The notes below the pieces were generated by a model, which worked only from the letters and a program-made list of their open reading frames with translations, did no database searches and was not told the origin of the DNA. From Chloroflexi bacterium TSY (GTDB taxonomy: Bacteria; Chloroflexota; Anaerolineae; Caldilineales; Caldilineaceae), in the NCBI GenBank assembly GCA_019217005.1, contig JAHBNG010000146.1:1-34807 (forward strand): a stretch of 34,807 bases of DNA. Reading direction: 5' to 3'. Of this stretch, positions 1-34,807 are shown piece by piece (the stretch's first letter is position 1; each line of letters begins with the position of its first letter). Made by a program: the position numbers and the translations under genes.

Positions 1-645
1 GTGGATATCGCCAAAATGATGTTCAACAAGAAATTCTGCAATGGGTGCCAAGAGTTGATTTTCTACCAGATCGATGTCGGACTTGGACATCTCCTCTCGC
101 ACTAAGTCGAAGGCCCATGTTATAGGTAGCGACCAGACGGCTTCATCTAAGGTTTGGTGGGTTGCGATGCCTGGTTTGGGATTAGGATGGGACATGCCAA
201 CCGAGTGAGACATTCCTGCATAACCAGTGTATCGTGTAGCATAATCGGTCAGGATTTTAACGACATGATCAAGATGGGCTGAATTGGTTTCCAATTGCCA
301 AAGAACTGCTAAACACAGTGCTCCTTGTGAGAGACGATTGTTGGCAAACCAACGCCAGGACGCGTCGAAGATCTCACCGCGAATGATTGCTCCATCCACC
401 GGACAAAGGTGTGCCGTTGGAGAGGCAGCATCGAATTGCAACTCAACGCCATGCTCTGGACAGAAGTAATGATGATAGTGGCCACCGGGGGCTTCGGGAA
501 CGGCGAGCCTCTGTGCAATGAACGTGTCAACGTCGTTGCGAAGTCGATCCATCGCATCGGCAAAAGAGGGTGATTGTATACGCTGGCGCAGAGCGGACCA
601 TTGCGTTGAAGGTAGTAAGGCAGGTGATTGTGTATTCTGGCGCAT
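1..645 (-). CDS. Heparinase II/III-like polysaccharide lyase, N-terminal part (runs off window)
   Basis: An open frame of 215 codons starts at an ATG at 643-645 and reaches base 1 without a stop, so the gene is cut by the window edge. The protein has a Cys-rich segment (YFCPEHG, about 30 residues later HLCPVDG), then an alpha-helical part with HQTLDEAVWSLP and ITWAFDLV. This order (a CP.CG-like pair, then a T.DEA.W..P..WA.D motif) is what I know from the N-terminal toroid of heparinase II/III-family lyases, which cleave uronic-acid polysaccharides by beta-elimination. The catalytic C-terminal part is outside the window. It lies 52 bp downstream of a glycosyltransferase on the same strand, so the two may form a polysaccharide operon. 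No signal peptide is evident at this start. The family call is by motif only. Confidence 0.72.
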   Translation of the reverse strand, partial: MRQNTQSPALLPSTQWSALRQRIQSPSFADAMDRLRNDVDTFIAQRLAVPEAPGGHYHHYFCPEHGVELQFDAASPTAHLCPVDGAIIRGEIFDASWRWFANNRLSQGALCLAVLWQLETNSAHLDHVVKILTDYATRYTGYAGMSHSVGMSHPNPKPGIATHQTLDEAVWSLPITWAFDLVREEMSKSDIDLVENQLLAPIAEFLVEHHFGDIH

Positions 646-697
646 CACGTGAAATTTCTCAATTTATAACACTGGTTCAGCATTCTGCATTCGAAGC

Positions 698-1759
698 TTA
701 AGACTGATACGCCTCTAGCGTCTGCTGGGCGATCTTGTCCCAAGCGAGCGATTGAGCATGGTGATAGGCTGCTTTGTTCAAAGCTGTCCGATTACAGTCG
801 CGAAAAATACGCAGGGCTTGTTCCAAACCGTCTGGTTGCTTTGGATTGTAGAGAATCCCGATTTCATCATTGACCAACTCCGGTAAACACCCAATGGCGG
901 GGACGATCACGGATCGACTAAAACCCATTGCTGTAATGGCCGAACCGGAGGTTAAAACATCCAGGAAGGGAAGCACGACAACGTCTGCGGCGTTGAGATA
1001 GATCTGCAAGTCAGTGTAGGGAATGTGAGCGGATGGCTGAAGAGCAATGCGTGGATCAACATTATCAAGCCGCTGAATCAACTGTTGACCGTAGTCTGTA
1101 TAATATTTGCCAGCAAATAACAGAGTCACGTCTGTATCTGATAGATTTCCAAAGGCATCAACGAGGTTTTCGATTCCTTTGTAAGGCCGAATGTTGCCAA
1201 AATAGAGGTAGATGAGATGATCATGTGGCAGAGCAAGCCGCGTCCGTGCGTCTGCCTGGCTGATTGTATTTGGATACGCATCGATGAAATTACCGTGGGG
1301 AATGACAAAGATATTCTCATTGCGGTAGAAGTGTTTTTTTACAAGTTGCTTCGCGTAGTCACAGTGAGTGATCACGACGGAGGCAATTTGCGCAATAGCC
1401 TGTCGTACGAGCCGATCTAGGTCGTGGCTTGTGCTTTCGTGGGGATAGAAGTTGTGCATTGTCCAGACGACTTTGTAGCCCAGTGCGCGTGCGTATGCCA
1501 AGAACTCGATAAACTCGGCGCAACGTTGTAAGCTACCATCTAAGTCGCCTGTATCATAATGATAGTGGGGCCAATTGAGATGCAGCACATCAACCTGTTC
1601 GGGATTGTCGCGCAGCCAATCCTTGTCCCATGGCTCCCCTCGATCACCTGGAATGACTTCGACGCCAACCCCTGCCATCGCTCGCTTCAACAAAGCCGCG
1701 TAGGGGTTATTTTGATGAATTTGGAAAGCATTCGGGTCCCAGTAGAATTTTGCGCGCAT
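698..1759 (-). CDS. Glycosyltransferase, GT-B fold, family 4-like
   Basis: A complete 353-residue protein, a usual length for a GT4-type enzyme. It carries a Rossmann-like donor domain in its second half: GNIRPYKGIENLVDAF (about residues 188-203) is the typical phosphate/sugar-nucleotide loop, and LPFLDVLTSGSAI followed by IVPAIGCLPELV resembles the C-terminal E/G-rich donor-binding region. The N-terminal acceptor domain has VDVLHLNWPHYH and VVWTMHNFYPHE. It would transfer a sugar from a nucleotide-sugar donor in the cytoplasm to a glycan or lipid acceptor; the specificity cannot be read. The ATG at 1757-1759 lies 65 bp from MITE-A copy 1, and no clear Shine-Dalgarno sequence is visible. The broken livF lies upstream, so this gene may have come under a new promoter when the locus was rearranged. 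Confidence 0.85.
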   Translation of the reverse strand: MRAKFYWDPNAFQIHQNNPYAALLKRAMAGVGVEVIPGDRGEPWDKDWLRDNPEQVDVLHLNWPHYHYDTGDLDGSLQRCAEFIEFLAYARALGYKVVWTMHNFYPHESTSHDLDRLVRQAIAQIASVVITHCDYAKQLVKKHFYRNENIFVIPHGNFIDAYPNTISQADARTRLALPHDHLIYLYFGNIRPYKGIENLVDAFGNLSDTDVTLLFAGKYYTDYGQQLIQRLDNVDPRIALQPSAHIPYTDLQIYLNAADVVVLPFLDVLTSGSAITAMGFSRSVIVPAIGCLPELVNDEIGILYNPKQPDGLEQALRIFRDCNRTALNKAAYHHAQSLAWDKIAQQTLEAYQS

Positions 1760-1823
1760 GAATTTTGGCGATTCTTGAGAAAGATTGATCCTAATTTAGA
1801 TGCTGAGAATTTTTTTATAGTCT

Positions 1824-2038
1824 CAGTAGATCCAAATTTGGCGTTTTTGGCTATTTTCAGTCGAGATTGCAGGGATTTTGGAGTCATTTATTCAGATTTC
1901 GGTTACAGAAAACAACCTATTTCATATCTGAAAATCGCCCAAATCTAACGCAAAAACTAGATATCGACCGGCAAATTTGTATTTATGTCAACTGTTTAGC
2001 CAGAATTCTCTCTCAAAACCTGAAATTTGGATCTACTG
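1824..2038. mobile_element. MITE-A copy 1 (215 bp, 5-bp TSD)
   Basis: A 215-bp element with terminal inverted repeats CAGTAGATCCAAATTT / AAATTTGGATCTACTG. It is flanked by the direct repeat AGTCT at 1819-1823 and 2039-2043. It holds no meaningful ORF. By eye it is identical to the copy at 10812-11026. It sits at the 3' end of livF and supplies that gene's present stop codon. Confidence 0.93.
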
Positions 2039-2684
2039 AGTCTGCCAGTTCGAGCGCCATCGTGGCATTCTGCTCAACCAGCAGAACTCCAACGCCTTCC
2101 TCTTTATTGATGCGTTCAACGATTTCGAAGATCTCCTCGACTAATTGTGGTGCCAGTCCCAAAGAGGGTTCATCCAACAGCATCAGCTTTGGGCGCGCCA
2201 TCAATGCTCGTCCGATGGCGCGCATCTGTTGTTCGCCGCCTGAGAGATAACCGGCCTTCACGGTACGCCGTTCAGCCAGTCGAGGAAAGTAAGTGAAAAT
2301 CCGTTCTAAATCTTCCGCAATGCCGTCCCGACGAGTATAAGCGCCGACCATCAAGTTATCTTCGGGTGTAAGATGCTCAAAGACGCGTCGGTCTTCCATG
2401 ACCTGTACCACACCGCTCCTGACAATATCAGCTGCGTCCTTATGGGCGAGCTGTTTGCCTTGAAACTCGATTTCCCCTTTGGTGACCTCGCCTCGTTCAC
2501 CATGAAGCAGCCCGGAGATAGCCTTCAGCGTCGTACTCTTTCCAGCTCCGTTTGCACCAAGCAGCGCCACGATTCCACCATCCGGCATAGAGAGCGAGAC
2601 TCCTTTTAGCACGAGAATTACGCGGTCATAGACAGCTTCAATATTGTTAACAACAAGACCTGTATTTGAATTTGAATTGGCCAT
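2013..2684 (-). pseudogene. livF: Branched-chain amino acid ABC transporter ATPase (LivF-type), C-terminus lost
   Basis: An ABC ATPase of the LivF type that would power uptake of branched-chain amino acids or amides together with LivG, LivH, LivM and the binding protein. Visible motifs are Walker A GANGAGKST, Q-loop QVMEDRRVFEHLTPEDNL, signature LSGGEQQ, Walker B LMLLDEP and switch His-like VLLVEQNA. The start is taken at the ATG at 2682-2684 (MANSN), because the further upstream ATG lies inside a degenerate repeat. The protein is normal until ELAD; then the frame enters MITE-A and stops at 2013. Removing the MITE and one TSD gives ELADY followed by KKILSI and a stop, not the usual YVLETGR... 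tail. So about 25-30 C-terminal residues are missing independently of the MITE, suggesting a deletion or rearrangement here. Confidence 0.88.
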
Positions 2685-2691
2685 TGCTGAT

Positions 2692-2898
2692 TGGTCTCTG
2701 GTCGTTGGCAATTAGTCGTTGGTGATTGGTGACCAGCCGATCGATGTCACGAAGTCGAGCTCGATATCGCAAGAGAATAGCGAGTGGAGATTCAACGATC
2801 AGGCTGGTTGCCTCAATCTTCAACTCTCTAATCTCCCAATCTCCAGGCCTTAACGCAATGACATTGACCAGCCACTAGCGACCAATCACCAGCAACCC
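2692..2898. repeat. Degenerate inverted short-unit repeats between binding protein gene and livF
   Basis: The left block (about 2692-2735) is built from variants of TTGGTGATTGGTGACCAG. The right block (about 2866-2898) is the inverted form, GACCAATCACCAGCAACC. Between them lies a second imperfect inverted pair (GGAGATT... / AATCTCC). The transcript could fold into a long hairpin directly 3' of the binding-protein gene. No gene is seen here. Confidence 0.6.
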
Positions 2899-2899
2899 T

Positions 2900-4246
2900 C
2901 TACTCTTCGTATAGTTCTGGATTTGCAGCCTTGAACGCTTCTGCTGATTCTTCGATCAGACCTTGGACAATATCTTCGTAGGCAATTGTCCAATCACCAA
3001 TGGGAACCATGCGTTCTCCATCGAACTCATGCATCTGGGCAAAAGGTGATCCCATGTGATCGGTGTCAGATGTGGTCAGGTCAGGTGGTACGAGACCCTC
3101 GAGTCCGGCTTCAACCAGCGTTTCAGGTGTGATATGCTCATAACCCCACACGACTTGCTCGCTGGTTACTGGATGACCAAATTCCTCACCCGCCAACCGA
3201 ATAGCGATGGCCGCCGCCGCCATGTTAAAGACACCACGGTTATAGAGCTGAGTTCCCACTTCTTCGCGTGGCCCATAGGCTTTTTCGGCGTCATGAACCT
3301 CCGTCAGCAAGGTTGAGATAATGGGACTGTCCGTCCCGGAACTAGCCCAATAATTGGCGCGTACAGCTTTCGCGATGTCAGGACCAGCCAGTTCGATGTC
3401 CTGATCAGTCGGTGACCAGGGACAGCCGATGATTTGTGGCATTGGATAACCAACGCGTGCCGCTTCTTGCAAGGAGACAACCGTTGACTGACCCCACATG
3501 CGCAGGATCACCCAATCTGGCTGGCTGCGTTCCGCAATATCGGTCCAGACAGCTGTCTGCTCCAGGCCCGGCCACTCGACTGGGAAGGTTTGCAGTTCAA
3601 AACCAAGTTGCTCAGCCAAGACTTCCATCAGCGGCAGTGTCTCACGTCCATAGTCGATATCAGCGTAGACCATCGCAATCTTCTTCCCTGCTAATGCCTC
3701 CTCCCCACCTTCTTGTTCAGCGATGAACGCAGTCGTTGCTGCCTCAACGGTCCAGTAGGTTGGGGAGAGGAGGAAGTTATAGGGAAATGCCTCGCCAAAA
3801 GCTGCCGCCGAGATACCATAACCTGTGTGCAGAATCGGCATTTTGTCTTCAAAGGCACGCGGTGTTACAGCATAAGTTGTACCAGTGCTGAAGGGGATAA
3901 AGGTGACCATATTGCCCTCAGTCTTGCCTCGTTCATAGGCTTCCACACCCCGAGGCGTTTCGTAGCCTGTTTCGACTTCCAGCACTTTGACTGGCCAGCC
4001 GTCAATACCGCCCTGATCATTGATATAGGTGGCCATATCTTGGATTCCATTGCCCAACGGAGTACCGGTATGTTGGTAGCTACCAGTGCGATATCCAGCA
4101 AGAGTGACAATGTATGGCTCTTTGGGCGCGTCCGCATCGGTGGCGGAGTCACTGCCACCAGTTGATCCGGCTGGAGTAGTTGGCGCACATGCCGCCAGTA
4201 TGAGCATGGCACAGAGCAGGAGCGATAGAGTAAAGTGTCTCTTCAT
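2900..4246 (-). CDS. ABC transporter substrate-binding lipoprotein, branched-chain amino acid type
   Basis: A 448-residue extracytoplasmic solute-binding protein of the LivJ/LivK (Peripla_BP_6) type. Residues 1-20 form a lipoprotein signal: KR, a hydrophobic stretch, and the lipobox LAAC, with the Cys as lipid anchor. A low-complexity Ser/Gly/Asp linker follows. The mature part begins IVTLAGYRTGSYQHTG and shows DMATYINDQGGIDG, a type I periplasmic-binding signature. The length is slightly above the usual 370-420. It would deliver ligand to LivH/LivM at the membrane; the ligand cannot be inferred, since paralogues bind leucine, amides or aromatics. It lies between the Rpn-family gene and livF, with an inverted repeat block directly 3' of its stop. 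It looks intact. Confidence 0.9.
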   Translation of the reverse strand: MKRHFTLSLLLCAMLILAACAPTTPAGSTGGSDSATDADAPKEPYIVTLAGYRTGSYQHTGTPLGNGIQDMATYINDQGGIDGWPVKVLEVETGYETPRGVEAYERGKTEGNMVTFIPFSTGTTYAVTPRAFEDKMPILHTGYGISAAAFGEAFPYNFLLSPTYWTVEAATTAFIAEQEGGEEALAGKKIAMVYADIDYGRETLPLMEVLAEQLGFELQTFPVEWPGLEQTAVWTDIAERSQPDWVILRMWGQSTVVSLQEAARVGYPMPQIIGCPWSPTDQDIELAGPDIAKAVRANYWASSGTDSPIISTLLTEVHDAEKAYGPREEVGTQLYNRGVFNMAAAAIAIRLAGEEFGHPVTSEQVVWGYEHITPETLVEAGLEGLVPPDLTTSDTDHMGSPFAQMHEFDGERMVPIGDWTIAYEDIVQGLIEESAEAFKAANPELYEE

Positions 4247-4321
4247 TTCTTTGTTACCTCCGATTCAGAATGTTGGTGGTCGATTGTTGAACGTTGTCCG
4301 CTATTTGACCGATCGTATCAG

Positions 4322-5571
4322 CTAGTTTTTGGACGCGGCTGGTGGATCCGCATTTCCATCTTCCTGAGAATCATCATTGACATATTGCTTTGGGGTAGCC
4401 CTGGCTTCATTCACGTGATCTGCTTTTTCAGATTGAGCCAAGATATCTTTGATTGCCATGATAGATAGACCCGTTACATCAGCAATGACAGAAATATCAT
4501 AGCTGCGTTCATGCATGACGCGTACGATTTGCCGATTTCGAAGATCAATACCTTCTTCACGGCCTTCTTCGCGGCCTTCTCTGTGACCTTCTTCGCGGCC
4601 TTCTTCGCGGCTTTTGGCACGGACTTTTTCTTTTTCTCGTTCGATGGCTGTCAATAGCATGCTCTGAACCTCCTCTTTATCGCGAATCACCTGCGCTAGC
4701 GAACCATATTCCTCTTCATCCACACGACCATGAAGAGCCAACTGCTTGAACCAATTTAGAAAAAAGATAGACGGCCTCTCGATCCGACTCTTTGTCATAG
4801 AGGGTCAGCAAAACCTCTTCCAACAATTCCACATGATAGTGCGCCTCTGCGATGAAAAGTGCTGAAATAATGTTGCGGATGCCCAGCAGTTGGCTCAATG
4901 AGAACTCATTCTCGATAATCTTGAGATACTCAAAGTCCAACCGATGCTGACCCAGAGGCGGATACGCTTCAATCAACTCTGCGATGTTTGTCGGTGCCGT
5001 CCACTGATTATCGCCATTATACAACACAATGGGCAAAATGGCAGGTAGCTTCGCAACCTCTTTCTTGGCCGTACCGTGGGTCAGCAGATAATCCATGTAG
5101 AAACCAGTCAGATAGTGCAGTACTCGCACAGCCATGAAGCGCTACACCGTGGATTGAAACTCGACCAGAATGTGGGGTGGTTCAAAATTAGGTTTACACT
5201 TTTGATATATAGACAAAGATCTATATGAGACCGTTTTCTCTCTGAGAACCGGCGAAATCAGAGAATATAAACGTTCTTTCTGTTTCTAAAAGTGTAAACC
5301 TATCTATCCAGCTAAAATGAACCACCCCCAGAATGTAGAAGTAAACCTCGTGTTGGGTCCCATCTGCTCGAATCAGAGGAACACCATAGATGATGTCACT
5401 CTCTGTCTCTTTATAGTGTTCAGAGATGAAGGATTTATCTAAGCGAATGGCCTCGTCAAAATCCAGTTCTTGCACCCAGTCCTCTTCGACAAAGGTCTCG
5501 ATCAGTTGCCGAAAGATGGTCTTGTTGCTGAAGAGCCGTTTATACCCGCTATCATGAACAGTATGTGCCAT
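4322..5571 (-). pseudogene. Rpn-family PD-(D/E)XK nuclease/transposase-like protein, disrupted
   Basis: Rpn-family proteins (recombination-promoting nuclease, PDDEXK) are recognised here by MAHTVHDSGYKRLFSN at the start, LDKSFISEHYKETESDIIYGV, LPAILPIVLYNGD in the middle, and the tail EREKEKVRAKSREEGREEG with several REEG units. Three lesions are visible. MITE-B (5174-5328) with an 8-bp TSD interrupts the codons after YFYIL; removing it rejoins VYFYIL to VEFQSTV. Next, TAG follows VEFQSTV, where a sense codon is expected before RFMAVRVL. Last, a run of six T near 4755-4765 shifts the frame between EAVYLF and NWFKQLALHGR. The gene lies between livM and the binding-protein gene, an odd place, and may itself be an intruder in the operon. 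The poly-T shift could be a sequencing error; the MITE is not. Confidence 0.87.
5174..5328. mobile_element. MITE-B copy 1 (155 bp, 8-bp TSD)
   Basis: A 155-bp element with ends GGGGTGGTTCA / TGAACCACCCC and a second inner inverted pair, AGGTTTACACTTTT / AAAAGTGTAAACCT. It is flanked by CAGAATGT at 5166-5173 and 5329-5336. It has the same length as the copy at 12236-12390, which lies in the opposite orientation and is clearly diverged in its centre. It has no coding capacity. Ends beginning GG and an 8-bp TSD would fit mobilisation by an ISL3- or IS256-like transposase; this is an inference. Confidence 0.93.
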
Positions 5572-5677
5572 CGTTTGTGACCGAACTTCCCACTTCAACG
5601 TTTTAGGAATGAGAATGAATCGACTTTCAACACAATTTGTTGGAGTGTACCGCTTTCTGGTTCCAAATGCCAACGAC

Positions 5678-6764
5678 CTAGTACGAAAAGGGCCACAAAC
5701 GAAAATAATCTTTGATATTGTCCCATAATTTAGCAAGGCCGAGTGGTTCTGTAATCAGAAAGATGATGACCAACGCCCCAAAGATGATCGATTCAACGCC
5801 TGCCGTAATACCACTGCTCACATAGAATCCAGCAGCATCACCCAAAAACGTCAGAAACTGATTGAGGAAGATGGGCAACAGAAGAATAAAAGCCACACCA
5901 AGAAAACTGCCGAGAATGCTACCCAACCCGCCTATAATCACCATTGCCAAAAGCTCAATTGAGAGATTGAGTCCAAATTCTAAAACGTGGGCCACGCCGA
6001 AGTAAAAGAAGATGAGCAATGCCCCAGAAATTCCAGCGTAGAATGAACTAATGGTAAAGGCCAACAATTTGTAGTAGGTGATGTTGAAGCCCAAAATAGT
6101 GGCCGCCACATCGTGATCGCGGACGGCAATCCAGGCCCGACCAACCCGACTACGCATTAAATTCATCGCCAGAATCGTGAGAATAATTAAAAAAATAAGG
6201 GCGACAAAATAACGTTCAGTATAGGACTGAATGCGAAAACCAAAGATGTATGTCGCAGGCGGAAAGAGCGTATCTCCACCCACAGCCCCCAGACCAGTTG
6301 GCAACAAAAGAGGCGTTAATCGACTAATGACCCAAGGTAGGGCAAATTGGGCAGCCAAGGTTGCCATCGCGAGATAAAGGCCCTTGATGCGGGCGGATGG
6401 GATGCCAAAGAGCAGACCGACCAGTGCCGCCATAATGCCGCCACAGAGTACGCTCAATAAGAAGGGCACGTCCCGCATATAAATGAGCGTCGCTGTGGTA
6501 CCCACCAACGGCCATAAATGCGCCATGCCCCAGCGAGATTTGACCACACGAACCGGCCAACAGATTGAGACCAATCACGGCAATCGAAAAGAGTAAAAAT
6601 GGAAGAATGATGGCTGAGAACCAATATTCTGTGGCGATGAATGGAACGATCGCAATTGCCAATACGAGGATCGCGCTGATCGCCCAACGAGCGAGCGGCA
6701 CGCGAAAGAAGGCCATATCACCCTGATAAGTCGTCTCATAAACACCACATTCTCTGTTGATCAT
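5678..6764 (-). pseudogene. livM: Branched-chain amino acid ABC transporter permease LivM, frameshifted
   Basis: LivM-type membrane permease with multiple transmembrane helices. The N-terminal part (6764 to about 6503) reads to SCGQISLGHGAFMAVGGY, the family's hallmark GQ.SLGHGAF motif. The frame then changes and TTATLIYMRDVPFL continues to the natural end DYFRLWPFSY. Other family landmarks are the EAA-like loop GRAWIAVRDHDVAATILGFN and ELLAMVIIGGLGSILGSFLG. The shift lies near 6500 (around GGTGGGTACCACAGC) and looks like a 2-base loss or 1-base gain. Joined, the protein is about 360 residues. It pairs with LivH as the transmembrane channel. The frameshift may be real decay or a base-calling error. 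A hairpin repeat fills the gap to livH. Confidence 0.88.
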
Positions 6765-6786
6765 AAAGTCTTAACCTTATTCACAA

Positions 6787-6848
6787 TCAGTAGGCCGCAA
6801 TCGTGTCATTCTCGAGCGAAGCGAAGAATCTAACGATTGCGGCCTACT
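6787..6848. repeat. REP-like palindromic repeat, copy 1
   Basis: A perfect 17-bp stem, CAGTAGGCCGCAATCGT / ACGATTGCGGCCTACTG, encloses a core containing GTCATTCTCGAGCGAAGCGA and AGAATCTA. The same core occurs, inverted, at 16898-16949 with a different outer stem. It lies between livH and livM. Confidence 0.85.
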
Positions 6849-6857
6849 GACAATTCA

Positions 6858-7742
6858 TTAAACTCTTTCAATAATTTCCCGCCCAAAGAGTCCATAGGGT
6901 CGAACCCAGAGAACGATTAACATGAGCAAGTAAGGAAAGAACTCCTTGGTTCCACCGCCAACAATCGGATCTATGTATCCAGCTACGAGGTTTTCGGCTG
7001 CTCCAACCAGCAATCCCGCGAGAATCGCCCCAACCAGACTGTCTAATCCCCCCAAGATCACGACTGCAAATGCCCGGAAGGCTAGGAGTGAAAGAGAAAA
7101 CTGCACGGTCATGCGCGTGCCCCAGATAAGCGCGGCAACAAGCGCAATCGACCCTGCCGCACCCCAGACAATTACCCAGAGTTGTTTGATCGAAACACCG
7201 ACCGATAATGCTGCTTCGTGGTCATCAGAGATGGCACGCAGCGCACGACCGGTTTGCGTATTCATAAAAACGTAAGCCGTTCCAGCGAAAAGCAGAAGAG
7301 AAGTCACGGCACCGATCAGGTTGATTGGCAGAATCAGCATACCACCAAGTTCGATCGGTGAGCGAGGAATTCCCAAATTAAGGGTAAAGACGGGCCAGAT
7401 ATTGCTCGCTAGCGTTTGAGCACCTTCGATAAAGAGCGAGAGTCCCAATGTGACCATGATCAGGCTGATAATTGGTTGTGCCACGAGAGGCCGCAAGACG
7501 AGACGCTCGACCAAAAAACTCATTCCGATCATTCCAGCAGCCCCGATCAAAATCGCTGCCCACCCAGGCAATCCAAAATGGATCAGCAACGCCACCAAGA
7601 AACCGGCCAACAAGACCATCGATCCCTGGGCAAAGTTGAGTACGCCCGACGCCTTGTAGATCAAGACAAGACCCAGTGCAACCAGTGCATAAAGTGTGCC
7701 TGTCAATAGGCCATTGATCAGCAAATCAAGAAAAAAATCCAA
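6858..7742 (-). CDS. livH: Branched-chain amino acid ABC transporter permease LivH
   Basis: An intact 294-residue LivH-type inner-membrane permease with about eight hydrophobic segments. It begins with FFLDLLINGLLTGTLYALVA and carries the family motif GVLNFAQGSMVLLAGFL (residues about 33-49). The cytoplasmic loop GRALRAISDDHEAALSVGV matches the ATPase-contacting EAA-like region, and AFAVVILGGLDSLVGAILAG is the conserved late helix. The length is as usual (about 290). It forms the channel with LivM. It lies upstream of livM in the same direction; upstream of it are a foldback repeat and the remnant of an acyl-CoA synthetase gene, the usual fadD-livH neighbour order. Confidence 0.95.
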   Translation of the reverse strand: MDFFLDLLINGLLTGTLYALVALGLVLIYKASGVLNFAQGSMVLLAGFLVALLIHFGLPGWAAILIGAAGMIGMSFLVERLVLRPLVAQPIISLIMVTLGLSLFIEGAQTLASNIWPVFTLNLGIPRSPIELGGMLILPINLIGAVTSLLLFAGTAYVFMNTQTGRALRAISDDHEAALSVGVSIKQLWVIVWGAAGSIALVAALIWGTRMTVQFSLSLLAFRAFAVVILGGLDSLVGAILAGLLVGAAENLVAGYIDPIVGGGTKEFFPYLLMLIVLWVRPYGLFGREIIERV

Positions 7743-7770
7743 GCGTCTCCCCTTCCTTAGAGTTTATCGG

Positions 7771-7849
7771 GAGTGTGTCCCAAAGTGTGTAAATGCAGCG
7801 TTTCTCTGACTGAACAACGTTCATTTGCACACTTTGTGGTACACACTCT
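7771..7849. repeat. Foldback repeat between fadD remnant and livH
   Basis: Imperfect arms GAGTGTGTCCCAAAGTGTGT (from 7771, continuing AAATG) and CATTTGCACACTTTGTGGT (from 7822, continuing ACACACTC) can form a stem of about 26 bp with small bulges and a 24-nt loop. It could be a MITE or an mRNA hairpin in the intercistronic gap; no TSD is evident. Confidence 0.65.
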
Positions 7850-7928
7850 GTTTATTCGAAAAGTTCTGTGACGATCTATTCTTGCTTGAGAAATTAGTTG
7901 GACCCACAATCACTTTTCGGATAGGGTT

Positions 7929-8390
7929 TTAACCGCTCACATTATCAATTCGCAGCATCCGCTCCAATTCAGTGGTGCGACCATCTTCATAGGTGATGAG
8001 TGCATTCACGACGACTTCATCCTGTTTCATGTAGAGTGCTTCTTTAATATTGGCATATTTTTCGGCAATGAAACCACGGCGCACCTTGCGCGTCCTTGTG
8101 ACCTCTTCATCATCAGGGTCCAACTCTTTGTGGAGGACGAGAAAACGCTTGATTTGTAGTTCGGGCGAGAGGCTTGCATTGACTCGTTTAATTTCATCCT
8201 GCATCAAAGCGTAGACCTCGTTCTTCTGTGCCAAATCAATATAGCCGCCATAGGGGATGCGCCGCCGTTCGGCCCAATTCGAAACAATGTCCATATCGAT
8301 GTTGATCATTGCCGTGACAAACGATTCATTGTCGCCCAAGGCCACAACCTCTTTGATATAGGGACTAAACTTCAGCTTATTCTCAATATA
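7929..8390 (-). pseudogene. Long-chain acyl-CoA synthetase (AMP-forming), C-terminal remnant
   Basis: Only the C-terminal domain of an AMP-forming acyl-CoA ligase is left. The open frame begins at the IS edge (YIENKLKFSPYIKEVV...) and includes the family's late motifs: FSPYIKEVVALGDNESFVTAM, SPELQIKRFLVL and the lysine-containing RTRKVRRGFIAEKYA. About 500 N-terminal residues, including the AMP-binding motif, are absent. The sequence on the far side of the IS (9881 onward) is not the missing part. Liv operons that carry a ligase between livG and livH are common in Chloroflexota and other phyla, so this fragment marks the original upstream half of the operon. No start codon with a ribosome site remains, so it is probably not expressed as a functional enzyme. 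Confidence 0.85.
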
Positions 8391-9880
8391 CTTTACTTTC
8401 TGGTAAAAGAAAAGAGATGAGGTGAGAAATGTGACAAAAAGCGGTTAGCAGTTCATCCTAAAGGTAGAGAACCCAAAAAGGAGGAAGGAATGCTAACCGC
8501 GCCAGAAATAACTATAGCAGTACTGATGAATGTATTGCAAGTAACGCCGATGGGAACAAACGTAAATGTAATGCGTCTGATGTGGGCAATGCTGAATGGG
8601 TCGTTTCTGAAAAGTCGAGGAGCAATCCATAGCGCATTGAAAGAAAGCGGGTTTGAAGATGAGGAGCTCCGGCGAAGCTGGTGGAGCTTCGATATGGATC
8701 ATGGGATATCACAAGTCTGCTGGGGTCGTGGCAAGAAGAAGTGGAAAGGGAATGGGAGGCAAAAAAGTTAGAAGGGTACCGAGTGAAAAGCATAGATATC
8801 ACAGGGTTCTGGCGACCGAAGCTGCAAGGGAAAGTGAACCGACTCTATAACTCAACGGCTCGTCGGCATTGCCCGCGCTCATCTTTGGAGTGATGATAAG
8901 CTCGGGGAGATAGGCGGGAAGCGAGTGCCACTGCTCAAGGCAATCATGAGATGCACGGTTGGAACAAAGGAAAGTGAGTTTCGGAAAAGCTGCTGAAAGA
9001 GACGAAGAAATCACTGGAGTCAGACGAAGTGGCGGTGGTCGATGCCGGGTTTACAATCAGAGAAATGCTAGAAAGCGGCATAGACCGATTTGTCCTGCGG
9101 GAAGCCATTAACTGCACAGTGCGCCGCAATGAGTTCCCCAAACGCAAAGAAAAGGCAGACCACCTGAATATGGTGATATTGTGCGTCCGCTCTCGCAGCT
9201 ATAAGGAAAGCGACTCGAGGCTACAACTCCGGACTCGTCTGGTCGCTTTTCTATAGTGGTCGCCTGATTTGCTATCAAGCATGGCACAATCTCGTCCCCA
9301 GAACAACCAAGGTGGATACAGCCAACCGTACCTACTCGATTTACGTCATTCAGGATCCGGCCTACAACACACCTTTGGTTTTGGCGACCGTTATGACTTT
9401 GCAGCCTGAAACCATTTATCTTGTCTACCTGGAACGCTGGCCTGTTGAACATCCCCCCCTTGGCTTCCAAGCAGATGATTGGCTTACATCGTCAATTTGT
9501 TCATGCCGATGAGGCTTGTTTCCGCTTACCTGAACTGGGGCTGCTTGCTGGCAATCTTCTTTCCCATTTAGCCGCTTCTCTTCCTCCCATACCGACTGGC
9601 TACTGGGATCGAGAGCCTCAATCCACTCCCGGCAGGCTGCGCCGTGTTCTCTCGAGTGCTCTTTTTCCAACTCCTGACCAACTCGACCCTGACTTTCGGA
9701 AAAAGGCCTCGGTTTCACACCATTTCCCTAAAGGCGTTCTCGCTCATCGCCGCCTCAATGCCGCTGCTTAAACTAGCCGAGCACTATTTTTACATTTTAT
9801 CCCGTTTTTTCAGGGTGGATTCTTTTTTCCGCCCCTTTCGGTTTGCCCTTTGTCACTCAAGCCTTTACCAGAAAGTAAAG
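8391..9880. mobile_element. 1.5-kb DDE insertion sequence, copy 1 (no TSD)
   Basis: Ends CTTTACTTTCTGGTAAA / TTTACCAGAAAGTAAAG, 1490 bp. The flanks (ATATA left, AACAA right) do not match, and the two sides belong to unrelated genes, unlike copy 3. It is nearly identical to the copies at 20749-22237 and 25698-27199; most differences are single-base changes in homopolymer runs. Confidence 0.93.
8490..9771 (+). pseudogene. DDE transposase of the 1.5-kb IS, copy 1 (several frameshifts)
   Basis: The reading begins at ATG 8490 after a strong Shine-Dalgarno (AAGGAGG). The start MLTAPEITIAVLM and the tryptophan codon missing from copy 3 are intact here. The frame is then broken several times, for example after WWSF and in G, A and C runs, so the rest is scattered over frames until the common end AHRRLNAAA. 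Comparing copies suggests a DDE enzyme with D in SIDITGF, D in VVDAGF and E in YLERWPVE. The family is not recognised; the YLERW..E pattern fits the IS4-like superfamily. This copy cannot make full-length transposase as written. Confidence 0.85.
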
Positions 9881-9956
9881 AACAATGAATGTTGGATATC
9901 TAGACAAGCCAGTTATAATTATCCCAGAAGGCCGTCGCAGGGAATGGAGTTGTACT

Positions 9957-10006
9957 CAGATTTCTCAGATAAATGCAGATTTTGAACGCATTTCCAGCGA
10001 AATCTG
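9957..10006. repeat. Nested palindrome upstream of the LuxR gene
   Basis: Outer arms CAGATTTC / GAAATCTG and inner arms AAATGC / GCATTT are nested in 50 bp, 50 bp upstream of the LuxR start codon. It could be a hairpin or an operator; nothing further can be read. The stretch from 9881 to 10056 has no gene. Confidence 0.5.
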
Positions 10007-10811
10007 GGAAAACCTGTTTTGTAGATACATACCTGCTATCCACCAAAGGACTGTTGATGCTCCTTGCTACGAAACTATTTGCACCAACGCTACGGGCTGA
10101 CTTGATTGTTCGCCCTCATCTACTCAATCAGCTAAACATGGGTCTAGATCTCGTTTTGACGCTTGTATCTGCACCAGCTGGCTTTGGCAAAACGACCCTC
10201 ATTCGCGCTTGGTTGGCCGAACAGAAATGCCCCCTTTGGGTGGCTCTCGCTGGATGAATCCGATAATGATCCCACGATCTTCTTCACCTATTTCACGGCT
10301 GCTCTCCAACAGATCGATTCGCAACTTGGTGCTTCGATAGACAACTGGAGCCAACCGACTACATCATTGATGCAACTCTGCAATGACATAATGGCGAGCG
10401 GTATGAACATGATTTTGGTGCTAGATGACTATCATCACATCGACTCGATGCCGATTCATAAAACATTAGAATTTCTGATTGAGCATGCTCCTCCCAACCT
10501 TCATCTCGTGCTAATCAGTCGTACCGATCCTCCCTTGCCTTTGGCGCGGCTGCGCGTACGGGCACAAATGACAGAAATTCGCGCGGATGCCCTGCGCTTC
10601 ACACAAGACGAAGCGGTACAATTCTTTACCAATACGATGTCGTTAACTTTGTCTTCGGCAGAGGTAAGGCGGTTAGAAGAACGGACTGAAGGGTGGGTGG
10701 CTGGATTGCAGATGGCAGGAGTTGCTCTACAGGGGAGCAACCCGGAAGTGACCAGGGACCCGCGCGAGTTCATTCAGAATTTTTCCGGCAGTCATCGTTA
10801 CATCTCAGACT

Positions 10812-11026
10812 CAGTAGATCCAAATTTGGCGTTTTTGGCTATTTTCAGTCGAGATTGCAGGGATTTTGGAGTCATTTATTCAGATTTCGGTTACAGAAAA
10901 CAACCTATTTCATATCTGAAAATCGCCCAAATCTAACGCAAAAACTAGATATCGACCGGCAAATTTGTATTTATGTCAACTGTTTAGCCAGAATTCTCTC
11001 TCAAAACCTGAAATTTGGATCTACTG
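10812..11026. mobile_element. MITE-A copy 2 (215 bp, 5-bp TSD)
   Basis: The sequence is identical by eye to copy 1 at 1824-2038 and reads in the same direction on the plus strand. TSD AGACT lies at 10807-10811 and 11027-11031, the reverse complement of the AGTCT duplicated at copy 1. It splits the LuxR gene between its ATPase and helical-repeat parts. Confidence 0.95.
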
Positions 11027-12235
11027 AGACTATCTGATGGACGAGGTATTGGACCAGCAGCCGGAAGAGATGTACGATTTCTTGGTCAAGACATCGTTCC
11101 TCGAGCGAATGTGTGCACCACTTATCGAGGCGACGATCCCCGATTTCGACCGCGCCAAAGCACAGTTGATCCTGGAGCAGCTTGATGCAACGAACCTGTT
11201 CATTGTTCCTCTAGATAGTGAACGCCACTGGTATCGCTATCATCATTTATTTGCCCAATTGTTGCGACGGCGTTTCCAGAAGACATATGCGAAAAGCGCG
11301 ACCGGCTACCATCAGCGTGCCAGTCAATGGTATGTCGACCATAATCTCGTGATCGATGCCGTTAATCATGCTCTTCGCGGGAAACACTTTGAGTTTGCGG
11401 CAAATCTTATTCACAAGATATGGGTCGGTAGAGGTCATCAATCAGTTTCTCAACAGCAGATATTCGCTTGGTTGCGTACCCTACCCGTTGAGATCATTCA
11501 TCATCAGCCACGACTAGCGTTCCATTATGTTACTGCACAATATCGCCGCAATCCTCAGAATCGTTCGATTGAGGCATTGATCTCACAAATCACAGAGGCG
11601 GGACAAACCGATGAGCAACAGAGCGACTTCTTGGTGCTCATGAAAACGGTTTGGCTTCAATTCGCTACCTGGCAAGGAGATCATGCGCAGTGCAGCAGAT
11701 TGATAGCGGAAACTAGCTTTGAGGGAGCCAACATACGGCCAATGACACAATGTTTCTTTCTGCGAACATGCGCTCTATTCTATCTAGAAAATGAGGGTAA
11801 CCTGAATCAGGCAGAAGCAGTACAGACAGAGGCGCTAAACATTGGAAGCTCATCGGGACATAGCATCGTATCTGTCGGGAACGCTTCACGACTGGGCGAT
11901 ATCTCTATGCAGCAGGGAAAGCTACGTCAAGCAGAGTTACATTATCGCGCCGCAATGGATGCTTCATCCCAGACAGATGTAGCAGACCGTACATATCAGT
12001 ATCAACCACTGCTGGGTCTGGCACAACTCGCCTATCGACAACAGCGATTAGACAAGGCTCTCTCCTATGCCGAGCAAGTCCATCGTCTACCGATCTATGC
12101 CGAAACTGACATTACTTATCCTGAATTCCGCCTTCATTTGGCCGCTATACTTGCAACGATTCATATTGCCAACCAAACGCCAGAGAATGCATTCTCCTTT
12201 ATTCATGACATCAGTCATTTTGCTTTATCCCATCC

Positions 12236-12390
12236 GGGGTGGTTCATTTTAGGCGGACAATTAGGTTTACATTTTTGCAAAGAGAAAAGATGTTTATATT
12301 TTCTAATTTGAGCCATGCTCAGGCAGAAAATGACCTCATATAGATTTTTGTCTATGTATCAAAAGTGTAAACCTAATTCTGAACCACCCC
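12236..12390. mobile_element. MITE-B copy 2 (155 bp, 8-bp TSD)
   Basis: Ends GGGGTGGTTCA / TGAACCACCCC, flanked by TCCCATCC at 12228-12235 and 12391-12398. It aligns over its full length with the reverse complement of 5174-5328, with many substitutions in the centre. It separates the helical repeats of the LuxR gene from its HTH domain. Confidence 0.95.
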
Positions 12391-13173
12391 TCCCATCCGA
12401 GCGCTTATCATCAGCGATTGGGTGCAATGACAGAGGCACGGCTTTGGTTGGCACTTGGCGACATGACAATGGTTGCCCCGTGGGCAGAAAAGAGTACGCA
12501 GTATACATTGGACCCATTCCGTCTCTTGTTTGCTCAGGAACAGTTGATTTTGGCCTATTATGAACTACTGGCCCAGCGCGTGCAGGAAGCAAATCACCGG
12601 CTTGCCTCACTACTACCTGTGGTGGAAGCAGCAGGGTGGAATGAGCTGCTGATGGAAGCCTTGGTCTTACAAGCTCTTGTCTGTCAGGCGAGTACCGATA
12701 TTGAGATGGCCCTTCACGCATTGCAGCGCACCCTACTGTTGGCCAAGCCAGAAGGCTATATCGCTATCTTTGTGAACAAAGGTGAACCAATAGCTGAGTT
12801 GCTACGGCGCATGAGCCATCACGATACAGCCACCGATTATATTCCCAATTTGCTAAGGGCTTTTGATGACATTACCAATTCTAACACAAGTAATGCAACT
12901 CAGATCGCTCCTTCACCGCCTCATCTTGTCGAGCCGTTGAGCAATCGTGAGCTAGAAGTACTTTCTCTGCTTGCTCAAGGACTGACCAACCGGGAACTCG
13001 CCCAACACCTGTCTATTGCCTCTAGCACTGTGGAGCGTCACCTTGCCAATATCTACGGCAAACTCCAAGTCAACAATCGCACTCATGCCGTTTCTCGCGC
13101 CCGCACCTTAAATCTCCTTACGTAGATCAACCTTACGCAGATATTTCCCACAGAAACACATACAGGCTCAAGC

Positions 13174-13307
13174 GGATCTCAGAGGGTTGAGAAAAAAGAG
13201 CCGTATTTATCATGAAGGAACTGAAGAGATTGAAGGATGGTTTGCCTCTTCTTCGATTCTTTCACTTCTTTTATGGTTTGATTGTTCAGCTCAACCCCTC
13301 AAGATCC
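13174..13307. repeat. Long imperfect hairpin downstream of the LuxR gene
   Basis: Arms GGATCTCAGAGGGTTGAG and CTCAACCCCTCAAGATCC enclose a second imperfectly paired layer (GAAGGAACTGAAGAGATTGA against a complementary stretch near 13240-13275). It could serve as a terminator region or be an old foldback element. The rest of 13126-13399 shows no gene. Confidence 0.6.
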
Positions 13308-13399
13308 TGTTGAACCTACATACACAGTTCCTTTGCGGCAAATGCAAAGTGTATACCCTCTACAGGTTTTCATGAATACGAGTACACCATGAGTCGTGA

Positions 13400-13467
13400 C
13401 AAAAAATACATGCTCAATACGGAGTTTCATGGATGCGGCTGCATACTGCTCAGTGCTATGCTACGCA
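13400..13467 (+). promoter_or_regulatory. Promoter module 1, extended -10 (upstream of SnoaL-like lipoprotein)
   Basis: The shared module (AAATACATGCTC ... TTTCATGGATGCGGCTGCAT ... ACTGCTCAGTGC) ends in an extended -10, TGCTATGCT, with TATGCT at 13457-13462, about 55 bp before the ATG at 13518. A similar module lies at 14215-14280. No good -35 is seen, which would fit activator dependence. Confidence 0.5.
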
Positions 13468-13517
13468 CGTGAGCAACATATCATTCCTACACATACGTAA
13501 CAAAGGAAACACAAACA

Positions 13518-14045
13518 ATGAACAGTTCACTCTTCAACACACAATCCACTTTTCTTCTGGTGCTGGTCATCTTGCTCTTAAGTGCCTGCGTTCCCATAGC
13601 ACCCGTGGCGGTTAGCGGACCAACTAATGGAGAGCAGCCAGCGGAGGCTATCGTGCTCGATCCAGCCGTGATTGAAACCACCAGTCGTGCCTTCTTCTCT
13701 ACCATGTTGGCCGGAGATATGGATGGTTGGCTTGCAACGCTGGCTGCGGACGCGGTGAGTTATGAACCGGTGGGCTCGCCTCCCAATGTCGGCCATGAAG
13801 GGTTGTTGGCATGGGCAGGTTCAATGAGCGGCTTTGACTCGGTCAATATAGAACTACATGACCTATTCGTGGCGGGCAACAGTGCAGCCATCACCTGGAC
13901 GTCCACCTTTATCTTGCCAGGTGGTGAAGCTATCGCGATCAATGGGGTTGACGTTCATGAGTATAACAGTGCGGGAACAATCCAGACGGTGAAGGGCTAT
14001 TTCGACCCCATGCCCTTGATGGCCGCCATGAGTCCAAAGGAGTAG
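13518..14045 (+). CDS. SnoaL-like (NTF2-fold) lipoprotein
   Basis: A 175-residue protein with a lipoprotein signal: a hydrophobic stretch LLVLVILLLSAC, with the Cys at about residue 24 as lipid anchor. After a short linker, residues about 48-165 look like a SnoaL/ketosteroid-isomerase-like NTF2 fold: TSRAFFSTMLAGDMDGWLATLAADAVSYEP followed by VGHEGLLAWAGSM and the late FDVHEY-like strand VDVHEYNSAGTIQTVKGYFD. Such domains bind small hydrophobic molecules or act as isomerases or dehydratases; no catalytic assignment is possible. RBS AAAGGAAA lies 11 bp before the ATG. It has its own promoter module and probably is not part of the LuxR transcript. Confidence 0.8.
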   Translation: MNSSLFNTQSTFLLVLVILLLSACVPIAPVAVSGPTNGEQPAEAIVLDPAVIETTSRAFFSTMLAGDMDGWLATLAADAVSYEPVGSPPNVGHEGLLAWAGSMSGFDSVNIELHDLFVAGNSAAITWTSTFILPGGEAIAINGVDVHEYNSAGTIQTVKGYFDPMPLMAAMSPKE

Positions 14046-14214
14046 CTCAATGACGACAATGACTCAGAGAATGCTCAAAAGCTTAAAGGGTATCATTTTG
14101 CATCAACGTCGGCTTGAAGCATAGATTCGATGGGTTAAAATGTTCAGGTAGTGTATGACGGTTAACGGAAAAAGTATCCCTGATTCTTACAAGGATGTGG
14201 GGTACTTTGATCTC

Positions 14215-14280
14215 CAAAATACATACTTGCTACATGATTTCATGGATGTGACTACATACTGCCCGATGCTATGCTATAGT
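14215..14280 (+). promoter_or_regulatory. Promoter module 2, extended -10 (upstream of VOC/SRPBCC genes)
   Basis: AAAATACATACTTGCTACAT ... TTTCATGGATGTGACTACAT ... ACTGCCCGATGC ends in TGCTATGCT (TATGCT at 14270-14275), about 75 bp before ATG 14350. It parallels module 1 in spacing and sequence. The 14046-14214 stretch has no convincing gene. Confidence 0.5.
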
Positions 14281-14349
14281 TGCGGAAATCGGGTAACGCA
14301 CGATGAGTGTACTCAATTTTGGTCAAAAATCATTACAAGGAGAAACGAG

Positions 14350-14787
14350 ATGAAGAGAGATGATTTTCCTGCACCGCGTGAAGGCTTTGTTATTACAATA
14401 TATCTAACGGTTTTAGATGTAGATCGCGCCAGAAACTTCTATGCTTCTGTCCTTGGTGGTCGAGTACTACGCGAGCAAGACCCATGCATTATCAAACTTG
14501 CCAATACCTGGATCACGTTAAGTACGGGCGGAGGCCCGACAGAAGACAAACCAAATGTGACTTTGGCTCCGCCCAGCGATCCAAAACAGGCAAGTCATTT
14601 CATAATCTCACAACCAAAGGAGCAATTTGCATGCACGAGAAGATACCAACAAACGGTCGCGCGACCCTCACACAATCAGCATTTCGCAAAGAGTTTGGAG
14701 TTGCCATCAACATTGAGGCTTCGCCCGCACAAGTCTGGTCGCGGCTCACCGATGCCGCCGATATCCCACGCTGGACCTCAACGGTGA
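14350..14787 (+). pseudogene. VOC/glyoxalase-superfamily protein, C-terminally truncated
   Basis: The start ATG 14350 follows AAGGAGAAACGAG. Residues 1-80 match a vicinal-oxygen-chelate half-domain: GFVITIYLTVLDVDRARNFYASVLGG, VLREQDPCIIKLANTWITLSTGGG, then TLAPPSDP. VOC proteins bind a metal using paired beta-alpha-beta-beta-beta units. The second half of the module, with its usual late DPDG motif, is absent: after SDPKQ the frame reads through the leader of the next gene and overlaps its start, ending at 14787 in unrelated sequence. A deletion that joined this gene to the SRPBCC gene's ribosome site is the simplest explanation. Confidence 0.75.
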
Positions 14788-15113
14788 GCAGTGTGGAGGG
14801 GCGAATTGCCAAGGGCGAAAAAATCGCACTCACCGTACCGTACGCGCCCGGACGGACCTTTAACCTGACGGTCCAGGAGTGTGTACCCCAAAAGAAGCTA
14901 GTATGGGGGGACGATATGGCTCCCATGTTCAAGGGCATACGCACCTATACGCTGACCGAGAAGAGTGATGGCTCAACTGATTTCTCTATGGTCGAAGTCC
15001 TGACTGGCGTGATGCTGCCGCTGATTGGTCGCTCGCTACCCGACTTTGGACCACCGTTCGAGCAATATGCCGCCGATCTGAAACGTGTGGCAGAGGTTAG
15101 CAATGGTCATTAG
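14631..15113 (+). CDS. SRPBCC-family (polyketide cyclase/START-like) protein
   Basis: A 160-residue protein. The start ATG 14631 has AAAGGAG 10 bp upstream. After about 25 residues it shows the SRPBCC opening pattern: INIEASPAQVWSRLTDAADIPRW, then the strands KIALTVPYAPGRTFNLTVQE and KKLVWGDD, and a late helix EQYAADLKRVAEV. This fold makes a deep hydrophobic pocket for lipids or polyketides; many small bacterial members have no known substrate. It overlaps the read-through of the truncated VOC frame and probably shares its promoter at about 14270. It seems intact. Confidence 0.82.
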   Translation: MHEKIPTNGRATLTQSAFRKEFGVAINIEASPAQVWSRLTDAADIPRWTSTVSSVEGRIAKGEKIALTVPYAPGRTFNLTVQECVPQKKLVWGDDMAPMFKGIRTYTLTEKSDGSTDFSMVEVLTGVMLPLIGRSLPDFGPPFEQYAADLKRVAEVSNGH

Positions 15114-15250
15114 AGAGAGAACCTGCTAATGTGCTCAAACAAATTCTGACGCTCATCAGACGAAATTGTGCAACCGCAATATTTTGTCTCTGAGGAAAAG
15201 ATTGGTTTACACACTTTTCATAGATGAGCCAATTCTGAGTAATCGAAAAG

Positions 15251-15284
15251 AGTACCCCTCATGTTCACAAGCATCAGGGGTACT
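15251..15284. repeat. Hairpin after SRPBCC gene, near the IS110 left end
   Basis: Arms AGTACCCCT / AGGGGTACT, extended by ATG/CAT across a C-C mismatch, with an 8-nt loop. It is followed by TTTAATA only, so it is a weak terminator at best. It may instead belong to the IS110 left end. Confidence 0.55.
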
Positions 15285-15289
15285 TTAAT

Positions 15290-15528
15290 ATTCAGTAGAT
15301 AAACATGCGGTGAGCCAACACAACAGGGGATGAAAAATGTGTTAAAGTGTGGTGGCAGCCGCCGAACAGAAATCGGGAAAGGTCCGTGGTCAAGTAAAGA
15401 ACGCTCAGTAGCTAGATTGGTGTACACCGACGCACCACGGGATGTGGACGTTCCTCGGGACGAAACACGCAGGGCAGACTGTGCTCACAATCGGGTACAC
15501 ACATAAGCGGCTGCGAAAGGAAAGGAAG
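15290..15528 (+). ncRNA. Candidate bridge RNA region of the IS110 element
   Basis: About 240 bp directly upstream of the IS110 transposase contain no ORF that looks real but do contain structure. CCGTGGT (15384-15390) pairs with ACCACGG (15434-15440) and encloses the perfect palindrome GGTGTACACC (15419-15428); GGTGGCAGCCGCC near 15350 can also fold. IS110-group elements are known to encode a bridge (seek) RNA in this position, whose two internal loops pair with target and donor DNA. Boundaries and guide loops cannot be fixed here. Confidence 0.5.
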
Positions 15529-16755
15529 ATGGAAGTGATGTTTCCGAAGTGCAGCGGCCTGGATGTTCACAAGCGGATGGTAGTGGCGTGTGTGGTAGAT
15601 GAATCAGGGAGGATGGAGCAGGTGCGCAAGCGATTTGGGACAACGACGGTCGAGTTGGAGGGGTTGAGGTCGTGGCTGTCGTCGTATGGGATCACGCATG
15701 TGGCGATGGAGAGTACGGGAGTGTATTGGAAACCGATCTACAATGTGTTGCATGAGCATTTTGAGGTCTGGATTGTGAATGCCCGCCATCTGGCACAGGT
15801 GCCTGGTCGCAAGACGGATGAGAGCGATGCGGCCTGGATCACGAAACTGATGAGTTATGGACTGCTGGAGCGCAGTTTCATTCCAGATGTGGAGCAAAGG
15901 GACTTGCGAGACCTGACGCGCTATCGGACGCGTCTCTTGCAAGAGAAGAGTGCGGCAGTCAATCGCCTGCATAAGGTGTTGGAAGATGCCAACGTCAAGT
16001 TGGGATCGGTGGTCACGAGCATCCAAGGTGTATCGGCACGCCAGATGATCGAGGCCCTGATTGCAGATGAGATGGACCCAGAAGCCATGGCTGACTTGGC
16101 ACAAAAGCGGCTGCGGGCCAAGATTCCCCAGTTGGTTGATGCGTTGACGGGACTGGTCCGTCCTCATCATCGTTTTATGCTGCAAGAAGTTCTGCATCAT
16201 CTCGATCACCTGAATGTACGCATTGATGCCCTCAATCAACAGATTGGGGTCCTCATGGCTCCGCATGCTGACCTCATCGCACGCCTAGATGCCATTCCCG
16301 GTGTGGGGCGAGTCGTCACCGAGATAATTCTGGCGGAGATCGGTCCCTCGGTCGAAAGCTGGCCCTCAGCTAAGAAACTGGCCTCCTGGGCTTGTGTCTG
16401 TCCTGGCAACAACGAATCGGCGGGCAAACGCAAGAGTGGTCGCCGACGAAAGGGCCAGAAATGGTTAGTCACCGCCCTCATTGAAGCGGCTTGGGCCGCC
16501 TCTCGCACCAAGGACACCTATCTCGCCGCACAGTTCCACCGTCTCAAGGCACGACGCGGAGCCAAGCGGGCAGCTATTGCCGTGGCCCATTCCATCTTGA
16601 CCATCGTCTATCATCTCATCGACAAGCCCGATGCCGTCTTTGAAGAACTCGGCGGCGACTTCTTTCTCAAACGACGCAAGGAGCATGCACAAGCCGGCGC
16701 ACTCAAAACCCTCGAGTCCCTCGGCTTCAAGGTTTTCTTGGCACCGACCGCCTAA
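15529..16755 (+). CDS. IS110-family transposase (DEDD recombinase)
   Basis: An intact 408-residue transposase. The start ATG 15529 follows GGAAAGGAAG. The N-terminal RuvC-like DEDD domain has GLDVHKRMVVACVVDESG (first Asp), MESTGVYWKPIYNVL (Glu), and KTDESDAAWI (Asp pair). A coiled-coil linker follows, and the C-terminal Tnp domain has IPGVGRVVTEIILAEIG and KLASWACVCPGNNESAGKRKSG, including the region of the catalytic Ser. It cuts and inserts DNA guided by a structured RNA. The length is usual for the family. It lies next to a structured non-coding stretch and is the only transposase in the window with no visible lesion, so it may be active. Confidence 0.93.
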   Translation: MEVMFPKCSGLDVHKRMVVACVVDESGRMEQVRKRFGTTTVELEGLRSWLSSYGITHVAMESTGVYWKPIYNVLHEHFEVWIVNARHLAQVPGRKTDESDAAWITKLMSYGLLERSFIPDVEQRDLRDLTRYRTRLLQEKSAAVNRLHKVLEDANVKLGSVVTSIQGVSARQMIEALIADEMDPEAMADLAQKRLRAKIPQLVDALTGLVRPHHRFMLQEVLHHLDHLNVRIDALNQQIGVLMAPHADLIARLDAIPGVGRVVTEIILAEIGPSVESWPSAKKLASWACVCPGNNESAGKRKSGRRRKGQKWLVTALIEAAWAASRTKDTYLAAQFHRLKARRGAKRAAIAVAHSILTIVYHLIDKPDAVFEELGGDFFLKRRKEHAQAGALKTLESLGFKVFLAPTA

Positions 16756-16897
16756 GTACGGTGCTCACTACAACTGATTTGCGTTGGGCACAGGCAACGA
16801 CGCCATCCACTCTGGCGGGACAACTTGGACCCGCTTCTTATTCAACGCGGCCTTTAACCCCTCTCTCTCTTCTCTTGCTGCCCTTTTTTTCAGGGCA

Positions 16898-16949
16898 GAC
16901 AGCAATCGTTAGATTCTTCGCTCCACTCGAGAATGACACGATTGCTGTC
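16898..16949. repeat. REP-like palindromic repeat, copy 2
   Basis: Arms GACAGCAATCGT / ACGATTGCTGTC around the same core as 6787-6848, inverted. The outer stem differs from copy 1 in both arms. A short hairpin, CTGCCC / GGGCAG with a T-rich loop, precedes it at about 16878-16897. Confidence 0.82.
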
Positions 16950-16969
16950 TATTGATAGTCAAAATACAT

Positions 16970-17203
16970 ATGCACTACATGATTTCATGGATGCGACATC
17001 GCATTCACTTAGAAGGTCATTTGGATGAAGAATGGTCGGATTGGCTAAATGGCAGCGTCGTCGTATATCATGACGACGGCACAACAACCGTGACCCGCAA
17101 AGTCAAGGAGCAGGCTGCGCTCTTTGGCTTACTAATTAAGATTCGGGATTTGGGCGTGCCTCTGATTTCTGTTAACCGAGTTGAGCCGCCGAAAGAGCAA
17201 TAA
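16970..17203 (+). CDS. Small conserved-looking protein of unknown function
   Basis: About 77 residues, or 74 if the ATG at 16979 (MISW) is used; no Shine-Dalgarno separates them. The composition is that of a soluble folded protein: RIHLEGHLDEEWSDWLNG, then VVVYHDDGTTTVTRKVKEQAALFGLLIKIRDLG and VPLISVNRVEP. I have an impression of similar short proteins, with an EGHLDEEWSDW-like start and a QAAL.GLL..I.DLG.PL.SV ending, in Chloroflexota and other genomes, but I know of no function. The region around its start resembles the two promoter modules at 13400 and 14215. Confidence 0.65.
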   Translation: MHYMISWMRHRIHLEGHLDEEWSDWLNGSVVVYHDDGTTTVTRKVKEQAALFGLLIKIRDLGVPLISVNRVEPPKEQ

Positions 17204-17235
17204 TATCCAATGGATATTGGTTACGGCAAGCTTAG

Positions 17236-18845
17236 TACTACTGTGCATCAAGTAAAGGCTCGATAATGTTCGATTTTTGCACAAGATAATGCGAGCGTTT
17301 AGCGGAAGCAAGACGACGTTGCTTGTAGCGAAGGCGCTCGATAGTCTCAGCGAGTGTCAAGACAGGTTTAGGCAGAACGGCATGGAGAAGTTCAACAACC
17401 TGTGGCAAAGTGAGAGCGGGGGCATCATATTTGAGGAAAAACTGAGAACGAGCCAAGAAACCAAAGGCCAAAATGACTAAGGTCATATGATGATGCCAAC
17501 CGAGCCAACTGCGAGTTTCATATTCGTTGAGTCCGAGAAACTGCTTGGCTTGTTCAAAAATGGTTTCAATGGGCCAACGCAAAGCAGAAACAGTGGCGAA
17601 GTCATCCAAGGAAGTCTCAAGGGGTGCATTGGAGAGAAAGTATTGCAGAGAGCAATCGGGATTGCGGCGGACGATGAGCCAGAGAGCAGAACCGGGGAGC
17701 CCATTGCGGACAGAGACAATGCGGCGACAAGCAATGGAAGCAACGATGAAGCCCTTGGAGCCCTCTTTGAGAACATGCTGTTGCCACTCATGCTCCTGGA
17801 AGGTGTCAGCGAGTTGAGCAACGGTGAGAGGCGTAGGTTCACCAGGCCGGACGCGGAGCTTGGAAGCTTTGCGCCCGCATCCAGATGATGCGGGCAGATA
17901 GGTCTGGGGGCTGGAGGTCCAGACACGAGTCTCTTTGGGCACTTCAGCAAAGTAGCTGTAAGCGGTTTGGCCATCAATGCAGTCAAGCAGATGAGTATCT
18001 TTGCCAAAGGCTTCATCCATAGTGATCCAGCGGATGGGCAACGCACCCAGGGCGTGCGTCTGCTCAATCATGGACCAAGCCAATTCATTTTTTGTTTGGA
18101 AGGTCAGGTCAGTGGGAAGACCGGTTTTGTACCGCTTCTCTGCATACTCATCACTAAACCATTCTTGGGGGATATACAACCGACAGTTCAGTAAGGTATA
18201 GCCATGAGAGCTATTATATCCCAGGAAGACTCCGGCTTGACAGTTGGCGATCTTGCCCAGTTCGCCACACCGCTGCCGCTTGACGCCCACTGACTCTTCT
18301 CCTTGCTTGGGAATGTCGCTCCCATCCAGGAGTAAGACGCCATTTGCGTCTCCCAACAACTCACCTGTCTGTCGAGTATGTTCCGCCAGCATCGCTTCAC
18401 CGCTCCAGCGGCTCTGACCCACAAAGCTTTGCAGGGGGCGTACACCCGATTCTCCTACTGTCGCCAGCGCGATGTTCTCGGCCGATTTGCGTTTGATTTC
18501 GGGGTCTAACAAGCCTCGCATGTAGTGGTACGCATGCTCTCTGAGCCACATGGCTGAAGTATGGACTATATATGGCATGATACTCCTGGAGTTGGTCGGC
18601 CAGTGCCGCCAGTTGCTCTTCTGTCAGTTCCAGCAGCGGCGGGCTTTCCAGTTGGCTGTAGTCATATTGATTGACTGCTTGAGCAAGTTTCATCTTGATT
18701 TCCTTTCATCGAAGACTGCTTCATTTTATTGGCTCTTCAGTCTATCTCATTTTTCCTTTGCATTCTGTTTGCGTTTTGTTAGCAATATGCCCAGAAATAT
18801 AACGAATTTCCTTTGTGTTTCACAATATATTGCTGCACAGTAGTA
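17236..18845. mobile_element. IS701-family insertion sequence with TTAG target duplication
   Basis: Ends TACTACTGTGCATCAA (17236) and TTGCTGCACAGTAGTA (to 18845) are inverted repeats with one mismatch. TTAG flanks both sides (17232-17235, 18846-18849), matching the YTAR target known for IS701. The length is 1610 bp. Confidence 0.9.
17238..18693 (-). pseudogene. IS701-family transposase, one frameshift
   Basis: The DDE transposase is read in two frames. The first starts at ATG 18691-18693 (MKLAQAVNQYDY) and runs to YHAIYSPYFSHVAQR; the second continues EHAYHYMRGLLDPEIKRKSAENIAL to the end LLDAQ, whose TAG stop lies in the terminal repeat. The catalytic residues are likely D in VLLLDGSDIPKQG, D in ITMDEAFGKD and E in LRWPIETIFEQAKQFLGL. 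The shift falls at an AGAGAG repeat near 18543 and looks like a 2-base loss. The joined length, about 480 residues, is normal for this family. If the shift is real, this copy is inactive unless frameshifting occurs. Confidence 0.88.
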
Positions 18846-18903
18846 TTAGGCGCAAATAAGTAGATCCAATTTTTCGCAACGATTAACTCAGGAGAGATCA
18901 ACT

Positions 18904-19752
18904 ATGCAACAGCCAATTTTGGTCACTGGTGCAACCGGACGATATGGCGAACCCGTCGCACGACACCTGAAGGAGAAAGGGTTTCAGGTACGAGTCATGT
19001 CACGCAGTGAAGCCAGCGCCAGAAAACGCTTTGACGAATCCTACGAAGTGGCGACAGGAGATGTCACAGACCTCAACAGCCTGGAAAAGGCGATAAGCGG
19101 ATGTGATGGCGTCCACATCAGCGTCAGCGGTGAAGCGGAACAGATCGGGACGGAAAATGTGGTCAAAGTTGCGACCGAACAAGGATTGCAGCGCATCACT
19201 TACGTATCAGGCACTGCGACTTTTGAAGAAAATGCACGCTTTCCCGTTCTCAAGAAAAAGCTGCTGGCCGAGAAGGCTATCCGCGAAAGCGGCATTCCCT
19301 ACACGATCTTAGCGCCTGCCTTTGCCATGGAAGTCTTGCCAATGCACATTCAAGGCAGTAAAGCCTATGTGTTTGGCAAGCAACCCCATCCGTTCCATTG
19401 GCTCGCCGCCGATGATTTAGGACGCATGGTGGCTACTGTCTATGGGACGGACGAGACCATGAACAAGCGTTTGTTCATCTATGGACCAGAAAATCTTTCG
19501 ATCCATGAAGCTCTGTTACGTTACTGTGCCGTACTTCACCCGGAGATCAGAAAAACCTCAACAATGCCCTTTTGGCTCGCCAATATTATTGCCAAATTGA
19601 CGCGCAATCAGGTAATGGCGACCGCTGTCGAGGTCTATACATTTTACGAGAAGGTGGGCGGCGACGGCGGCGATCCAACAGAGGCCAAGCGTCTCTTGGG
19701 CGAACCCAAGATCACAATAGAGAAATGGCTGGAAAGGAAGCAAGGCAAGTAG
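18904..19752 (+). CDS. NmrA-like NAD(P)-binding atypical short-chain reductase
   Basis: An intact 282-residue Rossmann protein. It opens with ILVTGATGRYGEPVARHLKEKG (glycine-rich nucleotide loop GATGRYG). RVMSRSEASARKRF has basic residues after strand 2, suggesting NADP preference; VATGDVTDLNSLEKAI is the family's D-D motif. It lacks the YxxxK of classical enzymes, as usual for NmrA/HSCARG-like members. These act as redox sensors or as quinone or other reductases; the substrate is unknown. RBS AGGAGA lies about 9 bp before the ATG. It lies 55 bp beyond the IS701 right end, and a membrane-protein gene follows. Confidence 0.87.
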   Translation: MQQPILVTGATGRYGEPVARHLKEKGFQVRVMSRSEASARKRFDESYEVATGDVTDLNSLEKAISGCDGVHISVSGEAEQIGTENVVKVATEQGLQRITYVSGTATFEENARFPVLKKKLLAEKAIRESGIPYTILAPAFAMEVLPMHIQGSKAYVFGKQPHPFHWLAADDLGRMVATVYGTDETMNKRLFIYGPENLSIHEALLRYCAVLHPEIRKTSTMPFWLANIIAKLTRNQVMATAVEVYTFYEKVGGDGGDPTEAKRLLGEPKITIEKWLERKQGK

Positions 19753-19800
19753 CAATAAAATATCCCCTTATCCATTCAAACCAGAAAGGAGAGCCGAACT

Positions 19801-20292
19801 GTGTCTGTCTTCACTATCTTTATGACGCAGATTACCATAAGCCTGATCGCTTGTACGCTACTCGCAGTCGCTGTCTGGCCCCACTTACGTGAGTGGTCGC
19901 TTCGTGATGCGCTAATTCCCCTGCTCTTTATTCAAGCCTTTCGCGTGGTGGCTTTAGGTGTACTCGTGCCAAACCTAGTTGGCACCGACTTTCCACAGGA
20001 AACCGGAGCTATTATCGCGTATGGTGACCTCGCATCAGCGATACTTGCCTTACTCGCCCTATTCGCCGCGACCTTCAATATGAGCATCATGAAGCCGCTC
20101 ACTTGGCTCTTTAACATTGTTGGTTTCATCGATTTGTTCAACGCAATGATCCAGGGATCTATCGCCGAGATGTATCAGTATAAATTGGGACCCCAATGGT
20201 ACGTGCCAACATTTTACACCTCATTTCTTCTTCTTACTCACATTCTAATCTTTATGCTCTTGCTCAGGAAAAGAGAGGCTGAGCAGGGATAA
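19801..20292 (+). CDS. Hypothetical membrane protein
   Basis: A 163-residue protein with a GTG start preceded by AAAGGAG. About five hydrophobic segments: ITISLIACTLLAVAVW, ALIPLLFIQAFRVVALGVLV, LASAILALLALFAATF, LTWLFNIVGFIDLFNAMI and FYTSFLLLTHILIFMLLL. Charged residues at the C-terminus (RKREAEQG) suggest a cytoplasmic tail. I do not recognise a family with confidence. It lies 48 bp after the NmrA-like gene and probably shares its transcript. Confidence 0.75.
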   Translation: MSVFTIFMTQITISLIACTLLAVAVWPHLREWSLRDALIPLLFIQAFRVVALGVLVPNLVGTDFPQETGAIIAYGDLASAILALLALFAATFNMSIMKPLTWLFNIVGFIDLFNAMIQGSIAEMYQYKLGPQWYVPTFYTSFLLLTHILIFMLLLRKREAEQG

Positions 20293-20313
20293 TGAGACGT
20301 TAGACTTACCATA

Positions 20314-20409
20314 ACCTTTGCCAGGCAGATGCCGCTGGATGGAGAACCAGCCGACACCTTTGCGATTGAAGATTATTCCGAGCCGATTGGTCGGGCGATT
20401 GCGGACTGA
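20314..20409 (+). pseudogene. Possible haloalkane dehalogenase-like fragment
   Basis: A 31-codon open stretch reads FARQMPLDGEPADTFAIEDYSE and ends in TGA. The pattern P..IPLDGEPAD....I.DYS resembles the cap/core junction of haloalkane dehalogenases. It has no start and nothing on either side extends it. This is weak evidence for a gene remnant. Confidence 0.25.
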
Positions 20410-20748
20410 TATCGCTGAAATTTTCAAAATCAATGAGAGTTATTTTCGACGAAATCTTGCGCTTCTTGCAACAGAGAGGCCCATTGTTCCCGATCTAAAT
20501 ACCCAATAAGCGCCCATTCCCGAAAGACGCGTCCATTGGGGGCAAATGGTTGTGCTGCCCCTTGCTCAATGAGTTCGTTGACGCGTTGAGCGGGCAGCTT
20601 AACGATGAGATCACTGGTGTTCTTTTCAAGCGAGGCGAAAAACTTACCATCGATGCGTAAACAGGGAAATCCCATCATTGTTCCTCGTTCGGCTGTGCCA
20701 CTCACCAACATCGGTTCGGCCAATTCCCAAAACAGTGAGTTTTTTTGA

Positions 20749-22237
20749 CTTTACTTTCTGGTAAAGGCTTGAGTGACAAAGGGCAAACCGAAAGGGGCGG
20801 AAAAAAGAATCCACCCTGAAAAAACGGGATAAAATGTAAAAATAGTGCTCGGCTAGTTTAAGCAGCGGCATTGAGGCGGCGATGAGCGAGAACGCCTTTA
20901 GGGAAATGGTGTGAAACCGAGGCCTTTTTCCGAAAGTCAGGGTCGAGTTGGTCAGGAGTTGGAAAAAGAGCACTCGAGAGAACACGGCGCAGCCTGCCGG
21001 GAGTGGAGGCTCTCGATCCCAGTAGCCAGTCGGTATGGGAGGAAGAGAAGCGGCTAAATGGGAAAGAAGATTGCCAGCCAGCAGCCCCAGTTCAGGTAAG
21101 CGGAAACAAGCCTCATCGGCATGAACAAATTGACGATGTAAGCCAATCATCTGCTTGGAAGCCAAGGGGGGAGGTTCAACAGGCCAGCGTTCCAGGTAGA
21201 CAAGATAAATGGTTTCAGGCTGCAAAGTCATAACGGTCGCCAAAACCAAAGGTGTGTTGTAGGCCGGATCCTGAATGACGTAAATCGAGTAGGTACGGTT
21301 GGCTGTATCCACCTTGGTTGTTCTGGGGACGAGATTGTGCCATGCTTGATAGCAAATCAGGCGACCACTATAGAGAAAGCGACCAGACGAGTCCGGAGTT
21401 GTAGCCTCGAGTCGCTTTCCTTATAGCTGCGAGAGCGGTCGCACAATATCACCATATTCAGGTGGTCTGCCTTTTTCTTTGCGTTTGGGGAACTCATTGC
21501 GGCGCACTGTGCAGTTAATGGCTTCCCGCAGGACAAATCGGTCTATGCCGCTTTCTAGCATTTCTCTGATTGTAAACCCGGCATCGACCACCGCCACTTC
21601 GTCTGACTCCAGTGATTTCTTCGTCTCTGTCAGCAGCTTTTTCCGAAACTCACTTTCCTTTGTTCCAACCGTGCATCTCATGATTGCCTTGAGCAGTGGC
21701 ACTCGCTTCCCGCCTATCCCCCGAGCTTATCATCACTCCAAAGATGAGCGCGGGCAATGCCCGACGAGCCGTTGAGTTATAGAGTCGGTTCACTTTCCCT
21801 TGCAGCTTCGGTCGCCAGAACCCTGTGATATCTATGCTTTTCACTCGGTACCCTTCTAACTTTTTTGCCTCCCATTCCCTTTCCACTCCACTTCTTCTTG
21901 CCACGACCCCAGCAGACTTGTGATATCCCATGATCCATATCGAAAGCTCCACCAGCTTCGCCGGAGCTCCTCATCTTCAAACCCGCTTTCTTTCAATGCG
22001 CTATGGATTGCTCCTCGACTTTTCAGAAACGACCCATTCAGCATTGCCCACATCAGACGCATTACATTTACGTTTGTTCCCATCGGCGTTACTTGCAATA
22101 CATTCATCAGTACTGCTATAGTTATTTCTGGCGCGGTTAGCATTCCTTCCTCCTTTTTGGGTTCTCTACCTTTTGGATGAACTGCTAACCGCTTTTTGTC
22201 ACATTTCTCATCTCTTTTCTTTTACCAGAAAGTAAAG
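20749..22237. mobile_element. 1.5-kb DDE insertion sequence, copy 2 (inverted)
   Basis: The same ends as copy 1, 1489 bp, in the opposite orientation. Target copies at 20744-20748 (TTTGA) and 22238-22242 (TTGGA) differ at one base. Relative to copy 3 it has a 4-base deletion near the downstream transposase part (GAGAGCCTCCACTCC). Confidence 0.92.
20858..22143 (-). pseudogene. DDE transposase of the 1.5-kb IS, copy 2 (frameshifted)
   Basis: Starts MLTAPEITIAVLM at 22143 and reads to about WWSFRYGSWDITSL before the frame breaks; the later part includes KKLLTETKKSLESDEVAVVDAG and a clean end segment from VDTANRTYSIYVIQ. The tryptophan codon mutated in copy 3 is intact. The 4-base deletion near GYWDREP shifts the last third. 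As in the other copies, the upstream frame ends RPLSQL and stops where the downstream frame takes over. Confidence 0.85.
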
Positions 22238-22295
22238 TTGGATCATTTTCCATCTTTGTTCGAATCCTTGTGTTTGGTCAGATTATTCGTTAGTA

Positions 22296-22346
22296 ACTTG
22301 TGATTTGAAAGTTATTAGCCATTATACTCACTTGTGATTTGAAAGT
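22296..22346. repeat. Direct repeat in the HxlR upstream region
   Basis: ACTTGTGATTTGAAAGT occurs at 22296-22312 and again at 22330-22346, exactly, 34 bp apart. A related GATTTGAAAAT lies near 22640. It is a possible regulator site. The 22254-22685 stretch has no gene. Confidence 0.55.
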
Positions 22347-22653
22347 CAAGACCAAATGTTCTATAGGGACATTTTACTTTGGAGCAGAAATGGGAGAATG
22401 GCATGCACGGATGAAATAGCACATCGATCATCCTACAAATTGCTCAACCGTGCGTTGTATTCGGCTCGCGCCCCGAATGCACATTCTCTCTCATGAAATA
22501 TGCCCGAACGTTGTGAGTTACTTGTATCTCGCAAGCTATCCAGGTATAATTTTTTATAGTTTAGGAAAGTATAAAAATCAGCAGCGAGACAAGGCCCGAT
22601 TCCTGCTGATGGCTGATAGCTGAAAGCTTTTTTCATGTAGATTTGAAAATCAG

Positions 22654-22666
22654 ACGTTCAGAACGT
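22654..22666. promoter_or_regulatory. Candidate operator dyad upstream of HxlR gene
   Basis: ACGTTCAGAACGT is a perfect 6+1+6 dyad 31 bp before the HxlR start. HxlR-type regulators bind dyads near their own promoters, so autoregulation is plausible. Confidence 0.45.
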
Positions 22667-22697
22667 ATATTCTGTTTTTGCGAGTATGGAAGATTTT

Positions 22698-23024
22698 ATG
22701 CCGGAGTTAAAACGATCCACCTGCCCCATTACCAACGTGCTGGACCTGGTTGGTGACAGGTGGAGTTTGCTGATTGTGCGGGATATGCTGTTACATGATA
22801 AACATCGCTATGGCGATTTTTTGGCTTCGGATGAGGGCATCACCACGAATATTTTGGCCGACAGATTAAAGCGTCTTGAGCAATACGGCATACTTGAGAA
22901 GACACCATACCAGCATAACCCAGTGCGACACGAATATCATCTGACCGAAAAGGGGCGCGACTTAGAAGCCGTGATCATGGAAATGGTCAACTGGGGCTTA
23001 AAGTATATTCCCGGTACAGGATAG
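22698..23024 (+). CDS. HxlR-family winged-helix transcriptional regulator
   Basis: A compact, intact HxlR-type regulator of 108 residues from the ATG at 22698, which has GGAAG 5 bp upstream; an ATG at 22686 is possible but has no ribosome site. Family marks are CPITNVLDLVGDRWSLLIVRDMLL, with the conserved Cys at the start, RYGDFLASDEGITTNILADRLKRLEQYGILEK (recognition helix), and YHLTEKGRDLEAV (wing). These dimers repress or activate neighbouring genes in response to redox, aldehydes or other signals. It is divergent from the TfoX/YjbR-like gene, sharing a 440-bp region with direct repeats and a dyad. Confidence 0.92.
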   Translation: MPELKRSTCPITNVLDLVGDRWSLLIVRDMLLHDKHRYGDFLASDEGITTNILADRLKRLEQYGILEKTPYQHNPVRHEYHLTEKGRDLEAVIMEMVNWGLKYIPGTG

Positions 23025-23037
23025 AGTTGGCTTATCT

Positions 23038-23949
23038 CTACTCAATCAAACTTGGATCCAGTGCATCCCGCAATCCATCGCCAACAAAGGAAAAGCCTAG
23101 CATCGAGAGTGCAACCGCCAATGTGGGAAAGAGCGCCAGATGCCAGTAAACCCGCACATAGGCCCCGCTGACACCAACCATCTTGCCCCAGCTAGCGAAG
23201 GGATCATTGATACCAATTCCTAAAAAACTGAGCCCTGCCTCCCCCAACATTGCACCTGGGATTCCGAAGCTAATCGCAACCAGAATTGGTGAGAGAGCAT
23301 TCGGCATCAAATGGCGAAAGATAATACGATTTTGCTTCACCCCAACCGAGCGCGCGGCCTCGATATACTCCTTCTCTCGCAAGGAAAGAATTTGACCGCG
23401 CGTTAAGCGGGTATAACCAATCCAACCCGTTATGCTCAAGGCTAAGATGACCATCCACATGCCTCCGCCAAAGACCGAAACAATGAGAATCGCGAACATC
23501 AAGCCCGGAAAGGCAGTCATAATCTCAACGAGGCGTACAACGACAAAATCGACCTTCCCCCCCAGATAGCCGGCCAACCCTCCCAGGGGAATTCCAATCA
23601 CAACAGCCACAAATTGGACTGAAAGAGCCACCGTCATTGAGGTACGAGCGCCATAAATCATACGGCTCAGATAGTCGCGACCCACCTCATCGGTGCCAAG
23701 CGGATGTTCAGGATGTTCAAAAGGGAAGAGCAAAACGCGGTCAAAATAGGCTTTGTCGTATGGATGTGAGGTCAACAGATCGGCAAAGACAGCCAAGAAG
23801 ACAAAAATAAGAACCAGCACGAGGCCAAAGACTGCCAGACGGTTCTGCACAAAGCGTCTGGCTGCATCCCGCCACAGGGTGCGGTGCCCTAACATATCTT
23901 TTCGGGCAGATTGTTGGCTGGCTGTGACGGCAACTGTGGCTTGGCTCAC
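23038..23949 (-). CDS. dppC: Peptide/nickel-type ABC transporter permease (DppC/OppC)
   Basis: An intact 303-residue permease. The start is GTG at 23949, overlapping the TAG stop of dppB by one base (translational coupling). The N-terminal region RRFVQNRLAVFGLVLVLIFVFLAVFADLL is the usual first helix. HPLGTDEVGRDYLSRMIYGARTS is the DppC signature. The ATPase-contacting EAA loop EYIEAARSVGVKQNRIIFRHLMPNALSP matches the family, as does FGIPGAMLGEAGLSFLGIG. It would form the membrane channel with DppB for a peptide or similar solute. No ATPase genes (dppD/dppF) lie within the window downstream; HxlR follows in the other direction. Confidence 0.95.
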   Translation of the reverse strand: MSQATVAVTASQQSARKDMLGHRTLWRDAARRFVQNRLAVFGLVLVLIFVFLAVFADLLTSHPYDKAYFDRVLLFPFEHPEHPLGTDEVGRDYLSRMIYGARTSMTVALSVQFVAVVIGIPLGGLAGYLGGKVDFVVVRLVEIMTAFPGLMFAILIVSVFGGGMWMVILALSITGWIGYTRLTRGQILSLREKEYIEAARSVGVKQNRIIFRHLMPNALSPILVAISFGIPGAMLGEAGLSFLGIGINDPFASWGKMVGVSGAYVRVYWHLALFPTLAVALSMLGFSFVGDGLRDALDPSLIE

Positions 23950-24920
23950 TAGTTGCCCCCTTCAGCGCCAAGACGAACGCGGGGATCGATCCAAGTATAT
24001 GCAATATCTGTTAACAGATAGGCAATGCCCCATAGAAATGCGATGAGCAAGAAAAGTGCCATGATCATGGGGTAGTCACGATTGAAGACGCTCGTAACGA
24101 AATATTGCCCCAGACCATTAATGCGAAAGGTTGACTCAATAAAAATACTGCCCGTCATCAAGTTGGGGATGATGGTAATCAGAGCAGTCGTCATGGGAAT
24201 TAGCGCATTGCGAAAGATGTGTCGCAACATCACCGCTCGTTCATTTAATCCTTTGGCACGAGCCGTACGTGCATAATCTTGACGCATCACGTCCACAACG
24301 CTGGCGCGTGTAAAACGGGCAATTACGGCTAAAGGTGCTAGCGCATAAGCAACCACAGGCATAACCCAGTCAGAGCAGAAGAGACGCGTTCCAAATAAAC
24401 ATGTGGCATTTGGGCTACTCCAACCGCCCATTGGCAACCATTTCCAATAAACAGCAAAAAGCAAAATAAACCAGAGCGCAACCACAAAATTGGGAACCGT
24501 GATGCCAAGCGTCGCAAAGAAGGTTACCACATTGTCTACCCAAGAATTCTGACGATAAGCCGCCAACAGCCCTAATCCAATCCCAAGTGAAAACGAGAGA
24601 AGAATGGTGACAATCCCCGCTTGGGCCGTCAACTGCCAACGTTTGGCGATCAGAGCCGTTACCGTTGTGGTTGGTTGTTGATATGGAATGCCAAAGTCAA
24701 AACGAAGTGCATTCTTCATATAATTTAAGTACTGGACATAATAAGGTTTATCCAGACCATACTTGCGCAGGATATTTTCCTTGGCTGCGGGAGGAAGCCG
24801 GCCTTTTGTTTCGTCAAATGGTCCTCCAGCAACGGAGTGCATCAAGGCAAATGTCACCATCGAGACAATCCACATGACGAAAATTAAAGAGAGAACGCGA
24901 CCAATAATGTAGCGAGTCAT
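23949..24920 (-). CDS. dppB: Peptide/nickel-type ABC transporter permease (DppB/OppB)
   Basis: An intact 323-residue permease with six helices. The N-terminal TRYIIGRVLSLIFVMWIVSMVTFALM is the standard first helix, followed by LRKYGLDKPYYVQYLNYMKN. The EAA loop is DYARTARAKGLNERAVMLRHIFRNALIP, and the final motif is VFNRDYPMIMALFLLIAFLWGIAYLLTD. It pairs with DppC. It follows the binding-protein gene across an array of inverted octamers that lies directly upstream of its start; no clear Shine-Dalgarno is seen between the array and the ATG. Confidence 0.95.
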   Translation of the reverse strand: MTRYIIGRVLSLIFVMWIVSMVTFALMHSVAGGPFDETKGRLPPAAKENILRKYGLDKPYYVQYLNYMKNALRFDFGIPYQQPTTTVTALIAKRWQLTAQAGIVTILLSFSLGIGLGLLAAYRQNSWVDNVVTFFATLGITVPNFVVALWFILLFAVYWKWLPMGGWSSPNATCLFGTRLFCSDWVMPVVAYALAPLAVIARFTRASVVDVMRQDYARTARAKGLNERAVMLRHIFRNALIPMTTALITIIPNLMTGSIFIESTFRINGLGQYFVTSVFNRDYPMIMALFLLIAFLWGIAYLLTDIAYTWIDPRVRLGAEGGN

Positions 24921-24933
24921 AATCTTATTTGGA

Positions 24934-25008
24934 GACTAGATGACTTCAGGACTGGAAGACTTCAAGACTGAATGACTTCAGGACTAGATGACTTCAGGAC
25001 TAGATGAT
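24934..25008. repeat. Octamer array, forward units GACTnnAn
   Basis: Nine 8-bp units in a row (GACTAGAT, GACTTCAG, GACTGGAA, GACTTCAA, GACTGAAT, ...) followed by GAT. The array faces an inverted array at 25202-25261. Confidence 0.85.
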
Positions 25009-25201
25009 AGGTACATCTGTGCAAAACCATCGTGACCAACAATTTCAGCAAACTATAGGTTCTATACTCGAATCAACTTGAGAACCAGAGTCTGTCTCTC
25101 TGGTAGAAGCGTCGAAAACTCCGTTCCCAAGATAATTAAACATCTAAATCTTGATGATTAACAATCTTTTTGCTGCTGATCACACTCATTACCACTACCC
25201 C

Positions 25202-25261
25202 AGTCCTCTAGTCCTCTAGTCTTCCAGCCCTCTAGTCATCCAGTCTTCCAGTCATCCAGTC
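25202..25261. repeat. Octamer array, inverted units AGTCnTCn
   Basis: Seven full 8-bp units (AGTCCTCT, AGTCCTCT, AGTCTTCC, AGCCCTCT, ...) plus a partial unit, complementary in sense to 24934-25008. It lies 11 bp after the dppA stop on the transcribed (minus) strand. The 190 bp between the two arrays show no gene. Confidence 0.85.
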
Positions 25262-25697
25262 CCCTCTTCATCCTACTCAGATTGGGCAATATAAAGATTC
25301 GATATGGCCGAATCGTTGCCCCAGTGGAACCCGGCAATTCCTTGCGAATCTGGTTCGCGGAAAGAGTCGCCTTGGATATAGGGCTGCACTAAATTCCCGG
25401 CCCAACGGTGACCGATGAAGATACCACCGACATCATCTACTAGGATCCTTTCGGCATCGCGGAACATCTGGTCACGGGTCTGTGGATCGCCGACGAGAGC
25501 GCTGGCCTCGGTGACAAGCGTATCAAACTCGTCGTTCTTCCAAGAATGGCGGCCTGAAGAATGCCAAACATTGCCAAGCAGATTGGCTGGATCCAAGAAA
25601 TCCATGCCATAAGAAACAGCACCAAACTGCAACTCAGTTGGCTTGGCATTCATGGCATCGTTGTAAACTTTGTTGTCTTTGTTCGAGACTTCAATAT

Positions 25698-27199
25698 CTT
25701 TACTTTCTGGTAAAAGAAAAGAGATGAGGTGAGAAATGTGACAAAAAGCGGTTAGCAGTTCATCCTAAAGGTAGAGAACCCAAAAAGGAGGAAGGAATGC
25801 TAACCGCGCCAGAAATAACTATAGCAGTACTGATGAATGTATTGCAAGTAACGCCGATGGGAACAAACGTAAATGTAATGCGTCTGATGTAGGCAATGCT
25901 GAATGGGTCGTTTCTGAAAAGTCGAGGAGCAATCCATAGCGCATTGAAAGAAAGCGGGTTTGAAGATGAGGAGCTCCGGCGAAGCTGGTGGAGCTTTCGA
26001 TATGGATCATGGGATATCACAAGTCTGCTGGGGTCGTGGCAAGAAGAAGTGGAGTGGAAAGGGGAATGGGAGGCAAAAAAGTTAGAAGGGTACCGAGTGA
26101 AAAGCATAGATATCACAGGGTTCTGGCGACCGAAGCTGCAAGGGAAAGTGAACCGACTCTATAACTCAACGGCTCGTCGGGCATTGCCCGCGCTCATCTT
26201 TGGAGTGATGATAAGCTCGGGGGAGATAGGCGGGAAGCGAGTGCCACTGCTCAAGGCAATCATGAGATGCACGGTTGGAACAAAGGAAAGTGAGTTTCGG
26301 AAAAAGCTGCTGAAAGAGACGAAGAAATCACTGGAGTCAGACGAAGTGGCGGTGGTCGATGCCGGGTTTACAATCAGAGAAATGCTAGAAAGCGGCATAG
26401 ACCGATTTGTCCTGCGGGAAGCCATTAACTGCACAGTGCGCCGCAATGAGTTCCCCAAACGCAAAGAAAAAGGCAGACCACCTGAATATGGTGATATTGT
26501 GCGTCCGCTCTCGCAGCTATAAGGGAAAGCGACTCGAGGCTACAACTCCGGACTCGTCTGGTCGCTTTCTCTATAGTGGTCGCCTGATTTGCTATCAAGC
26601 ATGGCACAATCTCGTCCCCAGAACAACCAAGGTGGATACAGCCAACCGTACCTACTCGATTTACGTCATTCAGGATCCGGCCTACAACACACCTTTGGTT
26701 TTGGCGACCGTTATGACTTTGCAGCCTGAAACCATTTATCTTGTCTACCTGGAACGCTGGCCTGTTGAACCTCCCCCCTTGGCTTCCAAGCAGATGATTG
26801 GCTTACATCGTCAATTTGTTCATGCCGATGAGGCTTGTTTCCGCTTACCTGAACTGGGGCTGCTTGCTGGCAATCTTCTTTCCCATTTAGCCGCTTCTCT
26901 TCCTCCCATACCGACTGGCTACTGGGATCGAGAGCCTCAATCCACTCCCGGCAGGCTGCGCCGTGTTCTCTCGAGTGCTCTTTTTCCAACTCCTGACCAA
27001 CTCGACCCTGACTTTCGGAAAAAGGCCTCGGTTTCACACCATTTCCCTAAAGGCGTTCTCGCTCATCGCCGCCTCAATGCCGCTGCTTAAACTAGCCGAG
27101 CACTATTTTTACATTTTATCCCGTTTTTTCAGGGTGGATTCTTTTTTCCGCCCCTTTCGGTTTGCCCTTTGTCACTCAAGCCTTTACCAGAAAGTAAAG
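25698..27199. mobile_element. 1.5-kb DDE insertion sequence, copy 3 (reference copy, 5-bp TSD)
   Basis: Ends CTTTACTTTCTGGTAAA / TTTACCAGAAAGTAAAG, 1502 bp, with perfect TSD AATAT at 25693-25697 and 27200-27204. It is the longest and least damaged of the three copies. It does not match an IS family that I can name from its ends. Confidence 0.95.
25797..27090 (+). pseudogene. DDE transposase of the 1.5-kb IS, copy 3 (nonsense codon and frame change)
   Basis: The start ATG 25797 follows AAGGAGG. A TAG at 25890 replaces the TGG found in copies 1 and 2 (RLMWAML). The frame then runs open to 26522, covering SIDITGFWRPKLQGK (first catalytic D), VVDAGFTIREMLESG (second D) and EFPKRKEKGRPPEYGD, and stops at RPLSQL. 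The +1 frame then continues from SRSYKGKRLEAT through YLERWPVEPPPLASKQM (catalytic E) to AHRRLNAAA. The split at CTCTCGCAGCTATAA is present in all three copies, so it may belong to the element's design. The joined length is about 430 residues. Confidence 0.87.
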
Positions 27200-28625
27200 A
27201 ATATTGATATTTAGGCATTCAGAAATAGATGCCGCAGTGGCTTGGAAAACTGCAGACAGAGCAGGACCTTCATTGCGCAACCACATTTCCAATGGCGGGA
27301 AATCTTCTCCACCAGCATAGCCAGCAGCGGCCAAATGCTCATTTGCCAAATCACAATCATAGTTCTGGTATTCGCGTAACACTCCCTCTGTGTCGGAGGA
27401 GGGATAGCCAGGCATCAACATGGAATAAGCAGGCATGGCCTTGACCTCACCCCAGACATTCGCGACAATCGCTTCACGATCGACAGCGTGCGCAAATGCC
27501 TTGCGCACGTCCAGATTGCTAAATGGCTCGGTAAAGGTATCAAAGAGCAGATAGTCTGTGCGGAAATCACCAAAGTGGCGTAAATAGTTCTGACTTAAGA
27601 CATCATCATTGAGAATCAACTCAAAATCGGCCGGTGTCAAAATGTCGGACCCCACATTATCGATTTCACCATTTTGGAACGCAGCAAACTCGGTGCCAGG
27701 CGCCATGTAAATGTATTCAATGCGGCTCAGTCGCGGCTTGCGATAGCCATTATAGTGAGGATTCGGCACCAAGGTAATCCGGTTGCCGGGATCAAACTCT
27801 TCTAGCATGAATGGACCAGAAGAGACGTGGGTTGCAGGATCGCTGTTATAGAAGGCCCCATGTTCTTCCAATGCCTTCGCTTGAAGCGGCCAGGAGAATT
27901 TCATGACGCCCGGAAGGGGAGGGAATACACCTTCTGTTGTGATGGCAAAGGTCAAGTCATCCACCGCCGCAACACCCAAATCTTCAACAGGCAGCTCGCC
28001 CGCTATCACCGAATTCCAGTTCTCGATACCACCTGGTCCCAAGAATCCAAAGAACCATGTGAAATCCCATCCGTGCTCTGGATCGGCTGCATAACGGAAG
28101 GTGGCAACATAATCATGAGCCGTCAATGGTGTTCCATCGCTCCATATTTGGCCTTCGCGCAGCTGGAAGGTCCATGTCCTACCGTCCTCAGAAACCTCCC
28201 AGCTTTCGGCTGCGGCAGGAATAACATTGAAGTCCTTGTCCAACTCAACGAGTGGATCATTGAAGTAATCGCTACCGCAGTAGCGCTGATAAACCGCTAC
28301 CATAAAATCAAACGTGGTCTGATTAGCAGTATTGCTGCAGGCAAGTCGATACACCTGTTCTTCATAGGGTACAGCATCGTCTGGCAGAGCTTCGCCAAAG
28401 ATCGTGGTCATCGGATCGCCTACCATGGCATCGTCGGAGTCGCTAACCGTGGATGCATCACCCGCTGGAGCAGCTGCAGGAACTGCGCACGCCGATAGCA
28501 ACATAGCCAACATCAACATCAACGAAACCAACACAAATGACGTGTGAGTCCAGATGGCCCGTCCAATATATAGTGAACGATCAATCATCATAAAACTTTC
28601 CTTTCTGGGAATCCGTTTTACCTTT

Positions 28626-28770
28626 GAGCGTGTCTTAAAAGTGTCACAGTGTGTCAATCTGAGTGAAGGTACGGAGCGAAGAATCTTCTTTTTGCACTTG
28701 GAACGAGGGATTCTCCCTTCGGAAGACTCAGGCCCCAAAGCCTCCTCAGAATGACGTTTAAAACACGCTC
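28626..28770. repeat. Compound foldback element upstream of dppA
   Basis: Outer arms GAGCGTGTCTTAAAA / TTTAAAACACGCTC. Inside are two opposed REP-like cores: CAATCTGAGTGAAGG with GGAGCGAAGAATCT, and the complement of GTCATTCTGAGG with GGAGAATCC. It lies about 35 bp upstream of the dppA start codon, so it may contain or affect its promoter or leader. The remaining 28771-28969 shows no gene. Confidence 0.65.
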
Positions 28771-28969
28771 TTACGTTTTGGGGGAATTCTGGGGAATCAG
28801 ACTATGCTAAAAATTGTAAACGAACTTCTTGTGCCAGAGCAAATAGACAACACCCAATGATGCGTGTATTTCGGACGAGAAAATAACAGATTTGGAAACG
28901 CTCGTGGGTGATAATCCTGTTCCTCTACAGCGGTTGTGATGAAACATGGTTTTCGTACAGAAGCTCAGT

Positions 28970-29746
28970 TTAAATGAGGGATCGGCTTTGGCCACCGTCG
29001 ATATTGATGCAGGTTCCCGTAATCAAGCGAGCATTTTGAGATGCTAGATAGGTCACAAGATCACCAACTGGTTCAGGGGTGCCAAATTTCCCAAACGGCA
29101 AATTCTGTTCGATGAATTTTTGAACGGTTTCGGGCGACTGCGTCTGCTGGAACCGATCCCAGACCCCACCTGAAAACAAAATAGAGCCAGGCGCGACGCT
29201 ATTGACGGTGATTCCGTGTCCGCACAGTTCGATGGCCAAACTCTTACCCATGGCAATCATGGCTGCTTTGGCTCCCATGTACGAAATGACGCCACCATAT
29301 TCACGACCAAAGATGGAGGCAATGTTGATGACGCGCCCCCACTGCTGCTCCTTCATGTGGGGAACGGTCAATTTGCAAAGGTCAAATGCATTAAAGGTAT
29401 TCAGATCAAAGGTGCGCTTGAAATCCTCTGTGCTTGTTCCAGAAAAGTCTGTGCGACTCAAGACCCCCCCGACGTTGTTGACAAGAATGTCGATTGGTCC
29501 TAATTCATCAACGACATATTGGTGAAGCTGGCTTGGTGCAGTAGGCTCGAGCATGTCGGCCACAACACCAATCGCCTCAGTCCCCAATTCACGCAATTCA
29601 GCAACCGTATTGTCCAATGTATCTTGCGTCCGAGCACAGATGGCAATCCGTACACCTTCTTTCGCCAAAGAGAGAGCGGCTGCACGCCCCAATCCCTTGC
29701 TCCCACCAGTTACAAGTGCGATTTTGCTCTGAATGCCTAAGTCCAT
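28970..29746 (-). CDS. Short-chain dehydrogenase/reductase (classical SDR)
   Basis: An intact SDR of 258 residues from the ATG at 29746, which has TTGGAG about 9 bp upstream; an upstream in-frame ATG at 29761 would place that site inside the gene. The cofactor loop is TGGSKGLG; ICARTQ suggests NADP preference. VNNVGG is the NNAG-type motif, INIASIFG the catalytic Ser strand, and SYMGAKAAM gives the YxxxK pair. The end ITGTCINIDGGQSRSL is typical of 3-oxoacyl-ACP-reductase-like SDRs. The substrate is unknown. It is divergent from a second SDR, with a shared 250-bp region in between. Confidence 0.9.
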   Translation of the reverse strand: MDLGIQSKIALVTGGSKGLGRAAALSLAKEGVRIAICARTQDTLDNTVAELRELGTEAIGVVADMLEPTAPSQLHQYVVDELGPIDILVNNVGGVLSRTDFSGTSTEDFKRTFDLNTFNAFDLCKLTVPHMKEQQWGRVINIASIFGREYGGVISYMGAKAAMIAMGKSLAIELCGHGITVNSVAPGSILFSGGVWDRFQQTQSPETVQKFIEQNLPFGKFGTPEPVGDLVTYLASQNARLITGTCINIDGGQSRSLI

Positions 29747-29998
29747 GGTTGATATCTCCAATTATGTGTGGTAACGTGTTTTGGCAATTTCTCCAATATG
29801 ATCGTATCATATTTAATTCATTCGGGCAATCCCGTCTTCCCCTAGGCATTTATTTCTCCCCGGGGACGATTGTTCGAAGGTTGAATGATGTGGCGATTAA
29901 AACCTATCCGAAAAGTAATTGTGAGTTCAGTCAGATACTCGAGCGAAAATGAAGCATCACAGAACTTTTCGGATAAACACTTAACCGAAAGAGAGAAC

Positions 29999-30757
29999 AT
30001 GATGGAAAGCTCGATAGCAAATGTGCAGGGTAAAACGATCCTGATTACCGGGGGTGCTCAGGGTATTGGCGGAGCAACTGCCCGGCTCTGTGCAGAACGC
30101 GGTGCGATAGTTATCATTACCGACATCAAAGTTGAGACTGGTGAAGCATTAGCAGCAGATTTACAGGCTGCGGGGAAGAAGGCAACCTTTCAAAAGCTTG
30201 ATGTGCGAAAGCAGGAAGAAGTTCAGCGAGTCTTTGAAGAGGTAACAACCACTCATGGCTCGCTTGATGTACTGATCTGTGCAGCGGGTGTATTGGAAGG
30301 AGCACTCTTGCAGCCCGAAGAATTCCCTGTTGAGACCTTTGATTTCGTCATGGAGGTCAACGTGCGGGGAACATTCTTGTGTGTCAAGTATGCAACGCCA
30401 CTATTAGTCCAGAGTGGAAATGGCGTCATTCTGCTGGTTGGCTCGGGGGCTGGCGTTCGCGGCGGCAGCTCTTCGATCGCGTATGGGACCAGCAAAGGGG
30501 CTGTGAACGGCATGGGAATGACGCTCGAAGGTCACTTGGCGAGTCGAGGAATCCGCGTCAACGTGATCTGTCCTGGTGGAATTGAAACCGAATTGAAACT
30601 CAACCAGTTGCGGACTGTTGCGGAACGCCAAGGCCGCACCTTTGATTCAGCAGAAGCAGCACAGCGGCTGGGTAGTCCAGTGGGTATCGCCAAACTGCTG
30701 GCTTATCTAGCTTCCGATGATGGCGACTATGTGCGACGAAATCTGTTTACGCGATAA
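29999..30757 (+). CDS. Short-chain dehydrogenase/reductase (classical SDR)
   Basis: A 252-residue SDR. The start is the first ATG of ATGATG at 29999, after AAGAGAG. The cofactor loop is TGGAQGIG; ITDIKVE, with Asp after strand 2, suggests NAD preference. ICAAGV replaces the usual NNAG. LVGSGAG precedes the catalytic area AYGTSKGAV (YxxxK). ASDDGDYVRRNLFTR at the end replaces the usual G..I.VDGG, a common variant. It lies 21 bp upstream of the MOSC-domain gene, probably in one transcript. The region 29762-29998 holds two start regions and no other gene. Confidence 0.88.
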   Translation: MMESSIANVQGKTILITGGAQGIGGATARLCAERGAIVIITDIKVETGEALAADLQAAGKKATFQKLDVRKQEEVQRVFEEVTTTHGSLDVLICAAGVLEGALLQPEEFPVETFDFVMEVNVRGTFLCVKYATPLLVQSGNGVILLVGSGAGVRGGSSSIAYGTSKGAVNGMGMTLEGHLASRGIRVNVICPGGIETELKLNQLRTVAERQGRTFDSAEAAQRLGSPVGIAKLLAYLASDDGDYVRRNLFTR

Positions 30758-30778
30758 TGATGGGTGGGGGACAGTTAA

Positions 30779-31570
30779 ATGATCGCAACGCAAGGTTTGG
30801 TTAAGGCGGTTTATCTGAAGCCCACATCGGGAACGCCCTCCATTGTGCCACAAGTGGTCCCGATTCACCTTTCCAGAGGGTATGGCGTTGAAGGTGATGT
30901 TCATGCCCACTCTTCGAGTCCAAGGCAGCTTCTCATCACGCACGATGAAGATCTGTGCAGCTTTGGTATTCAGACAGGACAGCTTCACGAGAATATCGTT
31001 TTATCAGATGTGCAAAAGAACCTATTTCGACCAGGAGCGCTTCTACATGTAGGAGAGTCAGCCCAAATACGATTGACGTTTCATTGTGAACCTTGTGCGC
31101 GCATACAGCATTTGGCTGATCTCAACGCAATCCGCAATCGGCGCGGAATTCTGGGAGTTGTTCTGCAAAGCGGTGCGATTCAGAAGGGTGATCCTGTTCG
31201 AGCGATTCCTGGTGCATTTCCACCGTTATCTGATGTGCCATACCAGCGGTTCTTGGGCTACCTTGCGATGGTTCCCATGGGAAAAGTCGTTTCGTTTCGA
31301 CAGATCGCTCTCGGAATGGGTGTTACCACAAGCTATTGCCGAGCGATACCAAGCTATATCAGACGTACGTCTTCAGCGGAATATCCGGTGCATCGCATTG
31401 TAAACAGCAATGGCAGCTTGATTGAACGTCATGTTCCAAATCAAGAGTCGTTACTGCTTGAAGAACAAATCGTCGTGGAATCTAGAGCGATTCGTCCAGG
31501 CAAGACAGAGACACTGACGGTAGATCTAAGCAGATATGAATGGAAGCCTTCCGCATTGTATCTCACGTGA
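30779..31570 (+). CDS. MOSC domain fused to a methylguanine-methyltransferase-like (ATL) domain
   Basis: A 263-residue fusion. Residues about 1-145 are a MOSC domain: PIHLSRGYGVEGDVHAHS (the G..GD.H motif), RQLLITHDEDL, NIVLSD, GALLHVGE and the cysteine motif FHCEPCARIQHL. MOSC domains bind sulfur carriers, as in molybdenum-cofactor enzymes. Residues about 155-240 resemble the C-terminal DNA-binding domain of O6-alkylguanine transferases: YQRFLGYLAMVPMGKVVSFRQIALGMGV, then YPVHRIVNSNGSL. The active-site PCHR is PVHR here, so the repair cysteine is missing, as in alkyltransferase-like (ATL) proteins, although those usually have a Trp. It follows an SDR gene by 21 bp. Confidence 0.78.
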   Translation: MIATQGLVKAVYLKPTSGTPSIVPQVVPIHLSRGYGVEGDVHAHSSSPRQLLITHDEDLCSFGIQTGQLHENIVLSDVQKNLFRPGALLHVGESAQIRLTFHCEPCARIQHLADLNAIRNRRGILGVVLQSGAIQKGDPVRAIPGAFPPLSDVPYQRFLGYLAMVPMGKVVSFRQIALGMGVTTSYCRAIPSYIRRTSSAEYPVHRIVNSNGSLIERHVPNQESLLLEEQIVVESRAIRPGKTETLTVDLSRYEWKPSALYLT

Positions 31571-31580
31571 AATCTGAGAT

Positions 31581-31596
31581 GGTTCAAAATTAGGTT
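31581..31596. repeat. MITE-B end remnant
   Basis: GGTTCAAAATTAGGTT matches the MITE-B end (after the first GGGGT), just after the MOSC gene stop. The other end is not found. Confidence 0.5.
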
Positions 31597-31611
31597 AACT
31601 ACCCACCAATC

Positions 31612-31725
31612 TACAGCGAATTCAGAAAGCATCGAATGAGAAGCTTCGTGAATGAAACGACGATCTTATCCGCGAGAAGTTTGTTTAGACACCAAATAAT
31701 TCGTTCTTGTCTGAATTCGCTATAC
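31612..31725. mobile_element. Foldback element, candidate TA-flanked MITE
   Basis: Ends TACAGCGAATTCAGA and TCTGAATTCGCTATA are inverted repeats 114 bp apart overall, with TA at both outer edges. That would fit an IS630/Tc1-type target, but this is inference. No ORF is inside. It separates the MOSC gene from the ABC exporter remnant. Confidence 0.55.
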
Positions 31726-31735
31726 GCAGGATTTT

Positions 31736-32281
31736 CTACCGATCCCCCAATTCCCCTTCCCACAGCCGCTTCATTTCTTGGCTCTCTTCTAGCAAACGAT
31801 CAAGCGTTCCCATGGCCTCTACCTCGCCATCCTTTAGTACAACAATCTGATCAGCTTGATGCAAGGCGGTTCTTCGGTGTGAAACCACAAGGCAAGTCAG
31901 ATCACCATCCGCAAAGATCCGTTCCCAGAGTTGGTGCTCCGTTTCCACATCAAGCGCACTGGACAGATCATCAAAGATCAACAATTCAGGGTTGCGGATA
32001 AACATGCGAGCGGCAGCAATTCGTTGAATTTGTCCACCAGACAAACGCACACCATTTGGTCCAACAACCGTTTCGAATCCATCGGTCAGATCTTGTAAAT
32101 CCTTTTCCAACACTGCCAAATGCGTTGCCTTTGAGAGAGCAGCAGGCTTCGCAGGCCACCCAATCAGCAACACCAGACTGCTCAAAATATAAATGATAAA
32201 TTGAGAAAAGAAGTTGGAGAGGGCATTGACATCTCCATCAATTCACTTGAGCAATTCACCGGACGCATGGCTCTTATGAAA
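31736..32281 (-). pseudogene. ABC exporter (fused permease-ATPase), internally deleted remnant
   Basis: The remnant begins FHKSHASGELLK, then TGA where Arg is expected, then IDGDVNALSNFFSQFIIYILSSLVLLIG, a piece of an exporter membrane domain. It is joined directly at WPAKPAALSK to ATHLAVLEKDLQDL and the second half of the ATPase: signature LSGGQIQRIAAARM, Walker B LLIFDDLSSALD, H-loop VVSHRRTAL. Walker A and most helices are missing, roughly 300 residues by comparison with normal exporters of this type. The remaining 149-residue frame cannot bind ATP properly. The upstream end is lost in a region of hairpins. Confidence 0.82.
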
Positions 32282-32330
32282 AGATTGATCCAATTGTACT
32301 GCGACGAACGTTCACGCTTGCTCCTTTGAG

Positions 32331-32429
32331 GCTTTTCCAACAATTAAAATCCTTAATTTGATCTGGAAAAGCTCAAGCCATTCCAGAGAAATCGACTTGG
32401 CTAATCAAGGATTTATTTCTCTGGAATGG
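32331..32429. repeat. Two consecutive hairpins downstream of the GNAT gene
   Basis: GCTTTTCCA (32331-32339) pairs with TGGAAAAGC (32364-32372), and CCATTCCAGAGAAAT (32378-32392) pairs perfectly with ATTTCTCTGGAATGG (32415-32429). The second lies 10 bp beyond the GNAT stop codon and could stabilise or end its mRNA; there is no T-run. Confidence 0.7.
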
Positions 32430-32438
32430 CCTAACGAG

Positions 32439-33293
32439 CTAAATTGTTTTGGTATACCAGCTTGTTGTCGACGCCACCGAAAATCCAACTGACTCGGCGG
32501 TTCGCTTCATGGCGTTGTTCTCGCCCCAGGTATTGGTTGTTGCCACCTCAACGCCACGCTCCTTTAGCAAGGTGAGACCTTCTAGCATCAATGCACTCGC
32601 CAATCCCCTTCGCCGAAATTTGGGATGTGTTCCCACCGGATCGAGCCACCCCTCATTCTGACCCGTCCTTGCGTTGTCTTCATGGCTGATTCCACCAACA
32701 CAGAATGAAGCAAGCGTGCCATCGGGGGCGACGGCAAGTAAATCCAATGCCCGTTCATAATCCGGCACGCGCATCATCGAGAGCCGTTGCTCAACCGTCA
32801 TGTTGTCAGTTCCAAAAGCGGCGCGATGGAGTTCCACAATTTGCTCTACTTCTTCTTCACCGCGGACAGAGCGAATCGTGAATCCCTGCGGTAGCTGCGG
32901 CGTTGGGATCGGCGTCGCAAGAGAGCGTTCTAGATGAATCGTTTCACCTGGTTTACGCATGAATCCATTCCGCTGAACGATTGCGATACGCTCTGAGTTG
33001 TCGCTACGACAGCCTGTGGAAATAGAATGGCAGCCCGCCTTCTGCAACTGGATAGCTGCCCAGGCAATCATCTCATCTGCCAACTCGTCGCTTTGAGGGT
33101 GAGGAGAGATTTCAAAGTTAAGTCTGCTGTATTTCGGGTCAACGAGCGCAAATCCCAATACTTTGCCATTCTCATCTTCCCACAGACGCGTGTTCGACTT
33201 GATCTCCGCTTCACCCATGAGCTCGTGGAGATCGATCATGTCGGGGAAATCCTGCTTTCGTTCCTGCGGTCGAGTTTTAATCACATCGATCAT
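32439..33293 (-). CDS. GNAT-family N-acetyltransferase, two tandem domains
   Basis: A 284-residue protein with two GNAT-like halves. The N-terminal half (to about residue 130) has VLGFALVDPKYSRLNFEI and SERIAIVQRNGFMRKPGET. The C-terminal half has the acetyl-CoA loop in VGTHPKFRRRGLASALMLEGL (R-G-L-A pattern) and ending strands NAMKRTAESVGFSV. It transfers an acetyl group to an unknown amine, with a domain arrangement like mycothiol-synthase-type enzymes. The start ATG at 33293 overlapped the original stop of the sigma-factor gene as ATGA before MITE-C was inserted, so the two genes were translationally coupled. The current reading ends the sigma frame 56 bp earlier, inside the MITE. Confidence 0.87.
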   Translation of the reverse strand: MIDVIKTRPQERKQDFPDMIDLHELMGEAEIKSNTRLWEDENGKVLGFALVDPKYSRLNFEISPHPQSDELADEMIAWAAIQLQKAGCHSISTGCRSDNSERIAIVQRNGFMRKPGETIHLERSLATPIPTPQLPQGFTIRSVRGEEEVEQIVELHRAAFGTDNMTVEQRLSMMRVPDYERALDLLAVAPDGTLASFCVGGISHEDNARTGQNEGWLDPVGTHPKFRRRGLASALMLEGLTLLKERGVEVATTNTWGENNAMKRTAESVGFSVASTTSWYTKTI

Positions 33294-34002
33294 GGCTTGT
33301 AGATCTTGTTGAAATGTTTCATCTTGCGAGGGTCGTTGTTTGAATCAGCTACGGCAAAAGTCGGGTACAAAAAATGACCATAAGGGGTGAAATCCTAGAG
33401 CAGCCCTCTGTTTGCATGAAAAATTTGTACCCGACTTTTGCTGCTACTGGTTTGAATAAACTATTTTGAATCATGAGCATCATCCTTTCTTTTAATTGCT
33501 GGCGGGCTGCGTAGAGACGCGTCTTGACCGTTGCTATTGGAATTTCAAGAAAAGCGCCAATCTCTTTCTGCGAGTAGCTCCCCATATAAAAAAGGGTCAC
33601 AACGGTTCGCTGATGATCTGGTAGGCATTGGATCATCGTATTGATTAAGTGACGCATTTCTTCTCGTTCGGCAATCATTTCAAGATCCAGCTCCTCTGAG
33701 GACAAATGAGGTAGGCGGTCGAGCGACACCAATGTATGTTGCTTGCGTCGTTGGAGTCGATTCACCTGCGTCGCAACGATGCATCGAAACCATCCGGGAA
33801 ACGCTGCTGGATCGCGCAGGGAATGCAAATTTAGATACGCATTGATAAAGGCATCTTGTGCGACATCCTGGGCCAGATGTAGATCGCCTAGCATTGAATA
33901 ACTGTAACCGACCGCCATGTCTTGGAAGCGTTCGACGAGCAATGCAAAGGCCTCGCTATCATCATTTTGTGCACGTTCAACAAGTTGATGTATCTCGTTC
34001 AT
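33290..34002 (-). pseudogene. Sigma-70 family (ECF-type) RNA polymerase sigma factor, C-terminus interrupted by MITE-C
   Basis: The start is taken as ATG 34002 (MNEIHQLV); a TTG at 34047 would add 15 residues. Region 2: EAFALLVERFQDMAVGYSYSMLGDLHLAQDVAQDAFINAYLNL. Region 4: LPDHQRTVVTLFYMGSYSQKEIGAFLEIPIATVKTRLYAARQQLKERM, with the HTH intact. After SLFKPVA the frame enters MITE-C and stops at 33349. Removing the MITE and one target copy gives FKPVADSNNDPRKMKHFNKIYKP and a TGA that overlaps the GNAT start as ATGA. The core promoter-recognition regions are complete, so the altered protein may still work. No anti-sigma gene is seen; the GNAT partner is unusual. Confidence 0.9.
33353..33442. mobile_element. 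MITE-C (90 bp, 5-bp TSD) in the sigma-factor gene
   Basis: Arms GCAAAAGTCGGGTACAAA / TTTGTACCCGACTTTTGC with about 50 bp between them. It is flanked by GCTAC at 33348-33352 and 33443-33447. The outermost base of the two ends differs. It occurs once in this window. Confidence 0.88.
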
Positions 34003-34037
34003 TCGTTTAGTCGTGATGGTATTGCGATTAATTGAAA

Positions 34038-34067
34038 GCTCCTTCAATCATAAGGAGCCACTTTTTT
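34038..34067 (+). terminator. Hairpin with T-run upstream of sigma factor gene
   Basis: GCTCCTT (34038-34044) pairs with AAGGAGC (34052-34058), followed by CAC and six T. It looks like a rho-independent terminator for plus-strand transcription. On the minus strand the same stem lies in the sigma-gene leader and contains AAGGAG. Confidence 0.5.
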
Positions 34068-34088
34068 GAGAAAAGGTTCGTTGCTGTT

Positions 34089-34116
34089 TTGCTTTGAATG
34101 CAAAAAGGTGTATAAT
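34089..34116 (+). promoter_or_regulatory. Promoter with consensus -10 TATAAT
   Basis: TATAAT at 34111-34116, with a weaker -35 (TTGCTT, 34089-34094) at 16-bp spacing. The expected start site lies at about 34122-34124, exactly on the ATG of the small ORF, so its mRNA would be leaderless or the transcript is non-coding. Confidence 0.55.
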
Positions 34117-34121
34117 GGTCT

Positions 34122-34331
34122 ATGTACGTCACATTACAGCAATTATACGAATTGTTTGTAACAATTTGCATGATTGTTACAGGAATGCTTCACTACACAA
34201 TATTTCTATTTGTGATAGAAGCAAAAAGACCCGAGCGTATTGAGCCCGAAATTAGCAATGACACAAAACCTGCACATTTCTCACTGTATCTGTATTTGTT
34301 GTTGTCCTTGTTGCTGCGCGTGTGCAGATAA
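34122..34331 (+). CDS. Small membrane-peptide ORF, possible toxin-like
   Basis: A 69-codon ORF reads MYVTLQQLYELFVTICMIVTG, then HYTIFLFVIEAKRPERIEP, a polar stretch, and a second hydrophobic end HFSLYLYLLLSLLLRVC. A short membrane peptide that starts MYVT and changes to KR at the membrane edge recalls the putative holin-like type I toxins of Firmicutes, but this is only resemblance. The mRNA would start at or within the ATG. The perfect dyad GTAACAAT-TTGCATG-ATTGTTAC lies inside the coding part at about 34157-34180, and a strong terminator follows at 34394. It could equally be an RNA gene of about 300 nt. Confidence 0.4.
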   Translation: MYVTLQQLYELFVTICMIVTGMLHYTIFLFVIEAKRPERIEPEISNDTKPAHFSLYLYLLLSLLLRVCR

Positions 34332-34393
34332 TTGCTCGACGGGTATACGCGGCTGGTCAAATCAGTAATCAGGCCAGCAAGCAAAAGCGAACC

Positions 34394-34424
34394 AAAGCCC
34401 GTCGAGTATTCGGCGGGCTTTTTT
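34394..34424 (+). terminator. Strong rho-independent terminator
   Basis: AAAGCCCGTCGA / TCGGCGGGCTTT forms a 12-bp stem (one G-U pair) with loop GTAT, followed by T. An upstream CTCGACGGG (about 34334-34342) is complementary to CCCGTCGAG in the left arm, so an alternative fold that breaks the terminator is possible. Confidence 0.85.
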
Positions 34425-34476
34425 AATACGCTCATTTTTTACAAAAAAGATCAATTATTATGAGATACTGTTGCAT

Positions 34477-34582
34477 CTGTATCGCGCGGGACCGTTGGTC
34501 TCGCTGATACAGTTATCCGTAACGAAGCGCATTAACTGCATCAGGTCGGCTCATCTTGTCATGGCTCGTTTGAAAGATGAGC
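34477..34582. other. Two hairpins in a non-coding stretch
   Basis: CTGTATC (34477-34483) pairs with GATACAG (34506-34512), enclosing GCGGGACC / GGTCTCGC with one mismatch. GCTCATCTT (34549-34557) pairs perfectly with AAGATGAGC (34574-34582). CAGTTA / TAACTG offers an alternative pairing between them. No ORF is convincing in 34425-34600. Confidence 0.5.
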
Positions 34583-34601
34583 AATATGATTCGTGCAATA
34601 T

Positions 34602-34774
34602 AACCTGCACAGTCAATTAGATCGGTGTTCCCGCGAATTAAAGAAAACAGATTTAGCAAGAGCTAATTGGAGCACAATTTAGCATTCGCTCTGGTTAAAT
34701 TTATTGTTATTTTTAATTTTTGCGGGAATCAGAGTTCCTCAGGGACAGACTGATCCAATTTGGCTGTGCAGGTT
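34602..34774. mobile_element. Foldback element (about 173 bp)
   Basis: Outer arms AACCTGCACAGTCAATTAGA (from 34602) and TCCAATTTGGCTGTGCAGGT (to 34773) pair imperfectly. Inner arms TCCCGCGAATTAAA and TTAATTTTTGCGGGA pair as well. The outline is that of a MITE, though no TSD is evident. Confidence 0.6.
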
Positions 34775-34789
34775 TTTTATCTCATTTAA

Positions 34790-34807
34790 GGGTGGTTCAG
34801 AATTAGG
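34790..34807. mobile_element. MITE-B copy, cut by the window end
   Basis: GGGTGGTTCAGAATTAGG is the first 18 bases of a MITE-B end, matching the right end of copy 2. The rest lies outside the window. Confidence 0.75.

Follow-up and report, generated by a model that had tools for sequence, protein, structure and literature searches.

A MalT-like regulator gene in four pieces

The stretch of DNA analyzed here (the window) comprises 34,807 nucleotides of a contig from Chloroflexi bacterium TSY (GCA_019217005.1, JAHBNG010000146.1). It contains a gene for a LuxR-type regulator that is broken by two short elements, MITE-A and MITE-B, each lying between two copies of a target duplication, and by a change of reading frame in a run of C residues. 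The features of this gene are as follows, with the basis of each assignment in parentheses.

10057..13125, + strand: MalT-like LuxR-type regulator, a pseudogene in four reading-frame pieces (NCBIfam, Pfam, homologue P0001)
10230..10234, + strand: C run with reading-frame change (adjacent parts of P0001 matched before and after it)
10807..10811, + strand: target duplication AGACT, left side of MITE-A (sequence)
10812..11026, + strand: MITE-A copy 2, 215 bp, ends CAGTAGATCCAAATTT (inverted-repeat ends, common to the longer elements L156, L149, and L157)
11027..11031, + strand: target duplication AGACT, right side of MITE-A (sequence)
12228..12235, + strand: target duplication TCCCATCC, left side of MITE-B (sequence)
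12236..12390, + strand: MITE-B copy 2, 155 bp, ends GGGGTGGTTCA (inverted-repeat ends, duplication, folding)
12391..12398, + strand: target duplication TCCCATCC, right side of MITE-B (sequence)

Three of the pieces aligned to consecutive parts of the NCBIfam MalT model NF003420 (52-233, 257-640, and 661-896 of 903), Pfam placed TPR_MalT and then GerE along the pieces, and a P-loop motif was visible in the sequence. The gene thus has the domain order of MalT-like LuxR regulators (P-loop, MalT-type TPR region, GerE), from which it differs by being broken. We call it MalT-like, and not MalT itself, because the scores of the pieces (155, 87, and 78 bits), like the 412 bits of P0001, lie below the NCBIfam cut-off of 537. 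When the regulator was read through with an X at every break and used as a query, 7992 of the 7998 proteins scored were found at an E value of 0.001 or better. The top homologue, P0001, is an uninterrupted protein of 896 amino acids that covers the full query at 57% identity and to which all four pieces align; those ranking after it show 36-38% identity over the full query or at most 47% over half of it. Searching with the regulator protein brought up no DNA of a close relative among genome contigs (16 pattern matches, 0 relatives) or viral contigs (none), and no Rfam match to an intron was obtained.

Both insertion junctions rejoin the regulator

At the MITE-A junction, the upstream frame aligned without gaps to P0001 through D251 and the downstream frame resumed at residue 254. 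At the MITE-B junction, the upstream frame ran gap-free to H652 and the downstream frame resumed at residue 651; the alignment after MITE-B has 8 gap positions, all of them in the linker preceding the DNA-binding domain and none at the junction itself. By a simple reckoning, flanks would match by chance at about 1/1024 for 5 bp and about 1/65536 for 8 bp. Junction A corresponds to exactly 8 residues in every one of the 120 homologues listed (of 7992), and junction B, where P0001 has 8 residues, to between 1 and 11 residues in the same 120.

The first-pass annotation had read the locus as one MalT-like regulator carrying two unrelated MITEs with readable duplications, a reading that the uninterrupted P0001 and the exact coordinates bear out, and the junction peptides that it had rejoined agree with P0001 and with the 120 listed homologues. 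The third lesion that it had proposed, a frameshift in a C run near 10230, was likewise recovered: the frame upstream of the run corresponds to P0001 residues 1 to approximately 58 and the frame downstream to P0001 from residue 59, so that adjacent parts of the homologue are matched on either side. The homologue supports a frame change at this point, although an error of sequencing or of assembly may have produced it. It had also been claimed that the ancestral sequence can be rebuilt from the window itself, which holds for the two junctions and fails for the frame change, readable only with the help of outside homologues.

Open frames of 257 and 424 amino acids extend into the MITEs, as they might if the two segments were normal or lineage-specific coding sequence of the regulator and not insertions. 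We regard this as exceedingly improbable, since the 120 listed homologues are all continuous at junction A and none (0/120) has a MITE-sized insert at junction B, since both segments are repeated elsewhere in the window, outside the regulator, and since element plus duplication amounts to 220 and 163 nucleotides, both of which shift the frame. The frames encoded by the MITEs had no match at an E value of 0.01 or better among the 120 listed homologues, and a check that the annotation had suggested, for homologues coding either segment as normal sequence, found none in that set; the reading is rejected for these 120, out of 7992.

The two MITEs and other elements in the window

Each MITE has a further copy in the window, which also holds several longer insertion sequences, as follows.

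1824..2038, + strand: MITE-A copy 1, flanks AGTCT at 1819-1823 and 2039-2043 (repeat comparison)
5174..5328, - strand: MITE-B copy 1, inverted, 82% like copy 2, flanks CAGAATGT at 5166-5173 and 5329-5336
8391..9880, + strand: 1.5-kb insertion sequence copy, 176 bp upstream of the regulator start codon (repeat comparison)
8391-9880, 20749-22223, and 25698-27199: three nearly identical copies of the 1.5-kb element, ends CTTTACTTTCTGGTAAA
15442-16755: IS110-family transposase gene
17232-18849: IS701-family element, TTAG on both sides

MITEs in general are short and lack a transposase gene. Both elements found here have terminal inverted repeats and a target duplication and are multicopy (two copies each in the window), and at 215 and 155 bp they are too short for a transposase gene; no such frame is present. 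All four complete copies (4/4) have perfect target duplications, of 5 bp for MITE-A and 8 bp for MITE-B. MITE-B folds far more strongly than its shuffled versions (z of -7.3), and the folding of MITE-A is weaker by the same measure (z of -2.9).

Recent mobility of both families had been proposed at first reading. For MITE-A, the proposal appears well supported, because copies 1 and 2 are identical (215/215 bases) and their duplications are intact. Recent movement of MITE-B seems less well supported: its window copies are only 82% alike, so that the argument comes from intact duplications and from a host gene that has decayed little.

MITE-A copy 1 lies where a livF-like frame terminates prematurely, and the DNA on its opposite side is unrelated and has no such frame. 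We compared the best seven livF loci, one per genome. Six of them contain a VEQN motif, to which no match was found in the seventh (L228), and in these six the protein continues for at least 33 residues past the point at which the MITE stands in the window. Three causes would each account for this arrangement: an older truncation, recombination between two MITE copies in which the intervening DNA was lost, and a chimeric assembly.

The last of these raises a broader concern, namely, that the segments are assembly artefacts in which identical repeats joined unrelated reads, as the identity of the MITE-A copies over 215 bases and the linking of a livF-like frame to unrelated DNA by copy 1 might lead one to suspect. 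For MITE-A copy 2 and MITE-B copy 2, however, the DNA on either side comes from one and the same gene, which resumes at the right residue, and the duplications match perfectly; we judge an artefact to be very unlikely and retain genuine insertion as the explanation.

Among the longer elements, the 1.5-kb element is weakly IS701-like (27 and 20 bits against a cut-off of 170), its gene is split into frames, and a 5-bp duplication (AATAT) was seen by eye in the third copy only. The copy at 8391-9880 is possibly a further lesion, upstream of the regulator. As sources of either MITE, the IS701-family element and the 1.5-kb element were rejected because their ends differ, and IS110 was rejected because no matching ends were seen. 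Two further inverted repeat pairs are present in the window (6780-6845 with 16897-16962 and 7849-7929 with 29899-29979), and the repeat copy at 16897 is a hairpin in itself.

MITE-A-like elements and their targets in the class

Judged by the substrate-binding protein encoded at 2900-4246, the closest match in the genome collection searched is G001, a Chloroflexi metagenome-assembled genome, with 84% identity in its best segment. Chloroflexota are also represented among the named protein hits, one of which is Chloroflexi bacterium TSY, and on this evidence the host is most probably an uncultured member of the phylum. We sampled 396 genomes of the class of G001, drawn from a larger group. An end pattern that included AGWCT, AGWCTCAGTAGATCCAA, occurred in 24 of the 396, some with a single match, whereas the reversed control occurred in 1 of the 396. 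Identical 5-bp flanks were found in 22 of 33 end pairs taken from the window and from fetched loci, a sample that had been picked by the AGWCT pattern.

Because this manner of picking biased the 33-pair sample, we scanned for the ends alone, with no target pattern, in 1.6 Mb of G010 (G010:C1 1-1600000, L246-L325), a genome picked for its many AGWCT-pattern matches. The scan gave 41 pairs, of which 37 were counted; the 4 omitted are longer than 500 bp and have more than two end mismatches, and none of them has identical flanks. Thirty-one of the 37 counted pairs (31/41 if the omitted pairs are included) were bounded by identical 5-bp flanks, of 16 kinds, and in 0 of these 31 did the identity persist when a sixth base was added outward at each end. 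All but one of the counted pairs (36/37) measured 90-103 bp, and the reversed control gave 0 pairs up to 400 bp. Among the 31 targets, A is the first base in 31, T the last in 29, G or T the second in 30, A or T the third in 27, and C the fourth in 19; the full A[GT][AT]CT is present in 15 and AGWCT in 7. The window targets AGTCT and AGACT agree with this preference.

The lengths of the MITE-A-like elements in G010 peak at 91 bp (16/37) and 97 bp (8/37). At another locus (L173, 1755-1780), two MITE-A ends abut back to back and form a 26-bp palindrome, which is flanked by AGACT and AGTCT.

BLAST with the whole of MITE-A found nothing in 25 genomes of the order of G001 (0/25, a search run without a positive control) and one weak internal match in the 396 class genomes, with at most two candidates scored per genome. 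Neither MITE had a match among plasmids in a distant BLAST search. The MITE-A end patterns were seen in 4 and 3 stretches of viral contigs, all of them single unpaired ends that we regard as chance.

A probable ISH3-like parent of MITE-A

Three longer elements with MITE-A ends were found in the same bacterial class. Two of them, L156 (1292 bp) and L149 (1287 bp), are intact, and each encodes one protein of 407 amino acids with the Pfam domain DDE_Tnp_1; the two proteins are 48% identical. Both match the NCBIfam ISH3 model over positions 2 to 298 of 298, with E values of 3e-48 and 1e-51, at scores of 164 and 176 bits that fall below the cut-off of 225, and we therefore call them ISH3-like and not ISH3. 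The third, L157 (1643 bp), retains remains of an ISH3-like gene at both ends with a nested element between them, as judged by eye from its translated ends against L156. Its flanks are AGTCT on both sides, and those of L156 (AGTCT/AGACT) and L149 (AGACT/AGTAT) are in neither case identical. Within L157, an rve-type element is apparently nested in the ISH3-like element at 1574-3216 (a weak match, E of 0.014).

The transposase of L149 had 2077 homologues at an E value of 0.001 or better among 7999 scored, and tblastn with that of L156 reached 74 plasmid records, many of the 20 listed being annotated as ISH3. The ten commonest genera in the latter search (56/74 records) are haloarchaea or cyanobacteria. 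A blind scan for ends and duplications in five plasmid ISH3-type elements resolved two, from Tolypothrix and Trichormus, and yielded nothing for the other three. Both resolved elements have perfect ends, CAGTAGACC(T/G)AAAAGT, and 5-bp duplications; for the Trichormus element there was also a second, weaker candidate.

The ISH3 insertion sequences of haloarchaea and cyanobacteria are among the known systems closest to MITE-A: in the two cyanobacterial elements the ends CAGTAGA.CC.AA and 5-bp duplications are like those of MITE-A, and the DDE transposase of the group is also that of the longer relatives of MITE-A. Duplications of 5 bp are given for ISH3B, ISH3C, and ISH3D in the part of a published account available to us (PMC10264941). 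MITE-A differs in having no gene and a length of only 215 bp, and the targets differ as well, being AAATT and ACATT for the two cyanobacterial elements, whereas the relatives of MITE-A in G010 favor targets with A first and T last, most often A[GT][AT]CT (15/31).

Mobilization of MITE-A by some non-ISH3 transposase family would be in keeping with the facts that only its ends, and not its interior, match L156, L149, and L157, that these longer elements come from other genomes, none having been seen in that of the host, and that their transposase scores are under the NCBIfam cut-off. We nevertheless think it quite unlikely, given that the ends of MITE-A also bound three longer elements bearing ISH3-like transposase genes or their remains and that two cyanobacterial ISH3 elements share both ends and duplication length with MITE-A. 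Most likely, to judge from these shared ends, MITE-A is a nonautonomous derivative of an ISH3-like transposon.

MITE-B is a separate family with 8-bp duplications

MITE-B is a family separate from MITE-A and makes 8-bp duplications. A PF04754 (YhgA-like) gene at 4716-5736 is interrupted by its copy 1, and the two halves align to the profile, which has 203 positions, at 2-66 and 85-148. In the class sample, a MITE-B-like end pattern was present in 6 of the 396 genomes, and one of these, G355, has 26 sites that match the MITE-B ends within 3 mismatches, against 0 for the reversed control. Identical 8-bp flanks were found in 11 of 21 MITE-B pairs (2 from the window and the rest from G355 and G032); of the other 10, 2 are off by one base. 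The end pattern was found in 0 viral contigs, and BLAST with MITE-B, also run without a positive control, gave 0 of the 25 genomes of the order of G001.

Lone MITE-B-like ends, with one mismatch each, occur in the window at 31576 and 34789, the latter running off the window. In G001, MITE-B-like elements lie in short intergenic spacers at two loci (L215, 3217-3373, and L216, up to 3339), which we take to be those between rplL and rplJ and between dnaK and dnaJ.

A search of seven draft genomes for IS256- and IS1595-type transposase genes bounded by MITE-B ends found none. PF00872 (IS256) was present in 2 of the 7 genomes, at 5 loci where end-like matches, at 2 mismatches, are at most scattered and do not bracket the gene. 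PF12762 (IS1595) was present in 3 of the 7, at 3 loci: L243 has two right-type MITE-B end matches with 1 mismatch each and no left-type partner, L244 has matches here and there with 2 mismatches, and its own ends are different, and L245 has one match with 2 mismatches.

Inactivation of the regulator and its age

We conclude that the regulator has very probably been inactivated by two insertions of nonautonomous transposable elements and a change of frame. MITE-A would have been moved in trans by an ISH3-like transposase, leaving its 5-bp duplication, and MITE-B by a transposase that makes 8-bp duplications. Whichever lesion came first would have silenced the regulator, and there would then have been almost no selection against those that followed; the sequence does not record in what order the three arose. 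The occurrence of two insertions in one gene seems unsurprising, since the window is rich in elements (three 1.5-kb copies, IS701, and IS110) and a dead gene is not under selection.

Little time appears to have passed since the gene was lost. The pieces contain 0 stop codons in approximately 910 codons (one short overlap counted twice), and as 321 single-base changes would each have made a stop, zero stops implies at most about 2.8% neutral change since inactivation, a rough figure that assumes equal rates. Together with the identity of the MITE-A copies, this limit supports recency.

The same lack of stops, with the C-terminal frame that carries an intact GerE, could instead mean that the gene is not dead and that pieces of it, such as the DNA-binding part from about 12418, are still made. 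This we consider unlikely: promoter-like sites in 10700-12600 number 2 against 3.1 expected from shuffles, neither of them reads from MITE-B into the downstream piece, and the P-loop part has been severed by the frame change and MITE-A. Inactivation is therefore the reading that we prefer.

Significance

Prokaryotic MITEs have been named before, and in the portions of the two accounts available, ISH2 is termed a MITE that the ISH8 transposase mobilizes in trans (PMC10264941) and MITEAba12 is another example (PMC6382973). Like MITE-A and MITE-B, these elements are short and have no transposase gene; they differ in their end sequences, and the window has two unrelated families in one gene. According to the available part of one survey, the ISH3 transposase family is present in fewer than nine phyla and mostly in archaea (PMC9208149). 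The literature searched (titles and abstract openings, a partial coverage) contained no ISH3 MITE in Chloroflexota.

We put forward tentatively, and with slightly more doubt than conviction, the proposal that the class carries an undescribed group of ISH3-like transposons with MITE families of its own and a target of approximately A[GT][AT]CT, one such MITE having recently broken the regulator and perhaps having removed the end of livF by recombination between MITEs.

The disruption of a gene is in itself ordinary, and what is noteworthy here is a little-described family of ISH3-like MITEs together with its probable parent transposon. The regulator offers, within one gene, two naturally occurring insertions whose junctions can still be read, the short repeats of an uncultured bacterial group are tied to the ISH3 transposase family, and the G010 sample yields a target preference that is directly testable.
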